Assembly: GCF_002154695.1 (NCBI RefSeq)
Contig: NZ_MTAV01000019.1
Location: forward strand, 1 to 64,000
Length of the DNA: 64,000 nucleotides
Direction of reading: 5' to 3'
DNA from: Nostoc sp. T09
Lineage (GTDB): Bacteria > Cyanobacteriota > Cyanobacteriia > Cyanobacteriales > Nostocaceae
In this document: positions 1 through 64,000 of the stretch, one piece after another
Layout of the letters: every line of letters begins with the position of its first letter
How positions within the stretch are numbered: the first letter of the stretch is position 1
Notes under the pieces: model-generated
Databases searched by the model: none
The model's input: only the letters and a program-made list of their open reading frames with translations
What the model was told of the DNA's origin: nothing
Program-made: the position numbers and the translations under genes

Positions 1-80
1 ATGGTTAGACGACTTGCATGATTTTTTACCTGCTTGGACTTTTCAAACAACCTCTTAGAAATAAATAGTTTTCAGCATTT

Positions 81-113
81 AGCTATAAGGTGGGTTAGAC
101 TCACCTTATAGCT
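81..113. repeat. Perfect 12-bp inverted repeat downstream of the dioxygenase operon
   Basis: The arms agctataaggtg (81-92) and caccttatagct (102-113) pair perfectly around a 9-nt loop. It lies about 60 bp past the stop of the last gene of the minus-strand operon, so it may end or stabilise that transcript. Neither side has a run of T, so a classical intrinsic terminator is not certain. Confidence 0.5.
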
Positions 114-173
114 CATTATCTTATTCACCACCATCTTCAAATTAGAAAAAAGTTGCGGAACTTTTGAGAAATT

Positions 174-1397
174 CTAAGTCAATATATGCTGGCTGTTTTC
201 ATTACGATGTTTTTTCAGATACTCCATGAATGGTGTGCCGCCCGTGCCAATATCAGTGTCGTTGTTTAACTTTGCAGTTTGTTGGTTAATGTAAGAAGCA
301 GCAAATTTGAGATGCTGAGTCCGGAATTGTTCTATGAGAGCAACGCAGCCATTATATAAATCCTTCAGTTGAGGGACTTGATCCATGTGGTTTTTAACAA
401 AATCACGCAGCGTTGAAAGGTTCTCTACTTCTTTAATAAAGGCTCTGTGTTTAGGTGGCATATAATCCCGCATTTCTATCAGGTATTCCCATAACGGGTC
501 GCCTTGATGGGTAATGTTGAACAGAGCATCCATAGTAGGTACGATCGCACTTTGTGCGCCTGTCTCACCACGAAACTGCTGGGGTTGTTCACCGTAAGCC
601 TCTACACCTTGATATATCAATCCTTCGGGCAATGCAGGGTTGTTTTTCCAGGCGTGAATGTAAGGACGCACTCGATTGTAGTACATATAAGGATCGCAGG
701 CTTCTGGCATCCGGTTCATGGTGGTGTTAATGTTTATCCATGCCTGCTTGATATCCTTCAAACCAGCAATGACAGCAGTAGTGTCAGCTTGAGCAATTCC
801 TGCCAAAATCACGGGAATTGCTGCTAGTGCGGGTGCAGCTTTAGCTTCGATTTCGATATGAATCAGGATAAACCAGTCTTCATCCAACCCACCTAAAAAG
901 TTTTGCCACACCATGATATTGCCAATTTCAATAGGTTCGGTTTCGTGAATCCGTACCCAGTTATCCAAAGCATAGGAAGCATAAGACAACACAGGCGGCC
1001 TGCCCAGTTTTTGAGAAATTTTATAAAAAGGTACAGCAATGTTGCAGGGTAGCACTTTAGCGGGTGTTGGCTCGCCCCAAACATAGGCATGGGTTAGGTA
1101 GGAATATATCTGCATTGCCCGACGCAACTGCATTTGATTTAATGTTGCTCGCTCTACGTCTACTTTCAGGATGCTATCAAGGACGTGGCGAATCTTCCTG
1201 GTAGCCATCCACTTGGGTAATAAGCCCACAGTTTTTTGGACTTGCCAGAAAATGTCTGGTAATTGCGCCTCGGCTGGAGAATTCGTTGGTAAAAAACCAG
1301 TTTCTGGGCTAACTTCATAATCCTCCAGCTTCAGAGGATAGACAATTTCTTCTTTGGGTGCGATGCTTTCGGTAACCCCCTCAGTGTACGCAGTCAT
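174..1397 (-). CDS. Indoleamine 2,3-dioxygenase family haem protein
   Basis: Predicted haem dioxygenase of the IDO family, which normally opens the indole ring of L-tryptophan to N-formylkynurenine. The 407-residue protein is of usual IDO length. It shows GRPPVLSYASYALDNW (about 132-147), MRDYMPPKHR (about 309-318), the likely proximal haem ligand His362 in FRTQH, and the C-terminal GTGGT loop (384-388). At the distal pocket the VRPYI Arg244 is kept, but the usual Phe-Phe pair reads Tyr-Tyr (239-240). The ATG at 1397 is preceded by GAGGAA at good spacing; an in-frame TTG at 1412 is less likely. It is the last gene of a five-gene minus-strand operon, 11 bp after the AMP ligase. No kynurenine formamidase or kynureninase is nearby, so the natural substrate may not be free tryptophan. 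Family assignment is firm; the substrate is inferred. Confidence 0.85.
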   Translation of the reverse strand: MTAYTEGVTESIAPKEEIVYPLKLEDYEVSPETGFLPTNSPAEAQLPDIFWQVQKTVGLLPKWMATRKIRHVLDSILKVDVERATLNQMQLRRAMQIYSYLTHAYVWGEPTPAKVLPCNIAVPFYKISQKLGRPPVLSYASYALDNWVRIHETEPIEIGNIMVWQNFLGGLDEDWFILIHIEIEAKAAPALAAIPVILAGIAQADTTAVIAGLKDIKQAWININTTMNRMPEACDPYMYYNRVRPYIHAWKNNPALPEGLIYQGVEAYGEQPQQFRGETGAQSAIVPTMDALFNITHQGDPLWEYLIEMRDYMPPKHRAFIKEVENLSTLRDFVKNHMDQVPQLKDLYNGCVALIEQFRTQHLKFAASYINQQTAKLNNDTDIGTGGTPFMEYLKKHRNENSQHILT

Positions 1398-1408
1398 AAT
1401 TCTTTTCC

Positions 1409-3448
1409 TCAAACCAATTTGTAGCTTGGTAAAATAGCTTGGTAATGTTCGCGTAGCACACGACGCATGACTTTATTAGATGCAGTACGCGGCAATGTAT
1501 CAATAATTACGAGGTCTTGAATTTTAAATAAAGGATTGAGTCGCTGACGAATTGCCGTTTGTAAGAAAGTTTTTAGTACTTCTTTGTCATGCTGTAGATG
1601 AGTTTCCAGCACAGCGTAAATGACTAACTGGCTAGGCCCACCTTCAGGAGGTGAATAGGCGATCGCCACAGCTTCAGAAATTCCCTCTACAGAATTGACA
1701 ATTTGCTCAATTTCCACAGAGCTAACTTTGATACCGCCTAAATTCATTGTGTCGTCAACTCGACCTTGGGCGCGGTAGTAGCCATTAGACAAACGCTCAA
1801 TTTGGTCACCGTGACGGCGGAGGGAAGAACCAGGGGTATTAGCAAAGTAAACTTGATGGTGGTTTTTGTTCAGTAATTCGGTAGAAAGTCCTATTGATGG
1901 AGAAACGATCAACACTTCGCCTTTATCAGCAGGATGACCTTCTTCATCAATAATGACAAAATCTAGACCTAAAGTAGGTGTAGTAAAGGTTGAAGGTGCA
2001 GAGGCTTGTACCAGCGTACTAGTGATATATGCCCCGCCAATTTCTGTACCGCCACAATATTCCACAATTGGTTTGTAGCCAGCCTTAGACATCAAAAAGA
2101 GCATATCTTGCTGATTGGAACACTCACCTGTGGAACTGAAAGCTTTGATATTACTCCAATCAAGACCTTGCATACAGGCAGTGGTTTTCCAAACGCTGAC
2201 TAAACTAGGCACTACACCCAGCATAGTGACGCGAGCATCTTGAATAAATTCACCAAATCCCCGTTCTGTAGGTGTGCCGTAATACAGCGCAATGGTTGCT
2301 CGATTCACCAAACTGGCATAGATTAACCACGGCCCCATCATCCACCCCAAATTGGTGGGCCAGGCTACCACATCACTAGGATGAATATCTTGGTGTAAAT
2401 GCCCATCCACAGCACATTTGATCGGGGTGGTTTGTGTCCAGGGAATTGCCTTCGGTACTCCGGTAGTACCTGAAGAGAACAGGATGTTAGTATGAGCCGC
2501 CGGATGGGCGGGAACAGCATCGAACTGTTCGTTGTTACTAAGAAATTCCTTCCAAGTCAAATCGCCAGAACGCAGTTCCACAGAGTGTCCCAGCACGATC
2601 GCTTGCGGTGCGTTGGCATCAACCACTTTGCTATAAAGGGGCAATTGCTTGCCGCAACGCCAAATATAGTCTTGAGTAAAGATAGCTTTCGCCTCAGACA
2701 GGTGCAACCGCATCGCAATTTCCGCAGCCGCAAAACTATCGGCAATGGAAACAACCACACAACCAGCTTTGACAATGCCCAAATAAATTGCCACCGATTC
2801 AGCAGTCATGGGCATAGCAATTGCGATCGCATCCCCAGGAACAAAGCCAGCGTTTACCAATCCATTGGCGACTCGGTTAGTTAAACTGTGGAGTTCTCCA
2901 TAGGTAAGGGTAGTAAGCGCACCGCCTTCTTCTTGAAAGATAATGGCGATCGCATTTTCATCTGCTAAAAAACAACTCTCAGCAATATTCAGGCGCGCAT
3001 CCACCAGCCATTGGGGAGACTCTACACCTTGCGACAAATCAACAATTTCGCTGTATGGCTTTTGCAAGCGGATACCTAATCGTTGAATCATCATCTCCCA
3101 GAACTCACGACGATGTTCAGCTGACCAAGCGTGCAGTTCTGCGTAGGAATTCACTTTTAGGTGTTTCATCAACGCCGCGATGTTGGTTGCCTGTATCTGC
3201 TCGTCGGTAGGGAACCAAGCGGGAGGAGGCCCTTGGCTGGTTTTCCAGTCAGCAAAAGTGGTTTTATAAAGTAGTTCGTGGAAGTTAAAAGGTTGGTCAG
3301 GTTTAAGGATGTGGTGGGTAAGATACTGCCAGCACTCCGAGGCAGGCAGAGAAGATAACCACTGATTGATTTGTGGTAGCATTGCGACAGCCGTTTCTTT
3401 TGCTATGCCGCAACTGATAATTTGTTCTAGCGACAACTGCTTTGTCAT
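1409..3448 (-). CDS. Acyl-activating AMP-dependent synthetase/ligase (ANL family)
   Basis: Adenylate-forming enzyme that should activate a carboxylic acid as acyl-AMP and pass it to CoA. At 679 residues it resembles the long acetoacetyl-CoA synthetase and plant AAE17/18 type, with an N-terminal extension of about 150 residues ahead of the core. Visible core motifs are the P-loop ILFSSGTTGVPKAIPW (322-337), the YCGGTEIGG A5-type motif, the GRVDDTMNLGGIKVSS hinge/A8 region, and the PRTASNK tail whose Lys659 is the expected catalytic lysine. The ATG at 3448 follows a purine-rich AGAGG. It sits in the aromatic operon between the oxidase and the IDO-like gene, so an aromatic or ring-cleavage acid is a plausible substrate; this is inference. 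A 274-bp gap with a MITE-like repeat separates it from the upstream gene. Confidence 0.85.
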   Translation of the reverse strand: MTKQLSLEQIISCGIAKETAVAMLPQINQWLSSLPASECWQYLTHHILKPDQPFNFHELLYKTTFADWKTSQGPPPAWFPTDEQIQATNIAALMKHLKVNSYAELHAWSAEHRREFWEMMIQRLGIRLQKPYSEIVDLSQGVESPQWLVDARLNIAESCFLADENAIAIIFQEEGGALTTLTYGELHSLTNRVANGLVNAGFVPGDAIAIAMPMTAESVAIYLGIVKAGCVVVSIADSFAAAEIAMRLHLSEAKAIFTQDYIWRCGKQLPLYSKVVDANAPQAIVLGHSVELRSGDLTWKEFLSNNEQFDAVPAHPAAHTNILFSSGTTGVPKAIPWTQTTPIKCAVDGHLHQDIHPSDVVAWPTNLGWMMGPWLIYASLVNRATIALYYGTPTERGFGEFIQDARVTMLGVVPSLVSVWKTTACMQGLDWSNIKAFSSTGECSNQQDMLFLMSKAGYKPIVEYCGGTEIGGAYITSTLVQASAPSTFTTPTLGLDFVIIDEEGHPADKGEVLIVSPSIGLSTELLNKNHHQVYFANTPGSSLRRHGDQIERLSNGYYRAQGRVDDTMNLGGIKVSSVEIEQIVNSVEGISEAVAIAYSPPEGGPSQLVIYAVLETHLQHDKEVLKTFLQTAIRQRLNPLFKIQDLVIIDTLPRTASNKVMRRVLREHYQAILPSYKLV

Positions 3449-3512
3449 CGCCTTTTACCTCTTATAAGAATTTTGGATTTTAGGTGTTGCTGATTGAGAG
3501 TAAGAATTAAGT

Positions 3513-3692
3513 CTCACGCAAAGGCGCAAAGACGCAAAGATAAGAGTTTTAAGGATTTATCGCAAGTAAATTTACCAAAATAAACAACCCACAAAGGATG
3601 CTAAGGACACAAAGAAGGATTTGGTATTGCATATTTGCAAACACTTTTCATGTATTTCTTTCTTCCTTTGCGCCTTTGCGCCTCTGCGTGAG
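3513..3692. repeat. MITE-like element with about 28-bp terminal inverted repeats
   Basis: The left arm (3513-3540, starting ctcacgcaaaggcgcaaag) and the reverse complement of the right arm (3665-3692, ending gcgcctctgcgtgag) match at 25 of 28 positions. The roughly 124-bp interior shows no gene. Such CTCACGCAAAGGCGCAAAG modules are a familiar dispersed repeat in Nostocales. It lies between two genes of one operon, so it is probably transcribed and could fold into a long hairpin affecting expression of the two distal genes. Confidence 0.75.
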
Positions 3693-3722
3693 GTAATTCA
3701 TCTCCAGATTCAGCAAATAGTA

Positions 3723-4643
3723 CTAAGTAAAAACTCTCGTTACTCTGTCTTCGTTGAGACCATTCCAAAAGACGGCGATCGCATCTAAAATTTCTCGCCC
3801 TCCTTGGATGAATTTGGCTCGCTCAAAGTTGGGCTGAAAATACACTTCTTCCAGTTCTTCTAAGGTATGTCCGGCGTGCTGTCCTTCAACGCGGTTGTGC
3901 CAAGTGAAGAATGCTAAATGCAGTTGCGGATGTCGTGTTTTTTTTATGCCCGTCAGTCCGTCTTCCAATTCTTGCCAAAAGCCTGCTGCTGCCCAATTCT
4001 CGACGGCAAAGCTAGCACCCTCAGCTATTTGGGGGTCATCGCTACCATATAGACGTTGCAACTCGTCGCAAAAATGCAGAGTGCTAGGGCGTCCATGCTT
4101 GCGCTTACCCAGTTCTTCGTAGTGCAGCCCCAATCCTTCAGCCACACCTAACAGCCATTCAAAATGAGCAGCCCGAAAACGGCAGATACCACCGTCTACA
4201 GTGCCCTCTGTACTGACTAGTTCGGGGTCGCCTTCTTGGTCTTTTTCTTCTTCTGTTTGAGAGGTGCGATCGCCTGCATTTCTCCCAGACTGACGATAAA
4301 TTACGCCCAACTCGTTTAACAAAATCTCTCGACTAGCCCGCGACTGCTGGAGTGTAGGCGAGTTGATCGCTTTCAATAAAGCTGCAATTAAGAATTGGTT
4401 GGAGAAAACCGAGAATTGTTTGATGAAGTGCCGTAATTCTTCATCTGTTGCCGTACCGTTACTAAACCACCGAGTATAGGTGTTGTTAGTGATGATGCGG
4501 TGCTGCAAAAATTCATGTTCTACTTCGGTAAGGAAGTCACGGAAGCTGTCCACTTGAGCCTGAGTCAAATCGCCTCGCTGCAAGCGTTCCTCAATGCGCG
4601 AGGAAATAGTTAAATTGTTTGGTGTTGCAAGAACTTGAGTCAT
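3723..4643 (-). CDS. Haem-oxygenase-fold (HDO/iron-containing redox enzyme) family protein
   Basis: All-helical 306-residue protein resembling the haem-oxygenase-like diiron oxidase and PqqC/TenA-type fold. Candidate metal-binding residues are a Glu/His set in EVEHEFLQHR near the N-terminus, FRAAHFEWLLG in the middle, and FFTWHNRVEGQHAGHTLEEL near residues 250-270. A hydrophilic insert rich in Glu and Asp (about residues 125-145) separates the two halves. Members of this group oxidise small organic substrates using O2. The ATG at 4643 has GAGG at good spacing; the upstream in-frame GTG overlaps that ribosome-binding site. It lies 22 bp after the homogentisate dioxygenase gene, so co-transcription is likely. 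The exact reaction cannot be read from sequence. Confidence 0.7.
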   Translation of the reverse strand: MTQVLATPNNLTISSRIEERLQRGDLTQAQVDSFRDFLTEVEHEFLQHRIITNNTYTRWFSNGTATDEELRHFIKQFSVFSNQFLIAALLKAINSPTLQQSRASREILLNELGVIYRQSGRNAGDRTSQTEEEKDQEGDPELVSTEGTVDGGICRFRAAHFEWLLGVAEGLGLHYEELGKRKHGRPSTLHFCDELQRLYGSDDPQIAEGASFAVENWAAAGFWQELEDGLTGIKKTRHPQLHLAFFTWHNRVEGQHAGHTLEELEEVYFQPNFERAKFIQGGREILDAIAVFWNGLNEDRVTRVFT

Positions 4644-4665
4644 AAACACACCTCGTTTGAGAAAC

Positions 4666-5856
4666 TTACGGCTTTAAACCGTGTACAGGTTCTCCTATAT
4701 GTGAAATCCAACTGTAAGAATAGTTTTTGTCCTCCAGCGCCAAGGCATACTTCGTTAGTTTCAACGGACGAAATGTATCAATCATAACCGCAAGTTCATT
4801 CGTCCGCTCTTTACCAATCGACCCCTCGTATGTCCCAGGATGGGGGCCGTGAGGAATGCCGCTAGGATGAACGGTAATCGATGCTCGCTCAATTCCTTTA
4901 CGAGACATAAAGTTGCCTTCTACGTAGTAGATCACCTCATCCGAATCAACGTTGGAATGGTTGTAAGGAGCTGGAATCGATTGGGGATGATAATCGAAAA
5001 GGCGTGGTACGAAGGAACACACCACAAAACCCGGAGCTTCAAAGGTTTGATGTACAGGTGGTGGTTGATGCAGTCGCCCTGTAATTGGCTCAAAGTCTTC
5101 GATATTGAAGGCAAAGGGCCAGAGATGTCCATCCCAGCCAACCACATCTAAGGGATGATGACGATAAAGATAACTGGTAATCCGGTTTTGCGCTTTAACT
5201 CGTACCTCAAACTCCCCTTCTTCGTCATGGGTAATTAGCTCATCAGGTGCGCGAATGTCACGTTCGCAGTAGGGAGAATGTTCTAGAAATTGACCGTAAC
5301 GATTGAGGTAACGGGCTGGTGGCTCAATATGTCCGTAAGCTTCGATCACAAGCATCCGCTGCTCAATTCCAACGTCGGGAATGATGCGCCACATTACGCC
5401 TGTGGGAATCACCAAATAATCCCCCACTTGGTAACGCAGAATGCCGTATTGGCTTTCTAATATACCGCTACCATCGTGGATGAAAATCACTTCATCACCG
5501 TGAGCAAATCGATACCAGTAATGCATGGGTTGGGTGGGACAAGCCACCGAGATGCAGATATCTGCATTAGCCATTAGCGGAATACGAGATGCGATCGCAT
5601 CCCCACTTGCTGCTACTGTTGCTGTCCGTAAGTGGCGGTGCAGCAAAGGGCCAGGTTCTTCATGAAGCAGTTCCACCGTTTGTTCCAAGAAAATTTTCTG
5701 AATTTGAGTAGGTGGACGCAGGTGGTAAAGCAGAGATTGCACACCTGAAAAGCCGTGTATACTAATTAACTCTTCGTGATATAAAGAACCGTTGGGTTGA
5801 CGAAATTGTGTATGTCGCTTGTGTGGAATTTTGCCCAACTTATAGTAATAAGTCAT
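4666..5856 (-). CDS. hmgA: Homogentisate 1,2-dioxygenase
   Basis: Fe(II) ring-cleavage dioxygenase converting homogentisate to maleylacetoacetate in tyrosine breakdown. The cupin-type protein has 396 residues, shorter than the roughly 440 of the animal enzymes. The C-terminal active-site region is recognisable: PYNHSNVDSDEVIYYVEGN supplies likely ligands His300 and Glu307, and SGIPHGPHPG supplies His336. The N-terminus has the family-like FRQPNGSLYHEELISIHGF. ATG at 5856 follows AGGGGCG. It sits 12 bp downstream of hppD, the enzyme producing its substrate, which strongly supports the call. It could be a divergent homologue acting on a related compound, because the rest of the pathway (isomerase, fumarylacetoacetase) is not in this window. 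Confidence 0.8.
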   Translation of the reverse strand: MTYYYKLGKIPHKRHTQFRQPNGSLYHEELISIHGFSGVQSLLYHLRPPTQIQKIFLEQTVELLHEEPGPLLHRHLRTATVAASGDAIASRIPLMANADICISVACPTQPMHYWYRFAHGDEVIFIHDGSGILESQYGILRYQVGDYLVIPTGVMWRIIPDVGIEQRMLVIEAYGHIEPPARYLNRYGQFLEHSPYCERDIRAPDELITHDEEGEFEVRVKAQNRITSYLYRHHPLDVVGWDGHLWPFAFNIEDFEPITGRLHQPPPVHQTFEAPGFVVCSFVPRLFDYHPQSIPAPYNHSNVDSDEVIYYVEGNFMSRKGIERASITVHPSGIPHGPHPGTYEGSIGKERTNELAVMIDTFRPLKLTKYALALEDKNYSYSWISHIGEPVHGLKP

Positions 5857-5868
5857 ATCGTTTCGCCC

Positions 5869-6975
5869 CTAGACGCTTACGAGATTTCCTCGCCGTGCTT
5901 GTTCGCGTTCAATAGCTTCAAACAAGGCTTTGAAGTTTCCTTCACCGAAACCACGCGCCCCGTGTCTTTCAATTACCTCAAAAAACAGTGTTGGTCTATC
6001 TTGTACAGGTTGGGTGAAAATTTGCAGCAAATACCCATCTTGATCTCTATCCACCAAGATGCCTAACTCTGCCAACTTATCTATAGATTCGTCAATTTTC
6101 CCTACCCGTTGTTCCAAGTTCTCGTAATAGGTTGGTGGGGTGACCAAAAACTCCACACCTGTTGCTCTCATGCAGGTAACTGTCTCAATAATATTGTCAG
6201 TTGCCAACGCCACGTGTTGAACTCCAGGCCCAAAGTTATATTCTAGATACTCTTCAATCTGGGATTTGCGTTTACCACCCGCAGGTTCGTTAATTGGGAA
6301 TTTAATTTTACCTGCACCATCCTGCATCACCTTGGACATTAAGGCAGAGTATTCTGTAGTGATGGTTTTCTCGTCAAAATGTACTAAAAGATTAAAGCCC
6401 ATTGTGTCAGCAAAAAACTGCACCCAGCGTTCCATTGCACCCAGTTCGACGTTACCAACTATGTGGTCAATGGCTTTCAGTCCCACTTCTTTACTATTGA
6501 GGTGGGTCTTACCTTGAGGCTCGAAACCAGGAGCAAACACACCTGCGTAATCGCTGCGATCGATGAACTTAATTAAAGTGTCACCGTAGCCACGAATCGC
6601 AGCATAGCGTAATCTGCCATAGGCATCTTCTTCTTCAATAGGAGCAATAACTCCTACCGCACCACGACTAGTTGTCTGTTCGTAAGCGCTAACAGCATCC
6701 GGTACTTCTAGGGCGATCGCAGCTACACCATCACCATGTTTCAGTACACTTTTGGAAATGGGATGATCTGGACTCAGCCCTGTACTTAAAACAAAGTTGA
6801 TATTTCCTTGTTGCATCACATAAGATGCTGTTTCGCGGTAGCCTGTTTCTAACCCTCTATAAGCTATGTTAGTAAATCCAAAACACTTGGCATAAAACAG
6901 CGCTGCTTGCTTGGCGTTACCAACATGAAATTCCAAGTGGTCAATGCGCTTAATTGGGCAAAAATCGTTAATCAT
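5869..6975 (-). CDS. hppD: 4-hydroxyphenylpyruvate dioxygenase
   Basis: Non-haem iron dioxygenase turning 4-hydroxyphenylpyruvate into homogentisate, used in tyrosine degradation and, in phototrophs, in tocopherol and related quinone synthesis. The 368-residue protein has two vicinal-oxygen-chelate halves. The expected iron triad is His171 (AIDHIVGN), His254 (GVQHVALATD) and Glu333 (FFEVIERHG), followed by the C-terminal helix GFGEGNFKALFEAIEREQ that closes the active site. ATG at 6975 follows a strong AAGGAG. It is first in the minus-strand operon, and a 666-bp region separates it from a divergent Lrp-type regulator, which suggests control by an amino acid or keto-acid signal (inference). 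Confidence 0.93.
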   Translation of the reverse strand: MINDFCPIKRIDHLEFHVGNAKQAALFYAKCFGFTNIAYRGLETGYRETASYVMQQGNINFVLSTGLSPDHPISKSVLKHGDGVAAIALEVPDAVSAYEQTTSRGAVGVIAPIEEEDAYGRLRYAAIRGYGDTLIKFIDRSDYAGVFAPGFEPQGKTHLNSKEVGLKAIDHIVGNVELGAMERWVQFFADTMGFNLLVHFDEKTITTEYSALMSKVMQDGAGKIKFPINEPAGGKRKSQIEEYLEYNFGPGVQHVALATDNIIETVTCMRATGVEFLVTPPTYYENLEQRVGKIDESIDKLAELGILVDRDQDGYLLQIFTQPVQDRPTLFFEVIERHGARGFGEGNFKALFEAIEREQARRGNLVSV

Positions 6976-7641
6976 ATATTACTCCTTCTAAAAAGCTTCT
7001 TTAACTGCTGAACTTCTTGCCAAGGTTGGTTTAACAGCAGTTTCAACAAGCTTAAATGCAGACAGTTTCAGGTCTTTCATTCCTTAACCAAACATGGTCG
7101 GCAATGAACACCTTTTCTTCTACACTGCCTGTGCTAACGATGTAGGCACAGTCTCCTAAAGAAGGAGATTTATATAGATAAACATCTCCCCTTTGGCAAG
7201 TTCACCTGATGCCTTTGCAAAAATCTGTCTTTATTTGCCGAAGTTTGAGTTTAGATTATTAACTCTACTCTCCTAATTTAGATTATAAATTTTACTTACA
7301 AGCATATACAAGTGTAAAATATTAACTTTTAAAATAAATTTAGAATGTAGTTTTAACTACCCTCTAGGGATATTCTTAAAAATAGCAACAAAAAATGCTA
7401 TTTCCTTCTACGTATAGGAGGAAAGTTGCTTTGTGCTGTCAACTGAAGGTGCTCAGTATGAAGTATGAAATTAACCCTTTCCTTCTGCCTTCTGCCCTCT
7501 GCCCTCTGACTTGTAAGTAGGGAACAGGGAACAGGGAACGGGGAACAGGTAAGAACTACTTACATGCTTGGCGATGAAAATTTTTTCATGGGGACTGCCT
7601 TCTGCCCTCTGCCTTGCTTTATAAGACTGGAGAATGTGAAA
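6976..7641. other. Divergent control region between hppD and the Lrp-type regulator
   Basis: This 666-bp stretch must hold both promoters. Near hppD there is an imperfect inverted repeat: aactgctg (7003-7010) against cagcagtt (7035-7042), with AAGCTT sites outside it (6993-6998 and 7048-7053). A short hairpin of tctcct/aggaga lies at about 7152-7168. The centre (7230-7350) is very AT-rich. The right side carries heptamer tandem repeats. On the minus strand a start-less frame stays open from 7201 to 7052. I cannot assign operators or promoters with confidence. Confidence 0.5.
7481..7549. repeat. Two short tandem heptamer repeat runs (STRR type)
   Basis: Four copies of cc(t/c)tctg occupy 7481-7508 and four copies of gggaac(a/g) occupy 7520-7549. 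A further partial ccttctg run is at 7598-7611. Such 7-bp tandem repeats are characteristic of heterocystous cyanobacteria and normally non-coding. They explain why the reading frame before 7636 should not be counted as part of the regulator gene. Confidence 0.85.
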
Positions 7642-8136
7642 GTGAAGCCAATACTCAAGAACTTGGAACAACTCCAACAATTGGATGACATAGACCGACA
7701 ACTGTTGTGTCTGTTGCAAGAAAATAGCCGTACAACCATTGTTGAATTAGCCCGTCACGTTAATCTCTCAACGCCTGGGTTACAAAAGAGACTGCGAAAG
7801 CTGGAAGAAAAAGGCGTAATTGATCGCTATGTTACTTTAGTGAATCGAGAGGCGCTAGGTTTAGACTTGCTGTGTTTTGCCCAAGTTACCTTGGCAAATC
7901 ATCAGCCTGAATGTGTAGGAATATTCTGCGATCGCGTCAAGGAGCTACCAGAAGTTTTAGAATGCCACCATCTCAGTGGAGAATTTGACTACCTATTGAA
8001 AATGGTTGTTCCTAACCATCAGCATTTAGCAAAGTTATTGTCAGATAAAATTACCCGCATTCCTGGTATAGATAGAATCCAGACCAATATTGTTCTTAAT
8101 GAAATCAAAGCTTCAACCTCGCTACCATTGGATTAA
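7642..8136 (+). CDS. Lrp/AsnC family transcriptional regulator
   Basis: DNA-binding regulator of the feast/famine family. The N-terminus has DDIDRQLLCLLQENSRTT followed by the helix-turn-helix ELARHVNLSTPGLQKRLRKL. The C-terminal half is the ligand-binding and oligomerisation (RAM) domain, with LPEVLECHHLSGEFDYLLKM near its centre. I place the start at GTG 7642 (164 residues), 8 nt after GGAGA. GTG 7636 is possible, and ATG 7564 would include repeat DNA. It is divergent from hppD and directly upstream of the 289-residue protein (19-bp gap), so it probably senses an amino acid and controls the aromatic operon. Function as activator or repressor is unknown. Confidence 0.85.
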   Translation: MKPILKNLEQLQQLDDIDRQLLCLLQENSRTTIVELARHVNLSTPGLQKRLRKLEEKGVIDRYVTLVNREALGLDLLCFAQVTLANHQPECVGIFCDRVKELPEVLECHHLSGEFDYLLKMVVPNHQHLAKLLSDKITRIPGIDRIQTNIVLNEIKASTSLPLD

Positions 8137-8155
8137 ATACAGCAGGTGAAATCCG

Positions 8156-9025
8156 ATGGTTGCATCACTAGAGGCGCTTCTTTCATCAGTTGTGGACTAC
8201 GCTGGACTGTTTCCGCCAGCAAAGTTGGAATTACAGTCAGCAATGGCAAATTATGCTCAATATCAAACAACTTCCTATACTTGGATGTTAGGACGCTTTA
8301 TTTTGCCAATTTCCCGGTTGCACGAGTTTGAGCAACTTTTACCGGAGAAACCAACAAAATGGTCACTGAGCGTAATTATGACTGGAGATGTCCAAGAGGT
8401 GACCGCACAGCTACAGTCATTTAACAACCAGAAAATTGGCATTACGTCCCTAGAGTTTCCGCCACTTCCACCCACTGAAATCGAAACAATACTTTCTTAT
8501 CTTCCTGATGGAATAGAATCATTCTTTGAAATTCCTTTTAACAGCGACTTCAAGAGCTATTTATCAGTTTTGCAACATACTGGTGCAGCCGCTAAAATTC
8601 GTACTGGCGGCGTAACAGTTGATGCCTTTCCGAGTTTGACTCAACTGTGCCAAAGTATCTTCGCCTTTGCAGAAGCTCAAGTTCCCTTTAAAGCAACCGC
8701 AGGACTGCACCATCCATTACTAGGCAAACATCGGTTAACAAGTGAGCCAAACAGCCCTGTCAGCATTATGCACGGTTTTTTAAATGTTATAGTCTTGGCA
8801 GCACTTGTTTATCAACACAAATCAACGCCAGAGACAGCCTTAGAACTACTCCAAGAATCATCCAAAGAAAATTTTAAATTTACATCTGATAGTATTTCTT
8901 GGAAAGATTACCAACTGAATATTTCAGAAATTGAGGAAACTAGACAGCGTTTCTTTCGTTCCTTTGGTTCCTGCTCATTTCAAGAGCCGATAGACGATCT
9001 TAAGGAACTCCAATTATTAATCTAA
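8156..9025 (+). CDS. Conserved protein of unknown function linked to the hppD cluster
   Basis: I do not recognise a named family. The 289-residue soluble protein starts VASLEALLSSVVDYAGLFPPAKL and has a conserved-looking core with AKIRTGGVTVDAFPS and FKATAGLHHPL. Strands ending in Lys-Arg-Thr-Gly-Gly and Lys-Ala-Thr-Ala-Gly-Leu-His-His, spaced by helices, look like a TIM-barrel active site, but this is only an impression. There is no signal peptide or membrane helix. It begins 19 bp after the Lrp-type regulator, so the two are probably co-transcribed. It could supply a missing step or an accessory role for the divergent aromatic operon (inference). Confidence 0.75.
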   Translation: MVASLEALLSSVVDYAGLFPPAKLELQSAMANYAQYQTTSYTWMLGRFILPISRLHEFEQLLPEKPTKWSLSVIMTGDVQEVTAQLQSFNNQKIGITSLEFPPLPPTEIETILSYLPDGIESFFEIPFNSDFKSYLSVLQHTGAAAKIRTGGVTVDAFPSLTQLCQSIFAFAEAQVPFKATAGLHHPLLGKHRLTSEPNSPVSIMHGFLNVIVLAALVYQHKSTPETALELLQESSKENFKFTSDSISWKDYQLNISEIEETRQRFFRSFGSCSFQEPIDDLKELQLLI

Positions 9026-9560
9026 TTAGCACTCAAGTTATGACTATATTCTACTTTGTGTGTTTGCAAAAACTTTTGTATATAGCAATCCGATTTGATT
9101 ACTGAAATTATTTACATAGGGAAGGAACAGGGAACAGGGAAGAAGGAATAAACTGTACTGAGTTTTTTTCAAAAATCAAATATGAGTCCTATAGGTATTG
9201 AAGGGTTATACTTACCATTTACCAGTATTTGTAGAGTGGGCAGTGCCCACCAAAACCTTGATCTTGATACAGTGAGCGCTGCCTATTCCACGGATATTTC
9301 AAAACTTAAGTATAAATCCTATACTTACCATTTATCAGGGATTTTTGCTGCATAAAAAAACAGCATAAAACCTACTATATAAATGTAAACCTTAAGAGGT
9401 TATTGATATAGTCATACCAATTGGTAATCAATAATTTGTAATTAAAAAATTCAGATTTAATCTAGTAGATCGCGGCATAAATCCACCCTATAATCATAAC
9501 TCAGAACTCACGAATTCTGAATTATGCTGTAATTTCTCATCCAAAAAAAATAAAATCGGT
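9026..9560. other. Repeat-rich intergenic region
   Basis: No gene is supported in these 535 bp. It holds a heptamer-type run (gggaaggaacagggaacagg and on, about 9118-9147) and a palindrome tgggcagtgccca near 9238-9250, of the same kind as the gtgggcattgcccac copies near 36710. Two direct repeats, cttaccatttaccag (9211-9225) and cttaccatttatcag (9324-9338), flank about 100 bp. The end is AT-rich and should contain the promoter of the caspase gene. No clear ribosome-binding site precedes the ATG at 9561. Confidence 0.6.
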
Positions 9561-12500
9561 ATGTGTCCACGTGGTGTTACTACCAGTCGCTCAACTCAAG
9601 CTAAACAAACAATTGCTCCGAAATTGTGGTTGTTACTTGTGGGTGTCAATCAATATCAGGATGAACAACTTCCTTCTCTACGTTATTCAGCAGTTGATTG
9701 CCAGGTATTAGCTGAGGCTTTAGCAGGTGCAACTAAGGAACAGTTTCCCCAAAGACAGGTAAAAATTTATCACGATTTTGCTAACCAGTTACCACTATTA
9801 GTAACTGTGCGCGAAAGTTTACGGCAAATTGCAGCTGATGCACAACCGATTGACACGATTTTATTCTATTTTTCCGGTCACGGAATGCTACAGCCAAATA
9901 CACAGGAAGCATTTTTGTGTTTGGCAGATACGCAAAAAGATAGTTTAGAAAATACTGGTTTACCTGTTAAAGAACTGTTGACACAGTTAAGTAAAAGTGG
10001 GGCGCAAAATCAGTTATTGTGGCTGGATGCTTGCCATAGTGGGGGGATGACTCTTAGGGGAGCCATAGCAGAGCCATTACTAAATCCTACTCCGCAATTG
10101 GTAGACGCTTTACAACGTAACGCTACAAAAGGTAAAGGTTTTTATGCATTGCTTTCTTGTGATGTTAATCAGCAATCTTGGGAGTTCCCTGAACTGGGGC
10201 ATGGGGTATTTACTTATTATTTAATGCGGGGTTTAAATGGTGATGCTGCTAATGCCCAAGGTGTAATTTTTGCTGATGAGCTTTATCGCTATGTTTATCA
10301 CCAGACGTTGCAATATATAGATAAAACCAATCAACAATTACGATTAATTAATCAGCAGAAGCGCGGCAAAGGTGACACTCAACTTTTTAGCGAGTATCCC
10401 CTGCAAACACCGAAGCGTATTGTCGAAGGAGTCGGGGAATTGCTTCTAGGCTCAATACCTGCAATCGCGCAATCACGCCCTTCAAGAATAGCACTGGTAA
10501 TTGAGGGATTTACTGGTTATCAGGCAACTCTAGATTTGAGTAAAGTCTTGGTTGGTGCTGGTGATTTCGAGTTGGAATATTTGCCTCGTTCAGGAGAAAC
10601 AACCGCTAAGGATATTCGGGCTGCAATTCAAGAATGTTTGGGTTCAGTAAATCAACAACGCCACGAAATAATTGAAGAAACCTCAACTGTATTTTTATAT
10701 TTACGCGGAAGTTTGGAAGAAACCCCGACTGGGGAAGCGGCATTATTAATATCAGAAGATATTTGGCTAAGCCGTTCTTGGCTAAGGCAACAATTACGCC
10801 GTTCACAAATTGCCCAACAAATCATTATCTTAGATTTTCCGGTAGTTGCAACTGCTGTTTCTTCTCTCCATGAGTGGGTAGAAGACTTACAGTTAGAATC
10901 GGAAAAAGGGCAATGTATTATCGCTGCCACTTCCCCAAAAGATAATTCGGAATTTTTTGCACAAACGCTGATCGAAACTTTAAAAAATGCTAATAACCCA
11001 GCAGGTTTATCTGTAGCTGGTTGGATTACTCAATTACAAGTTCAACTGGCATCACAAACACAAAATACCCCGTTTCTATCACTTAATTTTTGGCTATCAG
11101 GAACTCAAGGTGTAATTGAAATCATCCCTGCCACAACTGGCGCACGCAGTTATAAAAAAGCAGCATTAGATTTAAAAATTTGTCCTTACCGGGGATTAAG
11201 AGCTTTTGCTGAAGAAGATGCTCAATATTTTTTTGGCAGAGAATCTTTAACTCAGCATTTAATTAGTCAAATAGCGCATAAATCTTTCTTAGCTGTAGTG
11301 GGTGCTTCTGGTAGTGGTAAATCTTCTGTTGTGCAAGCGGGATTAATTGCCCAATTACGTCCAGGTAATTGTTTACCTGGAAGTGATTCTTGGTTAATTA
11401 AAAGTTTGCGTCCCGGTGCGCGTCCCTTGGAAGAGTTAGCGAGACGATTGGAGGAGGGAGGGGGAAGGGGACAAGGTAGTAATCTTTCTCCCTCATCCCC
11501 CCACACTCCCCACACTCCCTCCTCTCCTCCATCGCCCCAGCTTGTACTAGAGGGAATGCTATATCAGGGGGTGGAAGGCTTTGTCTACTGGTTGCGTAGC
11601 CGACCTGAGTCTGTGGTGGTTTTGGTGGTAGACCAGTTTGAGGAATTATTTACCCTTGCACCTATCGAAGATAGACAGCGGTTTTTAGAATTGGTGTTGG
11701 GAGCAATAGAATATGCTTCTGATAAGTTTAAATTAGTCATTACTTTGCGCGCAGATTTTATCGCTTCTTGTTTGGAAGTCTCTGCACTGGCGACTTTACT
11801 GCAAGAATTTAGCGTCTTAGTTCCGCCTCATCTGAGCGATCGCGATTATCGTCGTGTCATTATTAATCCAGCGGAACAAGTGAGTTTAAAAGTAGAGCCA
11901 GAATTGGTAGAAGTTCTGGTACAAGAGTTAAACCACTCGGCGGGGGATTTACCGCTGTTAGAATTCGTACTAGAGCAGTTGTGGGAATTCCGGCAAGAGG
12001 GAGAACTGACTCTAGCGGCGTATCAGCAACGAGTGGGTGGTATTAAGGGCGCGCTGGAACGTAAGGCCCAAGCAGTTTATGAAAGTTTAGATAGCCAAGC
12101 TCAAGATTGTGCGCGATGGATTTTTCTTTCTCTCACCCAATTAGGGGAGGGTACAGAAGATACTAGGCGCAGGGCATTGAAATCAGAGTTAGTAGTGCAA
12201 AAATATCCGGCGGCGTTGGTGGAAAGAACGCTGCAAGTGTTAACTGCTGCGAAGTTAGTGGTGGTGAATTTGGAAGAGGAGGGGGGGAGTAGGGGACAAA
12301 GAGACAAGGGAGACAGGGGGGACAAGGGGGATTCTGCGATCGCTTCTCTTCCTGCGTCGGCTGTGACTATTGAAGTGGCGCATGAAATTTTGATTCGCCA
12401 TTGGTCAACTTTGCGATGGTGGTTGGAGGAAAATCGTAGTAGGTTGCGATCGCAGCGTCAAATTGAACAAGCGGCAGCTTTGTGGAAATATAATCATGAG

Positions 12501-14858
12501 CAAGCTGATTTTTTGTTGCATGGTATCCGTTTAGCTGAGGCGGAAGAAATTTATGTTAAATATACAGAGGAATTATCTCAAGATGTTCAACTTTTTATTG
12601 CTGCTTGTTTAGAAGCAAGGCAACGACAACAAATTGAACAAAAAAAGCGACTCCGACAAGCTCAAAAAGCTGTTGCTGTTATTAGTGTATTAGGTATTGC
12701 TGCTAGTGGTTTTGGCGGTTTGGCTTATTTCCAAAAACAAGCGGCTCAGTTACGCGAAATTTCTGCTTTGAATGCCTCATCAGAAGCATTATTGTTATCA
12801 AATCAGCAACTTGAAGCTTTAATTGCGAGTGTGAAAGCTGGGCGAGAAATCAAGCAGGTATTTGCGCCAGCTAAAGATATACAATTAGCAACTGTAGCAA
12901 CTCTTCAGCAAGCTGTTGAGCAAACTCAAGAACTCAACCGCTTACAAGGTCACAGTCAACAAGTTAATGCTGTTACTTTTAGCTCCGATGGTAAAATTAT
13001 CGCTTCTACTAGCGATGATGGCACAATTAAATTTTGGAGTTACAATGGTAAATTAATCAATACTATTACTGATACTAAAAATAGATTTACATCTCTGTAT
13101 TTTAGTCCTGATAGTCAATTTATTGCGGCTGCGAGTACAGAGAAAAGCATTAAATTATATAACATCAATTTGGCAAATTGCCCGCAGGCTAGAAGCCTGG
13201 GGCTACATAAACAAAGCCTGCCTTCGCAGGCTGAGATATCTGCTATAAATGGGAAATGTTACCCATTAATTAAGAGTTTCACAGGACATAATGATATTGT
13301 CAGCAATGTAGTTTTTAGTCCCGATGGGAAGACGCTTGTTTCTGTTAGTCGAGATAAAACTATAAAGTTATGGCGCATTGATGGCAGTTTAATTAAAACC
13401 TGGAATGCCCATAATGGCTGGGTGAATACTGTTAGCTTTAGCCCTGATGGTCAAGTTATTGCTTCTGGTGGTGAAGATAATTTAGTCAAGCTTTGGCAGA
13501 TTGCAGATGGTAAGTTACTGCAAACAATGACAGGGCATAAAGAACGGGTTACTTGTGTGAAATTTAGCCCTGATGGTCAAATTATTGCTTCTGCTAGCGG
13601 TGATAAAACTATCAAGTTTTGGAATCGTCAAGGCAAAATTTTACAAACTATTGAAGGTAATACAAATCAAATTAACAGTATCAGCTTTAGTCCAGATGGT
13701 CAATTAATTGCTGCTGGTGATGCTGATGCTATGTTGAAAATCTGGAATATTAAAAATAAATTAGGTATAGAATATAAAATCAAACAAAATTTGAGAGGGC
13801 ATGGCGCACAAATTAATCATATTAGCTTTAGCCCGTCAGGTAAAATTATTGCCTCTGCTAGCGTTGACAAAACCGTTAGGCTTTGGCGAGTAACTAATTC
13901 TAAACAAACCCAGGATGAAGGTAGTTTTTATAGTGTGAGTGTTAGTCCTGATAACAAGATGTTTGCTGCGGCTGGTTGGGACGGCACAATCAAAATATGG
14001 GAAAGTAATAGTAAATTTATAAAATCTATTTCAGGGAATAAACAGATAATTTATGCTGTGGATTTTAGCCCCAATAGTAAAATTATAGCTAATGCAAGTG
14101 ATGATAAAACAATTAAATTATGGAATATAACCAATAGTTCTCTACTTCAGACACTAATAGGACATACAGCGCGAGTAACTAGCATTATTTTTAGTCCCGA
14201 TGGTAAAATGCTAGCTTCTGGTAGTGCCGATAAAACTATTAAGTTATGGCAAATTGTAGATGGAAAATTACTACAAACTTTCAAAGGACATACTGATGAA
14301 ATAACCAGCGTTAGTTTTAGTATTGATGGTAAAATGCTGGCTTCTAGCAGTTACGATAATACTGTCAAAGTTTGGAAACTTGATGGTAGTCTTGTCAGAA
14401 GTTTGCAAGGAAATGGACTGGCGATCGCATCTGTAAAATTCAGTCCAGATAACACAATTCTCGCTACTGCTAGTTTGGACAACAATATCAAAATTTGGAA
14501 CGTCGCCGACGGAACTTTAATCAATACCCTTGCAGGACATACCGACGGCGTAACTAGTTTGAGTTTTCTACCAAATAGTCAAATACTAGCTTCTGGCAGC
14601 GCTGACGGTACAATTAAGCTGTGGAATATCAGCGAGCGCACTTTACTAAAAACTCTATTGGGTCATCCTGGGAAAGTGAATAGCATCAGCTTCAGTCCCG
14701 ATGGTAAGACGCTGATTAGTGCAGGTGAGGATACTGGGGTAAAGCTGTGGAATTTAGATTTAGACGATCTGAAGCGGCACGGATGCTTACAAATCAAAGA
14801 TTATCTGCAAAATAATCCCAATGTAAGCGAGAGCGATCGCAATATCTGCAAAGATTGA
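9561..14858 (+). CDS. Caspase-domain / STAND NTPase / WD40 repeat protein
   Basis: Giant 1765-residue signalling protein. Residues 20-270 form a C14 caspase (metacaspase-like) domain with catalytic His107 in FYFSGHGML and Cys158 in LDACHSGG. Residues about 305-525 look like a second caspase-like fold without catalytic residues (LYLRGSLEE and ILDFPVVA at the equivalent places). Residues about 541-1000 are a STAND-type NTPase: CPYRGLRAF lead-in, P-loop GASGSGKSS (581-589), Walker [11 protein letters not shown]. One membrane helix lies near 1036-1057, then about 14 WD40 repeats (1127-1735) with repeated FSPDGK and KLWN motifs. The architecture is that of NLR-like sensor proteins: WD40 binds a trigger, STAND oligomerises, caspase is the effector. 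The start is supported by the paralogue at 41319, which begins with the same MCP-GV-TS pattern. Three repeat-derived segments lie inside the frame. Immune or cell-death function is inferred. Confidence 0.9.
11451..11541 (+). repeat. In-frame purine- then pyrimidine-rich low-complexity insert in the STAND domain
   Basis: Codons for residues about 631-660 of the caspase-STAND protein read as gagggagggggaaggggac followed by a C/T-rich tract with ccccccacactcccc. They encode a Gly- then Ser/Pro/Thr/His-rich linker between the P-loop and Walker B. The composition matches dispersed intergenic repeats of Nostocales rather than the surrounding gene, and it keeps the frame. Confidence 0.7.
12276..12341 (+). 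repeat. In-frame G/A-rich low-complexity insert in the STAND domain
   Basis: Codons for residues about 906-927 are almost pure G/A (gaggaggggg, gacaagggagacagg) and encode [18 protein letters not shown], a charged glycine linker. It falls between two helical segments (VVVNLEE and [10 protein letters not shown]). The sequence style is that of intergenic GGGGACAAGGGGGA-type repeats, again carried without breaking the frame. Confidence 0.65.
13183..13232 (+). repeat. In-frame copy of a palindromic dispersed repeat within the WD40 region
   Basis: This segment contains caggctagaagcctg and the hairpin agcctgccttcgcaggct, joined by gggctacataaacaa. It encodes residues about 1208-1224 and disrupts the spacing between two WD40 blades. 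A diverged copy of the same element, in the opposite orientation, lies in intergenic DNA at about 52261-52306, which shows that it is a dispersed repeat and not native WD40 sequence. Confidence 0.75.
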
Positions 14859-14956
14859 TTGATACAGTTATGAATAAATAACCACAGATGAACACCGATA
14901 AACACCGATATGGCGTTGCTGATTGATGGGATGAATTTTGTTTGACTTATTACTTG

Positions 14957-17399
14957 GTTTTAATCCCTGATAGGGATTTTAATTAATTGCAATTTATCAG
15001 GCGATCGTCACTGTAGTAGCCATTTTGCACGTTTCAATCCCTAATAGGGATTTTAGTTAATTGCAATATTTATTCGATTAATGGCGTGAAATGCCGTTTA
15101 AGTTTCAATCCCTAATAGGGATTTTAGTTAATTGCAATTTATTTTCAGTGAAAACCAGGCTAAACCAGCAAGTTTCAATCCCTAATAGGGATTTTAGTTA
15201 ATTGCAATGCATTTTCTATTTAAATTGTTCAGGCTATTTTTCGGGTTTCAATCCCTAATAGGGATTTTAGTTAATTGCAATATTTATTCGATTAATGGCG
15301 TGAAATGCCGTTTAAGTTTCAATTCCTAATAGGGATTTTAGTTAATTGCAATCTAGTCGAGCTATCAAGTTTTTTAGCAATTGTTTTGTTTCAATCCCTA
15401 ATAGGGATTTTAGTTAATTGCAATTACGGTTGGAATTGCCATATTGAGCCAAAATTACCCTGTTTCAATCCCTAATAGGGATTTTAGTTAATTGCAATTC
15501 GCGTTGCATCTCCTGATGTTGACTTGCTCGTGTTTCAATCCCTAATAGGGATTTTAGTTAATTGCAATTGGATACCACTGTAAGCTCTGCACAGTTTTAT
15601 CCCGTTTCAATCCCTAATAGGGATTTTAGTTAATTGCAATGAATTCATCTTTTTTACAAAGGCTAGTTCATGCGAGGTTTCAATCCCTAATAGGGATTTT
15701 AGTTAATTGCAATTTGGTGAAGAGAATGTTGTTGCAACCACCTTGTCACGTTTCAATCCCTAATAGGGATTTTAGTTAATTGCAATGCTGTAACGTTGTC
15801 GGCAATGGATATCCCCATCTGCTCAGTTTCAATCCCTAATAGGGATTTTAGTTAATTGCAATCTTGTTTTGTTACCAAGCCCAACCATTATTTTCATGTT
15901 TCAATCCCTAATAGGGATTTTAGTTAATTGCAATTTCCGTGGCGGCTCCACTTAATTACTCGCTTAGCTTCTTTCGTTTCAATCCCTAATAGGGATTTTA
16001 GTTAATTGCAATCTAAAGCTTTTTTAGATTCATCACTACCTGGATTGTTTCAATCCCTAATAGGGATTTTAGTTAATTGCAATGTGCAGTTCTTAAAGTT
16101 TGCTCGTAATGATCCACTACGTTTCAATCCCTAATAGGGATTTTAGTTAATTGCAATACTGCCGGGGGTGGCATAGGGGTTACAGCACAAGGTTTCAATC
16201 CCTAATAGGGATTTTAGTTAATTGCAATTTTTGGGATTTTGCAGCCTCAATTGGCACGGCTGGTGTTTCAATCCCTAATAGGGATTTTAGTTAATTGCAA
16301 TTGAAAAAAAACGGGCTAGTTTAGAAAAGTCTAAGCTCGTTTCAATCCCTAATAGGGATTTTAGTTAATTGCAATCTACAACATCAATAAAGATAAATTA
16401 GGACGCAAATCTGATGTTTCAATCCCTAATAGGGATTTTAGTTAATTGCAATGTAAATACCCAACTCAAAATCAACAGGAGAAAGATAGTTTCAATCCCT
16501 AATAGGGATTTTAGTTAATTGCAATTATTTATTCCCCGTCTTTCTAAATTCGGAGTTTCGTTTCAATCCCTAATAGGGATTTTAGTTAATTGCAATCGGT
16601 TTTAATATTTACACAGTTCTTAGTCTTCTAAGTTTCAATCCCTAATAGGGATTTTAGTTAATTGCAATGCATTTTCTCTTAGTAGGAAAGGGAGGCTGTT
16701 GCTGGTTTCAATCCCTAATAGGGATTTTAGTTAATTGCAATCACTTAGCTTATATTTCCCTAGCTTCGGCAATTAGTTTGTTTCAATCCCTAATAGGGAT
16801 TTTAGTTAATTGCAATTTGCCAGTTTGCTACAAGTAACCAACTTGATGGCGAATATGTTTCAATCCCTAATAGGGATTTTAGTTAATTGCAATAAATTAA
16901 TTCAACCACTAAGCTCAATAGAATTAGTTTCAATCCCTAATAGGGATTTTAGTTAATTGCAATCTGCCTCATTAACAGCAGCGAATGCTTCCATTGGTTT
17001 CAATCCCTAATAGGGATTTTAGTTAATTGCAATTTGAATTGCCAATAGCTCTGGCGTCCAGGGAATCGCTGTTAGGTGGTTTCAATCCCTAATAGGGATT
17101 TTAGTTAATTGCAATGCTCCTAATGATATTGATGCTCAAGCTAAGGCCAGTTTCAATCCCTAATAGGGATTTTAGTTAATTGCAATTTGTAAATCCCGGT
17201 GTAATTTGCCCATACCGATGTGTTTCAATCCCTAATAGGGATTTTAGTTAATTGCAATCTGTAGCTACAGCAATTAGGCAAGATGGGGCAGTTTCAATCC
17301 CTAATAGGGATTTTAGTTAATTGCAATTATATTGCGATCCTCCCTACCCACACAGCACCCGGGTTTCAATCCCTAATAGGGATTTTAGTTAATTGCAAT
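14957..17399 (-). CRISPR. CRISPR array, 34 repeats of 37 bp and 33 spacers, transcribed on the minus strand
   Basis: The 37-bp unit on the plus strand starts gtttcaatccctaataggga and ends agttaattgcaat. Its reverse complement ends in ATTGAAAC, the usual 5' handle end, so transcription runs right to left. The leftmost repeat (14957-14993) has three mismatches and the repeat at 15316 has one; decay at the left end fits the leader-distal end. Spacers are 32-45 nt, most 33-38. The spacers at 15068-15101 and 15282-15315 are identical. Palindrome atccctaatagggat in the repeat can form the crRNA hairpin. No cas gene lies in this window, so the array depends on Cas proteins encoded elsewhere or is silent. 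By repeat type a class 1 (type I or III) system is likely (inference). Confidence 0.98.
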
Positions 17400-17720
17400 C
17401 GCCCGCAGTTGAAAGCATTGATATATTTGGTTTTCAAGGTGCAGTTGCGTCAATCTCCAATCAAAGTAGCTTTTTGGGCATTGAGTTGTCAAGGGTGTCA
17501 TGAGTAAAATCACTCCAAAAGCTTGTGTAGCAAGGCTTAACGAGTTTGCGTCAACCTCAAAGTTGGTGTAAAAGGGGTCAAAGCTAGAGGGAGTAAGCTT
17601 TTGAGGTGCAAAATTTTTCTTGATTTTTTAAACACCTAGTGGTTGACGCCAGCTTACCTTACCATCACTTTTACAATGGGATGTTTTAGCCATTCATTAA
17701 AATTGTTCCAAAATTACTCT
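17400..17720 (-). promoter_or_regulatory. Probable CRISPR leader
   Basis: Non-coding stretch next to the intact, leader-proximal repeat. Read on the minus strand it has AT-rich blocks and two copies of TTGACGCAA (plus-strand positions 17445-17453 and 17546-17554), and a related inverted GTTGACGCC at about 17642-17650. These repeated boxes are candidates for promoter or integration-factor sites. Position is inferred from repeat polarity. The short plus-strand frame starting at 17283 runs through repeats and is not a gene. Confidence 0.65.
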
Positions 17721-17845
17721 TCAGTTTTGAGAGATAGAGAAATAATGAAAGGATGCTTCTTTTCTATCATGGCAGCAAGCTGTTCTCAATCCTAACCCAC
17801 TTGTGTAGAAGCTAATGAAAGCAGGCATGACACGGAGACAAAAAA

Positions 17846-18586
17846 GTGCAAATCACTAAGCGCAATGTCGAGTTAAGAGTAAATGACAGTTTAATGCGTG
17901 TCTATGTAGCGGCTCCCAAAGCAGCAGGAGTTTACCCAGGTATTGTATTTTATAGTGATATTTATCAGTTAGGTAGTCCGATCGTTCGTTTAGCTAACTA
18001 CTTAGCAGGATTTGGCTATGTAGTAGCAGCACCAGAAATTTTTCATCGCCTTGAGCCAATTGGTACAGTTATTGAACCCGACGATCTCGGTCGGATGCGA
18101 GGGAATGATGATGCACGCCGAACTGCGATCGCAGATTATGATGCTGATTGTCGTGCAGTTATTGAATTTCTCAAAACAGAAAGTGCCGTTTCTCCAGATA
18201 AAATAGGTACTCTCGGCTTTTGTATTGGTGGACATTTAGCTTTTCGAGCAGCTTTTCAAAACGAGATTAAGGCTTCCGTCTGCTGCTACCCTACCGGTAT
18301 TCCTAGTGGCAAGCTGGGTCAGGGGATAGCTGATACAATCCATCGGGTGAGTGAAATCAAAGGCGAGATGCTATTGGTGTTTGGTACTCTTGACCCTCAC
18401 ATCCCAGAACATGACCGACAAAGCATAATTCAAGCTCTTGAAAATGCTAATGTACCTCACAAAGTTCTTCAATATGAAGCAGAGCATACTTTTATGCGCG
18501 ACGACGGTTATCGTTACGATTCAGTTGCTACTACCTCTGCTTGGTCGGAAATAGTAACTTTCTTGCAACGTATATTTGCAAACTGA
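17846..18586 (+). CDS. Dienelactone hydrolase family protein
   Basis: Alpha/beta hydrolase of 246 residues. The catalytic triad is visible as Cys126 in GFCIGGH (a cysteine nucleophile typical of dienelactone hydrolases), Asp183 in FGTLDPHIP and His214 in EAEHTFMRD. No signal peptide, so cytoplasmic. The family hydrolyses dienelactones in chlorinated-aromatic breakdown, but many cyanobacterial members have unknown esters or lactones as substrates. Start is GTG 17846 with CGGAGA seven bases upstream. It stands alone between the CRISPR leader and a DUF1499 gene. Family is clear; substrate is not. Confidence 0.88.
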   Translation: MQITKRNVELRVNDSLMRVYVAAPKAAGVYPGIVFYSDIYQLGSPIVRLANYLAGFGYVVAAPEIFHRLEPIGTVIEPDDLGRMRGNDDARRTAIADYDADCRAVIEFLKTESAVSPDKIGTLGFCIGGHLAFRAAFQNEIKASVCCYPTGIPSGKLGQGIADTIHRVSEIKGEMLLVFGTLDPHIPEHDRQSIIQALENANVPHKVLQYEAEHTFMRDDGYRYDSVATTSAWSEIVTFLQRIFAN

Positions 18587-18616
18587 AGAAGAAACTTTCA
18601 GCCGGAAATCTCACTG

Positions 18617-18648
18617 GGCGATCGCTTAGGCAGGCGATCGCGTTTTGT
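18617..18648 (+). terminator. Possible terminator built from two HIP1 octamers
   Basis: Two gcgatcgc octamers (18618-18625 and 18634-18641) can pair with each other around an 8-nt loop and are followed by gttttgtt. It lies 32 bp after the dienelactone hydrolase stop, so it is a plausible weak intrinsic terminator. Confidence 0.45.
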
Positions 18649-18722
18649 TGAGGTTCGCAGCAGGCAACCAAAATAACCGACAATAACTAAGTGCTATTCA
18701 AACCTTGAGGAGTAAATTTATC

Positions 18723-19214
18723 ATGTCCGGTCTGCTAAGAGCATTTGCCCAGAGATTTCTGCTAAGTATAACTTTTGCAATATTCTTAACCCTGACTAGT
18801 AGTTTAATATTTCCTGCTGCTGCTTGGGCTGTGTCTTCTAGCTTGGGAGTTAATAACGCTCATCTTAGTTCTTGTCCGGCTTCAGACAACTGTGTTGTCA
18901 GTCAAGATGCTGATTCTAAACACGCCATTGACCCGATTGCTTATCATGTAGACCGCAATGCAGCTAAAGAAACCTTATTAAAAGTTCTTACCGTTGTTCC
19001 CCGTACAGAAGTTATAGAAAATACGGATAATTACATCCATGCTCTTTCTAAAAGCCGCATCTTCAAATTTGTTGACGATGTAGAGTTTTATTTCCCGCCT
19101 AATGAGTCAGTAATTCATGTACGTTCGGCATCTCGCGTGGGAGAGTCGGATCTCGGCGTTAACCGCAGGCGTTTAGAGCAAATTCGTCTCGCTCTGAAAG
19201 ATTTAAATATTTGA
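18723..19214 (+). CDS. DUF1499 family secreted protein
   Basis: Protein of 163 residues with an N-terminal signal peptide (hydrophobic LLSITFAIFLTLTSSLIF ending near AAAWA). The mature part shows LSSCPASDNCVVSQ, the DUF1499-type motif with two close cysteines, then KFVDDVEFYFPP and a C-terminal RSASRVGESDLGVNRRR that is typical of this family. Role unknown; it is probably exported to the periplasm or thylakoid lumen. I chose ATG 18723, preceded by GAGGAG at 18707-18712; the in-frame TTG upstream overlaps that ribosome-binding site. Confidence 0.85.
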   Translation: MSGLLRAFAQRFLLSITFAIFLTLTSSLIFPAAAWAVSSSLGVNNAHLSSCPASDNCVVSQDADSKHAIDPIAYHVDRNAAKETLLKVLTVVPRTEVIENTDNYIHALSKSRIFKFVDDVEFYFPPNESVIHVRSASRVGESDLGVNRRRLEQIRLALKDLNI

Positions 19215-19251
19215 TTTCATCTGACTTGAACTGCTGTAATTGCTACCAGTC

Positions 19252-19677
19252 TTACAAAGAGAACCGATACAAAATATTTCCCTCTTCACTCACTTCAAAA
19301 GAAGCATTGAGTTCTTTAGCTTTCTCATCTAAATATTGTTTAGCTTCCTTAATTGATATTTCAGCATTTCTCGCCAGTTGAAAAACCGTTACACTTCCAG
19401 CATTATTCTCTATTAATTCTAAGAACACTAAATTAAGACGCTTTTGTTCTGATGCAACAAGTAATGCTTGTTCTTTTCGCTTCTGCTGTGCTAAAGACCA
19501 AATCAACCCACCTCCTACAAATGTTGACGGAAGAGTAAGAATAGTTAAAGCAGCTATAGCATCGTGTTTATCTTTAGGGGTAGTTTTGGGATTGAGAATT
19601 TCCACCATCATCCCAACAGAAAATGGAATGCCAAATAATAGAAAACATATTGCCAAAAATTTCTTAATCAGTTTCAT
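19252..19677 (-). CDS. Small membrane protein with a helical cytosolic tail, unknown function
   Basis: 141 residues. Two hydrophobic segments near the N-terminus (about 7-27 and 40-64) are separated by a short charged loop with KTTPKDKHDA. The C-terminal 70 residues have LELIENNAGSVTVFQLARNAEISIKEAKQYLDEKAKEL, which reads like a winged-helix or PCI-type small domain. I do not recognise a named family. It converges on the DUF1499 gene, with 37 bp between stops. Function not assigned. Confidence 0.7.
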   Translation of the reverse strand: MKLIKKFLAICFLLFGIPFSVGMMVEILNPKTTPKDKHDAIAALTILTLPSTFVGGGLIWSLAQQKRKEQALLVASEQKRLNLVFLELIENNAGSVTVFQLARNAEISIKEAKQYLDEKAKELNASFEVSEEGNILYRFSL

Positions 19678-20028
19678 ACAAGCTTTTTAAGGTACTACCA
19701 AATATTGAATTTATGAACTATGCAAAATTATTGAACTCTGTAATCTTGTTCAGTTATCCATAACCAATACTGACTACTTCGCGTGTACATAGGGAAATGC
19801 AGAAATCATATCTCTTCTATTATATAGCGTATAATAAAATACTTTGACAATATAAATATTGCTGGTGTTTCCTCTGTTAAAATGCTGTGTTTAGGCGATC
19901 GCTGTTGGTGGCTCATATAAAAGAGGAAAAACAAAGGGTTTGATTCTTCCCTTAGTTTTTCTCAGCCAAACCTGGGGCGGATTTCAAGCAATAAACGAAC
20001 TGAAATCAAAGATTTGGCATCAAGCTAA
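19678..20028. other. Intergenic region between two minus-strand genes
   Basis: About 350 bp, AT-rich, with one isolated ggcgatcgctgt HIP1-like site near 19894. It should contain the promoter of the small membrane protein and the end of the beta-barrel transcript. No gene, RNA or clear terminator seen. Confidence 0.5.
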
Positions 20029-21117
20029 TTAGAATAAAGGCACATTTAACCCTATATTTACTCCTACAGAAAAGTTGTCCAAATCTACCAATGGATCTGA
20101 TGAGGAGCCGAAAAGGTATGATGCTGAACCACTAATAAATAAGTCGGGGTTAATGTTGTAAATTGCTTCTAAAGCTATTTGATTTTGAGTATCAAATCTT
20201 TCTTGTTGGGTGAAGTCTTTTAAATTTAATCGATAGTCTAATGCACCTTGCAGTTGGGGTGTAATGTCATATCGCAAACGCGCGCCTAAGGTGTTAGCTA
20301 CACGATTTTGGTCGCTGGGTGTGGCAAAGCTGGCTCGCAGTTCATAAAATGAATCGAGTCTGAGGCGATCGCTTAATTGGTCTTGTCGCCCGACACTTAA
20401 GCGAACCGAGTCATCTAATAATAAGCGATCGCCACTACCATCTCTGTAAAGTCTTTCCTGAACCCATCCCAGTTGACCATACATTCCTCGTGTGAGTCGT
20501 TGTTGTATTCCCACATTAAAGTTGAGGTAGTTGTAATTAAAGTCTCCTTGATCTGCATATCTCACCAAACCCCCACCCACAGCAGTCACTAAGCGGGTAT
20601 CTTCTGCTAGTTTAGGTGTTGCTAGTAAGGTAGCACCATTGATAAACACCGTATCACTCGGTTGAAATGCTTCAAAACCCGTAATGTTAGAACTGGTAAA
20701 GGCAGAGGAACGCAGTAATAACTGCACATCAGGCTGACGGCGTTGGGGTGGTTGTTGTGGACGAGGAGGGATAATTTTAATTTCGCCTAATTCTGCCTCA
20801 ACATCTTGTTGATCAGTCGCTTGATTTGAGTCAGCAGGAGGGAAATCTGCGGGATTAGTTGGGTCACCTGGAACTACAGGAACTTGAGCCTGCTGTACTT
20901 CTGAAAGTTTACCGTTTTGCTGATGCTGCCAAGATGAGTCAGTAATTAGTTCTGGTGTTGCTATTGTTGGCGCTGCTGTAGAATCTACGGATTTTATGCT
21001 GGTGGAAGGCGTTGACAAACTAACTGTTTTGGGAGTACGGGATTCAGCCACATTATGCTGAAAGTTGCAGGTGAGCAAGGTAGCTAACGAACAAAGCGCA
21101 ATTGGAGACACAGGCAT
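20029..21117 (-). CDS. Probable outer-membrane beta-barrel protein
   Basis: 362 residues. The N-terminal 25 residues are hydrophobic and signal-like (PIALCSLATLLTC). Residues about 30-130 form a Pro/Ser/Thr/Gln-rich low-complexity linker with IIPPRPQQPPQRRQPD. The remaining 230 residues alternate polar and hydrophobic positions as in amphipathic beta strands (for example YNYLNFNVGIQQRLT and LRLDSFYELRASF) and the chain ends in NVPLF with a terminal aromatic residue, as outer-membrane barrels do. It follows a FecR-domain gene with 56 bp between them, so the pair may be one operon. Specific cargo unknown. Confidence 0.75.
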   Translation of the reverse strand: MPVSPIALCSLATLLTCNFQHNVAESRTPKTVSLSTPSTSIKSVDSTAAPTIATPELITDSSWQHQQNGKLSEVQQAQVPVVPGDPTNPADFPPADSNQATDQQDVEAELGEIKIIPPRPQQPPQRRQPDVQLLLRSSAFTSSNITGFEAFQPSDTVFINGATLLATPKLAEDTRLVTAVGGGLVRYADQGDFNYNYLNFNVGIQQRLTRGMYGQLGWVQERLYRDGSGDRLLLDDSVRLSVGRQDQLSDRLRLDSFYELRASFATPSDQNRVANTLGARLRYDITPQLQGALDYRLNLKDFTQQERFDTQNQIALEAIYNINPDLFISGSASYLFGSSSDPLVDLDNFSVGVNIGLNVPLF

Positions 21118-21173
21118 AAGAAATTTAAATTATAAATTTATACACTAAGCAACATACCGCAGAGAGCACGTAT

Positions 21174-22190
21174 CTATTGTTGTTGTGGTAGAACAATTAC
21201 CCCAGGCGGCTGTGTTTGTGGCTGTGGTTGTGTCTGCGGTTGTGGCTGTGGTTCCTCTCTTCTTCGTGGAGTTACAACATTGCGATCGTCTTCAAATCTC
21301 CGCAGCGGGTCATCGGAGTTAGTGGTGATACAGTTAGTTGAAAGTGTACTGGCTCCACTGCGAGAATTGAGATTACACAAACCTTCAACCCACACTCTTT
21401 GCGTTTCTAATCCTGCTAAAGTTTCCTTTCTGACTTTATTGAGAACTACCTGTACATTGGCAGATTCTTGAGATACTAATGCTTGTTGTCCTGGCCCTAA
21501 GCCAGCAGCCAGTTGGCTTGTTTGGTAAAACTTTTGTAAGTCAAAGTTTTGTACTGGACTGATTACCCCGTTGCTGATTGTGACTGTTTGACCAGCTTTT
21601 AAAATTTGGAATTGAGTACCATCCAAATTTGATATTTTAACTGGCAGATTGGTTAAATTAAAAGCTTGGGTAATATTAGTTGCGCTGTTATGAGTTACAG
21701 CTACAGCACCACTTGTGGCTGTTGGGGGTAATATATCTGAACCTGGAGGCGGTGCTGCTGCAATTACGTCAATGCGGCTTTGAGGAGTTTCGATTGTAGT
21801 TCCCGTACTACCAGATGGAGTGAGGATTAAGGCAGTACCATTTCTCAGTTCAAAAATAGTTTCTGCTTTGTAAACGCCACCAGGCAATTGAAAGCGACGT
21901 ATTCCTGGCTTAAACCGAAAAGTAGCACTAGAACCAATCCTAGCTAGAGAACCTTCATTAAATAATAATTCAGCGCGCGATCGCGATTTTGTCTGAAGTG
22001 CATCTAGGGGAACCAACACATCTGCTTTTTTGGCAGTGCGCGGTGGTTTATCTTTCAGCAGCAATTGCACTTGATTTAACAGCTTGTAAACTTCTGCACG
22101 GGTAAGTAAATCTTGCTGCGCCAATGCTGGAGTTATCCAAGATGCTGTGAGAATAATCCCCACAATTATATTTTGAGCTAATGACCGCAT
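21174..22190 (-). CDS. FecR-domain secreted protein
   Basis: 338 residues with a signal peptide (IIVGIILTASWITPALA). Residues about 50-150 look like a FecR domain: DALQTKSRSRAELLFNEGSLARIGSSATFRF, and GTALILTPSGSTGTTIETPQSRIDV. The C-terminal 45 residues are Pro/Gln repeats (PQPQTQPQPQTQPP), suggesting a flexible or wall-spanning tail. FecR domains in cyanobacteria often occur in exported structural or sensing proteins. It is upstream of and probably co-expressed with the beta-barrel gene, suggesting an envelope complex (inference). Confidence 0.8.
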   Translation of the reverse strand: MRSLAQNIIVGIILTASWITPALAQQDLLTRAEVYKLLNQVQLLLKDKPPRTAKKADVLVPLDALQTKSRSRAELLFNEGSLARIGSSATFRFKPGIRRFQLPGGVYKAETIFELRNGTALILTPSGSTGTTIETPQSRIDVIAAAPPPGSDILPPTATSGAVAVTHNSATNITQAFNLTNLPVKISNLDGTQFQILKAGQTVTISNGVISPVQNFDLQKFYQTSQLAAGLGPGQQALVSQESANVQVVLNKVRKETLAGLETQRVWVEGLCNLNSRSGASTLSTNCITTNSDDPLRRFEDDRNVVTPRRREEPQPQPQTQPQPQTQPPGVIVLPQQQ

Positions 22191-23403
22191 CTACCACTCC
22201 ATCACAACTTTAAATAAAAATCCTAAATATAATTAGAACATTTGTTCTTACTTTGATCTACAAACAGCGCTCGCCTTTTTCCAGATAACTGTTGTTACGT
22301 TTGGTAAATTCCTTAATTGTAGAGGTAGTTTCAAGTTTTCTCGATCAAAGAAAGCCTGATTTTCCTGTTGATATATAGGAATCCGGTTTTTTTTGAAAAA
22401 ATAATCTACTTTTCTACCTGCCTTGTTTCTTGTTGTCTGTTTCCTTTCTCTATCTTTTGGTGTACCTTTGTTTAAGAAAATGTTGCAACTTCTGAGTGCC
22501 AATATTCAAATAAGTAAAGTTTAGTTTCAAGTTAATCCATCGTTATTTAAGAGTGCTATTTTAATAATATGAAGCTAATAAAGCTTCCCTGGCAGATACA
22601 ACAGCCAAGTAGGTTAAGTCCCAGTTAGTTAAGAGGTAAAAACGCTGTTACATCATCTGTCTCGTCAACTAACAACAACACCCAACTCGAAAGCTGATAT
22701 TTCCTCAATTTGATAAAGAGGGGGTAATACAACTAAAACTTAATTACATTGCGAGGATGTAATTAGTCAGTGTAGCCCCGTGTGTCAAGATAAAACAGAG
22801 GAAATCACTAGGCAAGTCGTAGCTTGGGTGTTGTTGTTTTTGGGTAAGAATTCAGCACCCAGGAGTCAGAAGTCAGAATTTAGAGGTAATCTAGCAGATT
22901 AGTAAATTGATTCATCAAATATTTCTCCTCATTCTTTAATCCTTCTGGCTCCTGAATTCTAACTCCTGAATTCTTACGTTTTTGGTATTCTTTATATTTA
23001 GCTCATCAATAATAGAAGTAGCTGCTCAATCTGCTAATAATTTTTAGCAGTTTTTTTGTCTATGTATTAGAAATTAGACAAGATGTAAAGTAATTGTTGC
23101 AGTTTATGAGTCTCACTCAATATTCACGTCAACTTGATATTCTTATCCTGACTGATTTTCGCCCTCTTTACAAAAAATTGAGATGCTCTCCATTGAATTT
23201 GGGTATTTAAGATAAGAAGTATTACGCAACCTAGCTTGAATGAGATGTTATGCAGTACAAATCAAAATTTTGTATTTGAAAAATTCAACTCAATCAAACT
23301 AGCAATCCATCCAAGCCACTACTAGCTGAGTTTGTATTAATTTAATCAGCAATTATGTGAAAAGCCGTAAATTTTTTAGTAATAAATATTGAGATGCGAG
23401 TAA
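22191..23403. other. Long non-coding region with a divergent inverted repeat
   Basis: About 1.2 kb. Near 22857-22980 there is an imperfect inverted repeat of the gagtcagaagtcagaatt / aattctaactcctgaattct kind, a common Nostocales dispersed repeat. The rest is AT-rich. A minus-strand frame at 22248-22502 (84 codons) has no recognisable protein character and I do not call it. No RNA gene recognised. Confidence 0.55.
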
Positions 23404-24579
23404 TTATGCGATACTTCCTCGCTTTCTAGCTTCTTTGTAAGAAGTGCTGACATTTTTCAAGCCTGCTCTAATCATTTGCTTTTCTAAGAGAGCAAAAAAG
23501 CGTGCTTTATCGCCACCGCGTACCACAGCCTGATTATGCGCTTCTGCGATTGCTACTGGGTAACCATATCCTTTTTGTACCTGTGCCAGCATCAATCCTA
23601 AGGCTTGGTCAAACATAGTTGTATTTTCTGCTACCCATTGCGGGACTTCTATCCGAGCAATTTCGGTGCCTACATGGATGTAACAAAAATAGATTGTTTG
23701 GTCTTCATACAAATCTAAAATCCGGGCATTACTTCGCCACAAGGGGCCGCGCTGTCCTGGCTTGAGTTCAGTTGCCCAAAGCGAAGTATCGCGCAAAGGT
23801 TCAAAGATTTTACAAGGTATCTTTTCTAGCTGATTAGGGCAATAACTTATACAGTCTGGTACTGGATGGGGACAAGCTAACAAGCGTAAAAAGTTCATGC
23901 CTTCAACGTTGCGAGAAGCGCTAAGATAGCCCATCAAAGGGATTTGAGCATTGCGCATCTGCTGCCAAGCTTCCAATATGGGTGGTAAGATGCGATCGCG
24001 GGCATCAATGGGCAACTGTTCCAAAAACCAGTAAATTAAGGAACCATCAACCATTGCTAAAGTTGGCGCTTCTGTTTTCACAGCGCAAGCCAATTCTGCT
24101 AACACTGTGGCTTCACTAGCTGTGCGGCGATAACCCATCCATTCCTCGGTTCTAATTCCCCACTGCCGAGACATATATAAATCTTCTGGACGGTAAAATA
24201 CCTCTGGCAAACTATCTAATAATGGGTGGAGGTTTTGTCCGTAGTGCAAAACAACTCTGCCAATATTTAGCAGATAGCAGTAAGCAATTTCGTGATGGTT
24301 AGGTGCAATTTGGGAACCATCAGTAGCAATCACAGTATGAATTTTCGGGGGAATTGGAATATCAATGCAGGTTTGGAGTGGTTCAATCGGGGTAGCATTA
24401 GCAAAGAGAATGCGATCGCGCCATTTTTCCTGACGATCAATTAAATCTTTTTGAAATTCGTAAGCTCTTTTGAGATGTTGTTGCGCTAATTCTAAACGCT
24501 GGCGGCTTGCAGCAGCTTCTAAGGTAAGATGCTGGCTTAAACCTTGCATTTGCCGCGCTAGTTTTGTGAGGTCAAGCAT
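23404..24579 (-). CDS. NurA-domain nuclease
   Basis: 391 residues. The NurA fold is indicated by the metal-site motif ATDGSQIAPNHHEIAYCYLLNIG (Asp near residue 86) and the second acidic motif LAMVDGSLIYWFL in the middle; the C-terminus has PVAIAEAHNQAVVRGGDKARFF. NurA proteins are Mn-dependent 5'-3' nucleases that work with the HerA translocase in DNA-end resection in archaea; cyanobacterial members are less studied. The N-terminus is a coiled-coil-like helix. HerA is not adjacent here. ATG 24579 gives a full-length family product. Confidence 0.85.
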   Translation of the reverse strand: MLDLTKLARQMQGLSQHLTLEAAASRQRLELAQQHLKRAYEFQKDLIDRQEKWRDRILFANATPIEPLQTCIDIPIPPKIHTVIATDGSQIAPNHHEIAYCYLLNIGRVVLHYGQNLHPLLDSLPEVFYRPEDLYMSRQWGIRTEEWMGYRRTASEATVLAELACAVKTEAPTLAMVDGSLIYWFLEQLPIDARDRILPPILEAWQQMRNAQIPLMGYLSASRNVEGMNFLRLLACPHPVPDCISYCPNQLEKIPCKIFEPLRDTSLWATELKPGQRGPLWRSNARILDLYEDQTIYFCYIHVGTEIARIEVPQWVAENTTMFDQALGLMLAQVQKGYGYPVAIAEAHNQAVVRGGDKARFFALLEKQMIRAGLKNVSTSYKEARKRGSIA

Positions 24580-24922
24580 AGGATTTTAGATTTAATCTTA
24601 AGCGAAAATTGCAAATTTGGGTTATTTAGTCTTTGGATTTTGAGAAATTATCTTAAAAACTTAACGGATAAAAAACTAGAATAGCATCCCAAAGGATGAA
24701 CTAGCTTTGCAATTAAGTATCTATCCCTTTATAGTAAATAATTGTTCTCTTTGTCTTTAAGAAATCAGCATCTTTATTATTGGCATTATACTAATAATAG
24801 TATATAAAAACCCTTGCTATACAAGGGTTAAATGTAATCGTGTATCATTTTTAAGTTTAGGCAAACTGACCCAAATAGTAAGCTTTATCCTAAGGAAGCT
24901 GTTGACTATTCAAAATAGCTTT
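24580..24922. other. Intergenic region with a terminator for the HAD gene
   Basis: About 340 bp, AT-rich. Apart from the hairpin at 24809-24829 it holds only the presumed nurA-type gene promoter; no gene seen. Confidence 0.5.
24803..24829 (-). terminator. Intrinsic terminator after the HAD hydrolase gene
   Basis: Read on the minus strand, AACCCTTG and CAAGGGTT pair around TATAG and are followed by TTTATATA, giving five T in a row including the stem end. It lies about 95 bp past the stop of the minus-strand HAD gene. Confidence 0.65.
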
Positions 24923-25708
24923 TTAATACCAAGCAGAGAAATCTTGCGCAAACTGAGAAAGTGTTAATAGCTGAATTTGCTGGTCATTTTGGGCAGTTTC
25001 CAGATCGTGTTGGGTATTATAGCCCCAGTCTCCCAAGAAGAGTTTTACATCTGTAAGGTCTGGTTGTTGTTGAACTAACTGCAATGTTTTGAGCCTATCT
25101 TCTACAAACCAGAGACTAACTGGTTTTTGATCTGCTGTCTGGATTAATTCTCGCAGAATTTCGTATTTAGGACGCTTTTCTTCTTTCCCAAAAATCGCTT
25201 TTGCTGGTAAATCTACTCCTTCTTGCTGTAAGAGTTGCTGAACGAAACGCCCTTCTTTAGTGGTAACGATGTACAAATTGACAGTACTGGCAACAGTTAC
25301 TTTGATTTTGTCTATTACACCAGGATAAAATCTATGCAGACTTAGCCACCCATCTAAATCTGTAGCAATCCATTGATCTCGCAAATTATCTAGTTTTGCA
25401 GCAATTTCTCGTGCTTGTAGCTTTTGGTCTAATAAGATTTGTGGAGCAATAGTTACCCATTCATGAAGAATCTTTTCGTCAGAAATTCCGTCTACCAAAG
25501 CTTTGATTAATACAGGCATTTCCCAACCTGTTTCAATCACAGGTCGCAACCGATAAAATCTCGAAGCTAAATTATTGGCTGGTGTATTGTTAGCAGGCGA
25601 CCAAAGTTGACAATAGGTGCGCCATGCTACCTCAAAATATTCAATTAATCCATCGCAAATCACTCCATCAAAGTCTAGGGCTAAAATTGTGGGACTACTT
25701 GCGGTCAT
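24923..25708 (-). CDS. HAD superfamily hydrolase
   Basis: 261 residues. Motif I is LALDFDGVICDG at the N-terminus (Asp nucleophile and the acid two residues later), motif II is the Thr-Thr of LYIVTTKEGRF, the motif III lysine is in FGKEEKRPKYEIL, and motif IV is LWFVEDRLKTL. A helical cap of about 100 residues sits between motifs I and II. The family contains phosphatases and other phosphoryl-transfer enzymes; the substrate cannot be read. It is followed by its own terminator and preceded (67 bp) by a small conserved gene. Confidence 0.85.
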   Translation of the reverse strand: MTASSPTILALDFDGVICDGLIEYFEVAWRTYCQLWSPANNTPANNLASRFYRLRPVIETGWEMPVLIKALVDGISDEKILHEWVTIAPQILLDQKLQAREIAAKLDNLRDQWIATDLDGWLSLHRFYPGVIDKIKVTVASTVNLYIVTTKEGRFVQQLLQQEGVDLPAKAIFGKEEKRPKYEILRELIQTADQKPVSLWFVEDRLKTLQLVQQQPDLTDVKLFLGDWGYNTQHDLETAQNDQQIQLLTLSQFAQDFSAWY

Positions 25709-25775
25709 GTTTTTGAGGATGAAAACTGCTTTAGGCTAGCTTATCCGATCCTACAAATATTTTTCTGTATCCGCG

Positions 25776-25958
25776 CTAGTTTACAGATTCATCTGAGAAG
25801 TCTAAAGCTTCTTGCTCAACATCCTTTGAACGGAGAATGTCTAGCGCATCTTGGTCTGCCATTTCAATGATTGCTACTATATATTGCCGTACCTGTTCAG
25901 CAACATCAGGCTGCCACTGACGCAATTTTGTGTCTAAGGTTTCCACTAAAGCGTCCAT
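25776..25958 (-). CDS. Small conserved acidic protein, unknown function
   Basis: 60 residues, acidic, predicted mostly helical (ETLDTKLRQWQPDVAEQVRQYIVAIIEMADQDALDILRS). I chose the ATG at 25958 because AGAGG stands five bases ahead; the upstream in-frame ATG at 25973 has no ribosome-binding site. Too short for domain assignment. It is upstream of and co-directional with the HAD gene and could be co-transcribed. Confidence 0.6.
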   Translation of the reverse strand: MDALVETLDTKLRQWQPDVAEQVRQYIVAIIEMADQDALDILRSKDVEQEALDFSDESVN

Positions 25959-26532
25959 TGATACCTCTACCATTAATGATTGTGGTGTCTAGTACCATGT
26001 TAGATTATCTGTGCTAGAGGTTGCTGGAAAAGTATTCTGCTCAATATCAAATCCTCCAAAATGGAAACTCCCAAACCCTTTGGCTGCATGGAAAAAGAGG
26101 TATTTACAGTTTTCTCTAAGCAAAAAAATAGAGGGTTTGAAATAAGTATAGGGGTATAGTTTATAACTTATAAATCTCTTTTTTAGTTATACGGACTGTT
26201 GTTTAGTTTACTTAACTAACATCAGTTTTTTCCGATGAAGAGTAAATCTAATGTGTCTAGGAAGAGATAATAACGCCAACACAAATTATCCGGACAATAA
26301 TAAAATAATTACAGACAGAGAAAGAAAGTTATATAAGTTACTAAAGTATATACGGAGGATGCTGGAAATTACATAGATGAAGGCTAGGGATAAAGCTTGA
26401 ACATGAGAAGGGTGTTAATGGGCTGTCTTTATATCATTGGCAGCATATTACAGCATTCTTAATCATTAATTGTCATATTTATTTGCATAGATTATAAATC
26501 GGGAATGCAGATTTAAATTCAAAAATGAGAAT
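25959..26532. other. Intergenic region between divergent genes
   Basis: About 570 bp, AT-rich, carrying promoters for the minus-strand small gene and the plus-strand gene at 26533. No repeat of note and no RNA gene recognised. Confidence 0.5.
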
Positions 26533-27036
26533 ATGCGATCGCAACATGAACCTGAGGTTTTCTCTGCTGTAATTAACGATTATCTGAGCAAGGGAGAATA
26601 TCTCATCGAAACGTCCAGTAAGATTTTTTCTCCTACTGGTATGGGGGAAATAATTTCCTGGGACAAGATTAGTTTTGCAAAACTCTCAGCCTGTAGATCG
26701 TTTTTTGACGGTTCCTACAAAGTCCACAAGGAGACTTACGACGATTGGGTATTGAGTAACAATCAATCTTGCTTATTAACTCCATTAATCGCAAATCCTC
26801 AAGTCACACTAATTTCTCAAGCGACGTGTGACCAACTTTTTGATGAACAGAATCAGAGGTGGTCAGTTTTTCATTGGTTGACTCGACCAGGATTTTCTCA
26901 AGATTTTTCCCAAGCATTGATTCAGATAACTGCCCATTGTCCAGCCGGTCCACCTCAGTATGGCAGCATACTCTATCTCGAAAGAACTAGTAAGCAATGG
27001 GAAGTTAAGTCATCTTATGGTCTGTACAATCAATAA
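26533..27036 (+). CDS. Conserved hypothetical protein
   Basis: 167 residues, soluble, no signal peptide. Features are an N-terminal helix with VFSAVINDYLSKGEYLIE, a central acidic stretch, and a C-terminal half rich in beta-type segments (QVTLISQATCDQLF, YGSILYLERTSKQWEVKSSYGLY). I do not recognise the family. The ATG at 26533 overlaps a HIP1 site (atgcgatcgc) and has only a weak purine tract upstream. Codon use matches neighbours. Monocistronic, ending opposite the membrane protein at 27419. Confidence 0.65.
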   Translation: MRSQHEPEVFSAVINDYLSKGEYLIETSSKIFSPTGMGEIISWDKISFAKLSACRSFFDGSYKVHKETYDDWVLSNNQSCLLTPLIANPQVTLISQATCDQLFDEQNQRWSVFHWLTRPGFSQDFSQALIQITAHCPAGPPQYGSILYLERTSKQWEVKSSYGLYNQ

Positions 27037-27418
27037 ACTTGCCCTGAATCATAACCAATACGTACCTAAAAATACAACTTTTGCGTACAGTTTCTCCCAG
27101 AATTTACATAATTATAGTCAGATATACAGGCAGTGGAGGGTGAGGTACATCTGCACTTTCACGGTTGGTCATAGCTAAAATAAAAGCGCCAGTGAATACG
27201 GTGTAAAAGCTGGCGCTGGTGTTATCGGTATTTGTGAAGCATCATCTTACGCAAAGCGTTGATGATGCGCTAGGATGTCAGCCCCCCTAGGGGTTTGACC
27301 CCTAATGAGTGCTTATACTAGTGGTTCATCGCAAAAGTTATGACGAGTTGCGGGAGGTCAGATCCCCGACTTCTTGAAGAAGTCGGGGATCTGACCCCTC
27401 GCGAATGACAAATTACGA
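27037..27418. other. Intergenic region between convergent genes with several hairpins
   Basis: About 380 bp. It contains the pair agcgccag (27185-27192) / ctggcgct (27210-27217), a cccctagggg-type palindrome near 27284-27303, and the strong 41-bp palindrome at 27356. No coding frame is supported. Confidence 0.55.
27356..27396. terminator. Long palindrome, likely bidirectional terminator between convergent genes
   Basis: ggtcagatccccgacttctt (27356-27375) and aagaagtcggggatctgacc (27377-27396) are perfect reverse complements around one base. It lies between two genes whose stops face each other (27036 and 27419). A sister copy at 44523 has the same setting, and a half copy is at 41103-41119. 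Confidence 0.65.
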
Positions 27419-28192
27419 CTATGCTGTTTTAAAAAATCGGATAATTTCGCGGACATGATCGAGAAATTGCCCATCAGTAGAAAGTTGCGCGATCGCATTT
27501 CTGGCTTCCCGCGATAAACGTTCATGTTCGGTTTGATTTGTAGCGCGTAATTCTTCTAAATTAGCGACAATTCTTGCTAAGTCACGGCGTGTTTCTTCGC
27601 TAAACCGTTGTTGAGTTGCAACAATTGAGTAGGGTTGTTCTGTATCGAGTTGTTCTTCTAAACGCTGCACTTTTTGTTCTAATACAGAAAAGCGATCGCG
27701 CAGTTCCACAATATCTTCACGAGGATATTTCCATTCTTGGCGAATCATCGTTAACCGCGCGTACAAATATTCGTAAGCACGGATGGCTGGACGGAGGATA
27801 GTTAATAATAAAGCTGCACCGGAACTAATGTAGCCTACAGTACTAATCCCGGTAGCCGCGAGTGTATATAAACCAACGGCTGAAAATAAATGCAAGGCTA
27901 AGGCAACCCAGAGCGATCGCTTTGCCAAAAGTCTGACATACTTTAATTGTTTTTCATCTACTGGAATGTGTTTTTCTATCGACTGCGCTGCTTCTGCTAA
28001 AACTTCTTTAGCCTGAAAATGCACATTCCAGGGTACGGTAACAATTACCAACAGCCACCAAAAACTCGCACCACCAATTACCCAATCAAGGAAGCTACCA
28101 GCGGGAATGTGCAACCATTGCAGTAAACCAAAAGCCGTCAGCACTAGAACCACAATTCCAATAATGGAACTAATGAAAAAGTTAATATACAT
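27419..28192 (-). CDS. Membrane protein with coiled-coil tail, unknown function
   Basis: 257 residues. Four predicted membrane helices: about 5-25, 36-56, 91-110 and 113-135. The C-terminal 110 residues form a charged coiled coil (LRDRFSVLEQKVQRLEEQL, RIVANLEELRATNQTEHERLSREARNAIAQL). The layout suggests a membrane anchor with a cytosolic oligomerisation rod, but the family is not recognised. It is 97 bp downstream of the lipoprotein-like gene. Confidence 0.75.
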   Translation of the reverse strand: MYINFFISSIIGIVVLVLTAFGLLQWLHIPAGSFLDWVIGGASFWWLLVIVTVPWNVHFQAKEVLAEAAQSIEKHIPVDEKQLKYVRLLAKRSLWVALALHLFSAVGLYTLAATGISTVGYISSGAALLLTILRPAIRAYEYLYARLTMIRQEWKYPREDIVELRDRFSVLEQKVQRLEEQLDTEQPYSIVATQQRFSEETRRDLARIVANLEELRATNQTEHERLSREARNAIAQLSTDGQFLDHVREIIRFFKTA

Positions 28193-28289
28193 CTTCCCTT
28201 GCCCCCCAGCGAAACTATTACCTCGATGATGGCTATACCTGGTCAGTTACACGGATATTATGTGATGGTTTTTATAGTTGCACATATAG

Positions 28290-28772
28290 CTAGAGGATCA
28301 GATAGCTATGCCAAATTGGTTCGGTATTTTTTCCCACCCTTTCTGGGAGCAGCAATCGCCAAGTTTTCCCTTCTTGCTGTATTTGTAAATAAACTTCAAA
28401 CGGTTGTTGCAGTTGCGTCAAGCGTCTTTTTGGCAACTTAATTATTAAGTCATAGTTTCCCCGCACCCGAAAAGCTGGCAAACTTTCGATTGTGAGAGGT
28501 TTTTGTTCGGTAATTGATAACTTTTTAATATCAAAGCCTTGGAAGTCTAGATCTAGCTTTTGGCTAAGTTGTTGCTGAGTTTGTTCTAGTTGCAGTGCGA
28601 TCGCTTTTTGCACTAACTGGCTAGTTGGTAGCAGCCCAATACTACCACAAGCTGTCAATAGCATTAATACAATTGCCGTCAAAACTAGTGCAGCTTGGCG
28701 AAGATAACTATTTACTTGAAAAGGATTAAACAGATTGTAAAATAAACTCTCTTTCCTTCTGCCTTCTAGCAT
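28290..28772 (-). CDS. Probable lipoprotein of unknown function
   Basis: 160 residues. A hydrophobic stretch (AALVLTAIVLMLLTAC, about 27-42) ends in the lipobox Leu-Thr-Ala-Cys, so Cys42 may be lipidated. The mature part is a 110-residue domain with KLDLDFQGFDIKKLSI, FRVRGNYDLIIKLPKR and EVYLQIQQEGKTWRLLLPE, reading as a small beta sandwich. The first codons from ATG 28772 overlap a heptamer repeat (ctttccttctgccttct), so the true start may be slightly further in. Role unknown. Confidence 0.7.
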   Translation of the reverse strand: MLEGRRKESLFYNLFNPFQVNSYLRQAALVLTAIVLMLLTACGSIGLLPTSQLVQKAIALQLEQTQQQLSQKLDLDFQGFDIKKLSITEQKPLTIESLPAFRVRGNYDLIIKLPKRRLTQLQQPFEVYLQIQQEGKTWRLLLPERVGKNTEPIWHSYLIL

Positions 28773-28837
28773 CTTATTTTTTGCATACTACACTCCAGCG
28801 ATAGTATAGCGGTTGATGACTCGCATTCTCTATCACC

Positions 28838-29503
28838 ATGTCAAAACGAACTATTGGTCTTGACGAACAACTCTACAGTTATCTTTTATCAGTTTCGCTG
28901 CGGGAGTCAGAAATTCTCCAGAAGTTGCGCCAAGAAACGGCTACGCATCCTCAGGGTACAATGCAAATTTCCCCCGAACAAGGGCAGTTTATGAGACTGT
29001 TAATCCAGCTAATTGGAGCCAAGAAAACCCTGGAAGTTGGAGTATTTACAGGTTATAGCTCACTCTCTGTCGCCTTGGCGCTGCCTGCTGATGGTAAGAT
29101 TATCGCTTGTGATGTAAGTGAAGAGTTTACTGCGATCGCTCGACGTTATTGGCAACAAGCAGGAGTTGCCGACAAAATCGACCTGCGATTAGCACCTGCC
29201 TTGGAAACTTTAGATGAGTTGTTGGCAAAAGGACAAGCCGAGACCTTTGATTTTGCTTTTATCGATGCAGATAAAGAAAATTATGACGGTTATTACGAAC
29301 GTTCTTTGCAATTGATCCGTCCGGGGGGATTGATTGCGATCGATAATGTTTTATGGTCTGGACGAATTGCTGACCCCCAAATTCAAGATGAAAGTACCCA
29401 AGCTATTCGTGCTCTCAATCAGAAGTTACGTGACGACGAACGGGTAACGCTTTCCTTGATTCCCATTGGTGATGGACTGACTTTAGCACTTAAACGGCAT
29501 TAG
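28838..29503 (+). CDS. Class I SAM-dependent O-methyltransferase (CCoAOMT-like)
   Basis: 221 residues. SAM-binding motif I is LEVGVFTGYSSLSVALALP, motif II is FDFAFIDADKENYDGYYE, and the metal/substrate region is GGLIAIDNVLWSGRI, all typical of the cation-dependent caffeoyl-CoA O-methyltransferase family. Cyanobacterial homologues methylate catechol-type phenolics. Cytoplasmic. ATG 28838. Alone on the plus strand, divergent from the lipoprotein gene by 65 bp. Confidence 0.9.
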   Translation: MSKRTIGLDEQLYSYLLSVSLRESEILQKLRQETATHPQGTMQISPEQGQFMRLLIQLIGAKKTLEVGVFTGYSSLSVALALPADGKIIACDVSEEFTAIARRYWQQAGVADKIDLRLAPALETLDELLAKGQAETFDFAFIDADKENYDGYYERSLQLIRPGGLIAIDNVLWSGRIADPQIQDESTQAIRALNQKLRDDERVTLSLIPIGDGLTLALKRH

Positions 29504-29667
29504 TCCGTTTCATTCCAATTTTCAACTAAAATCGTATCCTTCCGTAATAAAGAGTTTAGTCCTGATTTTGAGGGCTAAACTCCTTACTACAAACTTCCTA
29601 AATATGACTCTATTTGACGCCAAAGATAATGGGTAATAGATTTGACTTATTACCCATTAATCAACAA

Positions 29668-31368
29668 TTAGAAGTTATAACCAACTCCTAATGTTAGACC
29701 TACGCTAGTTTCATCAAAAAAGGCTGCATTAACAGCACCTGTAGCTGTAAAGCGAGAACCTAAAGGAATGTCTACACCACCAGTTGCCATAACAGCAATA
29801 TCGGTGTCCCCAGAAGTATCAATAGCTACACCAGCACCAATGAAAGGAGATATCGAGAAAGTTTGTCCAGATACAGGAGCTGCTTGTGAGGCAAAATCTA
29901 AAGTCACAGGCACTAGAACTATTGTCTCATCTCCAAAAACTGCCGATGGACGCACTGATATATTACGTGTTAGACCAAGTTTGCTGATTACTGAGATGTT
30001 ACCTACACTCAGAGCGTTAGCACCAGTTAAACCAATGTTACCAGCAACCCCTATATAGCTAGGGCCACCAAGGGTCCTTCTACCTGGTGAAACTTGACCA
30101 GTAGTAGTTCCTCCTTGATTAGTACCCGGTTGTTGACCAGTGAGGTTAGGTGGAATCAGGACTTCATTAATTGGATAGATAACGCCATTGCTAGCTTGGA
30201 CATTCGTTTGAAGAACTCTTGCATTGTTGACAGCAATTTGATTACTAGCGCTATCAACTTTAATATTTACAGGTGAGTCTTCAATAGTCTTTAATTCCCC
30301 AGTTGACAGTTGACTAGCGGTTATTTGACCGGGAACCACATGATATCGCAAAAGCTTAATCAATGTTTCTCGATTCTCTGGTTGCTGTAACTGCTGGAGA
30401 GTGCCAGGAGGTAATGCCGCAAATGCTTGATCGGTAGGAGCAAAAACAGTATAAGGGCCTGCTTGTTGTAAAGTTTCTGTTAAACCTGCTGCTTTTAATA
30501 AAGAAGTCAAGGTTGTAAAAGAAGGACTAGATGCAGCCAAGGAAACGATATCTGTACCGCCAGTAGTGCCAGGTTGAGTACCACCTGCAACAATATAACT
30601 AGCGGCAGGAAGATTGCTAGCAATGGGTTGTACCTGTCCTTGTCTCACCAAAGCTTGATACAAAAGTGCTGCTGCTTCAGCACGTGTCAGAGTCCTTTGC
30701 GGATTGAGTTGTCTAACTTCTGGATAGTTAACAACAATATTGGCTTGTGTTGCAGCTGCCACATTATTCACTGCATAATTTGGGATTGCTGAGGCATCTG
30801 TGTAGTAAGTGTTTAAAACGTTAGATGCATCGCTACTAGTCAAACCCAAACCACTGGATAAAGCAACGATCGCCTGTACTTTAGGAATTTGTTCATTGGG
30901 CAAAAACCGATTTCCTGGATAGCCTGACATAAATCCAGTTTCGTATGCTACTCGAATTGCATCCGCTGCCCAATAGTTAGCTGGAACATCTGAAAATCCA
31001 CCAGAAGCTAATTGCCGAACTGTGTTCTGGTTGAAAGCTTTTTGAATCATTGCAGCAAACTGCGCACGAGTCACAGGTTGATCCGGCTTAAAGGTACCAT
31101 CCGGAAACCCTGCAATCACGTTTCTTTGGGCTAACGCTGTAATGAATGGACTTGCCCAGTAATTTGAACCAACATCAGACAAGTTAGATGTTGTGCCAGG
31201 TGTTGTTGTACCTGGTGTTGTTGTGTCTGGTGTTGTTGTGCCTGGTGCTGGAGTAGTATCTTGAGCCGAAGCAGGAATAGAAATTACAATAGGAGTTAAT
31301 GTGGCAGCTAGTACTCCTAAAGCTAGCAAACTGCTCTTTACAAATGAGCCGCGAAACCAACTAAACAT
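29668..31368 (-). CDS. SLH-domain, fasciclin-domain envelope protein with C-terminal beta-barrel-like part
   Basis: 566 residues. Signal peptide (SSLLALGVLAATLTPIVISIPASA), a Thr/Pro/Gly repeat linker (TTPDTTTPGTTTPGTT), then three SLH repeats (LSDVGSNYWASPFI; FSDVPANYWAADAI; YTDASAIPNYAVNN), one fasciclin FAS1 domain (GPYTVFAPTDQAFAALPPG to GVIYPINEVLIPP), and about 150 residues of alternating beta strands ending LTLGVGYNF. SLH binds peptidoglycan-linked polymer; FAS1 mediates adhesion; the end resembles a small outer-membrane barrel. ATG 31368 follows GAGGAT; the longer frame start at 31389 is before the ribosome-binding site. Probably an outer-envelope anchor protein. Confidence 0.88.
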   Translation of the reverse strand: MFSWFRGSFVKSSLLALGVLAATLTPIVISIPASAQDTTPAPGTTTPDTTTPGTTTPGTTSNLSDVGSNYWASPFITALAQRNVIAGFPDGTFKPDQPVTRAQFAAMIQKAFNQNTVRQLASGGFSDVPANYWAADAIRVAYETGFMSGYPGNRFLPNEQIPKVQAIVALSSGLGLTSSDASNVLNTYYTDASAIPNYAVNNVAAATQANIVVNYPEVRQLNPQRTLTRAEAAALLYQALVRQGQVQPIASNLPAASYIVAGGTQPGTTGGTDIVSLAASSPSFTTLTSLLKAAGLTETLQQAGPYTVFAPTDQAFAALPPGTLQQLQQPENRETLIKLLRYHVVPGQITASQLSTGELKTIEDSPVNIKVDSASNQIAVNNARVLQTNVQASNGVIYPINEVLIPPNLTGQQPGTNQGGTTTGQVSPGRRTLGGPSYIGVAGNIGLTGANALSVGNISVISKLGLTRNISVRPSAVFGDETIVLVPVTLDFASQAAPVSGQTFSISPFIGAGVAIDTSGDTDIAVMATGGVDIPLGSRFTATGAVNAAFFDETSVGLTLGVGYNF

Positions 31369-32646
31369 GAAAATATCCTCCGAAAACAAGTAGAGTCGTT
31401 TCTCAATTCATTGATTAATTATTGGAAAGTGCTCTATGCAAGGTTAAGTAGGCACAGATATTGAGATGATGACTAGGTTTGCCTTTTGGACAAAACTACG
31501 AATGCGAAGTGTTAAATCCTTAAAGTCTAAAAATCTCCCAATACATCCACCTGCCCTTGCATTTCATACCTTCTTGTCAGTTGTTTGCCCCAGAGAGCAA
31601 CCCTAAGTGTGTGATGAGAGTTAAGCTTTTCAAGAATCACAGATAACACTCAGCATCAAAAAGCTACTAAAGGTATCTGAGATTTTTCAACAATCAAGAA
31701 AATCTTAGTATAAAGTCATGACTTTATCAGTTTTAGTAATGTGGTCTTATACCCAAAAATTTGGTATTTATTAGCCGTCTTACCTTCTTGAACAAGCCTA
31801 ATCACATCAATCTTGAGTTGCATGAGTCTAGTATTAAGAGCCGAGAATGTGCATTATCCACATAGTTAATATTTTTAATCTGACATCTGAATTCAACAAC
31901 TAGCTAGAGGCTAAATTTTTAGAGAGTTTTTTCCCTCTTTAGATAGTTGACAACAAAGGTAAATCTTTGAGCATGGCAGCGAATAGACAAGCTTAGACCA
32001 GAAATTGGCGATCGCACTTCCAAAGTTAAACCATGATTAATGTCTAGTATCGCTTAGCAAAATTCACTCATTCAAAATTCAAACTTGAAAATCCTGATTT
32101 TATAAGCTTTTAAGCTTTGTTAGCTTGGTATATTTCTTTTTTGTCTGCTATCCTAATAAGTTTATAGATATATAAACTAGATTATAAAATAGATTTTTCC
32201 ACTTAGGTGTTTTCTTGGTAATTCTCTAGAGAAAAGAATTTTAGATTTACAACTTCATCCTTATGTAATTGCAATTCTGACAAGCTGGCATCCTGCTGAA
32301 GATTGATAAACACTACCACATCAATCTCATTTAGGGCTACAAATACAGCACAAGGTATTTCAGCACAAAAAAGAGAGTGCCTTTTTTGACAACAAAATTT
32401 TTGAAAATATTTTTATCTCATATTAAAAGTAGTGGCTGAGTGTTCGCAGAGGATGCGATCGCACTCCTAAACCCTACCCTCTACTTCTTCCAAGGTAGCT
32501 TTGTCCCCATCTCGGTCAATGCCGAAAACACTAGATATATGACAAGCAGACCAGCAGTGATCAGAAAAAGCACAACGTCATTATTCATTATCTGTATATG
32601 TGCATTTCTTACCAACTGTACCAATTTTTGGGATCGCTAACAATTA
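31369..32646. other. Long AT-rich non-coding region
   Basis: About 1.28 kb upstream of the SLH-fasciclin gene and beyond the stop of the M14 peptidase gene. It should hold the SLH-fasciclin promoter and leader. Scattered HIP1 sites (for example near 32008 and 32455). The plus-strand frame at 32440-32640 has no protein-like features. I see no tRNA, rRNA, CRISPR or strong repeat. Confidence 0.55.
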
Positions 32647-34332
32647 TCAAGCTAATTTCACCTCAGTGCGCACAACTCCCGCACGTTCATGACGAGCTAA
32701 TAGTTTAACTGTGCTACCTAGGGGTCCACGTACCACCCATTCTACCTTTGCCCGGTCTTGAGTAGGGTCGCTCTGCCTCCTAGTAGGATGTGAAGGTTGA
32801 TAGGCGCGTCCCTCTAATTGTCCCAAGTCTTCACGGGTTTTCCCTGTTTCCAAAGTTGCACTATCAGGTAATTCAATTTCACAGATACAGCCTCTTACCA
32901 GCTTTTTCTCCAAGGCTTTTTGGGTAACGTAGCTAGGTAGCCAGCCTGTATTATGCACTACCAGGCGCACTCGATACAGATCATTACCTAAGTTGCAGAC
33001 ACTGGTTTCATAAATCTCTAAACGAGGGGAGATTAATAAATGCCAAACTAACCAATCTGGAAAGCGGGCTATTTCCTTCTCTAAAAACTCTGGGGGTGGA
33101 TTACCCCACGCATACATAGTATTCCATCCACCTAATTCTACCTGACCAAGTTGGGGATGCTCGAAGGCATACCAGTCAACATATCCCTTACCTGAGAGTT
33201 GTTCATCGTTCCAGCGCAACAGCTTCAGTTCATCTTCTAATGGGTGTTCTCGATACCATTCGATGTATTTATAATCTTTAATTCCGGCTTGGCTTTGCGG
33301 ACTCCAAACTTCTACTGTCCAAGTAAATACTCCCCGCTCGTCATAACCCCAATCATCGAAAGTACCAGAGATAAAATCTTTGGGATCGTAGCGAAAGTCA
33401 TGAAAAGCAGAAATAGCTGGGTATTCAGTAATTTCAGTACCTTTTTTACCGATGTATTCATAAGTGCGGAGGTCTTTGACAGGGAATTCCTCATCGCTGT
33501 GGTAGCTATAAGGACGGATGAGTACACCGCTAAAAGTGTGAAAAGATACAGCCCCAGTAATGTTAGGATGAGTAGTTATAAATTGGACAAGCGATCGCAC
33601 TTCTGTTTCTGATGTTGGATAAGGGCCAGCCCCTGGCTGCTGAAATTCTTGTCGCCACATAACCGGAAAATTGCGGTTCAAGTCTAACCCCTGTTGGGTC
33701 GGCTGGATATTAATCTGCACTCCATCGTAATTTTCAATATGTCCTTCTGGTAACAGTCGATAATATTGACCACCAATTTCTGTTGGTTCACGACGTACCA
33801 ATAAACGCGGTTCTGTGGGGCAGATTTTCCAAGCACCATTGGCATCGGGGATGCGCATGAGTAAAATCCGACCATCGCCATCTATATCTTCCATGACTAA
33901 ACCATCGTTGCTTTCCCTACCTTCAGGATAGGGACGGGTAGCAGAACGAATAAATTTAGGTTTGTCAGCCAAGGCCCACTCCGCACCATCAGGGTTAACA
34001 CGCGGGCAAATATAGAAGGTGCGAGTGTCTAAACAACGAGTAATATCTGAATGAGTGCCGTAGCCTGTAACTAATGTTTGCAGCAGGTACAGGCAGACAA
34101 TCGACGGTGCTAATTCTACGGCGTGGATATTGCCATCAACCCAGAGAGCAGGTTTTTCTTGGTCTGATCCGGTAGCGAAATTAGTAACAGTCAGAAGCCA
34201 GATGTCACGACCTTCATAACTCTTGCCGATGCTTTCTATGCGTATCAGATGAGGAAATTCCTCAGCATAACTATGCAAGATGCTTGTCAGGTCTTCGTAA
34301 CGGTAGTATTTATTAAACCGAACATCTGGCAT
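32647..34332 (-). CDS. M14 family zinc carboxypeptidase
   Basis: 561 residues from ATG 34332. Zinc ligands are His70 and Glu73 in NIHAVELAPS and His265 in AVSFHTFSG; the catalytic glutamate is Glu341 in FTWTVEVWSP. The substrate-binding Asn-Arg is in LDLNRNFP. A C-terminal region of about 180 residues follows the catalytic domain. The frame stays open to 34611, but that stretch translates a dispersed hairpin repeat (34470-34523), so the ATG in front of PDVRFNKYYRYEDLT is the better start. No clear signal peptide from this start. It removes C-terminal residues from peptides; the physiological substrate is unknown. Confidence 0.87.
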   Translation of the reverse strand: MPDVRFNKYYRYEDLTSILHSYAEEFPHLIRIESIGKSYEGRDIWLLTVTNFATGSDQEKPALWVDGNIHAVELAPSIVCLYLLQTLVTGYGTHSDITRCLDTRTFYICPRVNPDGAEWALADKPKFIRSATRPYPEGRESNDGLVMEDIDGDGRILLMRIPDANGAWKICPTEPRLLVRREPTEIGGQYYRLLPEGHIENYDGVQINIQPTQQGLDLNRNFPVMWRQEFQQPGAGPYPTSETEVRSLVQFITTHPNITGAVSFHTFSGVLIRPYSYHSDEEFPVKDLRTYEYIGKKGTEITEYPAISAFHDFRYDPKDFISGTFDDWGYDERGVFTWTVEVWSPQSQAGIKDYKYIEWYREHPLEDELKLLRWNDEQLSGKGYVDWYAFEHPQLGQVELGGWNTMYAWGNPPPEFLEKEIARFPDWLVWHLLISPRLEIYETSVCNLGNDLYRVRLVVHNTGWLPSYVTQKALEKKLVRGCICEIELPDSATLETGKTREDLGQLEGRAYQPSHPTRRQSDPTQDRAKVEWVVRGPLGSTVKLLARHERAGVVRTEVKLA

Positions 34333-34469
34333 AACAGCCCTCTCATGCGCCAGGTGAACATTCTCTACAATACCATTAGCCGGGCGATGCCTGCGGCGGG
34401 CTGCGCCAACGCTCTTAGTGCTGCTACTCGACAATAGACTCCTTGCATAAGTCAATTTTTTTGATATTG

Positions 34470-34523
34470 AACCACAGATAAACACAGATAAATATCGGTG
34501 TTTATCTGTGTTCATCTGTGGTT
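34470..34523. repeat. Dispersed ACCACAGAT-type hairpin repeat
   Basis: aaccacagataaacacagat and on (34470-34492) pairs with the arm at 34501-34523 with one mismatch in 23, loop tatcggtg, and is followed by a T run on the plus strand. Partial relatives lie at 14880-14910 and 40865-40897. It separates two minus-strand genes and causes a false N-terminal extension of the peptidase frame. Confidence 0.8.
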
Positions 34524-34576
34524 TTTTTATTCTTATTTTAATGTTGACAAAAATCCGGCTAATGAATAGCAGAATA

Positions 34577-34879
34577 TCATTGGTGACATTCTGGTAAATT
34601 TTTACCTGCATAATTGCAATCGAAATAAATTAGAGCTTCCCTACTAGAGGTAAAATTTTTAGTTGTCTTATATGCGTTACTTTCTTGAATAACCTCCCTT
34701 AGCCAAATTTTCAAATAGTAATTACTGTTATCATCGCTAGACCATAATTCATAACGGTAATCACCGCCTGTCCCCTCGCTATTTAAGTAGTCGGCTAGTG
34801 CTGTATTTGATATTGATAGACAGCTAAATACAGCCATAACAGGAATGACAGCTACTTTTAGTATTTGATTTAATTTCAT
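34577..34879 (-). CDS. Small secreted protein of unknown function
   Basis: 100 residues. Signal peptide LKVAVIPVMAVFSCLSISNTALA with cleavage near ALA-DY. The mature part of about 70 residues has two cysteines (FDCNYAGKNLPECHQ) that could form one disulphide, and a YRYELWSSDDNSNYYLKIWLRE segment. Family not recognised. ATG 34879 precedes the signal peptide directly. Likely exported. Confidence 0.65.
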   Translation of the reverse strand: MKLNQILKVAVIPVMAVFSCLSISNTALADYLNSEGTGGDYRYELWSSDDNSNYYLKIWLREVIQESNAYKTTKNFTSSREALIYFDCNYAGKNLPECHQ

Positions 34880-35008
34880 AAATACTCAAGAAATTTACTT
34901 TCTCTAGCTTCATTCACAGGTGGATATTTTAAAATCAGTAATAATGTTGAATATTATGTGAGGATATTGCAAGGACGGGAAGAAATGTTATTTTTTCCTA
35001 TCTAGTCT

Positions 35009-35890
35009 CTAATTTTCCTGTACCAATAAAACTGATTTCACCTGTCGCTTGATTGGTTTTCTCAGAAGATTTAGCTTGCCGTAAAAGGTCTTGCCGTTGT
35101 AATAAAGTGAAGAAGAACTTCCTCCATCCAGATTCATCGCTTTTTTTGCACCAAGGGTTTTCATGAAATCTGCCAATTCTGGTAAGGACATCCCAGATTT
35201 AGCAAGACGGGCGTTTGGCTTTTGAGCTACCATTACTAAAACAATGCTCCCATCATCAGTAATCCCGACAGCGCTTCTAGAATTGGGTTGATTGCTGCCA
35301 ATTGCATCTTTTCCATTGGCTTTATCTACAAAGGCTTCTTGTTCTGAGGTGAGTTCTGGTAACAGGCCTGGCCCACCGCCTACAGCATCGAGTAACTGAC
35401 ACCCTGCTAATGGTGACTCACTATGCAGGGCAATATCATAGGTGATAGTTTCACCGCATTGATAGCGGCGGAATTCTGTACGATTGAAAATTTTACTGAG
35501 GTAAGGTTTTAAGTTGGGATTGTTCACCAGCCGTTCATTATCTTTGGGATCGGCGACTACACGACCGGAAAGAACTACATGAGATGTAGATTTTTGATTA
35601 ACTGGGTCAAAAAAGCCTGCGTTTAAGATTGCTTTCGCTTGATGTTTCTGGGCAAATTCTTCTACAGTAGCCACTTTAGGTGATAGTGCAAGTGTTACCA
35701 AAAATCGGCTATCAGTGGGAATTGACAGGATATGAACTATGCTTTGTGGTAGAGTTCGCTGCTCGTAGCGGATGGTTTTTGGTGGTGAAGGTGCAACCGT
35801 TGGTACTACTGATATAGATGAATGTAACTTAAATAATAGCGGCATCCCGAAGCTCACTAGTGTCAAACCCATCAGCCAGATTTTTCTCAC
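35009..35890 (-). CDS. Phosphodiester glycosidase (NAGPA-domain) family protein
   Basis: 293 residues with an N-terminal hydrophobic segment (IWLMGLTLVSFGMPLLF), so exported or membrane-anchored. The domain is of the NAGPA / DUF2233 type: KAILNAGFFDP near the N-terminus, GGGPGLLPE in the middle, RSAVGITDDGSIVLVMV, and AKKAMNLDGGSSSSLYYNGK near the end. Family members cleave phosphodiester-linked sugars, for example in envelope glycans. Start is GTG 35890. The reaction here is inferred from family. Confidence 0.85.
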   Translation of the reverse strand: MRKIWLMGLTLVSFGMPLLFKLHSSISVVPTVAPSPPKTIRYEQRTLPQSIVHILSIPTDSRFLVTLALSPKVATVEEFAQKHQAKAILNAGFFDPVNQKSTSHVVLSGRVVADPKDNERLVNNPNLKPYLSKIFNRTEFRRYQCGETITYDIALHSESPLAGCQLLDAVGGGPGLLPELTSEQEAFVDKANGKDAIGSNQPNSRSAVGITDDGSIVLVMVAQKPNARLAKSGMSLPELADFMKTLGAKKAMNLDGGSSSSLYYNGKTFYGKLNLLRKPIKRQVKSVLLVQEN

Positions 35891-36007
35891 TTGTATACCC
35901 CAATCCTTGAGCTAGATGAATATTACGATCGCAAACGAGCAAAGTCTTGATCCGAGTACATCTTAATATGGCGATCGCACCCCGATAGCAATCTTTCTAG
36001 GATTCAA

Positions 36008-36280
36008 CTAAGAGGCTTTCGGTTGATACCACAGAATCAGCTGCAACTTTGAGCAGTAGTTACCCCCCTCACTGATTTCTGGCTCATGGTCAGCTATCCA
36101 ATCATAAATTTGTGCAGCTTTTGCCAATGCTACCTTTTCTGAACGATAAAGCTTAGGGCTAGGGCAGAAGGCTTTGCCGTTGATGTGTATGGCTGCTATG
36201 TGCCAATAGTCGCTACTTTCACCCTCCGGTACAACTTCTAGAAATCCGTCACTGTACGGTTCGATTATTCCTATGTTCAT
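36008..36280 (-). CDS. Conserved hypothetical protein
   Basis: 90 residues, acidic, soluble. It shows a compact alternating pattern: IEPYSDGFLEVVPEGE, YWHIAAIHINGKAFCPSPKLYRS, then a helix KVALAKAAQIYDWIADHEPE. I do not recognise a family. ATG 36280 chosen; the frame also has a TTG six bases upstream. Located between the glycosidase gene and a non-coding stretch. Function unknown. Confidence 0.6.
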   Translation of the reverse strand: MNIGIIEPYSDGFLEVVPEGESSDYWHIAAIHINGKAFCPSPKLYRSEKVALAKAAQIYDWIADHEPEISEGGNYCSKLQLILWYQPKAS

Positions 36281-36286
36281 CAGCAA

Positions 36287-36939
36287 ATCAATCGCACTCT
36301 AAAAATATCTATCGTACAGTTGCAATTGATCGGTTGCCATCGTACTGCTTGGGTAAGAAGTAAATCAGTTTTATAGATGAAGCAAAGCCTAGGGAAACTT
36401 AACGCACGCTATTTTAAGTAATTCTCCAGATATAGTTCGCTCTGGCTAATTTTGTTCACTTTTGACAAAAGCTTACTTAATAAAATAGTCTTTTTAGCAG
36501 ATGTTTGTGCTGGAAAATGGTCATATATTTATAGCATACAGTTCAGAGCTATTACTACACTAATAAAAGGAGCATTATTATATGCTTACCACCATGATTT
36601 TTTTTGCTAGTTACGCTGCTATTTCTACATTCTTTATCTCGACTGTTGAATAACAAAACACAAACTCCAAATATAGGGATTAGATTTGATAGTTGAAATA
36701 CAAGTAGGGTGGGCATTGCCCACCCGATGGGGGTTTTGGTAAACTAGGCTATCCCTGTTAAAGTAGTTGCAAGATCCCAAAAATCGAAAAGTCAGGTTTT
36801 TGGCTCAAATGACTTTTTGCGATCGCCATTTTTTTAACGGAATAAATTTCAAATTTATGACAGGGATAGGTGGGCATTGCTCTACACTTGAAGCTGCAAA
36901 TTTACGCAATTATTTCATAAATCAAACCAGATTTCCTTG
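36287..36939. other. Intergenic region with a possible micro-ORF and duplicated palindrome
   Basis: About 650 bp. It carries the candidate 23-codon gene at 36582, and two copies of a ggtgggcattgc motif: a palindromic gtgggcattgcccac at about 36709-36723 and a half copy at about 36868-36880. Otherwise AT-rich without features. Confidence 0.5.
36582..36653 (+). CDS. Candidate 23-residue hydrophobic micro-protein
   Basis: ATG 36582 is preceded by AAAAGGAG (36565-36572) nine bases upstream, and the frame of 23 codons ends at TAA 36653. The product MLTTMIFFASYAAISTFFIS plus Thr-Val-Glu is a single potential membrane helix. Cyanobacteria have many tiny photosystem, cytochrome b6f and NDH subunits of this size, but it does not match those I recall (PetL, PetN, PetM, PsbT, PsbM, PsaM). 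Real or chance is open. Confidence 0.4.
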   Translation: MLTTMIFFASYAAISTFFISTVE

Positions 36940-38019
36940 TTAATCGCCTAAATAAATACCCAAACCCCGCGCAGTTTTCACTAAAGTATCTTCTGGATTG
37001 ACAGCTCTATATTGAGCGATCGCCTCAGCAATTGGTACAGTCAGAACTTGGCGATTTTGCCAGGTTGTCATATAGTCATATTTTTCTTCATCTATGAGAT
37101 TTACTGCTGCTACACCAAAGGCAGCTGCTACTAGTCGATCTAGTGGTGAAGCGGTTCCACCACGTTGGATATGTCCTAAGACTGTGACTCTGGTTTCTGC
37201 ACCAATGCGATCGCTAAGTTGATCGGCTAAATATTGCCCAATCCCACCATATCGAGATTCACCAAAACGATTCGTCATGGTGACAGATTCACCCTCTTGA
37301 GTCCGAACTGCCTCAGAAACAATAATTAAACAATAGTTTTTGCCTTGCTCTTGGCGCTGTTTAATTTGGTAGCAAATGTGCTCCATATTGTAGAGAATTT
37401 CTGGAATTAAAATCACATCTGCACCCCCAGCAATTCCCGCAGCCAGAGCAATGTGTCCTGCATCACGACCCATCACTTCTAAAATCATGACTCGACTGTG
37501 AGATGCTGCGGTAAAATGCAACCTATCGAGTGCTTCTGTGGCAATATTCACTGCTGTATCAAAACCGATGGCATGTTCGGTAATGCCAATATCATTATCA
37601 ATTGTTTTGGGTATCCCCACTAAATTGATACCGCCTTGTTGTGCCAAGCGGCGGAGAATAGCCAAGCTACCATCGCCACCAATCCCAATCAAAGCATCTA
37701 AACCTAGTTGATGATAGCCTGCAATAATTTCCTCTGAGCGATCGCATACACTACCATCAGGCATCGGAAAAGCAAAAGGATCGCCCTTGTTGGTGGTTCC
37801 TAACATTGTCCCACCAGAAGTTAACAACGGGTCAACTTGGTCAATTTCTAGTTTGGTGAATTGTGGTGGACGCGCCATTAATCCTACAGTTGCTTGACGA
37901 ATTCCCAGTACTTCCCAACCTTTTCCACAAGCACAATGGACAACAGCTCTGATCACTGCATTCAAACCAGAGCAATCTCCTCCACTTGTAAGAATGCCTA
38001 TCCGCTTACCTTTTCCCAT
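36940..38019 (-). CDS. pfkA: 6-phosphofructokinase
   Basis: Phosphorylates fructose 6-phosphate in glycolysis. 359 residues, PfkA family: GILTSGGDCSGLNAVIRA at the N-terminus, GGDGS (114-118), PKTIDND (137-143) with catalytic Asp, MGRDAGHIA, and QRGGTASPLDR for substrate binding. GGDGS favours a nucleotide donor over pyrophosphate, while the Lys in PKTIDND is the residue seen in pyrophosphate-type enzymes, so it belongs to the mixed-signature group and the donor should not be assumed. ATG 38019 follows AGGAG. Monocistronic. Confidence 0.93.
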   Translation of the reverse strand: MGKGKRIGILTSGGDCSGLNAVIRAVVHCACGKGWEVLGIRQATVGLMARPPQFTKLEIDQVDPLLTSGGTMLGTTNKGDPFAFPMPDGSVCDRSEEIIAGYHQLGLDALIGIGGDGSLAILRRLAQQGGINLVGIPKTIDNDIGITEHAIGFDTAVNIATEALDRLHFTAASHSRVMILEVMGRDAGHIALAAGIAGGADVILIPEILYNMEHICYQIKQRQEQGKNYCLIIVSEAVRTQEGESVTMTNRFGESRYGGIGQYLADQLSDRIGAETRVTVLGHIQRGGTASPLDRLVAAAFGVAAVNLIDEEKYDYMTTWQNRQVLTVPIAEAIAQYRAVNPEDTLVKTARGLGIYLGD

Positions 38020-38944
38020 CTATGGCTCCTATTTGATTTTTGAGAAAAACTACGTACACATTTACCTCCCTTGTTTCCCTTCTTTTCCTGTGGTCTGTTT
38101 CTACTTTGTACGTTCACGAATCAAATAGGATAGTGAAATATATTTATCAACAGATTACAGTGATTTTTAGGTGAATTAACTACATCTTTTTTTATCTCAT
38201 GTATGGGTGCAAAAATATCAAGAATAATGCAAGATTATGTTCTAAATAAATGAAAACTACTGTAAACTTAGGTAAAGAAAATAGCCGAAAAGTTTAGGGT
38301 AATTTTATATAAATTGGGAAGCTATAAGCTTTATCTGGCAAAGCTTTGAGATTAATAAAGACTTTAGCTAAGAAAGAAAACTTAATATTAATAGTGAGTG
38401 CAATTATCATACTTAAGAGCGATCGCAGTTAGAGCGAATTTAGTGATATCATGTCCGGCAAATTACTTGTGATCTGTCATTGCGAGTGCAACGCAGTAAA
38501 ACATTCGTCCTACAGCCCACTGGGCATCCTACGGCAGGCGTTCCCGCAGGGTAGCAACAGTTCAATTTTTCAGCTAAATCTCGTTACTTCATCCTGTTTC
38601 TGGCTCTCAGGAAAGCATAATTCGCTGCAAAAGCTTTAGGATACTGCACAATTAGCCGCGATCGCTCTTTCTCTCCCAATACCGTTCGGTTAAGAAATTT
38701 ATTTATAGGGGCAAGCAGGGAGAGCAGAGGTAGAGGAAAGTGCTGGGGGAGAGAAGAACCATTGAAAAGTAACTCTTTTTTCTCCCCAGCCTCAAGAGCT
38801 TATCCGAACCATATTGGTTTCTCTCCCATCTGTTATAAGCACATCTTATAAATACCATCAATCTTTTGATGTCAAGTCCTGTTGACACTTTGTAACAATC
38901 TTGTTAAATTTAGTTACATAAGTTAACAAATAAAAAAACGCGCT
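38020..38944. other. Intergenic region with repeat fragments
   Basis: About 925 bp. 38470-38560 contains gtcattgcgag... and catcctacggcaggcgttcc modules related to the element at 40937. 38706-38760 is purine-rich (ggggcaagcagggagagcag), again a dispersed style. The short frames here (38451-38639 plus, 38703-38888 minus) are built from these repeats and are not genes. The right end should contain the promoter of the ssl1498-type gene. Confidence 0.55.
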
Positions 38945-39115
38945 ATGTACACAACCGTTAATGAAGAAGGCATTTTAAATAACTACGCAACTGAACCCCA
39001 AATGTATTACGCTGAGTACCCTGCAATTTGGGAACAACGCAAATACGCTCTCCAAGGAGCATTCGCTACATTACTCGTTATTACTATAGGTTTGGTTGCC
39101 TTCAGCGTTAGCTAA
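38945..39115 (+). CDS. ssl1498-family light-harvesting-like protein
   Basis: 56-residue protein. The sequence starts MYTTVNEEGILNNYATEPQ, continues with YYAEYPAIWEQRKYALQGAF and ends in one membrane helix (about 38-55). This N-terminus and size match the cyanobacterial ssl1498-type family, which is annotated as light-harvesting-like and related in topology to high-light-inducible proteins. Expected in the thylakoid membrane, with a role in photosystem assembly or protection (inference). It is followed by a strong terminator, so it is monocistronic. Confidence 0.88.
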   Translation: MYTTVNEEGILNNYATEPQMYYAEYPAIWEQRKYALQGAFATLLVITIGLVAFSVS

Positions 39116-39170
39116 GATTTTTTGACTTCGGTATCGGTATCTCTCATCGTCATTTGGTTTTCTCCCCCTC

Positions 39171-39200
39171 ACCTCAGCCGCCAAGCTGAGGTTTTTTTTT
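39171..39200 (+). terminator. Rho-independent terminator of the ssl1498-type gene
   Basis: acctcagc (39171-39178) pairs with gctgaggt (39185-39192) around a 6-nt loop and is followed by a run of nine T. It lies 56 bp after the stop codon. Confidence 0.9.
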
Positions 39201-39299
39201 GTTGGGTGCGATGAAATTCCCTTCCGAAGTTGTTTAGCAACGAAGCGGGAATTTATCAGATGTGAGTAATGACAAGGCTTCTAAATTTAGGGCTGTGAG

Positions 39300-40238
39300 T
39301 TACTTCAAATAAAACAATAATCCAATCCCCGCGATCGCTATGCCTACACCTGCGATCGCTCTGAGGCTCACCTTTTCACCCATTCCGATTGCGATGGGGA
39401 TGACGAACAATGGGCTAGTCTGCAATAGTGTGGAGGCAATTCCCACAGATGTGAATTTAATTGCTGTTTGCTGCAACCAAATTCCTAAGAAGGTTCCACA
39501 AAAGGCAGCAAAGAAACTTGCTAAAATTACTCGCTTCGATTGCCAGTAGGGATAGGTAAATCTCATCTGCTTGGGAGCGGAAAACCATGCCCACACCAAA
39601 ATCGTCAACACCGCTGCACTTAACCGCAACAAAGCAGCCCACAAAGGGGAAATACTCGCATTCGCAAATGCTGCACGGGATAGGATAGAGCCTGCGGTAT
39701 TTGTGATTGCAGCTAACAAACCGAAGCCGATTCCTGGCCATAGGTGCGTTGAGTCAACCTCGCTTGTACCAGGAACTCGTTCTGTTACTACCCAAGCGAC
39801 TCCCAAAATCGTTAGCAAAATTCCGCACCAAGCGCTGAGATTGAGCGTTTCTTGCAGAAAGATTGTAGCGGCGATCGCTGTCATTGGTGGGGAAAGAGTT
39901 CCCAAAAGTAAAACCCGTCGCGCCCCCAAGTAATTGATCGCAGCCAGGAAGGCTGTATCACCCCAACCAATACCTACAACACCGCTGAGAAAAAGTAAGC
40001 ATACAGGCAAAACAGAAAGCTGCGGTGATAATTCGCCAGTCACCAAAATCGTCAGTAGCAAGAGAGCGATCGCAATTATCCCTTTAATCAAGTTCAGCTG
40101 TATTGGCGGAATACGTTGCCCTAGAAGACCATACACCACCGAAGCTACAGCCCACAAACAGGCAGCAGCTAAAGCCGCCACTTCACCTTTCCCATCCGTA
40201 AACGAGAGAATTAAAAAATTATTAAAAATAATCTGCAT
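39300..40238 (-). CDS. EamA/DMT-family membrane transporter
   Basis: 312 residues with about ten hydrophobic helices in two EamA halves. The first half includes AALAAACLWAVASVVYGLLG and the loop-helix YLGARRVLLLGTLSPPMTAI; the second includes SILSRAAFANASISPLWAAL and FTSVGIASTLLQTSPLFVIP, both with the Pro-rich EamA signature before the last helices. DMT transporters export metabolites or amino acids; substrate unknown. ATG 40238 gives a short extension before the first helix, so a later start is possible. Inner membrane. Confidence 0.87.
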   Translation of the reverse strand: MQIIFNNFLILSFTDGKGEVAALAAACLWAVASVVYGLLGQRIPPIQLNLIKGIIAIALLLLTILVTGELSPQLSVLPVCLLFLSGVVGIGWGDTAFLAAINYLGARRVLLLGTLSPPMTAIAATIFLQETLNLSAWCGILLTILGVAWVVTERVPGTSEVDSTHLWPGIGFGLLAAITNTAGSILSRAAFANASISPLWAALLRLSAAVLTILVWAWFSAPKQMRFTYPYWQSKRVILASFFAAFCGTFLGIWLQQTAIKFTSVGIASTLLQTSPLFVIPIAIGMGEKVSLRAIAGVGIAIAGIGLLFYLK

Positions 40239-40459
40239 CCATGAAATAATGCTTGAAACTCTTTAATAATACACTACTGAATTTTCTCAAAATTAGCACT
40301 CAAAGGTTGCAAGTGCTAACTTGTAACTGAATTTTAATACTTATGATATAAGCCGAAATTCTACTTTTTGTGGATGCAAGTTACATAAAATTAGAGTCAT
40401 AATTATTGCCATCAAAACTAAAACTTTCATATAATTGATTAACAAGTCGGAGGACTGGA

Positions 40460-40807
40460 ATGAAATACACTTTTGACCTTGTAGGAGTATCTCCAGTTTT
40501 ACAGTTCTTTAATCATCAACAGCAGAATCTTACAAAACCACAACATGAAGGTGTGGAATACTTAGGAACGCATATTTGTACATTAGATGCGTTCTTAGAA
40601 TCTATAGAAACAGTTCCAGCGAAATGGGATTGGAACCTAGATCAAGTAGTAGACACCGTAATTCAATTTTGGTTAAATAACTCCGAAAGTATTAATTATT
40701 GGAAAAGACGTTTAACTGATGCAGGTAGAGATAATTTATTGGTAGCAAGAGTAGCAGATTTCACAGCTTTACAAGCTGAGTTTGAATCCCTCTTGGGGGA
40801 AAATTAA
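40460..40807 (+). CDS. Conserved hypothetical protein
   Basis: 115 residues, soluble. Segments include FDLVGVSPVLQFFNHQQQ, WDWNLDQVVDTVIQFWLNN and INYWKRRLTDAGRDNLLVARVADF. ATG 40460 follows GGAGGA at good spacing, which supports it as a real gene. I do not recognise a named domain. It stands alone between an EamA transporter and a repeat region. Confidence 0.68.
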   Translation: MKYTFDLVGVSPVLQFFNHQQQNLTKPQHEGVEYLGTHICTLDAFLESIETVPAKWDWNLDQVVDTVIQFWLNNSESINYWKRRLTDAGRDNLLVARVADFTALQAEFESLLGEN

Positions 40808-41318
40808 CAAGAATAGTGAGCAGCAAAAATAGTCCTTTTGCATAAGTCGATGTTTTGGATATCAAACCACTGATAAACACCGATGCACACAGATAAATAG
40901 GGAGCATCCAACTTTTACAAAATCTAACAATTTTCCGTCATTGCGAGGAGGAACGACGAAGCAATCCCCGCCATTACGATTGCTAGCCTACGGGAAGCCG
41001 CTTCGCGTCTACGTTCCTCACAATGACATGTTAAATTTTATTCTTACCTCTTTAAACCTATCGGTATTAAAGGGTCATACCCACTATTCACCATGTATGC
41101 CGGAAGAAGTCGGGGATCTTGCTGCCCCGTAAAGGATTGGAAAAGCCCACCCCTACATGGTATGTAGGCAAATTTGACATCTTTGGAACTAACTCTACTG
41201 CCACTGCGTCTTGTTTGATCTGATACCATTATCATAATAGCTGCTCTATGTATGTCTTATCTACAGTCAGCAGCTAAGATGCTTACGAGTATTAGATTTT
41301 TCATTATAAATTTCTGAG
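40808..41318. other. Repeat-rich intergenic region before the caspase-GUN4 gene
   Basis: About 510 bp. It holds an ACCACTGATAAACACCGAT-type repeat (about 40865-40897), the palindromic element at 40937-41027, and a half palindrome gaagaagtcggggatct (41103-41119). The last 100 bp are AT-rich and should contain the caspase-GUN4 promoter. The frames predicted here consist of repeat DNA. Confidence 0.6.
40937..41027. repeat. GTCATTGCGAGGA-bounded palindromic element
   Basis: The ends gtcattgcgagga and tcctcacaatgac are inverted (one mismatch). The interior carries gctagcctacgggaagccgc, a module common in Nostocales intergenic DNA. About 91 bp; a degraded relative is near 38477. Confidence 0.7.
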
Positions 41319-43547
41319 ATGTGTCCAGTTGGGGTTCGTACTAGTCACTCAACTCATGCCCTTGAAACCGGTGTAGCAAAACTATGGCTATTACTGGTGG
41401 GCGTGAATCAATATGAGGATGAACAAATACCTTGTTTGCATTACTCAGCATTGGACTGTCAAGGTTTAGGAGAAGCATTAAACGCCGCAACACAGGCTTT
41501 TCCGCAAAAGGAGGTGATGATTTACCACGATTTCGCCTCCCAACAGCCAAAGTTAGAAAATGTTCTTACTAGCCTCAGACAAATCGCCGCTGCTACTAAA
41601 CCCATTGACACTGTTCTATTTTATTTTTCAGGACATGGGATGCTAGATCCATTGAGTCAGCAAGTGGTGCTGTGTCTTCAAGATACTCAAAAAGAAAAAT
41701 TAATAGACACTGGTTTAAAGTTGCAGGAAGTTTTGCAACTTTTAGAGAGTTGTTCTGCCCAGCAGCAACTAGTTGTATTAGATGCTTGTCATAGCGGTGG
41801 GATGACGCTGTTAGGTGCTAGAGGAGAAACAGATGCCCAACTTAACCCTACACTAGAGTTGGTGGAAGTTCTGCGACAACGAGCCGTCCAGAGAAAAGGA
41901 TTTTATGCGTTATTATCTTGCGATCGCGGACAGCAATCTTGGGAATTTCCCCAATTGGGACATGGCGTATTCACATACTATTTAATTCAAGGACTAAAAG
42001 GAGAAGCAGCTGACTCCCAAGGCGTGATCGAAGCTGATGGGCTTTACCGCTATGTTTATCACCAAACGCTGACATATATAGATAAAGCTAATCAACAGTT
42101 GCGAGTCATTAATCAACTCAAAAAAGGACGAGGGGACAATTCAATACATTCCGAATATCCCTCACAAACGCCTAAGCGTATTGTCGAAGGAGTAGGAGAA
42201 GTAATTTTGGGACTGAAATCCAAAAAAATAGAATCTACTCAACATCCGCGACAAGCATTGGTTGTAGAAGGACTTGCCAAGAGTAAAACTTCTTTAGCTT
42301 TGAGCAAAATACTTAGCACTGCTGGTAGTTTTGAAGTCAATTATTGGACTGTGCGCGGCAAAAATCCACAGTCAGATGTGCGTAAAGCCATCCAAAAGTG
42401 CTTGCTATCTCAATCTTTTACGGAATCAACCAATACCGCAGAAGCAGCCGCAACAGTATTGTTATATCTGCGAGGGCAAATTCAAGAGACAGAACAGGGA
42501 GAAGCGGTATTAGTTCTGTCTGATGATATTGTCATCCATCGCTCATGGTTGAGAAAACAGCTACGCCGATGCCGATCGCAACAAATTATCGTTTTAGATT
42601 GTCCGGTAGAACAAGGTGTCGGGAACGTATCGGTACGTGATTGGACCGAAGAACTCCAACTAGGATTAGACACAGGACAGTGTTTAATTACCGCTGCTGT
42701 ACCACCTCACGAGAGTGAAAGATTTGCCACTATCCTTTTAGAAACTCTCAACCAAGGAACGCAGCGAACTGGACTCACCGCAGCAGGTTGGATTACACAA
42801 TTGCAAATGCAATTGGCACAAACCGACATCAATTTCTATTTTTGGTTGTCTGGATCTCAAGGAATCATTGAAGTCTTACCAGGAAAAACCCTATTTGCTG
42901 GTGATAGTTTAAATGAACAGCCTGAAGATGCTAGCAGTCCTACTCTTGATGATTTGAGTTCTGAGGTAGGGATAGATTACACTCATCTGCGGGATTTACT
43001 CCAAGCCCAAAGATGGCTGGAGGCGGATCAAGAAACTACAACTCTCATGTTGAAGGTAGCCGGGCGAGAACAACAGCGCTACCTGGATCTCGACAGCCTT
43101 AAAAATTTTATTTGTAAAGATCTTTATACTATTAACCATCTTTGGGTAAGTTATAGTCATGGGCGCTTCGGTTTTAGCGTCCAGCACCGTATCTGGCAGA
43201 GTATGAAAGGTAATTCTGCTACTGACCCTGTATTAGCTTTGATGATTGGTAGCGCCAAAGTCGCTGCTTCAGAAACCTGTATTGATTTTGTCAATCGTGT
43301 TGGTTGGCGTCTGAAAGACTCTTGGGTTGATTATGACAATCTCATTTGGCAAGGAGAAGCCCCCATAGGACATTTACCTTATGTCGGTTTTATTGAACAG
43401 GCTTGGCGTGTCAAAGTTCTAGGTGTGTGGGAGTGGCATAGTGCGATCGCAACTGCTTCTTGGTGGGAATTGTGCGTGACTCTATTCTCGCGTCTTGAGA
43501 CTTGTAAAATTGTGGATTCCATAGCAGATGATTTTAACCCTGATTGA
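41319..43547 (+). CDS. Caspase-domain protein with C-terminal GUN4 domain
   Basis: 742 residues. Residues 20-275 are a caspase (C14) domain with His106 in FYFSGHGML and Cys157 in LDACHSGG. Residues about 310-522 match the second, catalytically dead caspase-like region of the 9561 paralogue (LYLRGQIQE; VLDCPVEQG). Residues about 550-735 are a GUN4 domain: DYTHLRDLLQAQRWLEADQE, LKVAGREQQRYLDLDSL, LWVSYSHGRFGFSVQHRIWQ. GUN4 binds porphyrins and stimulates Mg-chelatase, so this protein may couple tetrapyrrole or light-stress state to proteolysis (inference). No WD40 or STAND part. The start matches that of the paralogue. No clear ribosome-binding site. Confidence 0.9.
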   Translation: MCPVGVRTSHSTHALETGVAKLWLLLVGVNQYEDEQIPCLHYSALDCQGLGEALNAATQAFPQKEVMIYHDFASQQPKLENVLTSLRQIAAATKPIDTVLFYFSGHGMLDPLSQQVVLCLQDTQKEKLIDTGLKLQEVLQLLESCSAQQQLVVLDACHSGGMTLLGARGETDAQLNPTLELVEVLRQRAVQRKGFYALLSCDRGQQSWEFPQLGHGVFTYYLIQGLKGEAADSQGVIEADGLYRYVYHQTLTYIDKANQQLRVINQLKKGRGDNSIHSEYPSQTPKRIVEGVGEVILGLKSKKIESTQHPRQALVVEGLAKSKTSLALSKILSTAGSFEVNYWTVRGKNPQSDVRKAIQKCLLSQSFTESTNTAEAAATVLLYLRGQIQETEQGEAVLVLSDDIVIHRSWLRKQLRRCRSQQIIVLDCPVEQGVGNVSVRDWTEELQLGLDTGQCLITAAVPPHESERFATILLETLNQGTQRTGLTAAGWITQLQMQLAQTDINFYFWLSGSQGIIEVLPGKTLFAGDSLNEQPEDASSPTLDDLSSEVGIDYTHLRDLLQAQRWLEADQETTTLMLKVAGREQQRYLDLDSLKNFICKDLYTINHLWVSYSHGRFGFSVQHRIWQSMKGNSATDPVLALMIGSAKVAASETCIDFVNRVGWRLKDSWVDYDNLIWQGEAPIGHLPYVGFIEQAWRVKVLGVWEWHSAIATASWWELCVTLFSRLETCKIVDSIADDFNPD

Positions 43548-43798
43548 GCCAGGAGGGTACAAGCGATCGTATCCATTTTGGAAATAAACGCAGATATATA
43601 AAGGAACTGTAAATTATCAATATAACCTCTGGAGATAAAGCATGAGCTAGATAAAAACTCTACTTTCGTTAACCAAGTTCCCGGAATTAGCTCAGAAAAA
43701 ACTGTATCACCACACATACTGTTTTTTCTAGATAAAAAATCTGATTTTAACAAACACGCTTTAACTCTAAGTAATTTACCTTTGTTAATTGAGCCAGG

Positions 43799-44479
43799 AT
43801 GATGCATCAAACACAATTACAGGGAATTTTTCAAGACATAACATTTAAATCTTGGGACTTAGAATATACCCCACATCCATCAGTACAGTCTAAATTTAAA
43901 CGTTGTTTAGACATTTTAGGGAGTTTGGTCGGATTATTGATTGTAGCAATCTTGTTTGTGCCGATAGCGATCGCTATTAAAATCGATAGTCCAGGGCCAA
44001 TTTTCTTTGCTCAAGAACGCTATGGGCTACAAGGACGCCCATTTCGTCTTTATAAATTCCGGTCAATGGTTAGTGATGCTGAACAATTAAAGTCTTTAGT
44101 CAATAACGAAGCGAATGGACTCATATTTAAAAACAAAAATGATTTCCGAATTACTAAAGTAGGTCGCTTTTTGAGACGCACCAGTTTGGATGAACTACCT
44201 CAATTTTGGAATGTTTTGCTTAATGATATGAGCTTAGTTGGAACCCGTCCGCCCACAGGTGATGAAGTTATTAAATATACAGATAAACATTGGCGACGTT
44301 TAAATGTCAAACCTGGTTTAACTGGCGAATGGCAAGTTAACGGACGTTCTCAAGTCACAAATTTTGAACAAATCGTTGACTTAGACTTGCAGTACCAGAG
44401 AAATTGGCATCCATTGTATGACTTATTTTTAATTGGGAAAACATTCTACGTCATCTTTGGCAAAATCGGAGCATTTTAA
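43799..44479 (+). CDS. Sugar transferase (polyprenyl-phosphate glycosylphosphotransferase type)
   Basis: 226 residues. One N-terminal membrane helix (LDILGSLVGLLIVAILFVPIAIAI) is followed by the bacterial sugar-transferase domain: DSPGPIFFAQERYGLQGRPF, YKFRSMVSDAE, RRTSLDELPQFWNVLLNDMSLVGTRPP and PGLTGEWQVNGRS. These are the hallmarks of enzymes that put the first sugar phosphate on the polyprenyl carrier for exopolysaccharide. It resembles the short heterocyst-envelope type (HepC-like), but the symbol is not certain. It starts 252 bp after the caspase-GUN4 gene and ends before a palindromic terminator. Confidence 0.88.
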   Translation: MMHQTQLQGIFQDITFKSWDLEYTPHPSVQSKFKRCLDILGSLVGLLIVAILFVPIAIAIKIDSPGPIFFAQERYGLQGRPFRLYKFRSMVSDAEQLKSLVNNEANGLIFKNKNDFRITKVGRFLRRTSLDELPQFWNVLLNDMSLVGTRPPTGDEVIKYTDKHWRRLNVKPGLTGEWQVNGRSQVTNFEQIVDLDLQYQRNWHPLYDLFLIGKTFYVIFGKIGAF

Positions 44480-44522
44480 AAAATCTGTAGTGAAGTCTTT
44501 AGTCCTTGAGAACTAAAAGACC

Positions 44523-44557
44523 AAGATTCCCGACTTCTTTAAGAAGTCGGGAATCTT
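44523..44557. terminator. Palindromic bidirectional terminator between convergent genes
   Basis: aagattcccgacttctt (44523-44539) and aagaagtcgggaatctt (44541-44557) are perfect reverse complements around one T. The palindrome separates the sugar transferase stop (44479) from the amylase stop (44571). It is the same family as the palindrome at 27356, also between convergent genes. Confidence 0.7.
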
Positions 44558-44570
44558 ACTTTTTACTTAC

Positions 44571-46463
44571 TTAACTAGCCCAAGTATCTCGCCATTTAAC
44601 CGTACCTTTATCAGCTAAAATCCAGCGACGGCTAACGAGATTTTCCCGCAGAGGTGGTTGGTTTTCTCTCCAGAGAGCATATTTATAACATATCGCTTTT
44701 CCAGCGCTCTCATTAAAGGATATTTCCCCAAACCAAGTATTTTCATTTATATATTCTAAAGCGTAAGCTTTGCTAATATCCCAATCGCCTAACTCTGGAC
44801 AATCACCTGTTACCACAACTGTATCGCCTGGTTGGGTTCTCAACCCATTTAACTGTGCCCTAACAATTGTTTTTCCCTTCACCCGTTCACCTAAATAACT
44901 AAGTACAATTAGTTCTTTCGGGTTGAGATTTAATCCTAATATTTTGCCATTTTTAACTTCTATTTGGCGCTGCGTTACTATACAGTTATATTCCCCATCT
45001 TCTAATTCTGTACTCTCTACATCAATAGTCGTTGCATCGCCTTTATTCATCGCTACTAAGCAACGATAATCGCGATAACTCCGCAGATAACAATAGACAT
45101 TAGGCGTAATATATTTCTGTTTCTGACTTCCTAGAGAAACAGCAGGATTTAAACGCCGCAATTTAGATAATAATTGAATATCTTGGTAAAGCTGTGTATC
45201 TGTGTCCCATTTCTCCATTATCGGACGATTGTAAGGATCGTTTCCACCATGAGTATCATTGTGGAGATATTGCTCCGTCCCATAATAAATACAAGGAATC
45301 CCGCGACTAGTCATAATCAACGCCATTGCCAATCGTAGCAGTTGAGGATCGGGATTTAAGCTTTGAAATCGCGGCATATCATGATTATCAATAAAGGTAA
45401 TCAATTCTGTTGCCGTGTTGTAAAGATAATCCAGATTTAAAATATCTTGAATTAAATGAAATCCCCCTGCTGCATTTTGAGCCAAAGCTTGGCGAATTCC
45501 CTCACAAAAACCAAAGTCTAAAATTGACATTCCAGACTCATTGGCAAATTTAACTGAACTGTTCTTTCTGGGATTGCTAAAACCCCATTCACCAAAAATA
45601 AATACAGAAGGCTTATGAGTTTGAATATCACTATTAAATTCTTGCCAAAACCAAATCGGCATATGCTTTACTGTATCAACCCGTAAAGCATCAACTCCTT
45701 TATCTAACCATTGCTTGATTGCACTTTTTATATAATTACGATAATCAGGATTGCTTTCGTTAAAAGTCGCTAATCCTGACATTTCATAATAAAGTAATTG
45801 ATATTCATCTTCCCAATCCGTAATTTCAGGATTATGATGATACCAATGATTGACATCATTATAATAATCAGCAATTAAAACGCCATCTTCGTAAAGTTTT
45901 CCTTTTACACCATTCACATCCGGACTGCTATGATTGCAAACAATATCTAAAATTAGCTTCATACCTCGCTCATGTAAGCCAGAAATTAATTTATCTAATG
46001 TACTACTTTTAAATAAAGAATTTTCCTCGTTAGTACCAAGAAAACGTGGATTAATCCGTTTAAAATCTTTAGTCCAGTAACCATGCATTGCAGCATTATC
46101 AAATTGCAATGCTTCTACTTGCTCAAACAATGGAGAAATCCAAATAGCGGTGACACCCAAATTTTTGAGATAATCCAGTTTGTCAATAATTCCTTGTAAA
46201 TCTCCACCCCAATATTTACCCCACTTTTGCTTAGTGGGGTCGTAAAGTTCAGGATGCGCACCTTCATTATTGCTGGGATCTCCATCATTAAAACGATCTA
46301 CAATGATGAAGTAAATTGTTTCTTGGCGAAATTCAATTGCTCTGGTAAAAAGAAACTCAAAATCGGAAATAGTTTCTGATGCAACTGTTTCAGTATGAAA
46401 ACCAGCAGCAGCCTTAGTAGCTTGAGCTTCAATATCAGAATGGGATGGAGAAATTTGCACCAT
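44571..46463 (-). CDS. GH13 alpha-amylase-family enzyme with C-terminal CBM20
   Basis: 630 residues. The catalytic barrel has DRFNDGDPSNN (calcium region), the nucleophile Asp263 in LRVDTVKH, acid/base Glu292 in FIFGEWGF, and the third acid Asp362 in FIDNHDMPRF. Residues about 530-620 form a starch-binding CBM20 (VRAQLNGLRTQPGDTVVVTG, LGDWDISKAYAL). This combination is typical of amylases and cyclodextrin-glucanotransferase-like enzymes; which activity is not clear. No signal peptide is obvious, so intracellular glycogen or maltodextrin metabolism is plausible. ATG 46463. Confidence 0.9.
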   Translation of the reverse strand: MVQISPSHSDIEAQATKAAAGFHTETVASETISDFEFLFTRAIEFRQETIYFIIVDRFNDGDPSNNEGAHPELYDPTKQKWGKYWGGDLQGIIDKLDYLKNLGVTAIWISPLFEQVEALQFDNAAMHGYWTKDFKRINPRFLGTNEENSLFKSSTLDKLISGLHERGMKLILDIVCNHSSPDVNGVKGKLYEDGVLIADYYNDVNHWYHHNPEITDWEDEYQLLYYEMSGLATFNESNPDYRNYIKSAIKQWLDKGVDALRVDTVKHMPIWFWQEFNSDIQTHKPSVFIFGEWGFSNPRKNSSVKFANESGMSILDFGFCEGIRQALAQNAAGGFHLIQDILNLDYLYNTATELITFIDNHDMPRFQSLNPDPQLLRLAMALIMTSRGIPCIYYGTEQYLHNDTHGGNDPYNRPIMEKWDTDTQLYQDIQLLSKLRRLNPAVSLGSQKQKYITPNVYCYLRSYRDYRCLVAMNKGDATTIDVESTELEDGEYNCIVTQRQIEVKNGKILGLNLNPKELIVLSYLGERVKGKTIVRAQLNGLRTQPGDTVVVTGDCPELGDWDISKAYALEYINENTWFGEISFNESAGKAICYKYALWRENQPPLRENLVSRRWILADKGTVKWRDTWAS

Positions 46464-46863
46464 AATTTTATTAAAAACGCTAACGATTTTGCGTTGTCTA
46501 GGTAGCTTAGGCTTAAGTAGTCAAAATTTATCTCACAAAAATTCTACATGGCTGTGAGTAGCTTAAGCTAGCTATGAGTATGCGATCGCACTTGTAAATC
46601 AAAGCTCTCAATCAATAAACAGTATTTGGGAGATTAAGTTGCTCTACTATTAAACTTGCTATTTTTTAAGCAACCCCATTTCTCTAAATAGCAGCTTCGA
46701 TGTCTTTAGATAACCTAGAGATACTTAATTTAGTTTCTATAGCAACAATTCGTATCTAAAAAATTGCTATGTGACTGTCAATATGGACATTAATTTGTCA
46801 ACGCGGACAAATAATTTTGCAATCGACACACCGACGACAAATAATTAGTCACTGTACATAAAA
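46464..46863. other. Intergenic region between the amylase gene and tRNA-Val
   Basis: About 400 bp with the amylase promoter at the left. A loose inverted pair (gtagcttaggcttaagtag / gtagcttaagcta) lies near 46500-46570. No gene seen. The tRNA is on the minus strand, so its 3' flank is here; no clear terminator is visible. Confidence 0.5.
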
Positions 46864-46937
<74 letters not shown>

Positions 46938-47034
46938 TTAACCCACGGTTAACAACCATAGCATATCTATTTATGATAAGCAAGTATTTCATTGATGCCT
47001 GATGCAAACAGGTGTAGCAGTGAACGGCTTGATG

Positions 47035-48531
47035 TTACTGTTGCAGCCTTTTTTGAGCAGATATCAGCAGTCTTTGCGCTTCTGCGTAGGCAGTTGTCCC
47101 AGCTTTGATAGTTCTTAACCGATTGATAACACCTTGGATTTTACCTTTTAGCTGCTGCGGATCGGTAGGAGAAGAAGCTATCAAACTTTGGATTTGCTCA
47201 TTAGCTTCTTGGAGCGATGCTTGTGCTTCATTTTCGTCTTTTCGTCGAGTCTCGATAATACCTAAATTAGTTTGATATTCTGCCAATAATTTTTGTGCTG
47301 CTACATAGCCTGGTTCTTCAACCCGAATCTTTTCTAGCTGATCAATAGACTTTTGCCATAATTTTTCAATTTGCTCCCACTTAACTACAGGGTGGGGTGG
47401 ATTTTGCGATGCTTTAGCAGCTGCTATGGCAAATTCCTTTGCTGCTTCGATATATGTACCGCTACGAGGATCGGCAACTGTTTTGAGTTTTACTTGATAA
47501 CCAGCTAGTAACCTTTGAGCTTCTAAATAACGAGGATTTTCTGTAGGGATTTGGTTGAGGCGCTTACTTGCCTGTTCCCATAGTTCAGATGCGGCTTTGG
47601 GTTGTATCGGTTGGATTTTTTCCGCTTCTAAATCAAATTCTTGAGCAGCAGCAATAAATGTGCCGATGCGTGCATTATCAATATCACGTTTGTAAGCTTT
47701 GAGTTTAGTTTTTGCAGTTTCTCCGGCAAATGTGGCTTCAGGAATTTGCTCTAATTGATCTATGGCTGCTTGCCAAGAAGCAATGGCTAGTTCTTTATCC
47801 TTAATACTGGTAGCTTTTTCGTATTCCTGGCGTGCTAACTTCAGCGCCATTTCTCCTTGAGCCAGGGGTGTAAAAGCATTCCTATCTTGGAAAGCGATCG
47901 CATCTATCCGCGCTACCCGCCGTCTAGCTGCTTCAAACTCATCTACGGTAAACTTCCAACTGCAACCAAAAAAATTACAGTAAGTCTGAGGATAATATCC
48001 TAAAAACCAAACTGGCAGATTATCCAGATTTTTTTGTGCTTCTTTAGCTCTCTGGGAACCTTGCTCAATATCATAAGGACTAGTAGCTTGATTAATTAAC
48101 TGGTCTGCTTGCTCAAGGTTTTTAATTGCCTCACGATAGTGATAATCCATATTTATATAGCTAGGCATTAGCAGGATTGGCACAGTTTTAGCAACAGGCC
48201 AGCGAATCATTGGGTAAGGCAAATTTATTAGCCACAGCATTCCTGCTGAACTTCCCAAAAGTATGGTTGCCCATTTTACAGTGGTAAAAATACCAGGCGA
48301 TTTATTAGCTTTTGCCGCTTGTTTGAGTACCTTCTCGCTAAATTGGGGATATATATCGACAACGCTATCGCGCATTTCATCAAACTTTGCTGGAGAACCT
48401 TTTTCCAAGCACAGTTGTTCTAATCGCTTAATTACTATTTCTTGCTCAATTTTGCTTACTTGATCGTTACCACTACATCTTTGAACTTCAGCACGCAAAA
48501 TTTGCAAGGCTTTTTTATTTAACCGATACAT
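47035..48531 (-). CDS. Membrane-anchored protein with tandem helical repeats, unknown function
   Basis: 498 residues. N-terminal 90 residues are cytosolic and helical; one membrane helix follows (about 85-105, TVKWATILLGSSAGMLWL). After that come repeated helical hairpins with the pattern of a Trp or Leu helix, then ...Tyr-xx-Ala-xxx-Leu-xx-Tyr (YLEAQRLLAGYQVKL, YVAAQKLLAEYQTNL, YAEAQRLLISAQKRL). Two cysteines lie in CNFFGCSW. This looks like a TPR-like scaffold on the membrane, probably periplasmic. ATG 48531 used; a GTG two codons earlier is possible. Confidence 0.75.
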   Translation of the reverse strand: MYRLNKKALQILRAEVQRCSGNDQVSKIEQEIVIKRLEQLCLEKGSPAKFDEMRDSVVDIYPQFSEKVLKQAAKANKSPGIFTTVKWATILLGSSAGMLWLINLPYPMIRWPVAKTVPILLMPSYINMDYHYREAIKNLEQADQLINQATSPYDIEQGSQRAKEAQKNLDNLPVWFLGYYPQTYCNFFGCSWKFTVDEFEAARRRVARIDAIAFQDRNAFTPLAQGEMALKLARQEYEKATSIKDKELAIASWQAAIDQLEQIPEATFAGETAKTKLKAYKRDIDNARIGTFIAAAQEFDLEAEKIQPIQPKAASELWEQASKRLNQIPTENPRYLEAQRLLAGYQVKLKTVADPRSGTYIEAAKEFAIAAAKASQNPPHPVVKWEQIEKLWQKSIDQLEKIRVEEPGYVAAQKLLAEYQTNLGIIETRRKDENEAQASLQEANEQIQSLIASSPTDPQQLKGKIQGVINRLRTIKAGTTAYAEAQRLLISAQKRLQQ

Positions 48532-48701
48532 AGACACAAGATGTAACTTATTATTCTAGTATTCCCGCCTAGCGCTAGAAAATTACTATATCCTTGAGTC
48601 TGAGTTTTGATCTTTTTGGCATATGACTCTAGATGGTTAAAAATAGTAATAACTATTGTTAATATCTATAAATTGATCTGATTTTTATCAAAATACCTAG
48701 A

Positions 48702-49490
48702 ATGTCAACTGCTCTAATTACAGGTGCCTCTAGTGGTATTGGTAAAGCCTTTGCCCAACAACTAGCTGCACGCAATACCAATCTTGTTTTAGTTGCGCGA
48801 TCGCAAGAAAAACTGCATCAATTAACTAAGAAATTACAAGAAAATTACAATATTCAAGTAGAAGTTATAGTTAAAGACCTGACAGAACCTAATGCTGCTC
48901 AAGCTGTCTTTGATGCTACCCAAGCGAAGGGATTAACGATTGACTTATTAATTAATAATGCTGGTTTTGGTGATTATGGTGATTTTGCTAGTTCTGACGG
49001 CGAAAAGCAAGTTAAGATAGTGCAATTAAATATTCTAGCTTTAGTAGATTTAACCCATAAATTTCTACCTTTGATGCGGCAACATCAATCGGGAAGCATT
49101 ATTAATGTATCTTCAATTACCGCATTTCAACCAATGCCATATCTTTCTGTTTATGCTGCCAGCAAAGCTTTTATTGTCAATTTTAGTCAGGCACTATGGG
49201 CAGAAAATCGTCCCTACGGTATTCGTGTTCTCGTTACTTGTCCAGGTCCTATAGAAACTAACTTTTTTGCTGAAGCTAATTTTCCTCCGACTTTGGCAGG
49301 AAGCACAGAGCAAATGTTTACTTGCGAAGAAGTTGTAGAAATGTCACTAAAAGCTTTGGAAAATTGGCAGCCAGCCGTTGTAATTGGTGATGTTAAAACT
49401 CAAATTAGAACTATATTAGCGAGGATAGTACCAAGAAAAATTCTGCTGAATATGTTAGCAAGAAGTTTTAAACTCTCAGATAAATCTTGA
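48702..49490 (+). CDS. Short-chain dehydrogenase/reductase
   Basis: 262 residues, classical SDR. The nucleotide-binding motif is TGASSGIGKAFAQQLAARN, the structural NNAG motif is LLINNAGFGDYGDF, the catalytic Ser is in NVSSITAF and the active-site Tyr-Lys is in YLSVYAASKAF. NADP preference is likely from the Arg after the second strand (VARSQEK). Substrate unknown. Divergent from the helical-repeat gene. Confidence 0.92.
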   Translation: MSTALITGASSGIGKAFAQQLAARNTNLVLVARSQEKLHQLTKKLQENYNIQVEVIVKDLTEPNAAQAVFDATQAKGLTIDLLINNAGFGDYGDFASSDGEKQVKIVQLNILALVDLTHKFLPLMRQHQSGSIINVSSITAFQPMPYLSVYAASKAFIVNFSQALWAENRPYGIRVLVTCPGPIETNFFAEANFPPTLAGSTEQMFTCEEVVEMSLKALENWQPAVVIGDVKTQIRTILARIVPRKILLNMLARSFKLSDKS

Positions 49491-49534
49491 CTTCATTGTG
49501 ATATTAAAACTTCTTATTGCTAACTTTTGAATTT

Positions 49535-50314
49535 TTACATGTACCTAGTTAATTGAACTCGGTAACGGTCTTTTTTAGTAACAGCAACTTCTCCAACTTC
49601 TAAGCGTCCCTTACCGCGAATAGCGATTAAGTCCCCTGTTTTCACTTGAGAACTCGCTTGAGAAACGTCCTTCCAATTAACCCGGACATCACCGGAGTCG
49701 ATTAAATCAACCATTTTGCTGCGAGACATCCCAAAACCAGCAGAGGCGATCGCATCCAACCGTAAGGAAGCTTCGACAGTAGTTAATTCTTTTTTCTTGG
49801 GTTCTCGAACCTTTAACTCGCTAAATTCAATTCGCTGGGTTTTTACCGGAACCGATCGCACCTGTTTGAGATTCATCTCTAAAAATTCTGTCAACTCTGG
49901 TGCGACAATTGCCTGTGCGCCTCGTTCACCCAGGACAATAATATCTCCTGTCTTTTCCCGGACGATTCCCGTCCCCAGCATTGCGCCTAAAAAGTCGCGG
50001 TGAGTGGCGGTATCAAACAAGAAATTACCAGCAATTTCTAATACAGCCAAGGCGACTTGGGATTGATCTAAAGGAATTTCCGCACGCGCGATCGCGAGTC
50101 TTTGGCGTTCTGCTTGGGGATATCCACCCCCAGCTACCAATTGCACCTCTGTTAACCGACTGAACACCCGTTGAATTTCTACTAATTCTGGGGGAGACAG
50201 AAAATCTGTCAAAACAACTTCCCAAGTTTTGATTGCTTGTTCTGCCTGATCGATTACACGAGCTACAGTATCTCGATTTTCAACACTTTTTAAAAGTTCT
50301 TCTCTGGGCAACAT
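49535..50314 (-). CDS. Photosystem II S4-domain protein
   Basis: 259 residues. The C-terminal S4 RNA-binding domain is seen in RLDAIASAGFGMSRSKMVDLIDSGDVRVNWK and the LIAIRGKGRLEVG end. The N-terminal half has GGYPQAERQRLAIARAEIP and FLGAMLGTGIVREKTGDI, which match the cyanobacterial and plant family known as the photosystem II S4 domain protein. Despite its name, its role in PSII is indirect; it may act in RNA binding or ribosome-linked assembly. ATG 50314. Confidence 0.88.
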   Translation of the reverse strand: MLPREELLKSVENRDTVARVIDQAEQAIKTWEVVLTDFLSPPELVEIQRVFSRLTEVQLVAGGGYPQAERQRLAIARAEIPLDQSQVALAVLEIAGNFLFDTATHRDFLGAMLGTGIVREKTGDIIVLGERGAQAIVAPELTEFLEMNLKQVRSVPVKTQRIEFSELKVREPKKKELTTVEASLRLDAIASAGFGMSRSKMVDLIDSGDVRVNWKDVSQASSQVKTGDLIAIRGKGRLEVGEVAVTKKDRYRVQLTRYM

Positions 50315-50369
50315 TCTTAAAAATTACGAGTTGTGAGTTTGAAGTCGGCAATCAAGCTCTATTGACTCA

Positions 50370-50927
50370 TTACTCATGACCACTGTTTGATTCTAGCGTC
50401 ATCTGCCATTTCAAAATTGGTGCAGTCGGATAATCAGGTGAATTAAAGGTTTCTAAATGCTGCATTCCTAGTTTTTCCAAAATCCGACACGAGGCCATAA
50501 TATCCTGCGGAGAATGGGCAATAATTCTCTTCAGTTCCGGCTGAGTAAAGGCAAAATTGACTAATGCTTGTACTGCTTCAAAGGCATATCCTTGGTTGCG
50601 GTACTTTGGTAACACTTCATAACCTAGTTCCACAGTTCCTTGTGCATCAGGTTTGCCACCAAATCCCAAATCACCAATCAGAGTACAATCGCTAGCATGA
50701 ATCATCAACGACACACCCCAGCCTAGATAAGATGGTTCCTCTATCAGCATTTGCGCATATCTAGGGAAAAAATCTAGGACTTGTCCAGCATACCAGTCAT
50801 CAGGAACAGTTACCCCTAAAAGCTTCTCCACTTGCGATTTATTTTGTGCAATCACCGCTTGTGTCACCTCCAAAGAACAGGGAAGTAACTCAAGGCGCGG
50901 TGTAGTAATGTGTAATATGTGATTCAT
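50370..50927 (-). CDS. GNAT-family N-acetyltransferase
   Basis: 185 residues. RimJ/RimL-type GNAT: TPRLELLPCSLEVTQAVI at the N-terminus, LIGDLGFGGKPDAQGTVELGYEV for strand 4, and the acetyl-CoA site in YRNQGYAFEAVQALVNFAF. The C-terminal CRILEKLGMQH is typical. The acceptor is probably an amino acid or small amine and is not predictable. ATG 50927. It lies 55 bp upstream of the S4-domain gene in the same direction. Confidence 0.9.
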   Translation of the reverse strand: MNHILHITTPRLELLPCSLEVTQAVIAQNKSQVEKLLGVTVPDDWYAGQVLDFFPRYAQMLIEEPSYLGWGVSLMIHASDCTLIGDLGFGGKPDAQGTVELGYEVLPKYRNQGYAFEAVQALVNFAFTQPELKRIIAHSPQDIMASCRILEKLGMQHLETFNSPDYPTAPILKWQMTLESNSGHE

Positions 50928-51020
50928 TCACTACTAAGCTTGCAGCTTTTAAAATTACATAATACTACACGCTGTAGTGCTTGCTTTATGTAAGCTTCTT
51001 CATTTTGAGTTTTGAGCTTT

Positions 51021-51527
51021 TTAGACGCTAGTTGTATCTGCGTAACCTTGGATATTTTCTGGCTCAAACTGACGTAAGATTCGAGTTGCTTGCCGAGTCA
51101 GAGTTTCAGAACCCTGAACTACTATGAGATATTTGCCTAGATCCAAACGATTGCGATAGGGTAAAGCATCACCACCACCCGCAATTAAACCGACTCCGCC
51201 ACCGACAAACACGCTACCCATAGCGCCACTTGCAGCACCCAATATTCCCCCGACAATGTGATTGCCAATTTCTCCGGCCCAAGCAAAGGTATCTAAACCA
51301 GTGATCAAGCTGAAGGTGAAACCAGCAAAAAAGCCGAATGGTACTAACCAGAATGACATGAGCCGTGCTTGCTTTTTGGCTTGCTCTTTGGGATCAATCA
51401 AGCCAAACTCATCCGCAGTCTTGTAACCCCTACCCAGGATAGTACTTTTAATGGACTCTTTTTCTAAAGCTAAGTAAGCAGCTTCAGCTTGGATACGGTC
51501 TGGTAATACGGCAACGAGGTAATTCAT
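51021..51527 (-). CDS. Glycine-rich membrane protein with general-stress-protein-like ends
   Basis: 168 residues from ATG 51527. The N-terminus VAVLPDRIQAEAAYLALEKE and the C-terminus KYLIVVQGSETLTRQATRILRQFEP form a small alpha/beta domain like the general stress protein 17M fold. Between them are two glycine- and alanine-rich hydrophobic segments (WLVPFGFFAGFTFSLITGL, VGGILGAASGAMGSVFVGGG). Probably inner-membrane. The longer in-frame start at 51590 is less likely because the conserved start LPDR follows this ATG. Function unknown. Confidence 0.75.
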   Translation of the reverse strand: MNYLVAVLPDRIQAEAAYLALEKESIKSTILGRGYKTADEFGLIDPKEQAKKQARLMSFWLVPFGFFAGFTFSLITGLDTFAWAGEIGNHIVGGILGAASGAMGSVFVGGGVGLIAGGGDALPYRNRLDLGKYLIVVQGSETLTRQATRILRQFEPENIQGYADTTSV

Positions 51528-51702
51528 TAATTTAACAAGAGTGATTTTAGAAAAATTTGCCTTAATTAACAGCGTACCAGTGCTGGTCAAATCAATCTTG
51601 TGCCTAAGTCAAAATCATCAGCGTTAAGAGTTAAATCAAAATTCAAAATTTATAATTTCGGATGCTGCTCCCTGTATAGTTGGCATCTCGTTAGATTAAA
51701 TA

Positions 51703-52080
51703 TTACTTGAGCGCATCCAACGGTTCACAAAAATTGTTCACGCCTTGTTTGAGAACATAGAGCAAAACGGGTACTGCCAAAATCTTTGGAAATGTCGGCA
51801 TTGTATAAAGGTACTCCATCATCCCTTGAACAGAGCCACTCTGTAAGTCGTCCCGAAATTGTTGCTCGCAAATAACAGCACGCCACTTTCTAGCCAAAGC
51901 ATCTAACCATTCTGAATTGGCTCTTTCTGGTTGCTGTCCCGCCCTAATGGCTAAACTCATCGCCGCATCTTCTAAATCTCCCTCGCAGTCCTCAATTAAA
52001 TCCAGCACTTCCATTGCTGTGGTGTTATCTGTAAATTGAGAGCGAAACTGTGCAATTTCTTGTGATGTCAGTGTAGTCAT
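51703..52080 (-). CDS. Conserved hypothetical protein
   Basis: 125 residues, acidic. The first 80 residues are helical, with EVLDLIEDCEGDLEDAAMSLAIRAGQ, and the last 25 are hydrophobic (PKILAVPVLLYVLKQG), possibly membrane-associated. Looks like a cyanobacteria-specific family; no name recognised. ATG 52080. Co-directional with the next genes but 175 bp upstream of the stress-like gene. Confidence 0.7.
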   Translation of the reverse strand: MTTLTSQEIAQFRSQFTDNTTAMEVLDLIEDCEGDLEDAAMSLAIRAGQQPERANSEWLDALARKWRAVICEQQFRDDLQSGSVQGMMEYLYTMPTFPKILAVPVLLYVLKQGVNNFCEPLDALK

Positions 52081-52260
52081 AAGTTTGTTATCAGCCGAGT
52101 AATTAAATACTCAGCTATGTTATTCCAATTTCGATTGATTATTCATCGTTCTCATCGCTGCACTTGAAATTGCATAGACTTGTCAAGCAATTTCAACCCC
52201 AAGCTGTCCAAAAATGACAAAGAATGAGTAGAGGTAGGCTATAAGACTCTTAGCCCACAC

Positions 52261-52306
52261 AGGTAGGCTTTGTAACTTTAGCTTCTGGCTGGAAGCCTGA
52301 GGGCGG
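52261..52306. repeat. Diverged copy of the palindromic repeat found inside the WD40 gene
   Basis: aggtaggctttgtaacttta then gcttctggctggaagcctga matches, in order, the reverse complement of the element at 13183-13232 (aggcaggctttgtttatgta then gccccaggcttctagcctgc). This intergenic copy indicates that the coding copy is an inserted element. Confidence 0.6.
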
Positions 52307-52596
52307 TTCACTAAATTGACGAAGTTTTGGATAAATTAGCGTATATTTTGACTAATTTAAAAGTTTTTTTTCGGAAAATATACTTACAAATATCGAATTT
52401 TTCGCTTTTAAAAGCGAAACGTCAGCAATAAAAACTACCACCTATTGACTAGGCACAATACCAGCACTAGGACATCACGGCGGAAATAAAAATAGCATGA
52501 AAAACAGTGTAAAAGCCTAGAATACAATTCTGTTAACTTTTGACTTCCGCGTTCGTCTTCAGGCGTTGTCGCAGGCTAGGGGTAGTAGTTTTTTCA

Positions 52597-52652
52597 GAGT
52601 CAATAGTCATTAGTATTCAAACTAAGGACAAATGACTAACGACTAATGACTC
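52597..52652. repeat. Imperfect inverted repeat at the TolC 3' end
   Basis: gagtcaatagtcattagt (52597-52614) resembles the reverse complement of the right arm aatgactaacgactaatgac (52631-52650). It directly abuts the tolC-like stop at 52653 and can form a hairpin in its transcript. It is of the GTCATTAGTC type common in this group. Confidence 0.6.
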
Positions 52653-54890
52653 TTAACGGAATGCTCTTGAGGTAACAAAGCGTTGTAACTGAGACAAAGC
52701 GCGGTTGTAATCCAAAATAGCGCGAATGCGATTACCTTCGGCTCTTGTCAAATCATTTTCAGAGTTAATCACATCAGTTTGAGTACCTACACCAGCTTGA
52801 AAACGCAAACGTGCTAAACGCAAAGCTTCTCTAGCTTGTTCTAGAGCCGTATTAGCGGTTTGAACATTTTGCAAATTAGATTGCTGAGTGGAATAGGCCT
52901 GCTCTACCTGAAACCGGATTTGGTTGCGGAGATCGGCAAATTGAGTTTCTGCGATCGCAATATTAGCTCTTGCTTGAGCTGCCCTTGCTCTTGCTGCTCC
53001 CCCATCAAACAAATTCAGGGTTGCCCTCACCCCAACCGAATAACCATCGGTAACGCTGATATCATCATTAAACTGATCAAACAGATTGTAGGCTGCAACC
53101 AAACTTACCTGTGGACCCAGCCCCGCCAAAGCTTGTCGGCGTTGTTGCTCGTTGATGTTACGTTGTGCCAACTGTTGTTGCAGATCTGGACGGTTTTGGA
53201 AAGCTAGTACAATACTTTGCTCTAATGACTGGTTCCAAAGACCGGCTAATCTGACTGGGTCTGCCGCACTAATATTCACCGACTGTGACAAACTTAAACG
53301 AGCCGCTAACTGACGGCGGGCAATTTGCTGCTGGGAAGTAGCATTAGTTAAATCTTGTTGCGAATTTGCTAAATTCACCTGAGAACGCAAGACATCGAAC
53401 CTAGTTCCCACCCCAGCGCGCTCTAAAGCTTCTGCATCCCGCAAACTAGCCAGGGCATTTTGTACAGCTGACTGGGCAATACGTACTTCTTCATCACGTT
53501 GTTGCAGATTGTAGTAGTCAGTAGAGACATTCAGCCGAATTTCCTCAAACTGATTCTCTAGAGCTAATTCACTAAAACGTACCTGTTCCTCCGCCGCCCT
53601 AATGTTAGCTTGCCGTCTACCAGAAGTGTAGATGTCATATGAAAGTTGTGCTTGACCATTAAAATTTGTAGTGCTAGGGGCAGGGTCAACTGGTTGACGG
53701 AATGCAGGCGGTAGCGCAGCTTCTTGCTGCTCGGCAATTTTCACCTGATAGGTATCTGAAACAGTACGCTGACGAGTCACATCACCACTAATACCAACGT
53801 TAGGAAATAGAGCAGCTTGTGCCTCACGAAGAGCTGCTTGACTACGCTCTAGCTCCAATTGGGTTACCTGTAGTTGCCGATTGCTGCGTCTTGCTAACTC
53901 CAACGCCTGTGCTAAAGTAATTGGCTGATTTCCTTGAACCGTTACTTCCTCTGGCTTTGTAGGATATTGCAGGGGGTTTGGGTTGGGAATCAAATTCTCG
54001 GGAACCTGTACAGCACCAGCAGGTGTGGGAGTCACTGTTCCCGGTACTGTTGGAATCGGCACAGCACCAGCAGGTACGGGAGTTGCTGTTCCCGGTACTG
54101 TTGGAATTGGCACAGCACCAGCAGGCGCGGGAGTCACTGTTCTCGGCGTAGTAAGAGTATTACCCTGAGCCACCAAATCCTTAGCAGTCATTCTCTGCGC
54201 ACAAGTTCCATTCAGCAGTAAAGAAGCTGAGGAAGCAGTTTTGTTTGTTCCCTCTTGCTGTGCACAGCTGGGTATTTCTAACAGCTTTGCCGACCTTGCA
54301 TTGATGATTGCAGATGGTAAAACTGCCTGCAATTGAGTATTAGGATTTTTCTTTTGAGTTTTGGGTTGCTGTGAAGAAGATAACAGCAAATTGTTTTGCT
54401 GGACAGAAACAGGTTTTGAGTTAAAAGAAGGAACGATTATATTGTCTAATTTCTGCCCAGAAGTTGCTGAGTTATTCTGTTTTTGCTCTTTGTCAGCAGA
54501 ACTGTTCAACTCTGGCTGCTGGGCAGGATGAAAGGTAGGTGACAAACTATGAAATCTACCTTGATTTTCCCTAAGTAGTTGTGCTTTTATCGAACTAGTA
54601 TTTCCTGCTTTTAGCATTAAGATACTGTGATGACTTAAAGGTTTAGCATTCAGTGACATCCAATTACTAGAAGGTACTAAAGTTGGAAACCTACGGTCTG
54701 CTAGATAGGGCATTTGCGTATTAGTGACATCCGCAACCAAGGTTCGACCATAATTAGAAGTCAAGACACTAGGAGAAGACGCCAGTTGTACCCTACTTAC
54801 TTTCACAGTACCAGCCCAAGCGGGCTGGGTTGTTAATACTGCTGCTGTCACACCAGGCAAGAAACTATGAAATAATTGCTGTCCTTTCAC
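52653..54890 (-). CDS. TolC-family outer-membrane efflux protein with long N-terminal extension
   Basis: 745 residues. The OEP domains occupy about residues 320-740: ITLAQALELARRSNRQLQVTQ, LSYDIYTSGRRQANIRAAEE, and the second half SVGVRATLNLFDGGAARARAAQ with the last helix FQAGVGTQTDVINSENDLT. TolC trimers form the outer-membrane duct for export of proteins, lipids or drugs; in Anabaena the homologue HgdD is needed for heterocyst glycolipids. The first 300 residues are an unusual low-complexity linker with 17-residue tandem repeats (APAGAVPIPTVPGT). A signal-like segment is at the N-terminus (LPGVTAAVLTTQPAWA). Start GTG 54890 follows GAGGGG. Confidence 0.88.
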   Translation of the reverse strand: MKGQQLFHSFLPGVTAAVLTTQPAWAGTVKVSRVQLASSPSVLTSNYGRTLVADVTNTQMPYLADRRFPTLVPSSNWMSLNAKPLSHHSILMLKAGNTSSIKAQLLRENQGRFHSLSPTFHPAQQPELNSSADKEQKQNNSATSGQKLDNIIVPSFNSKPVSVQQNNLLLSSSQQPKTQKKNPNTQLQAVLPSAIINARSAKLLEIPSCAQQEGTNKTASSASLLLNGTCAQRMTAKDLVAQGNTLTTPRTVTPAPAGAVPIPTVPGTATPVPAGAVPIPTVPGTVTPTPAGAVQVPENLIPNPNPLQYPTKPEEVTVQGNQPITLAQALELARRSNRQLQVTQLELERSQAALREAQAALFPNVGISGDVTRQRTVSDTYQVKIAEQQEAALPPAFRQPVDPAPSTTNFNGQAQLSYDIYTSGRRQANIRAAEEQVRFSELALENQFEEIRLNVSTDYYNLQQRDEEVRIAQSAVQNALASLRDAEALERAGVGTRFDVLRSQVNLANSQQDLTNATSQQQIARRQLAARLSLSQSVNISAADPVRLAGLWNQSLEQSIVLAFQNRPDLQQQLAQRNINEQQRRQALAGLGPQVSLVAAYNLFDQFNDDISVTDGYSVGVRATLNLFDGGAARARAAQARANIAIAETQFADLRNQIRFQVEQAYSTQQSNLQNVQTANTALEQAREALRLARLRFQAGVGTQTDVINSENDLTRAEGNRIRAILDYNRALSQLQRFVTSRAFR
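54010..54147 (-). repeat. 51-bp tandem repeat within the TolC-like gene
   Basis: Two complete 51-bp units (54010-54060, 54061-54111) and a partial third start acagcaccagcaggt. Each encodes 17 residues of a Pro/Ala/Gly/Val linker. The units differ at only a few bases, which fits recent expansion; the length is a multiple of three, so the frame holds. Confidence 0.85.
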
Positions 54891-54993
54891 CGCATCCCCT
54901 CACACAAAATCACTCTAGCGGCAGAAAACTTTTCTTCACCACAGAATATAGCACGACACTAAATTAAGAAGAGAATATAGTACGATACCAAAT

Positions 54994-56556
54994 TTAGGAA
55001 TCGGAACTCTGTTTATCTTCAAAACGTTTAACTATGCGAGAAAGTTCCGCCTTTTCATCGATACTAACGCGGGTAGGAGCACCACTAACAATTCTTTCAT
55101 AATTCCGGAAAGAATCTTTAATTTCTGGACCATCGGGGGTAATATTGTACTCGCGGATACCTTTATCGTGCCAAGATCCCCGCATTTTGAATACATTAAT
55201 TGCCCGCGACATTTCTCCACGAATTTCTACATACTGCAACATCAATATTGTGTCAGTAATCGTGGAAATATGGGAGTCAGTAATCGAATGTGACCCCATA
55301 AATTGGTCAGTTGTGTTGGTAAAAAACCCTGTAATTTCTTCTTGCTTAGCGTAACCCGTAACACCAATTACAAACTGTCGAAATGCATTATTGCTTACTC
55401 CTCTAGCTAGCGCGGAAAGGGAGTCGATCGCAATCCGAGCTGGCTTAAAGACAGCAATTTCTGACTTAATAATTTGCAAGTGGTCTTCCAATCCAGTCGA
55501 TTCAGGATAAGTACAGATGATTTTGAGTAAACCTTGTCTTTCTAGCTCCTCAAAATCAATTCCCCAAGAGGAAGCATTACGGGATAGTTGAGCGCGTGAT
55601 TCTTCATAGGCAAATAATATTGCCTGTTCGCCATTCAAGCAAGCCTCTTGAATAAACTTGCTGACCAACAAGGTTTTACCAGTACCCGTAGCTCCTGTAG
55701 CCAAAATAATCGAATCTTTAAAGAAACCACCACCGCACATCTCATCAAGGGTTTTTACACCAGAAGACACCCTGACATTAGAAGACCGTTGAGTCAACCG
55801 CATTGCTCCTAATGGGAAAATATTGACTCCTTCGTTGGTAATTGTAAAAGGATATTCGCCTTTCATATGAGTTGTGCCGCGCAATTTGAGAATCTCAATT
55901 GTGCGGCGACGGCGTTCTCCTTCTAAAACGTTGCGCACTATTACCACATTATCGGAAACAAATTCTTCCACGCCAAAAGACGCAACAGGTCCATATTCTT
56001 CGCTACGTTCGGTTGTAATTATAGTGGTGACACTCAGCTGTTTAAGACGTGCTACAAGGCGAAAAATTTCCCGCCGCACTACTCCCATAGCTTCATACTG
56101 CTGAAATACCGCTGTGATCGAGTCAATTGAGACTCGTTTGGCTTTGTATTTGCGAATGGCATACTGCAAGCGTTCAATCAATGCTGAAAGGTCAAAGTTA
56201 CCCACGATATCTTGACCTTCTGGATCTGGTGAAGCATCGAGAATAAACAATTTGCCTTCGTTAATTAAGCGTTGCAAGTTCCAGCCAAAAATATTGGCAT
56301 TTTTAATAATATCGCTTGGTGATTCTTCAAAGGTAACAAATACCCCTGCTTCATCAAAGTAAGTGATACCGTTATAGAGAAACTGTAGAGATAATAAAGT
56401 TTTGCCTGTTCCTGAGGTTCCGCTGACTAGGGTAGTTCTTCCAATTGGTAAACCGCCATGACTGATATCGTCAAAACCCTCGATCATTGTGCGGATTTTT
56501 TCTACACCCCCAATTAACGGTGTTTTGCTTTGCTCTGGTTGCTCTTTTTCAATCAT
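54994..56556 (-). CDS. kaiC: Circadian clock ATPase/kinase KaiC
   Basis: Central clock protein that hydrolyses ATP and phosphorylates itself in a daily cycle as a hexamer. 520 residues with two RecA-like halves: CI with P-loop SGTSGTGKTLLS and the catalytic Glu pair in VFVTFEESP; CII with P-loop TGATGTGKTLLV and FAYEESR. The phosphorylation sites are intact in SITDSHISTITDT (Ser-Thr, with the neighbouring Thr). The C-terminal A-loop/tail DEKAELSRIVKRFEDKQ is present for KaiA binding. It is third in the kaiABC operon, 83 bp after kaiB. Confidence 0.98.
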   Translation of the reverse strand: MIEKEQPEQSKTPLIGGVEKIRTMIEGFDDISHGGLPIGRTTLVSGTSGTGKTLLSLQFLYNGITYFDEAGVFVTFEESPSDIIKNANIFGWNLQRLINEGKLFILDASPDPEGQDIVGNFDLSALIERLQYAIRKYKAKRVSIDSITAVFQQYEAMGVVRREIFRLVARLKQLSVTTIITTERSEEYGPVASFGVEEFVSDNVVIVRNVLEGERRRRTIEILKLRGTTHMKGEYPFTITNEGVNIFPLGAMRLTQRSSNVRVSSGVKTLDEMCGGGFFKDSIILATGATGTGKTLLVSKFIQEACLNGEQAILFAYEESRAQLSRNASSWGIDFEELERQGLLKIICTYPESTGLEDHLQIIKSEIAVFKPARIAIDSLSALARGVSNNAFRQFVIGVTGYAKQEEITGFFTNTTDQFMGSHSITDSHISTITDTILMLQYVEIRGEMSRAINVFKMRGSWHDKGIREYNITPDGPEIKDSFRNYERIVSGAPTRVSIDEKAELSRIVKRFEDKQSSDS

Positions 56557-56639
56557 TGCTTGCTAAAAAAGGGGTATTAAGCCCAGGTTTTCTATTACTA
56601 ATGTTTGGAGTTTGTCAATAAATTTTACGCTTAAATATT

Positions 56640-56954
56640 TTACTCTTCCCAACCTTCTTCACTCAGTTCTTCATAAAGTAAATCCAATCCAATCAACACA
56701 CGTTCTCTATCCGAAAGATCGCCAATAATCTTGCGTACTGGAGGAGGCAAAATTTTCGATAATGTCGGTGTGGCTAATATCTTATCCTCTTCTGCCAGTT
56801 GTGGGCTTTTAAGAACATCGATTACTTTTAAAGCATACACACCTTGAAACTCTTGGTCTAAAATGTCTTTTAGTGTTTTTAATGCCCGTACTGAGTTAGG
56901 CGTGTTCCCAGCTACATACAGCTTGAGAACATAGGTCTTTCTTGCTTGATTCAT
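56640..56954 (-). CDS. kaiB: Circadian clock protein KaiB
   Basis: 104-residue fold-switching protein that binds KaiC at night and sequesters KaiA. Clear family sequence: [40 protein letters not shown] and [21 protein letters not shown] start at ATG 56954, which gives the usual length; the frame extends further to 57002 but without conserved sequence. It is between kaiA and kaiC in the operon. Confidence 0.97.
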
Positions 56955-57058
56955 AAAGGTACAGGCTAGACTTGAGGATATAAATATAGGATACGTTCGC
57001 ACATTGGCAGGGAATGATAGCGGCTGCTTTTGCCGACTTCAACTTCGATACATTTATT

Positions 57059-57643
57059 TTATTTATATATCGAACACCTATAAGTTTCACACAGGTGAGC
57101 CAGAATATCTATTAATGTCAGTCGATAATCGAGTAATGCTTCATCACTTCTTCCTTCTAGTCTTAGCTGTTTGGCAAATTCTTCAATTATCTCCATGTGA
57201 ATTTCTATGATTTGCGGCACAGGAATATTAGCACAAAATACTGCATTGATAAATTTATCAATTTTTTCTTTTAAGGTTTTTTCTGTGGTAAAGTAATGTA
57301 TAAGTATTTCTCGGTAATTGGATTTAATTTCTTGCAATAAAGCTTCTCGTTCTTCTCTATCCATCTGCTGAAAAAAATTCTGGTGTTTTTGCTTATAGGA
57401 TGCGAATACATAGCAATATTTTTCAGTGGAGATTTCATTGAGGTTGGAAAGAACCCACTTCATTAAATAATTGATACTATTAACATCGATTGTCTTACAA
57501 GGTAAGATTAAAAGCTCGCTAATGCTAGTGCCGTGAACCAAGTTATTTATCCACCAGGTAAATTTTTGTTTAATGGCTAAGGCAGGTCGATTATATAAAT
57601 TTTTTTTAAGAATTGGTTGAAAAATTAATATTGGTAATAACAT
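57059..57643 (-). CDS. kaiA: Circadian clock protein KaiA, shortened form
   Basis: KaiA stimulates KaiC autophosphorylation. The C-terminal KaiC-binding domain is clear in the last 100 residues: YREILIHYFTTEKTLKEKID, FINAVFCANIPVPQIIEIHM and LDYRLTLIDILAHLCETYR. The full-length enzyme of unicellular species is about 284 residues with an N-terminal pseudo-receiver; many heterocystous species keep about 100. This copy is 194 residues, so it has about 90 extra residues (ILPCKTIDVNSINYLMKW, KYCYVFASYKQKHQNFFQQM) that could be a linker or a pseudo-receiver remnant. ATG 57643 used; AAGGAG lies 15 bases upstream, so the start is uncertain. First gene of the kaiABC operon. Confidence 0.88.
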   Translation of the reverse strand: MLLPILIFQPILKKNLYNRPALAIKQKFTWWINNLVHGTSISELLILPCKTIDVNSINYLMKWVLSNLNEISTEKYCYVFASYKQKHQNFFQQMDREEREALLQEIKSNYREILIHYFTTEKTLKEKIDKFINAVFCANIPVPQIIEIHMEIIEEFAKQLRLEGRSDEALLDYRLTLIDILAHLCETYRCSIYK

Positions 57644-58186
57644 TTTTGGTTTATAGATCTCCTTGATCGTTTTGACCAAGTTTAGCGAGCTGAGTCAATG
57701 CAGGGCACAGTTCTAGGCTCAGTTGGGTGTTTAGTTTAGCTTAAATAATCCACCCCAAGAGGATGCTTTTTGCCAGTTAAAGTACTGACTTAACACTCAA
57801 AAAGCTGATGTAGATAGTAAGCCATAAAACTTAATGAGTTTTTGTTGAGGAGTTTGTCGTAGAGGGCGCTGTAGTTAGTTGATGATTATCATATGTATAT
57901 CTATCTAAATACAGATTTTTTTATTTCGCTCCTTGATAAGATACTTAAACGAACTTAAAGGATTGTCGCATTCTAAATCATTATAATTCCTCAAGGTTCT
58001 AAAGCGAATTTTTAGAGCCATAATTGTTCTAGCTATTGCTATCGAGGAGGATTTTCAACACCAGTCAGGACACTGGTAAAAAATTGTAGTCAGGAGTTCA
58101 ATGCAGCAAAGGGAAATACAGCCACTCTGAAAATAAGTAGACGCAACCAAGCGTTAATCAAGCACAAGCCCGTTGTTTGAAGAGCA
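57644..58186. other. Divergent promoter region of kaiABC and the histidine kinase
   Basis: About 540 bp. AT-rich, with tandem SD-like tracts (gaggaggattttc near 58043; caggagttc near 58091). A nine-codon frame ATGCAGCAAAGGGAAATACA and on (58101-58130) follows the second and may be a leader peptide of the kinase. No RNA gene or HIP1-type regulatory repeat recognised. Confidence 0.5.
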
Positions 58187-61100
58187 TTGAAATTGGATCG
58201 AGATTTTTTTAAAAGAGTCTTCTTAAAGGATATTGCTTCAGGCATGAGCGCCATCGGAAGCAACCGTGATGCTGAGTCCAGAGGCTACCAGAGGAAGAAT
58301 GACCCCCGAAGCTTTATGTCAATGCTACAGTACCCGCTTTATGACTTTCTAGCAACCGTACCCATCTGCGTAGAAACAAGTACTCTGGCAATAGTGCTGG
58401 AGATTTTTGAGCAAGAGCAGTGCGATCGCGTGGTGATAGTAAATCAGCAGCAATGCCCAGTTGGGTTGCTGCACTCTGCCAGATTAACGCAAAAATTGTT
58501 GGCAGCAGTTGGTGGCGATCGCTTCCATTTACAGCAACCATTGTCAATTTTTGATTCAGCGCTAATTGAGCCAATACAAACCATCCCAGCTGCTGAGCGT
58601 GTGGAGCAATTTGGCTTATTTTTGCGCTATCAACAAACTCAAATCAACAATAACAATTTAGACTGGGCGCTCATTGACCCAGACGGCAAATTTTTGGGTT
58701 TGCTAGATAGCTCAAGGTTGTTGAGATTAATAGCTCAAGAAAGAGTGGCAATTGATGTCATGTCTGTTGGGAATTCTCAGGAGTACGCAGAGGACGAAAG
58801 CAGAACAGATGTGGCGATAGCAACTTACTCACAGGCACAGATACCAAATCAGCGCCAAGCCTTCTATAAGCCACTTGTTCAATTGTTAGAACGGCTGCCC
58901 TGGCCTTTGATGTTGCAAACTGCTAGTGGCGAGGTGGTAGCACAAAATCCAGCTTGGTGGCAGCAATTGGGAGTATTGAAAGATCCAGAAGGAGTCAGAC
59001 AACAGGTAGAGAGGATACTTGCCTCAACCCTGGATAAACAGTCAGAATATGCCACAAAAAAATCCCTGAAAACTCAGACCCATGTTACAGGGAATGGGCA
59101 CAGCGCCCAAGAGCAACCCACACAACTTAAACTGCATCCTGAAGAGAATACCTTATCAATACAGCAAAAGGGTTTACCTGGTCGGTTGCCATCTACTGTG
59201 CTACCTACACACAACCTGCATGAGCAGCATACCACAGCTACCACATCCAGCCAGTGTTTTTGGGATAACCAGGTAGGTACTTGCACCTGCATTGTTGAAG
59301 TGCAAAATGGTCAAGAGCGAGTTTGGCAGTTTGCAAAAATTCCTTTAGATAGTACTGAGTTGAAAGTCCTGAATGCTGAGTCAGAAATGACGCTTGCTAC
59401 TCAAGAATCAGGACTTGGTACTCATGAGCTATGGCTGGTGTTAGCTACTGATGTGACTGAGCAACAACAGCTTTGTAAAGAACTGGCAGCTAAAAACGCC
59501 GATCTCATTCAATTGAACCGATTAAAAGATGAGTTTTTAGCTTGCATTAGTCATGAGTTAAAAACCCCTCTGACTGCTGTATTAGGGTTATCGCGGTTGC
59601 TTGTCGATCGGCAGTTAGGAGAATTAAACGAGCGTCAAGCCCGTTATGCTGGCTTGATTCATCAAAGTGGACGCCACTTGATGAGTGTAGTCAACGACAT
59701 CTTGGATTTAACCCGCATGGAAACAGGGCAGATGGATCTGACCCTAGCCCCAGTAAATATTCGTGCGGTGTGCGATCGCGCTTTATCAGAAGCAAAAGCG
59801 ATTCACACACAAACCAGTAAAACTAAAGCTTCCAGCCCATCTCAAGTAGAACGCTCCAACGATCATCGATTCACTATCGTCATTGAACCTGGCTTAGAGC
59901 AGATGGTGGCGGATGAATTACGACTACGGCAAATGCTGGTACACCTGCTTTCTAATGCCTTTAAGTTTACTGAACTCTCTGGAGAAATTGGGTTACGGGT
60001 GAGCCATTGGGAAGGGTGGATTGCTTTTACAGTTTGGGATACAGGTATTGGCATTCCCGAACACCAGCAACATTTAATCTTTCAAAAATTTCAACAACTA
60101 GAAAATCCCCTAACGCGACAATTTGAAGGAACCGGTTTAGGGCTAGTCTTAACTAGGGCCCTAGCACGTCTTCACGGTGGTGATGTCAGCTTCTTGTCTC
60201 GTGAAGGCAAAGGCAGCCAATTTACGCTGCTTTTACCGCCTAGTCCTCCCAAAACAGGCTTTACTGAGCAAGAGGAGGAAAATATAGAAGATACACAAAC
60301 ACTCAACACCAGTACAAGGGGATTGGCTTCATCACCACGTCAGCGAGTTAACACATCTGCACAGCATCAGCCTACGTCATCGCAAAGGTTGGTATTGGTA
60401 GTTGAGGCAGTAGCTCGATATATTGAAGACTTGACCGAACAGCTCAAAGGTTTAGGTTATCGCGTAGTGATTGCGCGCTCAGGAACAGAAGCAGTAGAAA
60501 AAGCCCGACGTCTACAACCAAAAGCTGTATTCTTGAATCCCTTACTACCTCTATTATCAGGTTGGGATGTACTGACCTTAGTTAAATCCGATCCTATGAC
60601 TCGCCACATTCCCCTGATTGTGACAGCGACGGGGGCCGAAAAGGAGCAGGCATTTGCCAATCGAGCTGATGGTTTCTTGAGTCTGCCTGTACAGTCTCAA
60701 GCATTAGCACCACTATTAGAAAGTCTATGTGCTACACCAACAATTCAGCAATCAGGATTAGACAGTAATAAAATTGTCGTCAGCAGAACCCCACTGCGAA
60801 TTCTGAGATTGGTCAATCCTGAGTTGGAATCAGTTAATCCCCATTATTCATTGCGAGAACACCGAGTTATAGAAGTAGATGACCTCGATCAGGCAGAACT
60901 TTTGACTCGAGTTTGGCAGTTCGATGTAGTTTTGCTCGATGTAGAAAGCCCCGCCGCACAAACTTACCTGCAACATCTCAGTCAGCACCCTCGGTTAGCA
61001 GCGTTACCACTAGTAACTTGCGATGTAGTAACTACCCTAGCAGCTTCCCAGATACCTGGGCTATCTGTATTTCCTTGTTTACAACCATTGGGTAAAGATC

Positions 61101-61720
61101 ATACTAGCAGTACCAGCAAAACTGATGCTTTATTGTCAGTCCTACAAATTGCATCTGGTATATGTTGCCCACCAAATATTTTAGTGGTGGATGTAACAAT
61201 GCTACGTGATTTGCCACAAGTAAGACGCAGGCAGATTAAAGGTTATCGCTCAGAAAAAAACTCATCCCTTAGTAGTGAAACTGCTGAACGGGGTTCTGAG
61301 TGGTTCCAAGCTTTAATTCAATACTTGCAAACAGCTGGTTTGAAAGCCGCAATGGGAAGTTGTTGGACAGAAGTCTTACAACAAATTCGCCACCAAAGCG
61401 TTGACTTGCTGCTAATTTGCTTAGGGGAATCTTCTATTCATAAAGAAATGCTCAAAGCATTGAAAGCATTGGCAGATTTACCTTTCAATTTGCCACCAAT
61501 TTTAGTACTCGATCAGCGATTAAATCGTTCTCAAGCGATCGCGCAGTCTAAAATCTCCCAACCAGAAATCGAAAAACAGAAAAAGCATGGCTCGCAAACT
61601 ATAGAAACTATAGTGCATGAGATTTCTGCTCAAATTTTACCTCGCTCGATCTCAATGGAAGATTTATTAAATGAGGTTAATCAAGCTTTAGCCGTCAATC
61701 GTCAACAAGAAAAATTTTAA
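58187..61720 (+). CDS. Hybrid histidine kinase with degenerate receiver domains
   Basis: 1177 residues. N-terminus: a CBS-like ligand domain (about 50-190: DFLATVPICVETSTLAIVLE, CDRVVIVNQQQCPVGLL). A PAS-like sensor follows (about 230-285 and again before the kinase). The HisKA box has His456 in ISHELKTPL; the HATPase has the N-box LLSNAFKF and DTGIGIPEHQQHLIF, then GTGLGLVLT. Three C-terminal receiver-like domains lack full signatures; in the first the phospho-acceptor position is Asn784 (AVFLNPLLPLLSGWDV). Soluble sensor with no membrane helix. It is divergent from kaiABC, so it may be a clock partner (inference). Start is the TTG 58187 of the longest frame; ATG 58316 is an alternative. Confidence 0.85.
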   Translation: MKLDRDFFKRVFLKDIASGMSAIGSNRDAESRGYQRKNDPRSFMSMLQYPLYDFLATVPICVETSTLAIVLEIFEQEQCDRVVIVNQQQCPVGLLHSARLTQKLLAAVGGDRFHLQQPLSIFDSALIEPIQTIPAAERVEQFGLFLRYQQTQINNNNLDWALIDPDGKFLGLLDSSRLLRLIAQERVAIDVMSVGNSQEYAEDESRTDVAIATYSQAQIPNQRQAFYKPLVQLLERLPWPLMLQTASGEVVAQNPAWWQQLGVLKDPEGVRQQVERILASTLDKQSEYATKKSLKTQTHVTGNGHSAQEQPTQLKLHPEENTLSIQQKGLPGRLPSTVLPTHNLHEQHTTATTSSQCFWDNQVGTCTCIVEVQNGQERVWQFAKIPLDSTELKVLNAESEMTLATQESGLGTHELWLVLATDVTEQQQLCKELAAKNADLIQLNRLKDEFLACISHELKTPLTAVLGLSRLLVDRQLGELNERQARYAGLIHQSGRHLMSVVNDILDLTRMETGQMDLTLAPVNIRAVCDRALSEAKAIHTQTSKTKASSPSQVERSNDHRFTIVIEPGLEQMVADELRLRQMLVHLLSNAFKFTELSGEIGLRVSHWEGWIAFTVWDTGIGIPEHQQHLIFQKFQQLENPLTRQFEGTGLGLVLTRALARLHGGDVSFLSREGKGSQFTLLLPPSPPKTGFTEQEEENIEDTQTLNTSTRGLASSPRQRVNTSAQHQPTSSQRLVLVVEAVARYIEDLTEQLKGLGYRVVIARSGTEAVEKARRLQPKAVFLNPLLPLLSGWDVLTLVKSDPMTRHIPLIVTATGAEKEQAFANRADGFLSLPVQSQALAPLLESLCATPTIQQSGLDSNKIVVSRTPLRILRLVNPELESVNPHYSLREHRVIEVDDLDQAELLTRVWQFDVVLLDVESPAAQTYLQHLSQHPRLAALPLVTCDVVTTLAASQIPGLSVFPCLQPLGKDHTSSTSKTDALLSVLQIASGICCPPNILVVDVTMLRDLPQVRRRQIKGYRSEKNSSLSSETAERGSEWFQALIQYLQTAGLKAAMGSCWTEVLQQIRHQSVDLLLICLGESSIHKEMLKALKALADLPFNLPPILVLDQRLNRSQAIAQSKISQPEIEKQKKHGSQTIETIVHEISAQILPRSISMEDLLNEVNQALAVNRQQEKF

Positions 61721-61928
61721 TGGGGAAGAGGACATAGAGCCATATTGAAATGTGAATTACAAACTCTCAACTTTTTGCAAATCCAGATTATAGACCGCTA
61801 AATCTTGGATTTAACGGTGGTCTTAAACTCACTTATTCATCCGCCTGTTATCCCGAATTGATACTGACTTCTGAATTCTTTTTAGATAAAGACTTGATTT
61901 AGCTAAAACAAATTCTCTACTTACACTG

Positions 61929-62354
61929 CTACTGCTCAGATGTTCCCGGCTCAATTCTGGCTCCTAGCTGAAGAACCCGCCCCAGATCATCGGCGTTTCG
62001 CCATGTTTCCACGATTTTCCCGTCAGCAATCCAATGAATAAAGGTAGCTGTAAACCTCTGTTGGCGATCGCGACTGGGTATACCTAGAAAACTGTCCTGA
62101 ACACAGGTGTTAGTCGCACGCACGACAACTTTATCACCTTCAGCAATTACGTCTTCAACTGTCCATTGCTGATCCACAGGTCCAATTTGGCGAAAGAGTT
62201 CACGGACTCCATCATGTCCTAGAGGAAGCTGTGGCGGACCACCGTGCATTTTCCAAGTCGGGGCTGTCATCTCACAGATATCCTCGATTCGATGCTCACT
62301 AATGAGTTGGAGCCATCGTCGAGCTATGATCTTGTTATCCTCAATGGAAGACAT
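61929..62354 (-). CDS. SnoaL-like / NTF2-fold protein
   Basis: 141 residues. The NTF2-fold is suggested by NKIIARRWLQLISEHRIEDI, the central VEDVIAEGDKVVVRATNTCV and the last strand FTATFIHWIADGKIVETWR. Matches SnoaL-like (ester cyclase) domain proteins, which act on small hydrophobic rings or have no known substrate. ATG 62354 follows no strong ribosome-binding site. Cytosolic; neighbours do not explain its role. Confidence 0.85.
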   Translation of the reverse strand: MSSIEDNKIIARRWLQLISEHRIEDICEMTAPTWKMHGGPPQLPLGHDGVRELFRQIGPVDQQWTVEDVIAEGDKVVVRATNTCVQDSFLGIPSRDRQQRFTATFIHWIADGKIVETWRNADDLGRVLQLGARIEPGTSEQ

Positions 62355-62516
62355 CGCTACTCCTCTAGTGAGATTCTATATCCATGCAGTCCCTAATTCT
62401 TTATTAGATAGATAATGCCCAAGATTGTCAAATAAGCCAAGCATGAGATAGCCAGCTACTATTTAACTAAACATATTGCCGATCAATATCTCACTGCTTT
62501 GGTCTATAGGGTTCTT

Positions 62517-64000
62517 TTAATTAGATATTTTTTCAGAAGGAAGAGAGTAGGATATATCTAATTTTTGATTTTTTATTTTCTTCACAGGAACGCGAACTAA
62601 ATAATAAGCACCCTTGCTAGTTATGATCTGGTAATCTTCTGGCTGCAAGCCCATGCGCACAAATCTGTCCTGTTCAGCTAAAAGTAGCAAAGAGGAAGCT
62701 TTGAGTGGCTTAGTATTCTGCTTGTGAATATGGTCTAAAACTTCTTGTGAAGATGGGATGTAGGTAACGTGCTTATGGCTGTAAAAGACCACACTCGGTT
62801 TTTTGAAGCCTAGCATGACTAATTCTTCATTTGGTTGCTGTACTTGCACTATCGTCGCCGACAATTCCCGTAAAGGTAGCTGACGCTGCTGATCCATCAC
62901 CAATAAAGCAGGCATCAAAACTATAATAAAAAATGCCATAAATCCCAGCAAGTTCGCACTGATAATCCACGGCCAACGGCGAGTTATGATGAAAGCCGCA
63001 ATGATGATGGCACAAAGGAGCCAAATCATACCTCCCATAATTGGCAAACCCAACTGTTGAATTAGTTGATATAAGTTAGGTGCAGCGGGATCATAGCCGA
63101 CTAACTTGGATAATTGAAATAGTCCTACTGCAACTGCTGATAAAAATACTACATTCACCCAGGCACTCCAGAGAAAGGATGCGGAGGCTGGGGAACGTGT
63201 CTGTGTATCTGGTGGAATCAGGTCACTCCATAATAGAGCCACCAAAATAGCTGCTGCTGGCATTAATGGCAATACATAGCTGGGGAGTTTGGTGACAGCA
63301 ATCGAGAAAAAGCCAAAAACACCAAGAAACCAGATGCAGGCAAATAAACCTAATTGTTGAGAACGTTCTTGAGAACGCCAGTGTGATCGCTGCCAAAACT
63401 TCAGTCTGATCATCGCCGCAGGTAAGTAGACTGAGTATGGTGCAAACCCTAAAAGCACTACCAGAAAGTAAAAATACCAAGGTGCTGAGTGACCATTAAC
63501 TACTTCTGTGAAGCGTTCTAAGTTGTGATAACCAAAAAAAGAATTAATAAAAGTCCAGCCATTGCGCCAAATTACTAATGCATACCAGGGGACTGATAAA
63601 ACTAAAATAATTAGCATCCCCATCAAAACATTCATTTCTCGCCATACTTGTCGCAGGTTTCCCAGGTATAGGACAAATGCACCAATAATGATCCCAGGCA
63701 GGACGATCCCTACAGGTCCTTTTGTGAGAATTGCACCCGCAATTAGTACATAACAAGCTAAATACCATTTATTAGGTAATTTTGAATTTGCAATTGGGAA
63801 TTTGGCATTCTCAGCGTACCCTAGAAAAAAGCATAGCAAGGCTGATGCTATGCACCCAGTCAGCAGCATATCGGAGACACCAATTCTTCCCCAAGCAATC
63901 ATTTCTGGGGTTAGTGCCATGATAGTTGCTGCTAGACCAGCTGTTAAGTAACGGCGCACAGGGCGTGAAACTTGTTCTATCTCATCCTGTCTGGATAAAG
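62517..64000 (-). CDS. GT39-type (ArnT/PMT-like) membrane glycosyltransferase, 5' end outside the window
   Basis: At least 494 codons; the frame is open to the window edge without a stop, so the N-terminus (where the catalytic Asp-Glu of this family lies) is missing. The seen part has about nine membrane helices, including MALTPEMIAWGRIGVSDML, AGAILTKGPVGIVLPGI (a typical TKGP motif of ArnT-like enzymes) and FLVVLLGFAPYSVYLPAAM, and a C-terminal soluble segment. The family transfers sugars from polyprenyl-phosphate donors onto lipids or proteins. Fully supported as partial. The GTG 63959 is not the true start. Confidence 0.88.
   Translation of the reverse strand, partial: LSRQDEIEQVSRPVRRYLTAGLAATIMALTPEMIAWGRIGVSDMLLTGCIASALLCFFLGYAENAKFPIANSKLPNKWYLACYVLIAGAILTKGPVGIVLPGIIIGAFVLYLGNLRQVWREMNVLMGMLIILVLSVPWYALVIWRNGWTFINSFFGYHNLERFTEVVNGHSAPWYFYFLVVLLGFAPYSVYLPAAMIRLKFWQRSHWRSQERSQQLGLFACIWFLGVFGFFSIAVTKLPSYVLPLMPAAAILVALLWSDLIPPDTQTRSPASASFLWSAWVNVVFLSAVAVGLFQLSKLVGYDPAAPNLYQLIQQLGLPIMGGMIWLLCAIIIAAFIITRRWPWIISANLLGFMAFFIIVLMPALLVMDQQRQLPLRELSATIVQVQQPNEELVMLGFKKPSVVFYSHKHVTYIPSSQEVLDHIHKQNTKPLKASSLLLLAEQDRFVRMGLQPEDYQIITSKGAYYLVRVPVKKIKNQKLDISYSLPSEKISN

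Follow-up and report, generated by a model that had tools for sequence, protein, structure and literature searches.

Caspase and caspase-like domains that are catalytically dead have been described in several systems. In the sections of the published accounts used here, cyanobacterial pseudo-orthocaspases keep a recognisable p20 domain in which the dyad has been replaced, most commonly by YS or YN (PMC6426788, PMC8283722), and in a published table WD40 and GUN4 are two of the accessory domains that cyanobacterial caspase homologues carry most often. FLIP(L) is described as a separate protein with death-effector domains, in which the dyad has turned into Arg and Tyr (PMC7586951), and the available part of the report on coral caspase-X states that killing was more effective with the active domain by itself than with the full-length protein (PMC4715348). 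In Csx29, a dead caspase-like domain (CHAT1) stands beside a live one (CHAT2) (PMC10028731, PMC9729208).

Here we analysed a window of 64,000 nt (the whole stretch of DNA studied, from Nostoc sp. T09, contig NZ_MTAV01000019.1, in which all coordinates are counted). Two of its plus-strand ORFs, WinA (9561..14858, 1765 aa) and WinB (41319..43547, 742 aa), have in common a 530-residue N-terminal module with 57% identity, consisting of a caspase domain with an intact His-Cys dyad followed by a domain of 225 residues to which Pfam assigns no family. The caspase domain spans residues 18–302 in WinA (9612..10466; PF00656, 54.6 bits against a cut-off of 21.4; alignment A2) and 41370..42227 in WinB (64.6 bits, same cut-off), and with its p20 domain and dyad it is a predicted Peptidase C14 member, or orthocaspase. 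The second domain covers residues 303–530 of WinA (10467..11150) and 304–528 of WinB (42228..42902). After it, WinA continues with an nSTAND1 NTPase domain (residues 542–982, 11184..12506; PF20703, E 3.5e-121, also found in a search of its own genome) and WD40 propellers (PF00400, 14 stretches with approximate outer limits 12948..14795), whereas WinB ends with a GUN4 domain (residues 548–699, 42960..43415; PF05419, E 2.3e-42).

The original prediction had read the second domain as a degenerate caspase that lost its catalytic His and Cys, giving a tandem active/pseudo-caspase arrangement that could influence dimerisation or substrate choice. In the first domain of WinA, FYFSGHG at residue 102 supplies His107 (9879..9881) and LDACHSG at residue 155 supplies Cys158 (10032..10034); by motif position and family alignment, the WinB equivalents are His106 (41634..41636) and Cys157 (41787..41789). 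The corresponding motifs of the second domain lie where they had been placed in both genes. In WinA, LYLRG at residue 379 puts Ser384 (10710..10712) at the His position and LDFPV at residue 424 puts Pro427 (10839..10841) at the Cys position, and in WinB motif position and family alignment point to Gln387 (42477..42479) and Pro429 (42603..42605). The motifs had also been said to recur with the same spacing; the recurrence itself stood, at an offset of 277 residues in WinA, but the spacing is only approximate, with 51 residues between His and Cys in the active domain against 43 (WinA) or 42 (WinB) in the second. Across the 114 family members that we gathered, the complete dyad was present in every first domain (His 114/114, Cys 114/114) and in none of the second domains (0/114), which bears out the predicted loss. 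At the second-domain His position, His occurred in 4/114 and Arg in 50/114; at the Cys position, Cys occurred once and Pro in 85/114, so that these positions are filled mostly by Arg, Gln or Lys and by Pro.

Self-BLASTP of WinA and of WinB found no internal repeat, and Pfam returned no family at E ≤ 1 for either second domain; therefore, profiles were needed to reveal the repeat. From the family, four loci were removed (L043 and L044 as duplicates of L045 and L047, L095 as partial and L118 because stops interrupt it), leaving 74 sequences including the two of the window, and 71 of the 74 second domains formed alignment A1 after exclusion of L052, L113 and L116 for their longer second domains. 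The HMM–HMM comparison that the original prediction had proposed, run with hhalign on the 71 second against the 74 first domains, gave a probability of 88%, E 3e-6 and a score of 47.6 (89%, 2.1e-6 and 48.0 in the opposite direction), in the register originally predicted; 200 column-shuffled versions scored at most 27.1 and a reversed alignment 18.7. Individual-sequence matches were fainter: the first-domain profile matched the WinB second domain weakly (independent E 0.059), the second-domain profile reached at best E 0.006 on the window's own first domains, and a small HMMER ranking placed a non-caspase ORF (E 0.01) just above the other caspases of the genome (E from 0.016 upwards). A Pfam scan of the 71 members yielded scattered matches (the widest, DUF3606, in 8/71; best E 0.03) that we took as chance, and PF00656 was absent from the 25 families listed out of 46. 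Searches with the profile against PDB sequences gave no match, and none of 293 pattern matches in viral contigs was confirmed. Against 388 genomes of the class, with at most seven candidates scored per genome and some of the matches fetched, so that counts are lower bounds, the second-domain profile gave weak matches beyond its own family; each of the 20 fetched lies in another protein and is a caspase domain (local E 1e-12 to 1e-6) of the active orthocaspase type, with Cys in 20/20 and His in 19/20.

The predicted fold agrees with the profiles. An AlphaFold2 model of the WinA second domain reached modest confidence (pLDDT 68, pTM 0.75), and in Foldseek against the PDB the top 14 matches were all caspases, metacaspases or MALT1, as were 19 of the 23 at E ≤ 0.001, although TM-scores to PDB caspases were only 0.43–0.57 and the match with the best E-value superposes badly (rmsd 17.4). 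Other alpha/beta folds (mGlu2, PurE and WrbA) appear among the weaker matches, as they might if two Rossmann-like domains merely resembled each other without common descent; we regard this as extremely improbable, given that caspases head the structural ranking and make up 20/20 of the fetched profile matches. The fold of the WinB second domain was predicted only within a two-domain model, whose confidence (pLDDT 55, pTM 0.44) is too low for an interface to be read from it. Together, the profile–profile score, the 388-genome search and the modest-confidence model confirm that the second domain is a degenerate caspase domain, and the tandem arrangement is supported. With a predicted caspase fold and no member keeping both His and Cys, the domain fits the description of a pseudo-orthocaspase.

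The active/pseudo-caspase arrangement recurs in many cyanobacteria. In all 114 family members the same protein also carries an A2-type caspase domain, and the active domain precedes the dead one in the family as in both window genes. Their C-termini vary (nSTAND1 in 82, 75 of these with WD40; GUN4 in 13; neither in 19), and the second domain is co-inherited with the caspase even where nSTAND1, GUN4 and a helical, otherwise unnamed 'GPIA' repeat replace one another at the C-terminus. In six gene pairs, dN/dS was 0.15–0.19 for the second domain versus 0.04–0.08 for the active one; purifying selection acts on the second domain, whose best conserved stretches include WLSGxQGVIE. Distance matrices of the two domains correlate (r 0.83; 0 of 1,000 permutations as high), a value that a shared gene raises even when the domains do not touch. 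A search that scored at most six candidates per genome and fetched some of the matches turned up at least 20 same-type active domains that lack the second domain; ten of these are nested among domains that have it. An absolute requirement of the active domain for the dead one was therefore rejected, and the second domain is dispensable in places.

Where the dead domain came from is suggested by its relatives. Comparison of sequences indicates that it probably did not arise as a copy of the first domain and looks closer to the LDCCxSG orthocaspase subfamily that precedes nSTAND1: a match to the WinA nSTAND1 domain follows the caspase in 19 of the 20 foreign proteins, and Pfam on five of them found nSTAND1 in four and NB-ARC in one. 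Because these nearest relatives precede nSTAND1, a caspase–nSTAND1 protein probably gained a new caspase on its N-terminal side, after which its old caspase died, although tree tests disagree. In a careful 58-row tree, second domains joined the LDCCxSG caspases at 99/88, and an AU test rejected first and second domains as one clade (p 0.006). A quick 102-row tree gave that same clade a likelihood 30.8 higher and did not reject it (p 0.83). The trees took 37 of the 114 family members (102-row) or 16 of those 37 (58-row) and eight of the 12 other own-genome caspases, the smaller one also omitting two long-branch rows (an own-genome caspase and ORT_L152); the LDCCxSG rows were chosen because the second-domain profile had found them. 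The alternative, that the dead domain is an internal duplicate of the active one that precedes it today, would accord with the 102-row result, with matches of the second-domain profile to the active domain in 7 of the 40 later members listed, and with an nSTAND1 tree that we set down to undecided as support for either origin, since the family, the foreign caspase proteins and two other own-genome nSTAND1 proteins meet at one unresolved fork. Such a duplication nevertheless seems rather doubtful to us: besides the 58-row tree, the profile scores foreign caspases above the window's first domains, and those relatives have the same caspase–nSTAND1 order. The LDC residue pattern is weakened as proof of an LDCCxSG origin, as DCCFSG also occurs in four other own-genome caspases.

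These observations allow us to propose a role for the dead domain. We suggest that the caspase pair forms an effector module that stays constant while the C-terminus attached to it is exchanged (nSTAND1–WD40, GUN4 or the GPIA repeat), and that the pair most likely arose when a DACHSG-type caspase was placed before an existing caspase–nSTAND1–WD40 protein, the older caspase then losing its catalytic residues but being retained. The dead domain would act as a built-in regulatory partner that packs on its live neighbour, in the manner of FLIP(L) and caspase-8 or of CHAT1 beside CHAT2 in Csx29, and could keep that neighbour off, or misshapen, until a C-terminal sensor fires. Taken as a whole, this explanation is in our judgement a probable one, although the dispensability of the dead domain in places speaks against it; contact between the domains, control of activity and a sensory function of the C-terminal modules are what we infer within it. 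A different role would be that of a substrate-recruiting exosite, in which the old substrate face would bind targets and hand them over to the active domain, with no control of activity. The domain is conserved yet evolves faster than its active neighbour (mean identity 43% versus 61%), as a binding surface might, and models of pseudo-orthocaspases are said, in the part of the source available, to accommodate basic substrates (PMC6426788); its best conserved stretches, WLSGxQGVIE included, look as much like core strands and helices as like surfaces, and we consider an exosite unlikely. Same-type caspases that do without the dead domain (five of seven scanned have WD40 repeats) could also mean that it survives as a structural remnant, which spaces the caspase from the C-terminal module and has no part in control. 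The low dN/dS, a set of residues that hardly varies across 114 genes and its retention when GUN4 or GPIA repeats replace nSTAND1 make a spacer less probable still. Extending the regulatory-partner reading, WinA might be a one-chain bacterial counterpart of an apoptosome with FLIP, in which an active caspase, a tethered dead partner, a STAND switch and a WD40 sensor share one polypeptide. The caspase/pseudo-caspase pair would be the gate, evolved independently of animals through a new caspase set before an old one, and later put to further use with GPIA-repeat and tetrapyrrole-type (GUN4) sensors; we offer this only tentatively.

Among caspase systems, EACC1 and EACC2 resemble the family in combining an invariable caspase close to the N-terminus with C-terminal modules that differ widely, while the available sections on EACC2 describe an alpha+beta domain before the caspase where here a dead domain follows it (PMC7159879, PMC8195603). 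Membership of either is not supported. The EACC1-type caspase model NF047832 scored 137.4 and 133.4 bits, near but under its cut-off of 140; the caspase begins near residue 20, with the EACC2 alpha+beta domain absent before it; and neither an ECF sigma factor nor DUF1822, the EACC2 neighbours, was among the Pfam matches of eight neighbouring ORFs. The nearest upstream same-strand ORFs of at least 100 aa had no match in Pfam or NCBIfam. An anti-phage defence reading was also set aside; PADLOC gave its general caspase model for WinA and WinB and otherwise HEAT-ARM_XIII over the WD40 region and a marginal mad3 for WinA, and PD-T4-6 over the GUN4 region for WinB.

The family thus holds, between caspase and C-terminal module, a domain invisible to Pfam, and its possible origin, with a new catalytic domain set before an old one, differs from simple duplication. 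If the dead domain is a regulatory partner, dimerisation would need no second molecule, which bears on how orthocaspases are switched off and on, and the family would join FLIP(L), coral caspase-X and CHAT1–CHAT2 as another example, this one bacterial, of a dead caspase retained next to a live one. Like pseudo-orthocaspases, the second domain is a cyanobacterial caspase-fold domain with its His-Cys dyad replaced; unlike them, it shares one chain with an active domain, carries mostly Arg, Gln or Lys plus Pro and escapes Pfam. With FLIP(L) and caspase-8 it has in common a dead caspase domain beside an active one, and here too Arg is found at the His position (50/114), but FLIP(L) is a separate protein whose partnership is established, whereas here the two share a chain and partnership is inferred. 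Coral caspase-X likewise has an inactive and an active caspase domain in one chain, but it is an animal protein with the inactive domain first, and the available part of its description mentions no STAND, WD40 or GUN4. In Csx29/TPR-CHAT of craspase, and in separase, the pseudo domain also comes first, whereas here the active one does, and Csx29/TPR-CHAT has a TPR region in place of STAND, WD40 or GUN4 and is controlled by CRISPR target RNA (PMC10028731, PMC9729208). The pairing of dead and active caspases is therefore already known from FLIP(L), coral caspase-X and Csx29, and the arrangement in WinA and WinB is a new version of it.

The two caspase genes of the window share their first 531 residues (57% identity) and diverge beyond. 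After this shared N-terminal part, WinA (9561-14858, + strand, 1,765 aa) continues with nSTAND1 and then 14 WD40 stretches, and WinB (41319-43547, + strand, 742 aa) with GUN4. The genome, in which the window occupies part of one contig, measures 8.25 Mb and matches the Pfam caspase family 14 times, the first domains of WinA and WinB included; for the stretch that separates caspase from C-terminal module in these two proteins, Pfam gave no match. The original prediction was of a tandem arrangement in which an active caspase is followed by a second, caspase-like domain that has lost the catalytic His and Cys, and every motif and substitution it named was found in the respective sequence. The 'same spacing' of the two catalytic positions held approximately: 51 in the active domain, and somewhat less, 43 or 42, in the other. 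Nostoc sp. 106C supplies the nearest named relative of the second domain (92% identity). Within the WinA nSTAND1 region lie two low-complexity stretches, Gly/Ser/Pro-rich (window 11457-11540) and Arg/Gly/Asp/Lys-rich (window 12282-12353), which differ in length and sequence among five close homologues; BLASTN found no second DNA copy of either in the window. The WinB GUN4 region (window 42960-43415) matched the PADLOC defence model PD-T4-6 (E 1.1e-41) at the end of the model, profile positions 297-449 of 450, so part of this model seems to resemble GUN4.

Across the family of 114 proteins (74 from a first collection and 40 added later), the first domain retained both catalytic residues in every member, and the second had them together in none. 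The His position of the second domain was occupied by His in 4/114 and chiefly by Arg (50), Gln (22) or Lys (15), and the Cys position by Cys in one protein and chiefly by Pro (85/114). Directly before the lost catalytic Cys, 93 of the 114 second domains carry another Cys, many copies reading LDCP; this preceding Cys aligns with the non-catalytic Cys of LDCC-type caspases. For six gene pairs analysed with our own script, dN/dS was 0.15–0.19 in the second domain and 0.04–0.08 in the first. Stop codons interrupt the second-domain copies of two relatives (G049:C341:21351-21995, locus L118, and G023:C1:2674339-2674605), which are either decayed genes or sequence errors.

An AlphaFold2 model of the second domain, built from four sequences (pLDDT 68, pTM 0.75), bore out the predicted fold, its modelled strand–helix order being read as that of a caspase. 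Foldseek against the PDB ranked metacaspase 9, MALT1, caspase-9, procaspase-3 and CED-3 at the top, and 19 of the 23 matches at E ≤ 0.001 belong to the caspase/metacaspase/MALT1 family, with modest TM-scores (0.43–0.57) and a poor superposition (rmsd 17.4) for the match with the best E value. BLASTP of WinA and WinB did not reveal the internal repeat. Alignment of 71 second domains with 74 first domains by hhalign did give the expected profile match (probability 88%, E 3e-6; 74 columns), pairing TVLLYLRG with TILFYFSG and QIIILD with QLVWLD; the score was 47.6, whereas 200 column shuffles scored no higher than 27.1 and the reversed alignment scored 18.7. Searched against 388 genomes of the class, the second-domain profile matched at E ≤ 0.001 in 139, and strongly (E < 1e-20) in at least 54, counted among the matches listed. 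We retrieved 20 of the weak matches listed; the first-domain profile identified all 20 as caspase domains of other proteins (hereafter foreign caspases), and the second-domain profile fell on that very domain each time (local E 1e-12 to 1e-6). These retain the catalytic Cys in 20/20 and the His in 19/20. In a smaller ranking of 72 ORFs, drawn from the window and from some loci, hhalign placed caspase domains next after the family, and the three that ranked highest among them are further caspases of this genome. HMMER put a non-caspase ORF (E 0.01) narrowly above the genome's other caspases (E ≥ 0.016), so the signal is weak at this depth, and the weight of the profile evidence rests on the 388-genome search.

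The first domain always accompanies the second (114/114), but the second does not always accompany the first. Distance matrices of the two domains correlate at 0.83, a value reached in 0 of 1,000 permutations. By BLAST with the WinA and WinB modules, 75 C-termini are nSTAND1 plus WD40, 13 GUN4, 7 nSTAND1 alone (several of these reading frames are short and lie where a contig or stretch ends) and 19 neither. By eye, these 19 (L075, L079, L084, L086, L087, L089, L090, L097, L099, L105, L109, L110, L180, L182, L187, L188, L189, L193 and L202) carry a repeated helical-looking segment with the motif (I/V)GPIA or near it, for which the two scanned gave no Pfam family; this repeat is a third, unnamed C-terminal module. 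Conversely, a full-sensitivity profile search found no second domain in 20 same-type active domains chosen because none was listed at their places in the 388-genome search, and five of seven scanned proteins without it have WD40 repeats (Pfam). In the first-domain tree, much of whose topology lacks resolution, ten of these 20 are nested among proteins that carry the second domain, joining two of them at a fork with support 96/91; this nesting suggests loss in some lines. Six loci, L243–L248, encode same-type active caspases without the dead one, four with WD40 repeats (Pfam on those four); in L243 and L248 a hydrophobic stretch, possibly membrane-spanning, lies between caspase and WD40.

As to origin, the ten foreign caspases displayed in the alignment read LDCC(Y/H/N)SG, not DACHSG. 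A match to WinA nSTAND1 follows the caspase in 19 of the 20 foreign proteins; of the five scanned with Pfam, four showed nSTAND1 and one showed NB-ARC. Judged by eye, the end of the caspase and the linker after it (SSGSEIILT ... CPYRGL in one case) correspond in these proteins to the same part of WinA ([11 protein letters not shown] ... CPYRGL). Outside the family, they are also the best BLAST matches to nSTAND1 (up to 42% identity; best other 34%), but in an nSTAND1 tree they, the family and a further two nSTAND1 proteins encoded by this genome all branch from a single polytomy, which favours neither origin. A careful 58-row caspase tree joined second domains with foreign caspases (support 99/88) and rejected a clade of first and second domains (AU p 0.006), the clade that internal duplication would produce. 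Two points weigh the other way: a quick 102-row tree did not reject this clade (p 0.83) and gave it a higher likelihood, and the comparison caspases had been selected for similarity to the second domain. On balance we consider it clearly more probable that a new caspase was added ahead of a caspase–nSTAND1–WD40 protein than that the active domain was duplicated internally.

Cyanobacterial caspase homologues bearing WD40 and GUN4 have been surveyed (PMC2853523, PMC3501461, PMC8283722, PMC5756287), and pseudo-orthocaspases have been described (PMC6426788). The accessible parts of those descriptions do not mention that such homologues carry an additional caspase domain that is dead, and the open-licence literature yielded, by title or abstract, no report of one. 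The annotation of three related cyanobacterial plasmid records goes no further than caspase-domain or caspase family protein.

The established parts are a protease domain with an intact dyad, an adjoining dead caspase-fold domain and exchangeable C-terminal modules. We propose that the dead domain would touch the active one and set its activity, and that the C-terminal module may sense something and act through the dead domain. Such control is suggested because the dead domain stays with the caspase whichever of the three C-terminal types follows, because selection holds it and because known systems pair a dead with a live caspase. As far as the accessible parts of these sources describe, FLIP(L) is a dead caspase that partners a live caspase, caspase-8 (PMC7586951), CHAT1–CHAT2 of Csx29 likewise set a dead domain beside a live one (PMC10028731), and in coral caspase-X the active domain alone killed more effectively than the whole protein (PMC4715348).
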